From Candidatus Dormiibacterota bacterium (GTDB taxonomy: Bacteria; Chloroflexota; Dormibacteria; Dormibacterales; Dormibacteraceae): DNA of 5,409 nucleotides. The stretch spans positions 1 through 5,409 of the forward strand of contig PLYD01000069.1 in NCBI GenBank assembly GCA_003151665.1. The letters are read 5' to 3'. The translations under genes were made by a program, and so were the position numbers. Shown piece by piece: positions 1 through 5,409 of this stretch (position 1 is its first letter; the number at the start of each line of letters is the position of its first letter). The notes under the pieces were generated by a model. The model made no database searches. It was not told the origin of the DNA and worked only from the letters and a program-made list of their open reading frames with translations.

Positions 1-1496
1 CCGCGAATGATCACGCGGCGCGTTTCTGCCGGGTCGATGACGTCGTCGATCATCGCCCAGCCCGCTGCGAGATAAGGGTTGATCTGCGACCTGATCGTCT
101 CGATCAGCCGGCCGCGCGTCTCCTCAGGGTTGGCTGAGGCCTCGATCTGCTTGTTGAAGATGATATTGACGGCGCCCTCGGGCCCCATCACCGAGATCTC
201 CGCGAGGGGCCACGCGACGATGAGGTCCGGCTGGTAACCCTTGCCGCACATCACGTAATAACCCGCCCCGTAGGCCTTGCGCATGATCACGGTGACCTTG
301 GGCACCGTGGCCTCCGAGGTTGCGTACAGCATCTTGGCGCCGTGGCGGATGATGCCTTCTTTCTCCACCTGCGAGCCGACCATGAAGCCGGGGACGTCCA
401 TCAGGTAGACGAGCGGGACGTTGAACGCGTCGCACATCCGGATGAAACGGGCGGCTTTGTCCGCGGAGTCGGAGTCGAGGATGCCTCCCTTCTGCATCGG
501 CTGGTTGGCGACCACGCCCACCGCATGCCCGCCGGCCCGCGCGAAGCCGACCACTATGTTCTTCGCCCACGCCGGCTTGATCTCGAACCACGAGTCGCGG
601 TCGAACACCGCATTGATCACGCGCTTGACGTCATAGGCGGCGCGTGGATTCGTGGGCACGATCTTTTCGAGCCCATCGACATCTCGATCGCCACTGTCGT
701 CGGTGGCGCGGAATGGCGGCTCGTCCGTGTTGCTGGACGGCAGGTACGACAGGAATCGCCGCACCATTGCGATGCACTCGCGATCGTCTTCAACCTCGTT
801 GTCGCCCACGCCCGACTCGTAGCAGTGCACCTGCGAGCCGCCCATGTCGTGGTCGGTGACGTCCTCGCCGGTGGCTGCCTTCACGAGGCGCGCCCCTCCC
901 AGCGACATCGATGAGGTTTCCTTGACCATCGGTACGAAGTCCGCGAGGCCTGGGATGTAGGCAGTGCCGGCCGAGCACGGGCCGAGCATCGCCGCGACCT
1001 GGGGGATGACACCCGACATCACCACCTGGTCGTAGAAGAGGTATCCGGTCCCGGCGAACGTGGAGCCTGCGGCCTCCTGGATGCGCGCACCCGCCGAGTC
1101 GAGCAGCCACACGATCGGCCGGCGATATCGAAGCGCAAGCTCGCGGACCCTGGCGGCCTTGAACTGCTCGCCCACCGCGCCCATCGACCCTGCCATGACC
1201 GTGAAGTCGTAGGCGATGACCCACACCTCGCGGCCTTCGACTTCGCCGTGACCTGTGACCACCCCGTCCGCCGGCGTGCCGTCTGTATCCGGTTCGCCGC
1301 CGCGCACCGCCTGCTGCGAGGCGAGAAGGCCGAACTCGACGAAGGTGTCCTGGTCGAAGAGGAGGTCGATCCGCTCGCGCACGGTGAGCTTGCCGCGCTC
1401 GTGCTGTTTGGCGATCTTCTCCTTGCCGCCCATCCCGAGGTTCTGCTGCCGGCGCGACTTGAGCTCCGAGATTCTGGCCGAGTAGTCCTCGCTCAC
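1..1496 (-). CDS. Acyl-CoA carboxylase carboxyltransferase (beta) subunit, 3' end cut by window edge
   Basis: This is the carboxyltransferase subunit of a biotin-dependent acyl-CoA carboxylase (propionyl-/methylmalonyl-CoA type). It moves carboxyl from biotin to the acyl-CoA alpha carbon in the cytoplasm. 498 codons are present; the family is about 510-530 residues, so only a short C-terminal piece is missing. Family marks seen: an N-terminal helix with KEKIAKQHERGKLTVRERI (25-43), YDFTVMAGSMG (96-106), the N-domain oxyanion region DSAGARIQEAAGS (133-145), SGVIPQVAAMLGPCSAGTAY (161-180), and the C-domain DVPGFMVG (367-374), GIIRHGAK (381-388), RKAYGAGYYVM (406-416) and AWPLAEISVMG (428-438). 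The GTG start overlaps the glycosyltransferase stop (GTGA) and has GGAGG 9 nt upstream. An internal ATG at codon 22 would cut conserved N-terminal sequence. The biotin carboxylase/carrier partner is not in the window. Substrate is uncertain: Tyr414 sits where PccB enzymes usually have Asp. Methylmalonyl-/glutaconyl-CoA decarboxylase alpha subunits are related alternatives. Confidence 0.93.
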   Translation of the reverse strand, partial: MSEDYSARISELKSRRQQNLGMGGKEKIAKQHERGKLTVRERIDLLFDQDTFVEFGLLASQQAVRGGEPDTDGTPADGVVTGHGEVEGREVWVIAYDFTVMAGSMGAVGEQFKAARVRELALRYRRPIVWLLDSAGARIQEAAGSTFAGTGYLFYDQVVMSGVIPQVAAMLGPCSAGTAYIPGLADFVPMVKETSSMSLGGARLVKAATGEDVTDHDMGGSQVHCYESGVGDNEVEDDRECIAMVRRFLSYLPSSNTDEPPFRATDDSGDRDVDGLEKIVPTNPRAAYDVKRVINAVFDRDSWFEIKPAWAKNIVVGFARAGGHAVGVVANQPMQKGGILDSDSADKAARFIRMCDAFNVPLVYLMDVPGFMVGSQVEKEGIIRHGAKMLYATSEATVPKVTVIMRKAYGAGYYVMCGKGYQPDLIVAWPLAEISVMGPEGAVNIIFNKQIEASANPEETRGRLIETIRSQINPYLAAGWAMIDDVIDPAETRRVIIR

Positions 1497-2200
1497 GGGC
1501 GTGATCCTCCCACAAGGAGATCCTCACGCTTGCCCCAGCGATCGAGGAACCGGTAGAAGTTGCGGCGCGAAAGCCGGTCGCGCTCAGCGGGGGCAGTCGC
1601 CTCCCACAGGCGATGTTGGTATCTGTCCAGCGGCAGCCCGGGAACGGCGACCGCGCGCCCGCCCTTATCTCGGAGTCGGAAGCTGAAGTCGATGTCGGCG
1701 ATCCGGTAGAAGCGGAACTTCGGATCGAAGCCCTGCACCGCCTGGGCGTCCGCCCGCCGAAAGGCCATGCAGTAGGCCTCGATCGCATCCACGTCAGGGC
1801 CCGGATCCTCCTCGAACTCCTTCAGCGTGCCCTTGCCCCGAATGCCGAACGGGCCGGCGACCACCACCGACGGGTCCGCCAGCGCAGCGATCAACGGTGA
1901 GACGGCGTCGCCGGTGAGCTCGATTCCGGGGTCAAACAGCACGCAGATTTCGCCCGTGGCCGCCTCGATGCCGGCGTTGACGGCCGTGGCATAGCCGAGC
2001 GGAGGATCCAGCCTGATCGAGCGCAGCCGGTATGCGGAGCGGGTGTGCAGCCAGCCGGCCATGCGGGTGTCACCCGAGTTGTCGACCACGATGGCTTCGA
2101 AGTCCGCCTTGCAGTGCGTGAAGACCGACAGCAGCCACCGCTCGATGTCTGGGATCCAACCGTGGGCGACTGTTATCAGCGAGACGGCCCGAGGCGTCAC
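1493..2200 (-). CDS. Family 2 glycosyltransferase (GT-A fold), possibly N-terminally extended
   Basis: Likely an inverting nucleotide-sugar glycosyltransferase; acceptor and sugar cannot be told. From the GTG start it is 235 residues. Seen in order: beta-strand start AVSLITVAHGW (5-15), the nucleotide-binding IVVDNSG (37-43), LGYATAVNAGIEAATGE (68-84), the DxD-position segment LFDPGIEL (88-95), and the acceptor-side block GFDPKFRFY...DIDFSFRLRDKG (157-180), like the GFDE-FF-EDvDlclR block of rhamnosyltransferase-type GT2 proteins. The DxD-type motif is weak (FDPG instead of NPD/DDD). No membrane segment or signal peptide is visible, so it is probably cytoplasmic. The GTG at 2200 is the first ATG/GTG/TTG in this frame after a stop at 2588-2590 and has a weak GGGGG purine run 8 nt upstream. 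The frame stays open upstream and encodes a CysRS-tail-like segment, so the true N-terminus may lie further right. The gene overlaps the next one by 4 nt. Confidence 0.85.
   Translation of the reverse strand: MTPRAVSLITVAHGWIPDIERWLLSVFTHCKADFEAIVVDNSGDTRMAGWLHTRSAYRLRSIRLDPPLGYATAVNAGIEAATGEICVLFDPGIELTGDAVSPLIAALADPSVVVAGPFGIRGKGTLKEFEEDPGPDVDAIEAYCMAFRRADAQAVQGFDPKFRFYRIADIDFSFRLRDKGGRAVAVPGLPLDRYQHRLWEATAPAERDRLSRRNFYRFLDRWGKREDLLVGGSRP
1506..1510 (-). promoter_or_regulatory. Ribosome binding site of the carboxyltransferase gene
   Basis: GGAGG on the minus strand, 9 nt before the GTG at 1496 and lying inside the end of the glycosyltransferase gene. It supports the GTG start, and with the GTGA stop/start overlap it suggests translational coupling. 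Confidence 0.75.
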
Positions 2201-2383
2201 CGGTTCGTCCCCCGGCGCGGGAGCTTTCAGCGCGTGGAGCTCGCTCCCGGTGGCGCTGTCGAGAACGTCCCACCCACCCGCGCGCAGCTGGTCGCGGATC
2301 GCATCGGCCGCCTCGAAGTCGCGATCGCGGCGGCGCTCGACGCGCTCAGCTAGCAGCCTCTCGGCTTGTGAGCGGTCCGCTGC
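2201..2383 (-). other. Coding-like segment resembling the cysteinyl-tRNA synthetase C-terminal tail, in frame with the glycosyltransferase
   Basis: The stretch between the etfA stop and the GTG at 2200 is open in the glycosyltransferase frame for 60 codons (2380 down to 2201). About 49 of the 60 third positions are G or C, as in real genes here. Its translation contains AERLLAERVERRR, RDFEAADAIRDQLRAGGWDV and LDSATGSEL. This matches the pattern of the CysRS C-terminal end, in which a helix rich in Arg/Ala leads into 'DF..AD.IRD.L...G..V.D...G'. It then runs through a Pro/Ala linker (KAPAPGDEP) straight into the glycosyltransferase strand. No ATG, GTG or TTG occurs in frame; CTG at 2356 is the best unusual start but has GAGAGG directly abutting it. 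It may be an N-terminal domain of the glycosyltransferase, a decayed fusion, or the effect of a sequence error. The CysRS likeness is from remembered family sequences; no catalytic synthetase domain is present. Confidence 0.7.
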
Positions 2384-3342
2384 TACCCCTTCTTCGCTTT
2401 GACCGCGGCGGTCAGCGCGGGGACGATCTTCAGCGCGTCGCCAACCACGCCGAGGTCGGCCATCTTCATGATCGGGGCCTCTGCGTCCTTGTTGATGGCG
2501 ATGATGACCTTCGAGGCCTTCATGCCCACCGTGTGTTGCATGGCGCCCGAGATGCCCACCGCGATGTACACGCCCGGCCGCACGGATTTACCCGTCTGGC
2601 CGACCTGCATCGAGTACGGGACCCAGCCCGCATCGACGACCGCGCGGCTTGCGCCAACGGCACCGCCAAGGGCGCCCGCGAGCGCCTCGAGCAGAGCAAA
2701 GTTGTCGGGACCGCCCATGCCGCGGCCGCCGCTGATGACGACCTTGGCGTCCTCGAGCTTGACCTTCTCGGAAGCCTCAACTACGCGCTCGACGATGTGC
2801 GCGCGCTTGGAGTCGGCGCCGATCGCGGCGTCCACCTCCTTGATCTCAGCCGTCCCTCCGCTCTCCGAAGGTTCGAAGGACTTGGGTCTGATGAGGATGA
2901 TCGCGGGCTTCTTGTTCGCCCGCATCGACGCGACCTTTGCGCCGCCAAAGTAGGGCACGCTCGCAACGAAGCCGCCGTCTTTCGCGTCAACGTCGCCGGC
3001 GTTAGAGATGAGGCCGACATCGAGCCGCGCGGCCAGGCGGCCCGCGACGTCGCGGGAATCCGACGTGAAGCCAAACAGGATGAGGTCTGGTGACTGCGCC
3101 TTGTACAGTGCGGCCAGCGCGTCGGTCGCGGGCTCTGCGATGAAATCGTCAAAGGCCTTGTCCTCGTTGACGTAGACGACCTTCGCCCCGTGCTTGCCCA
3201 GAGTCGCTGCTGCTTCCTTCGCGCCCGAGCCGAGCGCGACCGCCTCGACGTCGCCAAGCTCTCGCGCCTTCGCCATCAGCTCCAATGCGGTCGGCTGGAG
3301 CTTGCCCTGGTTCAACTCTGCGTACACCCAGATTTTTGCCAT
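2383..3342 (-). CDS. etfA: Electron transfer flavoprotein alpha subunit
   Basis: EtfA (319 residues, normal length) pairs with EtfB and holds the FAD that accepts electrons from acyl-CoA dehydrogenases, passing them usually to ETF:quinone oxidoreductase. The N-terminal domain starts [10 protein letters not shown]. The C-terminal FAD domain (about 198-319) is intact: SGGRG (204-208), [13 protein letters not shown] (230-242), QVGQTGKSV (246-254), [12 protein letters not shown] (259-270), GMKASK (273-278) and INKDAEAPI (283-291). The Arg, Ser-Arg, Gln-Thr-Gly and His/Asn positions that contact FAD in known ETFs are all present. The ATG directly follows the etfB TAG with no spacer, and AAGG lies 8 nt upstream, inside the end of etfB, so translation is probably coupled. 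No Fe-S domain is fused at the N-terminus. The stop TAG is preceded by a GGGG run, discussed as a possible frameshift site. Confidence 0.97.
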
Positions 3343-4101
3343 CTAGAGCACCTTCGCCTGGACGAGGACCTGGATGATCTGGTCGACCGCGGTCCCGTCG
3401 TCCTGGATGATCACGCCGGCCTTGCGCGTCTCGGCCTGTGACAGGCCCTCGATGGTCTCGGCCGGCTCCCCCTTCTCGATGGCGAGGTCGCCAAGGCCAA
3501 TCTGCTTTATCTCTTTCGAGCGCGCGGCCATGATTCCTTTCAGCGAGGCATAACGCGGCTCGGCGATGCCGGCGGTCACGCTGATCAAGACTGGAGTCGC
3601 TGCCTCAACGATCTGGTAGCCGTCGGCGGTCTGCCGGTGGACCTTGATGGTCGAGCCATCCACCTCAACTTTCTTGGCGATCGTCAGCTGCGGCATGCCC
3701 AACAGCTCGGCGAGCATCGGCGGCACCATGCCCGTGCTTCCGTCGTATGACTCGGTGCCGCAGATCACAATGTCCGGCGCCTCTGCCTTTATGGCGGCGG
3801 CGAGCACGCGTGCTGTCAGGAGGGCGTCGGCGCCGGCGAGCTGAGCATCGGTTATGAGGACGCCACGGTCAGCGCCCATCGAGAGGCCTTTTCGGATCGC
3901 ATCCTTCGCGCGCTCCGGGCCCATCGAAACGAGGACTACCTCTCCCCCATGGGCTTCTTTCAGCTGAAGGGCCTCTTCGACGCCGCACTCATCGCCGGGG
4001 TCGAGGACCACTTCTTTGTCGCGAGCCAGTGTGTTGTCGGCTTCGAGGACCGTTAATGAGTTGGGGTCGGGCACCTGCTTGACGGTGACGACGATCTTCA
4101 C
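3343..4101 (-). CDS. etfB: Electron transfer flavoprotein beta subunit
   Basis: EtfB is the AMP-binding partner of EtfA and provides the surface that docks on acyl-CoA dehydrogenases. From the GTG at 4101 it is 252 residues, normal for the family. Seen: VKIVVTVKQVPDP (1-13), DECGVEEALQLKE (37-49), GPERAKDAIRKGLSMGADRG (61-80), the nucleotide loop CGTESYDGSTGMVP (114-127) followed by AELLGMPQLT (131-140), the signature-like VHRQTADGYQIVEAATP (154-170), and the docking-loop region EPRYASLKGIMAARSKEI (181-198). The frame is open 15 codons further up to a GTG at 4146, but that piece overlaps the end of mobA and is not family-like. The GTG at 4101 has a perfect GGAGG 7 nt upstream and begins exactly where family members begin. 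It lies 31 nt after mobA and abuts etfA. The TESYDGSTG loop resembles actinobacterial-type EtfB more than the QAIDDD form of mitochondrial/proteobacterial ETF. Confidence 0.96.
   Translation of the reverse strand: MKIVVTVKQVPDPNSLTVLEADNTLARDKEVVLDPGDECGVEEALQLKEAHGGEVVLVSMGPERAKDAIRKGLSMGADRGVLITDAQLAGADALLTARVLAAAIKAEAPDIVICGTESYDGSTGMVPPMLAELLGMPQLTIAKKVEVDGSTIKVHRQTADGYQIVEAATPVLISVTAGIAEPRYASLKGIMAARSKEIKQIGLGDLAIEKGEPAETIEGLSQAETRKAGVIIQDDGTAVDQIIQVLVQAKVL
3351..3354 (-). promoter_or_regulatory. Ribosome binding site of etfA inside etfB
   Basis: AAGG on the minus strand, 8 nt before the etfA ATG and within the last codons of etfB. The stop TAG and the start ATG touch directly, so terminating ribosomes could restart on etfA and keep the subunits near 1:1. 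Confidence 0.6.
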
Positions 4102-4108
4102 AAGGCAG

Positions 4109-4113
4109 CCTCC
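4109..4113 (-). promoter_or_regulatory. Ribosome binding site deciding the etfB start
   Basis: GGAGG on the minus strand, 7 nt before the GTG at 4101 and within the 31-nt mobA-etfB gap. It favours the GTG at 4101 over the upstream GTG at 4146. Confidence 0.85.
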
Positions 4114-4132
4114 AGTAAGGGAAGAGAACAGC

Positions 4133-4711
4133 TCAATTATCACCACGGCTGAGTTCGTGACGAAACCGCTCGTAGTCGTCGGGGCCGTTCAGACTCCGAA
4201 ACAGGTGGGATTCGAGGCCTTCGAGCCAGGTGACTTCGAGCTGCTCGGCCAGGTCGGAAGCCTTGAACTGACCGGCGTCGAGAGCGGCCGTGATGTGCGC
4301 TAACGCGGAGCGCCGATAGGCCGCGCACGTGGGCTCCGCCCGACCGTCGATTCGTGGAATCGCAGCATCGCAACCGGCCGAGGCGGCCACCGCCATCTCC
4401 GCTATTTCCCGTGTCACATAGGGCATGTCGCAGGCGACCGCAAACGTGACGTCGTTTCGGGCCGCGCCGAGGCCGGCCTCAAGGCCCGCGAGCGGCCCGG
4501 CGGACGGCTTGCGATCGAAGACAAGGCGGTACGGAAGATGCTCATGAACCTGCTCGGGCTGGGCAAACGAGACCACCACCTCAGAAAACGCAGGGACGAG
4601 CCGATCCACGACCCACCGTAAGAGGGTCGTCTCCCCCACCTCGAGCCACGCCTTGGTGCGGCCCATCCGGCGACTGTCACCACCCGCGAGCACCAGCAGC
4701 GTGGCTTGCAT
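4133..4711 (-). CDS. mobA: Molybdenum cofactor guanylyltransferase
   Basis: MobA transfers GMP from GTP to Mo-molybdopterin, giving the guanine dinucleotide cofactor used by DMSO-reductase-type enzymes. The 192 residues match the family's usual length (about 190-200). Seen: the GTP-binding loop LAGGDSRRMGRTK (8-20), FDRKPSAGPLAGLEAGL (65-81), the metal-binding ACDMPY (93-98), EPTCAAYRRSAL (126-137) in the usual 'P..alyr' place, and the closing RSLNGPDDYERF (172-183), where most members have F-N-x-N-T-P-E-D. A related CTP-using MocA/CoxI-type nucleotidyltransferase is less likely given the LAGG-SRRMG and CDMP motifs. Start is chosen at ATG 4711; an in-frame ATG at 4723 (four more residues, MIVV) is equally possible, and neither has a clear ribosome site. 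The frame is open on to 5086, but that part is antisense to the amidohydrolase. It is the first gene of the minus-strand run. Confidence 0.93.
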   Translation of the reverse strand: MQATLLVLAGGDSRRMGRTKAWLEVGETTLLRWVVDRLVPAFSEVVVSFAQPEQVHEHLPYRLVFDRKPSAGPLAGLEAGLGAARNDVTFAVACDMPYVTREIAEMAVAASAGCDAAIPRIDGRAEPTCAAYRRSALAHITAALDAGQFKASDLAEQLEVTWLEGLESHLFRSLNGPDDYERFRHELSRGDN

Positions 4712-4717
4712 CACGAC

Positions 4718-4723
4718 TATCAT
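4718..4723 (+). promoter_or_regulatory. Possible -10 element (TATCAT) for the amidohydrolase gene
   Basis: TATCAT matches TATAAT at five of six positions and ends 9 nt before the GTG at 4733. Transcription starting 6-7 nt downstream would begin almost at the start codon, giving a nearly leaderless mRNA; this fits the lack of a Shine-Dalgarno. No -35 element is recognisable at the right spacing, so this is only a suggestion. Confidence 0.25.
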
Positions 4724-4732
4724 CGGCCCGCC

Positions 4733-5409
4733 GTGCGCGCGATAGATTTCCACGTCCATTTGCCCACCCCGGACTGGCTCGACAAGTCGATGAAGGGGTA
4801 CGTGGAGGCGGCCGAGGCGTACTTCCGCTCGAAGATCGTCAGGCGCACGATCGAGGAACTCGCGAGCGATTACGAGAAGCTCGACGTGTTGGCGGTGCTC
4901 CTGGCCTGGGACGCCGAGACCGCGACCCACCGGCCGCGGGTGCCGAATGAGGTGGTCGCCCAAGCATGCGGCGACTTTCCGAAGGCCTTCGTGGGCTTCG
5001 GCAGCGTCGACCCGCTGAAGGGAGAGAGGGCGATAGCGGAGCTCGACAACATCAGCTTCATGGAGCTCAAGGGCGTCAAGCTCCACCCCTCCCTGCAGGC
5101 CTTCGCGCCGGACGACGAGCGTTATTGGCCTCTATACGAGCGTTGCGAGGAGCTCGGCTTGGCCATCCTGTTCCACACCGGCACCAGCGGGATCGGCGCA
5201 GGGCAGCCGGGCGGACAGGGCATCCGCCTCGACTACGCGCGGCCGATCAGGCTCGACGCGGTCGCGGCCTCATTCCCCAACCTCAACATCATCGCCGCAC
5301 ACTTCGGCTACCCGTGGCACATGGAGCTGCTGGCGATGGCCCTGCACAAGACCAACATCTACATCGACATCTCAGGCTGGGCGCCGCGCTACATCCCAAC
5401 CGAGGTCCT
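4733..5409 (+). CDS. Metal-dependent amidohydrolase (amidohydrolase-related, ACMSD/decarboxylase type), 3' end cut by window edge
   Basis: A TIM-barrel metal-dependent hydrolase or decarboxylase of the amidohydrolase-related family (PF04909), which includes ACMSD, gamma-resorcylate decarboxylase and 4-oxalomesaconate hydratase-like enzymes. 225 complete codons are present of the usual 280-340. Seen: the metal motif DFHVH (5-9, ligands His7 and His9), FVGFGSVDP (86-94), GVKLHPSLQAF (114-124), LAILFHTG with His148 (143-150), IIAAHFGYPWH with His190 and His196 (186-196), and YIDISGWAP (210-218). The last metal/catalytic Asp, expected further on, is beyond the edge. The GTG start gives V-R-A-I-D-F-H-V-H, matching the common M-R-A-I-D-F-H-x-H start. 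No Shine-Dalgarno is visible; an in-frame TTG at 4706 would lie inside mobA. Substrate is unknown. It is divergent from mobA, so it need not share its job. Confidence 0.9.
   Translation, partial: MRAIDFHVHLPTPDWLDKSMKGYVEAAEAYFRSKIVRRTIEELASDYEKLDVLAVLLAWDAETATHRPRVPNEVVAQACGDFPKAFVGFGSVDPLKGERAIAELDNISFMELKGVKLHPSLQAFAPDDERYWPLYERCEELGLAILFHTGTSGIGAGQPGGQGIRLDYARPIRLDAVAASFPNLNIIAAHFGYPWHMELLAMALHKTNIYIDISGWAPRYIPTEV

Follow-up and report, generated by a model that had tools for sequence, protein, structure and literature searches.

The window analysed here (a stretch of 5,409 nucleotides) carries on its minus strand a gene for a family 2 glycosyltransferase (GT2), in whose frame the first standard start codon is the GTG at 2200. 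A preliminary description of this DNA proposed that the segment directly upstream is also coding, and that it joins a sequence resembling the C-terminal tail of cysteinyl-tRNA synthetase (CysRS) in frame to the glycosyltransferase. This raises two questions: whether the segment is part of the protein, and what a synthetase tail might do on an enzyme of this kind.

Coding status of the upstream segment

Translation of 2383–2201 on the minus strand gives 61 codons and no stops, and above 2200 the glycosyltransferase frame is open for 129 codons, up to the stop at 2590–2588. G or C occupies the third position in 49 of the 61 codons. Both the open frame and the gene-like third-position GC are therefore as first described. 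The translation consists of a charged helix followed by GGWDVLDSATG. The features of the resulting protein, which is 296 amino acids long, are listed in Table 1.

Table 1. Features of the tail-GT2 gene and its surroundings in the window.
Feature	Position	Strand	Basis or remark
Whole tail-GT2 coding sequence, homologous start position to stop codon	1493..2380	-	Start by homology with MNR... proteins and ACG/ATG loci
GT-A (GT2 family) domain, residues 66-296	1496..2188	-	
Asp230, candidate Asp of GT2 ED motif	1694..1696	-	41/43 rows
Asp151, first residue of DxD-like motif	1931..1933	-	Present in 41/43 rows
Pro/Ala linker, residues 47-65	2189..2245	-	Mean pLDDT 66 for residues 51-60
CysRS C-terminal anticodon-binding tail, residues 2-46, two helices and beta hairpin	2246..2380	-	PF23493, AlphaFold2, profile against solved CysRS
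Asp42, aligned position of E. coli CysRS Asp451	2258..2260	-	Conservation only
Asp27, equivalent to E. coli CysRS Asp436 (G34 hydrogen bond)	2303..2305	-	Alignment, PMC12684709
Phe23, equivalent to E. coli CysRS Trp432 (G34 stacking)	2315..2317	-	Alignment, PMC12684709
Arg18, equivalent to E. coli CysRS Arg427 (G34 hydrogen bond)	2330..2332	-	Alignment, PMC12684709
Arg14, equivalent to E. coli CysRS Arg423 (G34 water network)	2342..2344	-	Alignment, PMC12684709
GCG codon at homologous start position	2378..2380	-	ACG 20/32, GCG 4/32 Dormibacterota rows
etfA	2383..3342	-	PF01012 and PF00766; stop codon 2385-2383 begins 5 nt before GCG codon

A protein search returned 1745 homologues. Among the best 120 of these, many are approximately 292 amino acids long and align, with the tail, over 98% of the query at 71–77% identity; many bear the source name cysteinyl-tRNA synthetase. 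Segment and GT2 domain thus occur together as one protein in other genomes, and the DNA above 2200 is kept as protein, not as the non-conserved, stop-containing leader that the preliminary description had allowed for. Of the 45 pairs among ten Dormibacterota sequences, 44 have a lower dN than dS in the tail (in the 45th, dS is 0 over 40 codons). For the window against locus L004, the tail has dN 0.057 and dS 1.24, and the GT domain has dN 0.20 and dS 1.26. The tail codons are under purifying selection. Since many homologues span the tail and dN is below dS, the resemblance to CysRS is not a matter of chance.

It could be argued that the segment is non-coding leader DNA whose likeness to a CysRS tail arose by chance or misassembly, given that the window has no standard start codon ahead of it. 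However, the segment is kept as protein in many of the listed homologues, from many assemblies, and is under purifying selection, and this explanation is already refuted. We note that between the window (2201–2383) and locus L001 (4960–5175), which has extra bases, the tail has a dS of 0.43 and the GT part a dS of 0.07; this difference suggests that the gene has recombined close to its 5′ end.

Identity and predicted fold of the tail

The isolated segment matches the Pfam family PF23493 (CysS_C) marginally, with an E-value of 7.6e-5 and 23.2 bits against a cut-off of 23, and the same match within the whole 296-residue protein scores 19.7 bits, below the cut-off. Single-sequence matches to solved CysRS structures are weak (3tqo, E 0.02; 1li5, E 0.35). 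A profile of 111 rows matches the CysRS tails of 3tqo at E 1.1e-8 and of 1li5 (the sequence of 1u0b too) at E 2.5e-7, and also matches GT2 structures; PF23493 matches 64 of 111 relatives at E<=1e-3. The profile search against CysRS C-terminal models, which had been proposed as a check, therefore identified both the Pfam family and the solved tails, and together with the open frame it establishes that a CysRS tail is joined in frame to the GT2 protein. The catalytic domain PF01406 has no match in the window protein, which does not qualify as a CysRS enzyme.

AlphaFold2 predicts helices at residues 4–19 and 23–35 and strands at 38–43 and 46–51, so that the tail is predicted to be helical, as had been expected, with a β hairpin in addition. 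Fold matches of the window model span residues 64–296, and the fold of the tail was compared through the model of a fusion protein only.

The family and its distribution

The observation is family-wide, and wider than was first seen. The 43 aligned family members, including the window, comprise 20 complete CysRS-GT2 fusions and 23 tail-only GT2 proteins, and a relative is found at E<=1e-15 in 37 of 151 sampled genomes of the phylum. Some of the open frames are 720–930 amino acids long, and in those that were read through, the tail is preceded by the end of a CysRS. All 20 fusions retain the CysRS catalytic motifs; fusion relatives carry PF01406 with CGPT/HIGH-like, zinc and KMSKS-like motifs. 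The named fusions are ktedonobacterial or simply Chloroflexi, among them P0122 of Thermogemmatispora argillosa, which is 801 amino acids long and filed as Cysteine--tRNA ligase. In the order of genome G014, a fusion is matched at E<=1e-150 by 24 of 47 genomes; in 22 of them the match extends into the GT part. Dictyobacter and Limnocylindria are further sources of tail-only proteins.

The suggestion that annotation from the GTG at 2200 would hide the segment is plausible. Residue 14 is missing in 47 of 120 listed window-like tail-only proteins, through start-codon prediction or perhaps contig ends. The family is easy to miss because its fusions are filed as cysteine--tRNA ligase and residue 14 is absent from so many of the listed proteins. 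Neither the full-length CysRS-GT2 fusions nor the non-standard start codon described below was foreseen in the preliminary description.

The C-terminal end of the ktedonobacterial fusions is a conserved histidine-rich stretch with the look of a metal-binding site (residues 754–796 of P0122). Up to three CysRS-like genes are present in many of the genomes, some of them short and MshC-like (30 rows in the tree described below), and there is a divergent long CysRS-like type that lacks the usual motif spelling (L050, L051, L059, L064 and L072).

Conservation of the anticodon-reading positions

The contacts to G34 described for E. coli CysRS are Arg427, Asp436 and Trp432, plus Arg423 via water (PMC12684709). 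In the 238 listed tail-only proteins, which were found by words shared with the query and are the best-scoring ones, so that conserved members are favoured, and counting only proteins in which the position is present, Arg14 occurs in 191 of 191, Arg18, an aromatic residue at 23 and Asp27 each in 222 of 222, and Asp42 in 237 of 237. Over the 43 family rows, Asp27 and Asp42 occur in all, Arg14 in 41 (one fusion has His and there is one gap), Arg18 in 42 (one gap), and an aromatic residue at 23 in 42 (one fusion has Leu). Most other tail positions are variable, and many helix positions are free to vary. Over 17 representatives of less than 70% identity, the conservation of 14, 18 and 27 is equalled by random triples of tail positions in 0.3% of draws, and that of the set including position 23 (scored by letter, not as aromatic) by random quadruples in 0.8%.

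Leu10, Ala26 and Gly37 are equally invariant and are not known base contacts; invariance alone therefore does not mark a position as a base contact. In addition, part of the conservation signal is ancestry, because the same residues are conserved in CysRS itself. Of the roles first suggested for the segment, nucleic-acid binding is preferred to that of a generic recruited hairpin, given that the tail retains the G34-reading residues for tRNA-Cys.

The glycosyltransferase domain

The assignment to GT2 holds on both counts, with PF00535 above its cut-off and a GT-A fold. The DxD-like motif reads D-P-G in the window and D-T-S in most fusions, and its third position is Ser in 25, Gly in 14, Asn in 3 and Ala in 1 of the 43 rows, and Asp in none. 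The Glu of the ED motif (position 229) is likewise found in none of the 43, where the motif was placed by alignment with the ED of chondroitin synthase, a placement that is ambiguous against 6p61. The DxD and ED catalytic motifs are thus incomplete, and with the third Asp and the Glu absent from every row the GT may be inactive or unusual. Asp151, Glu155, Asp230, His255 and Arg258 are each conserved in at least 90% of the 43 rows, the window having Tyr at 255.

The tail-only protein P0004 scores 52.7 with the model for the mycofactocin glycosyltransferase MftF (TIGR03965), below the cut-off of 280. B3GNTL1, which is a GT2-type enzyme, and GTDC1 are absent among the fold matches listed, which is evidence neither way.

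Start codon

Between the upstream stop and 2200 the window frame contains no ATG, GTG or TTG, and several listed homologues begin MNR at the homologous start. In the 32 Dormibacterota rows, codon 2 is ACG in 20, GCG in 4 (the window among them), TTG in 2, CTG in 2, and ATG, CTA, CTT and GTA in one each; locus L187, which has CTG here, has an ATG four codons earlier. No ATG, GTG or TTG is present within residues −15 to 13 in 25 of 30 loci. Conservation rises at residue 2: the entropy is 2.4–3.1 bits at residues −6 to 1, and 1.5, 1.0 and 1.3 bits at residues 2–4. ACG accounts for 133 of the 307 Thr codons in these genes and for 20 of 20 at position 2, in rows that are related. As controls, etfA starts with ATG or GTG in all 11 pattern-matched loci (one genome twice), and etfB with GTG or TTG in all 9.

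Shine–Dalgarno pairing upstream of codon 2 shows no excess over shuffled controls overall, which argues against simple initiation at codon 2. By eye, AGGAG is found 7 nt before the ACG in L184 and L185, both of which also have a TTG at residue 10. A special initiator tRNA was considered and rejected: matches to an initiator-like tRNA anticodon loop, obtained in 38 of 42 genomes, have CAT in nearly all cases, and a CGT variant occurs once in each of three genomes. Frameshifting or readthrough from EtfA into the GT was considered and rejected, because etfA lies in all three frames and its stop is +5 to −204 nt from codon 2 while the ACG stays. A precedent for a non-standard start is Streptomyces sigR, where IF3 represses initiation from a conserved GTC codon (PMC5472188). 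Conserved non-AUG initiation of the tail-GT2 gene in Dormibacterota is possible. For the window, the GCG at 2380–2378 is only a candidate start, the CTG at 2356–2354 (TTG in L001) being the other.

Gene neighbourhood

The window is a minus-strand operon of etfB, etfA, the tail-GT2 gene and an acyl-CoA carboxyltransferase-like gene, the last named from its sequence and not by profile. etfA or etfB precedes the tail-GT2 gene in most other Dormibacterota loci compared, and the carboxyltransferase-like gene follows it in most of those that are long enough; in several of these loci the GT gene itself was not called by the simple gene-finding step. Contexts differ between clades, with no steady tRNA-modification gene. 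In L084 (10557–11657) queA lies 223 bp from a CysRS-GT2 fusion, and in L095 (11126–12442) tgt is divergent from one. The queA and tgt query proteins gave no further match in the 45 loci scanned, 16 of which are fusion loci with context, and neither gene lies beside the fusion in any of 12 further fusion loci. A queuosine or tRNA-modification operon was therefore rejected as steady evidence: with only 2 of 28 fusion loci beside queA or tgt, gene context gives no steady link to tRNA modification.

Two other arrangements were seen. In L103 (7923–9476 and 9499–10473, genome G120) a standalone CysRS from the wider clade of the fusions adjoins a tail-GT2 gene and is convergent with it, and a rhomboid protease gene lies near the tail-GT2 gene in nine loci (L098–L102 and L104–L107).

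Evolutionary history

The fusion bodies form one clade (SH-aLRT 99) in a tree of 94 CysRS-like sequences. This clade lies within a larger one of 40 sequences, in which there are also 20 standalone CysRS copies, including copies of Dormibacterota and of other tail-only genomes. The GT tree, which is unrooted, separates fusion from tail-only proteins by one change (support 63/84). All 25 tail-only rows, in which two genomes count double, have Ala-Asp at 26–27 and Trp or Tyr at 38, and among the 24 matched fusion rows the only ones without an aromatic residue at 38 are three of one clade. In standalone CysRS tails Ser-Asp is frequent at 26–27, and position 38 is Ile or Val, or Phe in 7 of 20 of one class. 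We read these sequences as pointing to a single fusion lineage that probably lost its synthetase body later, the reverse order also being possible.

Proposed function of the tail and the glycosyltransferase

We lean towards the explanation that there is one CysRS-GT2 lineage, whose tail binds the anticodon of tRNA-Cys via the G34 readers and brings the GT-A domain with it. This starts from the observed architecture, its conservation and purifying selection, the fold predicted for it, the near-invariance of the G34 positions and the intact CysRS motifs of the fusions. The N-terminal 46 residues of the GT-A protein would be the anticodon-binding tail of CysRS, and the tail-GT2 unit would stand either at the C-terminus of a complete CysRS or alone across the Chloroflexota/Dormibacterota family. 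Its four G34-reading residues would hold the anticodon arm of tRNA-Cys, this binding would bring the GT domain to the tRNA, and in fusions the same polypeptide would also charge tRNA-Cys. Binding of tRNA-Cys through G34 is what we infer from the aligned residues; the fusion with His at 14 and the fusion with Leu at 23 count against it. That the GT domain transfers a sugar, with tRNA or Cys-tRNA as acceptor, is speculative, because the last Asp of the DxD is absent in all 43 rows and the neighbourhoods give no steady support. The fuller proposal of a tRNA-Cys-directed GT-A enzyme, guided to the anticodon GCA by a captured CysRS domain and kept at a low level in Dormibacterota by its ACG start, is tentative and on balance doubtful. 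If true, it would mean glycosylation of the anticodon loop (or of Cys-tRNA) in bacteria, and, in many lineages, charging and sugar transfer on one chain.

The tail might instead serve the GT2 domain as a cap, structural or for docking, and no longer bind tRNA, the enzyme acting on an ordinary glycan or lipid acceptor. The Trp or Tyr at 38 is common to tail-only rows and absent from the compared standalone C1 and C2 CysRS tails, so that this position could pack on the GT domain, and the varying contexts without a steady tRNA-modification gene fit a cap as well. Yet a cap does not need Arg14, Arg18, aromatic 23 and Asp27 to be fixed jointly while many helix positions vary, and we consider it rather unlikely. 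The lost ED Glu and incomplete DxD could also mean that the GT is catalytically dead and serves as a sugar-nucleotide-sensing or regulatory domain of CysRS, with tail-only copies as detached regulators competing for tRNA-Cys. The tail-only proteins P0242 and P0254 (Dictyobacter, Ktedonobacteraceae) depart further still, and genome G121 has both one fusion and one tail-only copy. However, the conservation of the five GT residues from Asp151 to Arg258, even with Tyr255 in the window, exceeds what would be expected of a dead domain, which makes such a sensor improbable.

The 30 short MshC-like or CysRS-like proteins among these genomes bring to mind a different chemistry, since MshC is described as a CysRS-like protein that joins Cys to an amino sugar (PMC9437257): by analogy with the role of MshC in making mycothiol, the fusion might produce a cysteinyl-sugar (thiol) compound for which the GT provides the glycoside. 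But the anticodon tail, missing from the short proteins, is retained in the fusion, which groups with CysRS and not with them. Moreover, the MshC model TIGR03447 gives the fusion P0122 a score of 209 against a cut-off of 485 and has no listed match to the tail-only P0004. We hold this to be very unlikely, and continue with tRNA-Cys binding as the preferred reading.

Comparison with known systems

Appended domains on synthetases are well known. In the open-licence literature searched we found no description of a glycosyltransferase-CysRS fusion, or of an anticodon-reading domain freed from its synthetase and carried, with base-readers intact, on another enzyme. The CysRS-GT2 family is real and conserved, and has an appended or captured synthetase domain. 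That a putative sugar-transferring enzyme of soil Chloroflexota/Dormibacterota bears a CysRS tail suggests a connection, so far undescribed, between sugar transfer and the cysteine tRNA. Binding of tRNA-Cys by the tail, if it occurs, would point either to sugar transfer that depends on tRNA or to a tRNA modification that is new, and named relatives (Thermogemmatispora and Dictyobacter, for example) would allow a test.

With the CysRS C-terminal domain (PF23493; E. coli 1u0b) the tail shares its profile, the predicted helix-helix-β-β fold and the four G34-contact positions, but in the window it precedes a GT2 domain on the chain and comes without a catalytic domain. With GT2/GT-A enzymes (PF00535; GalNAc-T2, 6p61, chondroitin synthase) the remainder shares the fold, a profile match and several conserved Asp and His residues, whereas here the third DxD position is not Asp, the ED Glu is absent and a CysRS tail stands in front. 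The synthetase paralogues MshC, CysRS* and GluQ-RS similarly have a synthetase-derived part outside plain aminoacylation (PMC9437257). CysRS* is described there as having no anticodon-binding domain (PMC9437257), and the tail-only proteins are the reverse, with the anticodon domain kept and the catalytic part gone; the short MshC-like proteins in these genomes, unlike them, end before the anticodon domain. The available portion of that review names MshC and CysRS* and contains no word beginning with glycosyl (PMC9437257).

Glycosylated queuosine occurs in animals (PMC11705514; PMC12518689). The queuosine tRNAs named in the available part of one account are those for His, Asn, Tyr and Asp, tRNA-Cys not being among them (PMC12518689). 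QTGAL (B3GNTL1) and QTMAN (GTDC1), whose sugars are on the queuosine of tRNA-Tyr and tRNA-Asp, are the precedent for a sugar on an anticodon-loop nucleoside (PMC11705514; PMC12518689).
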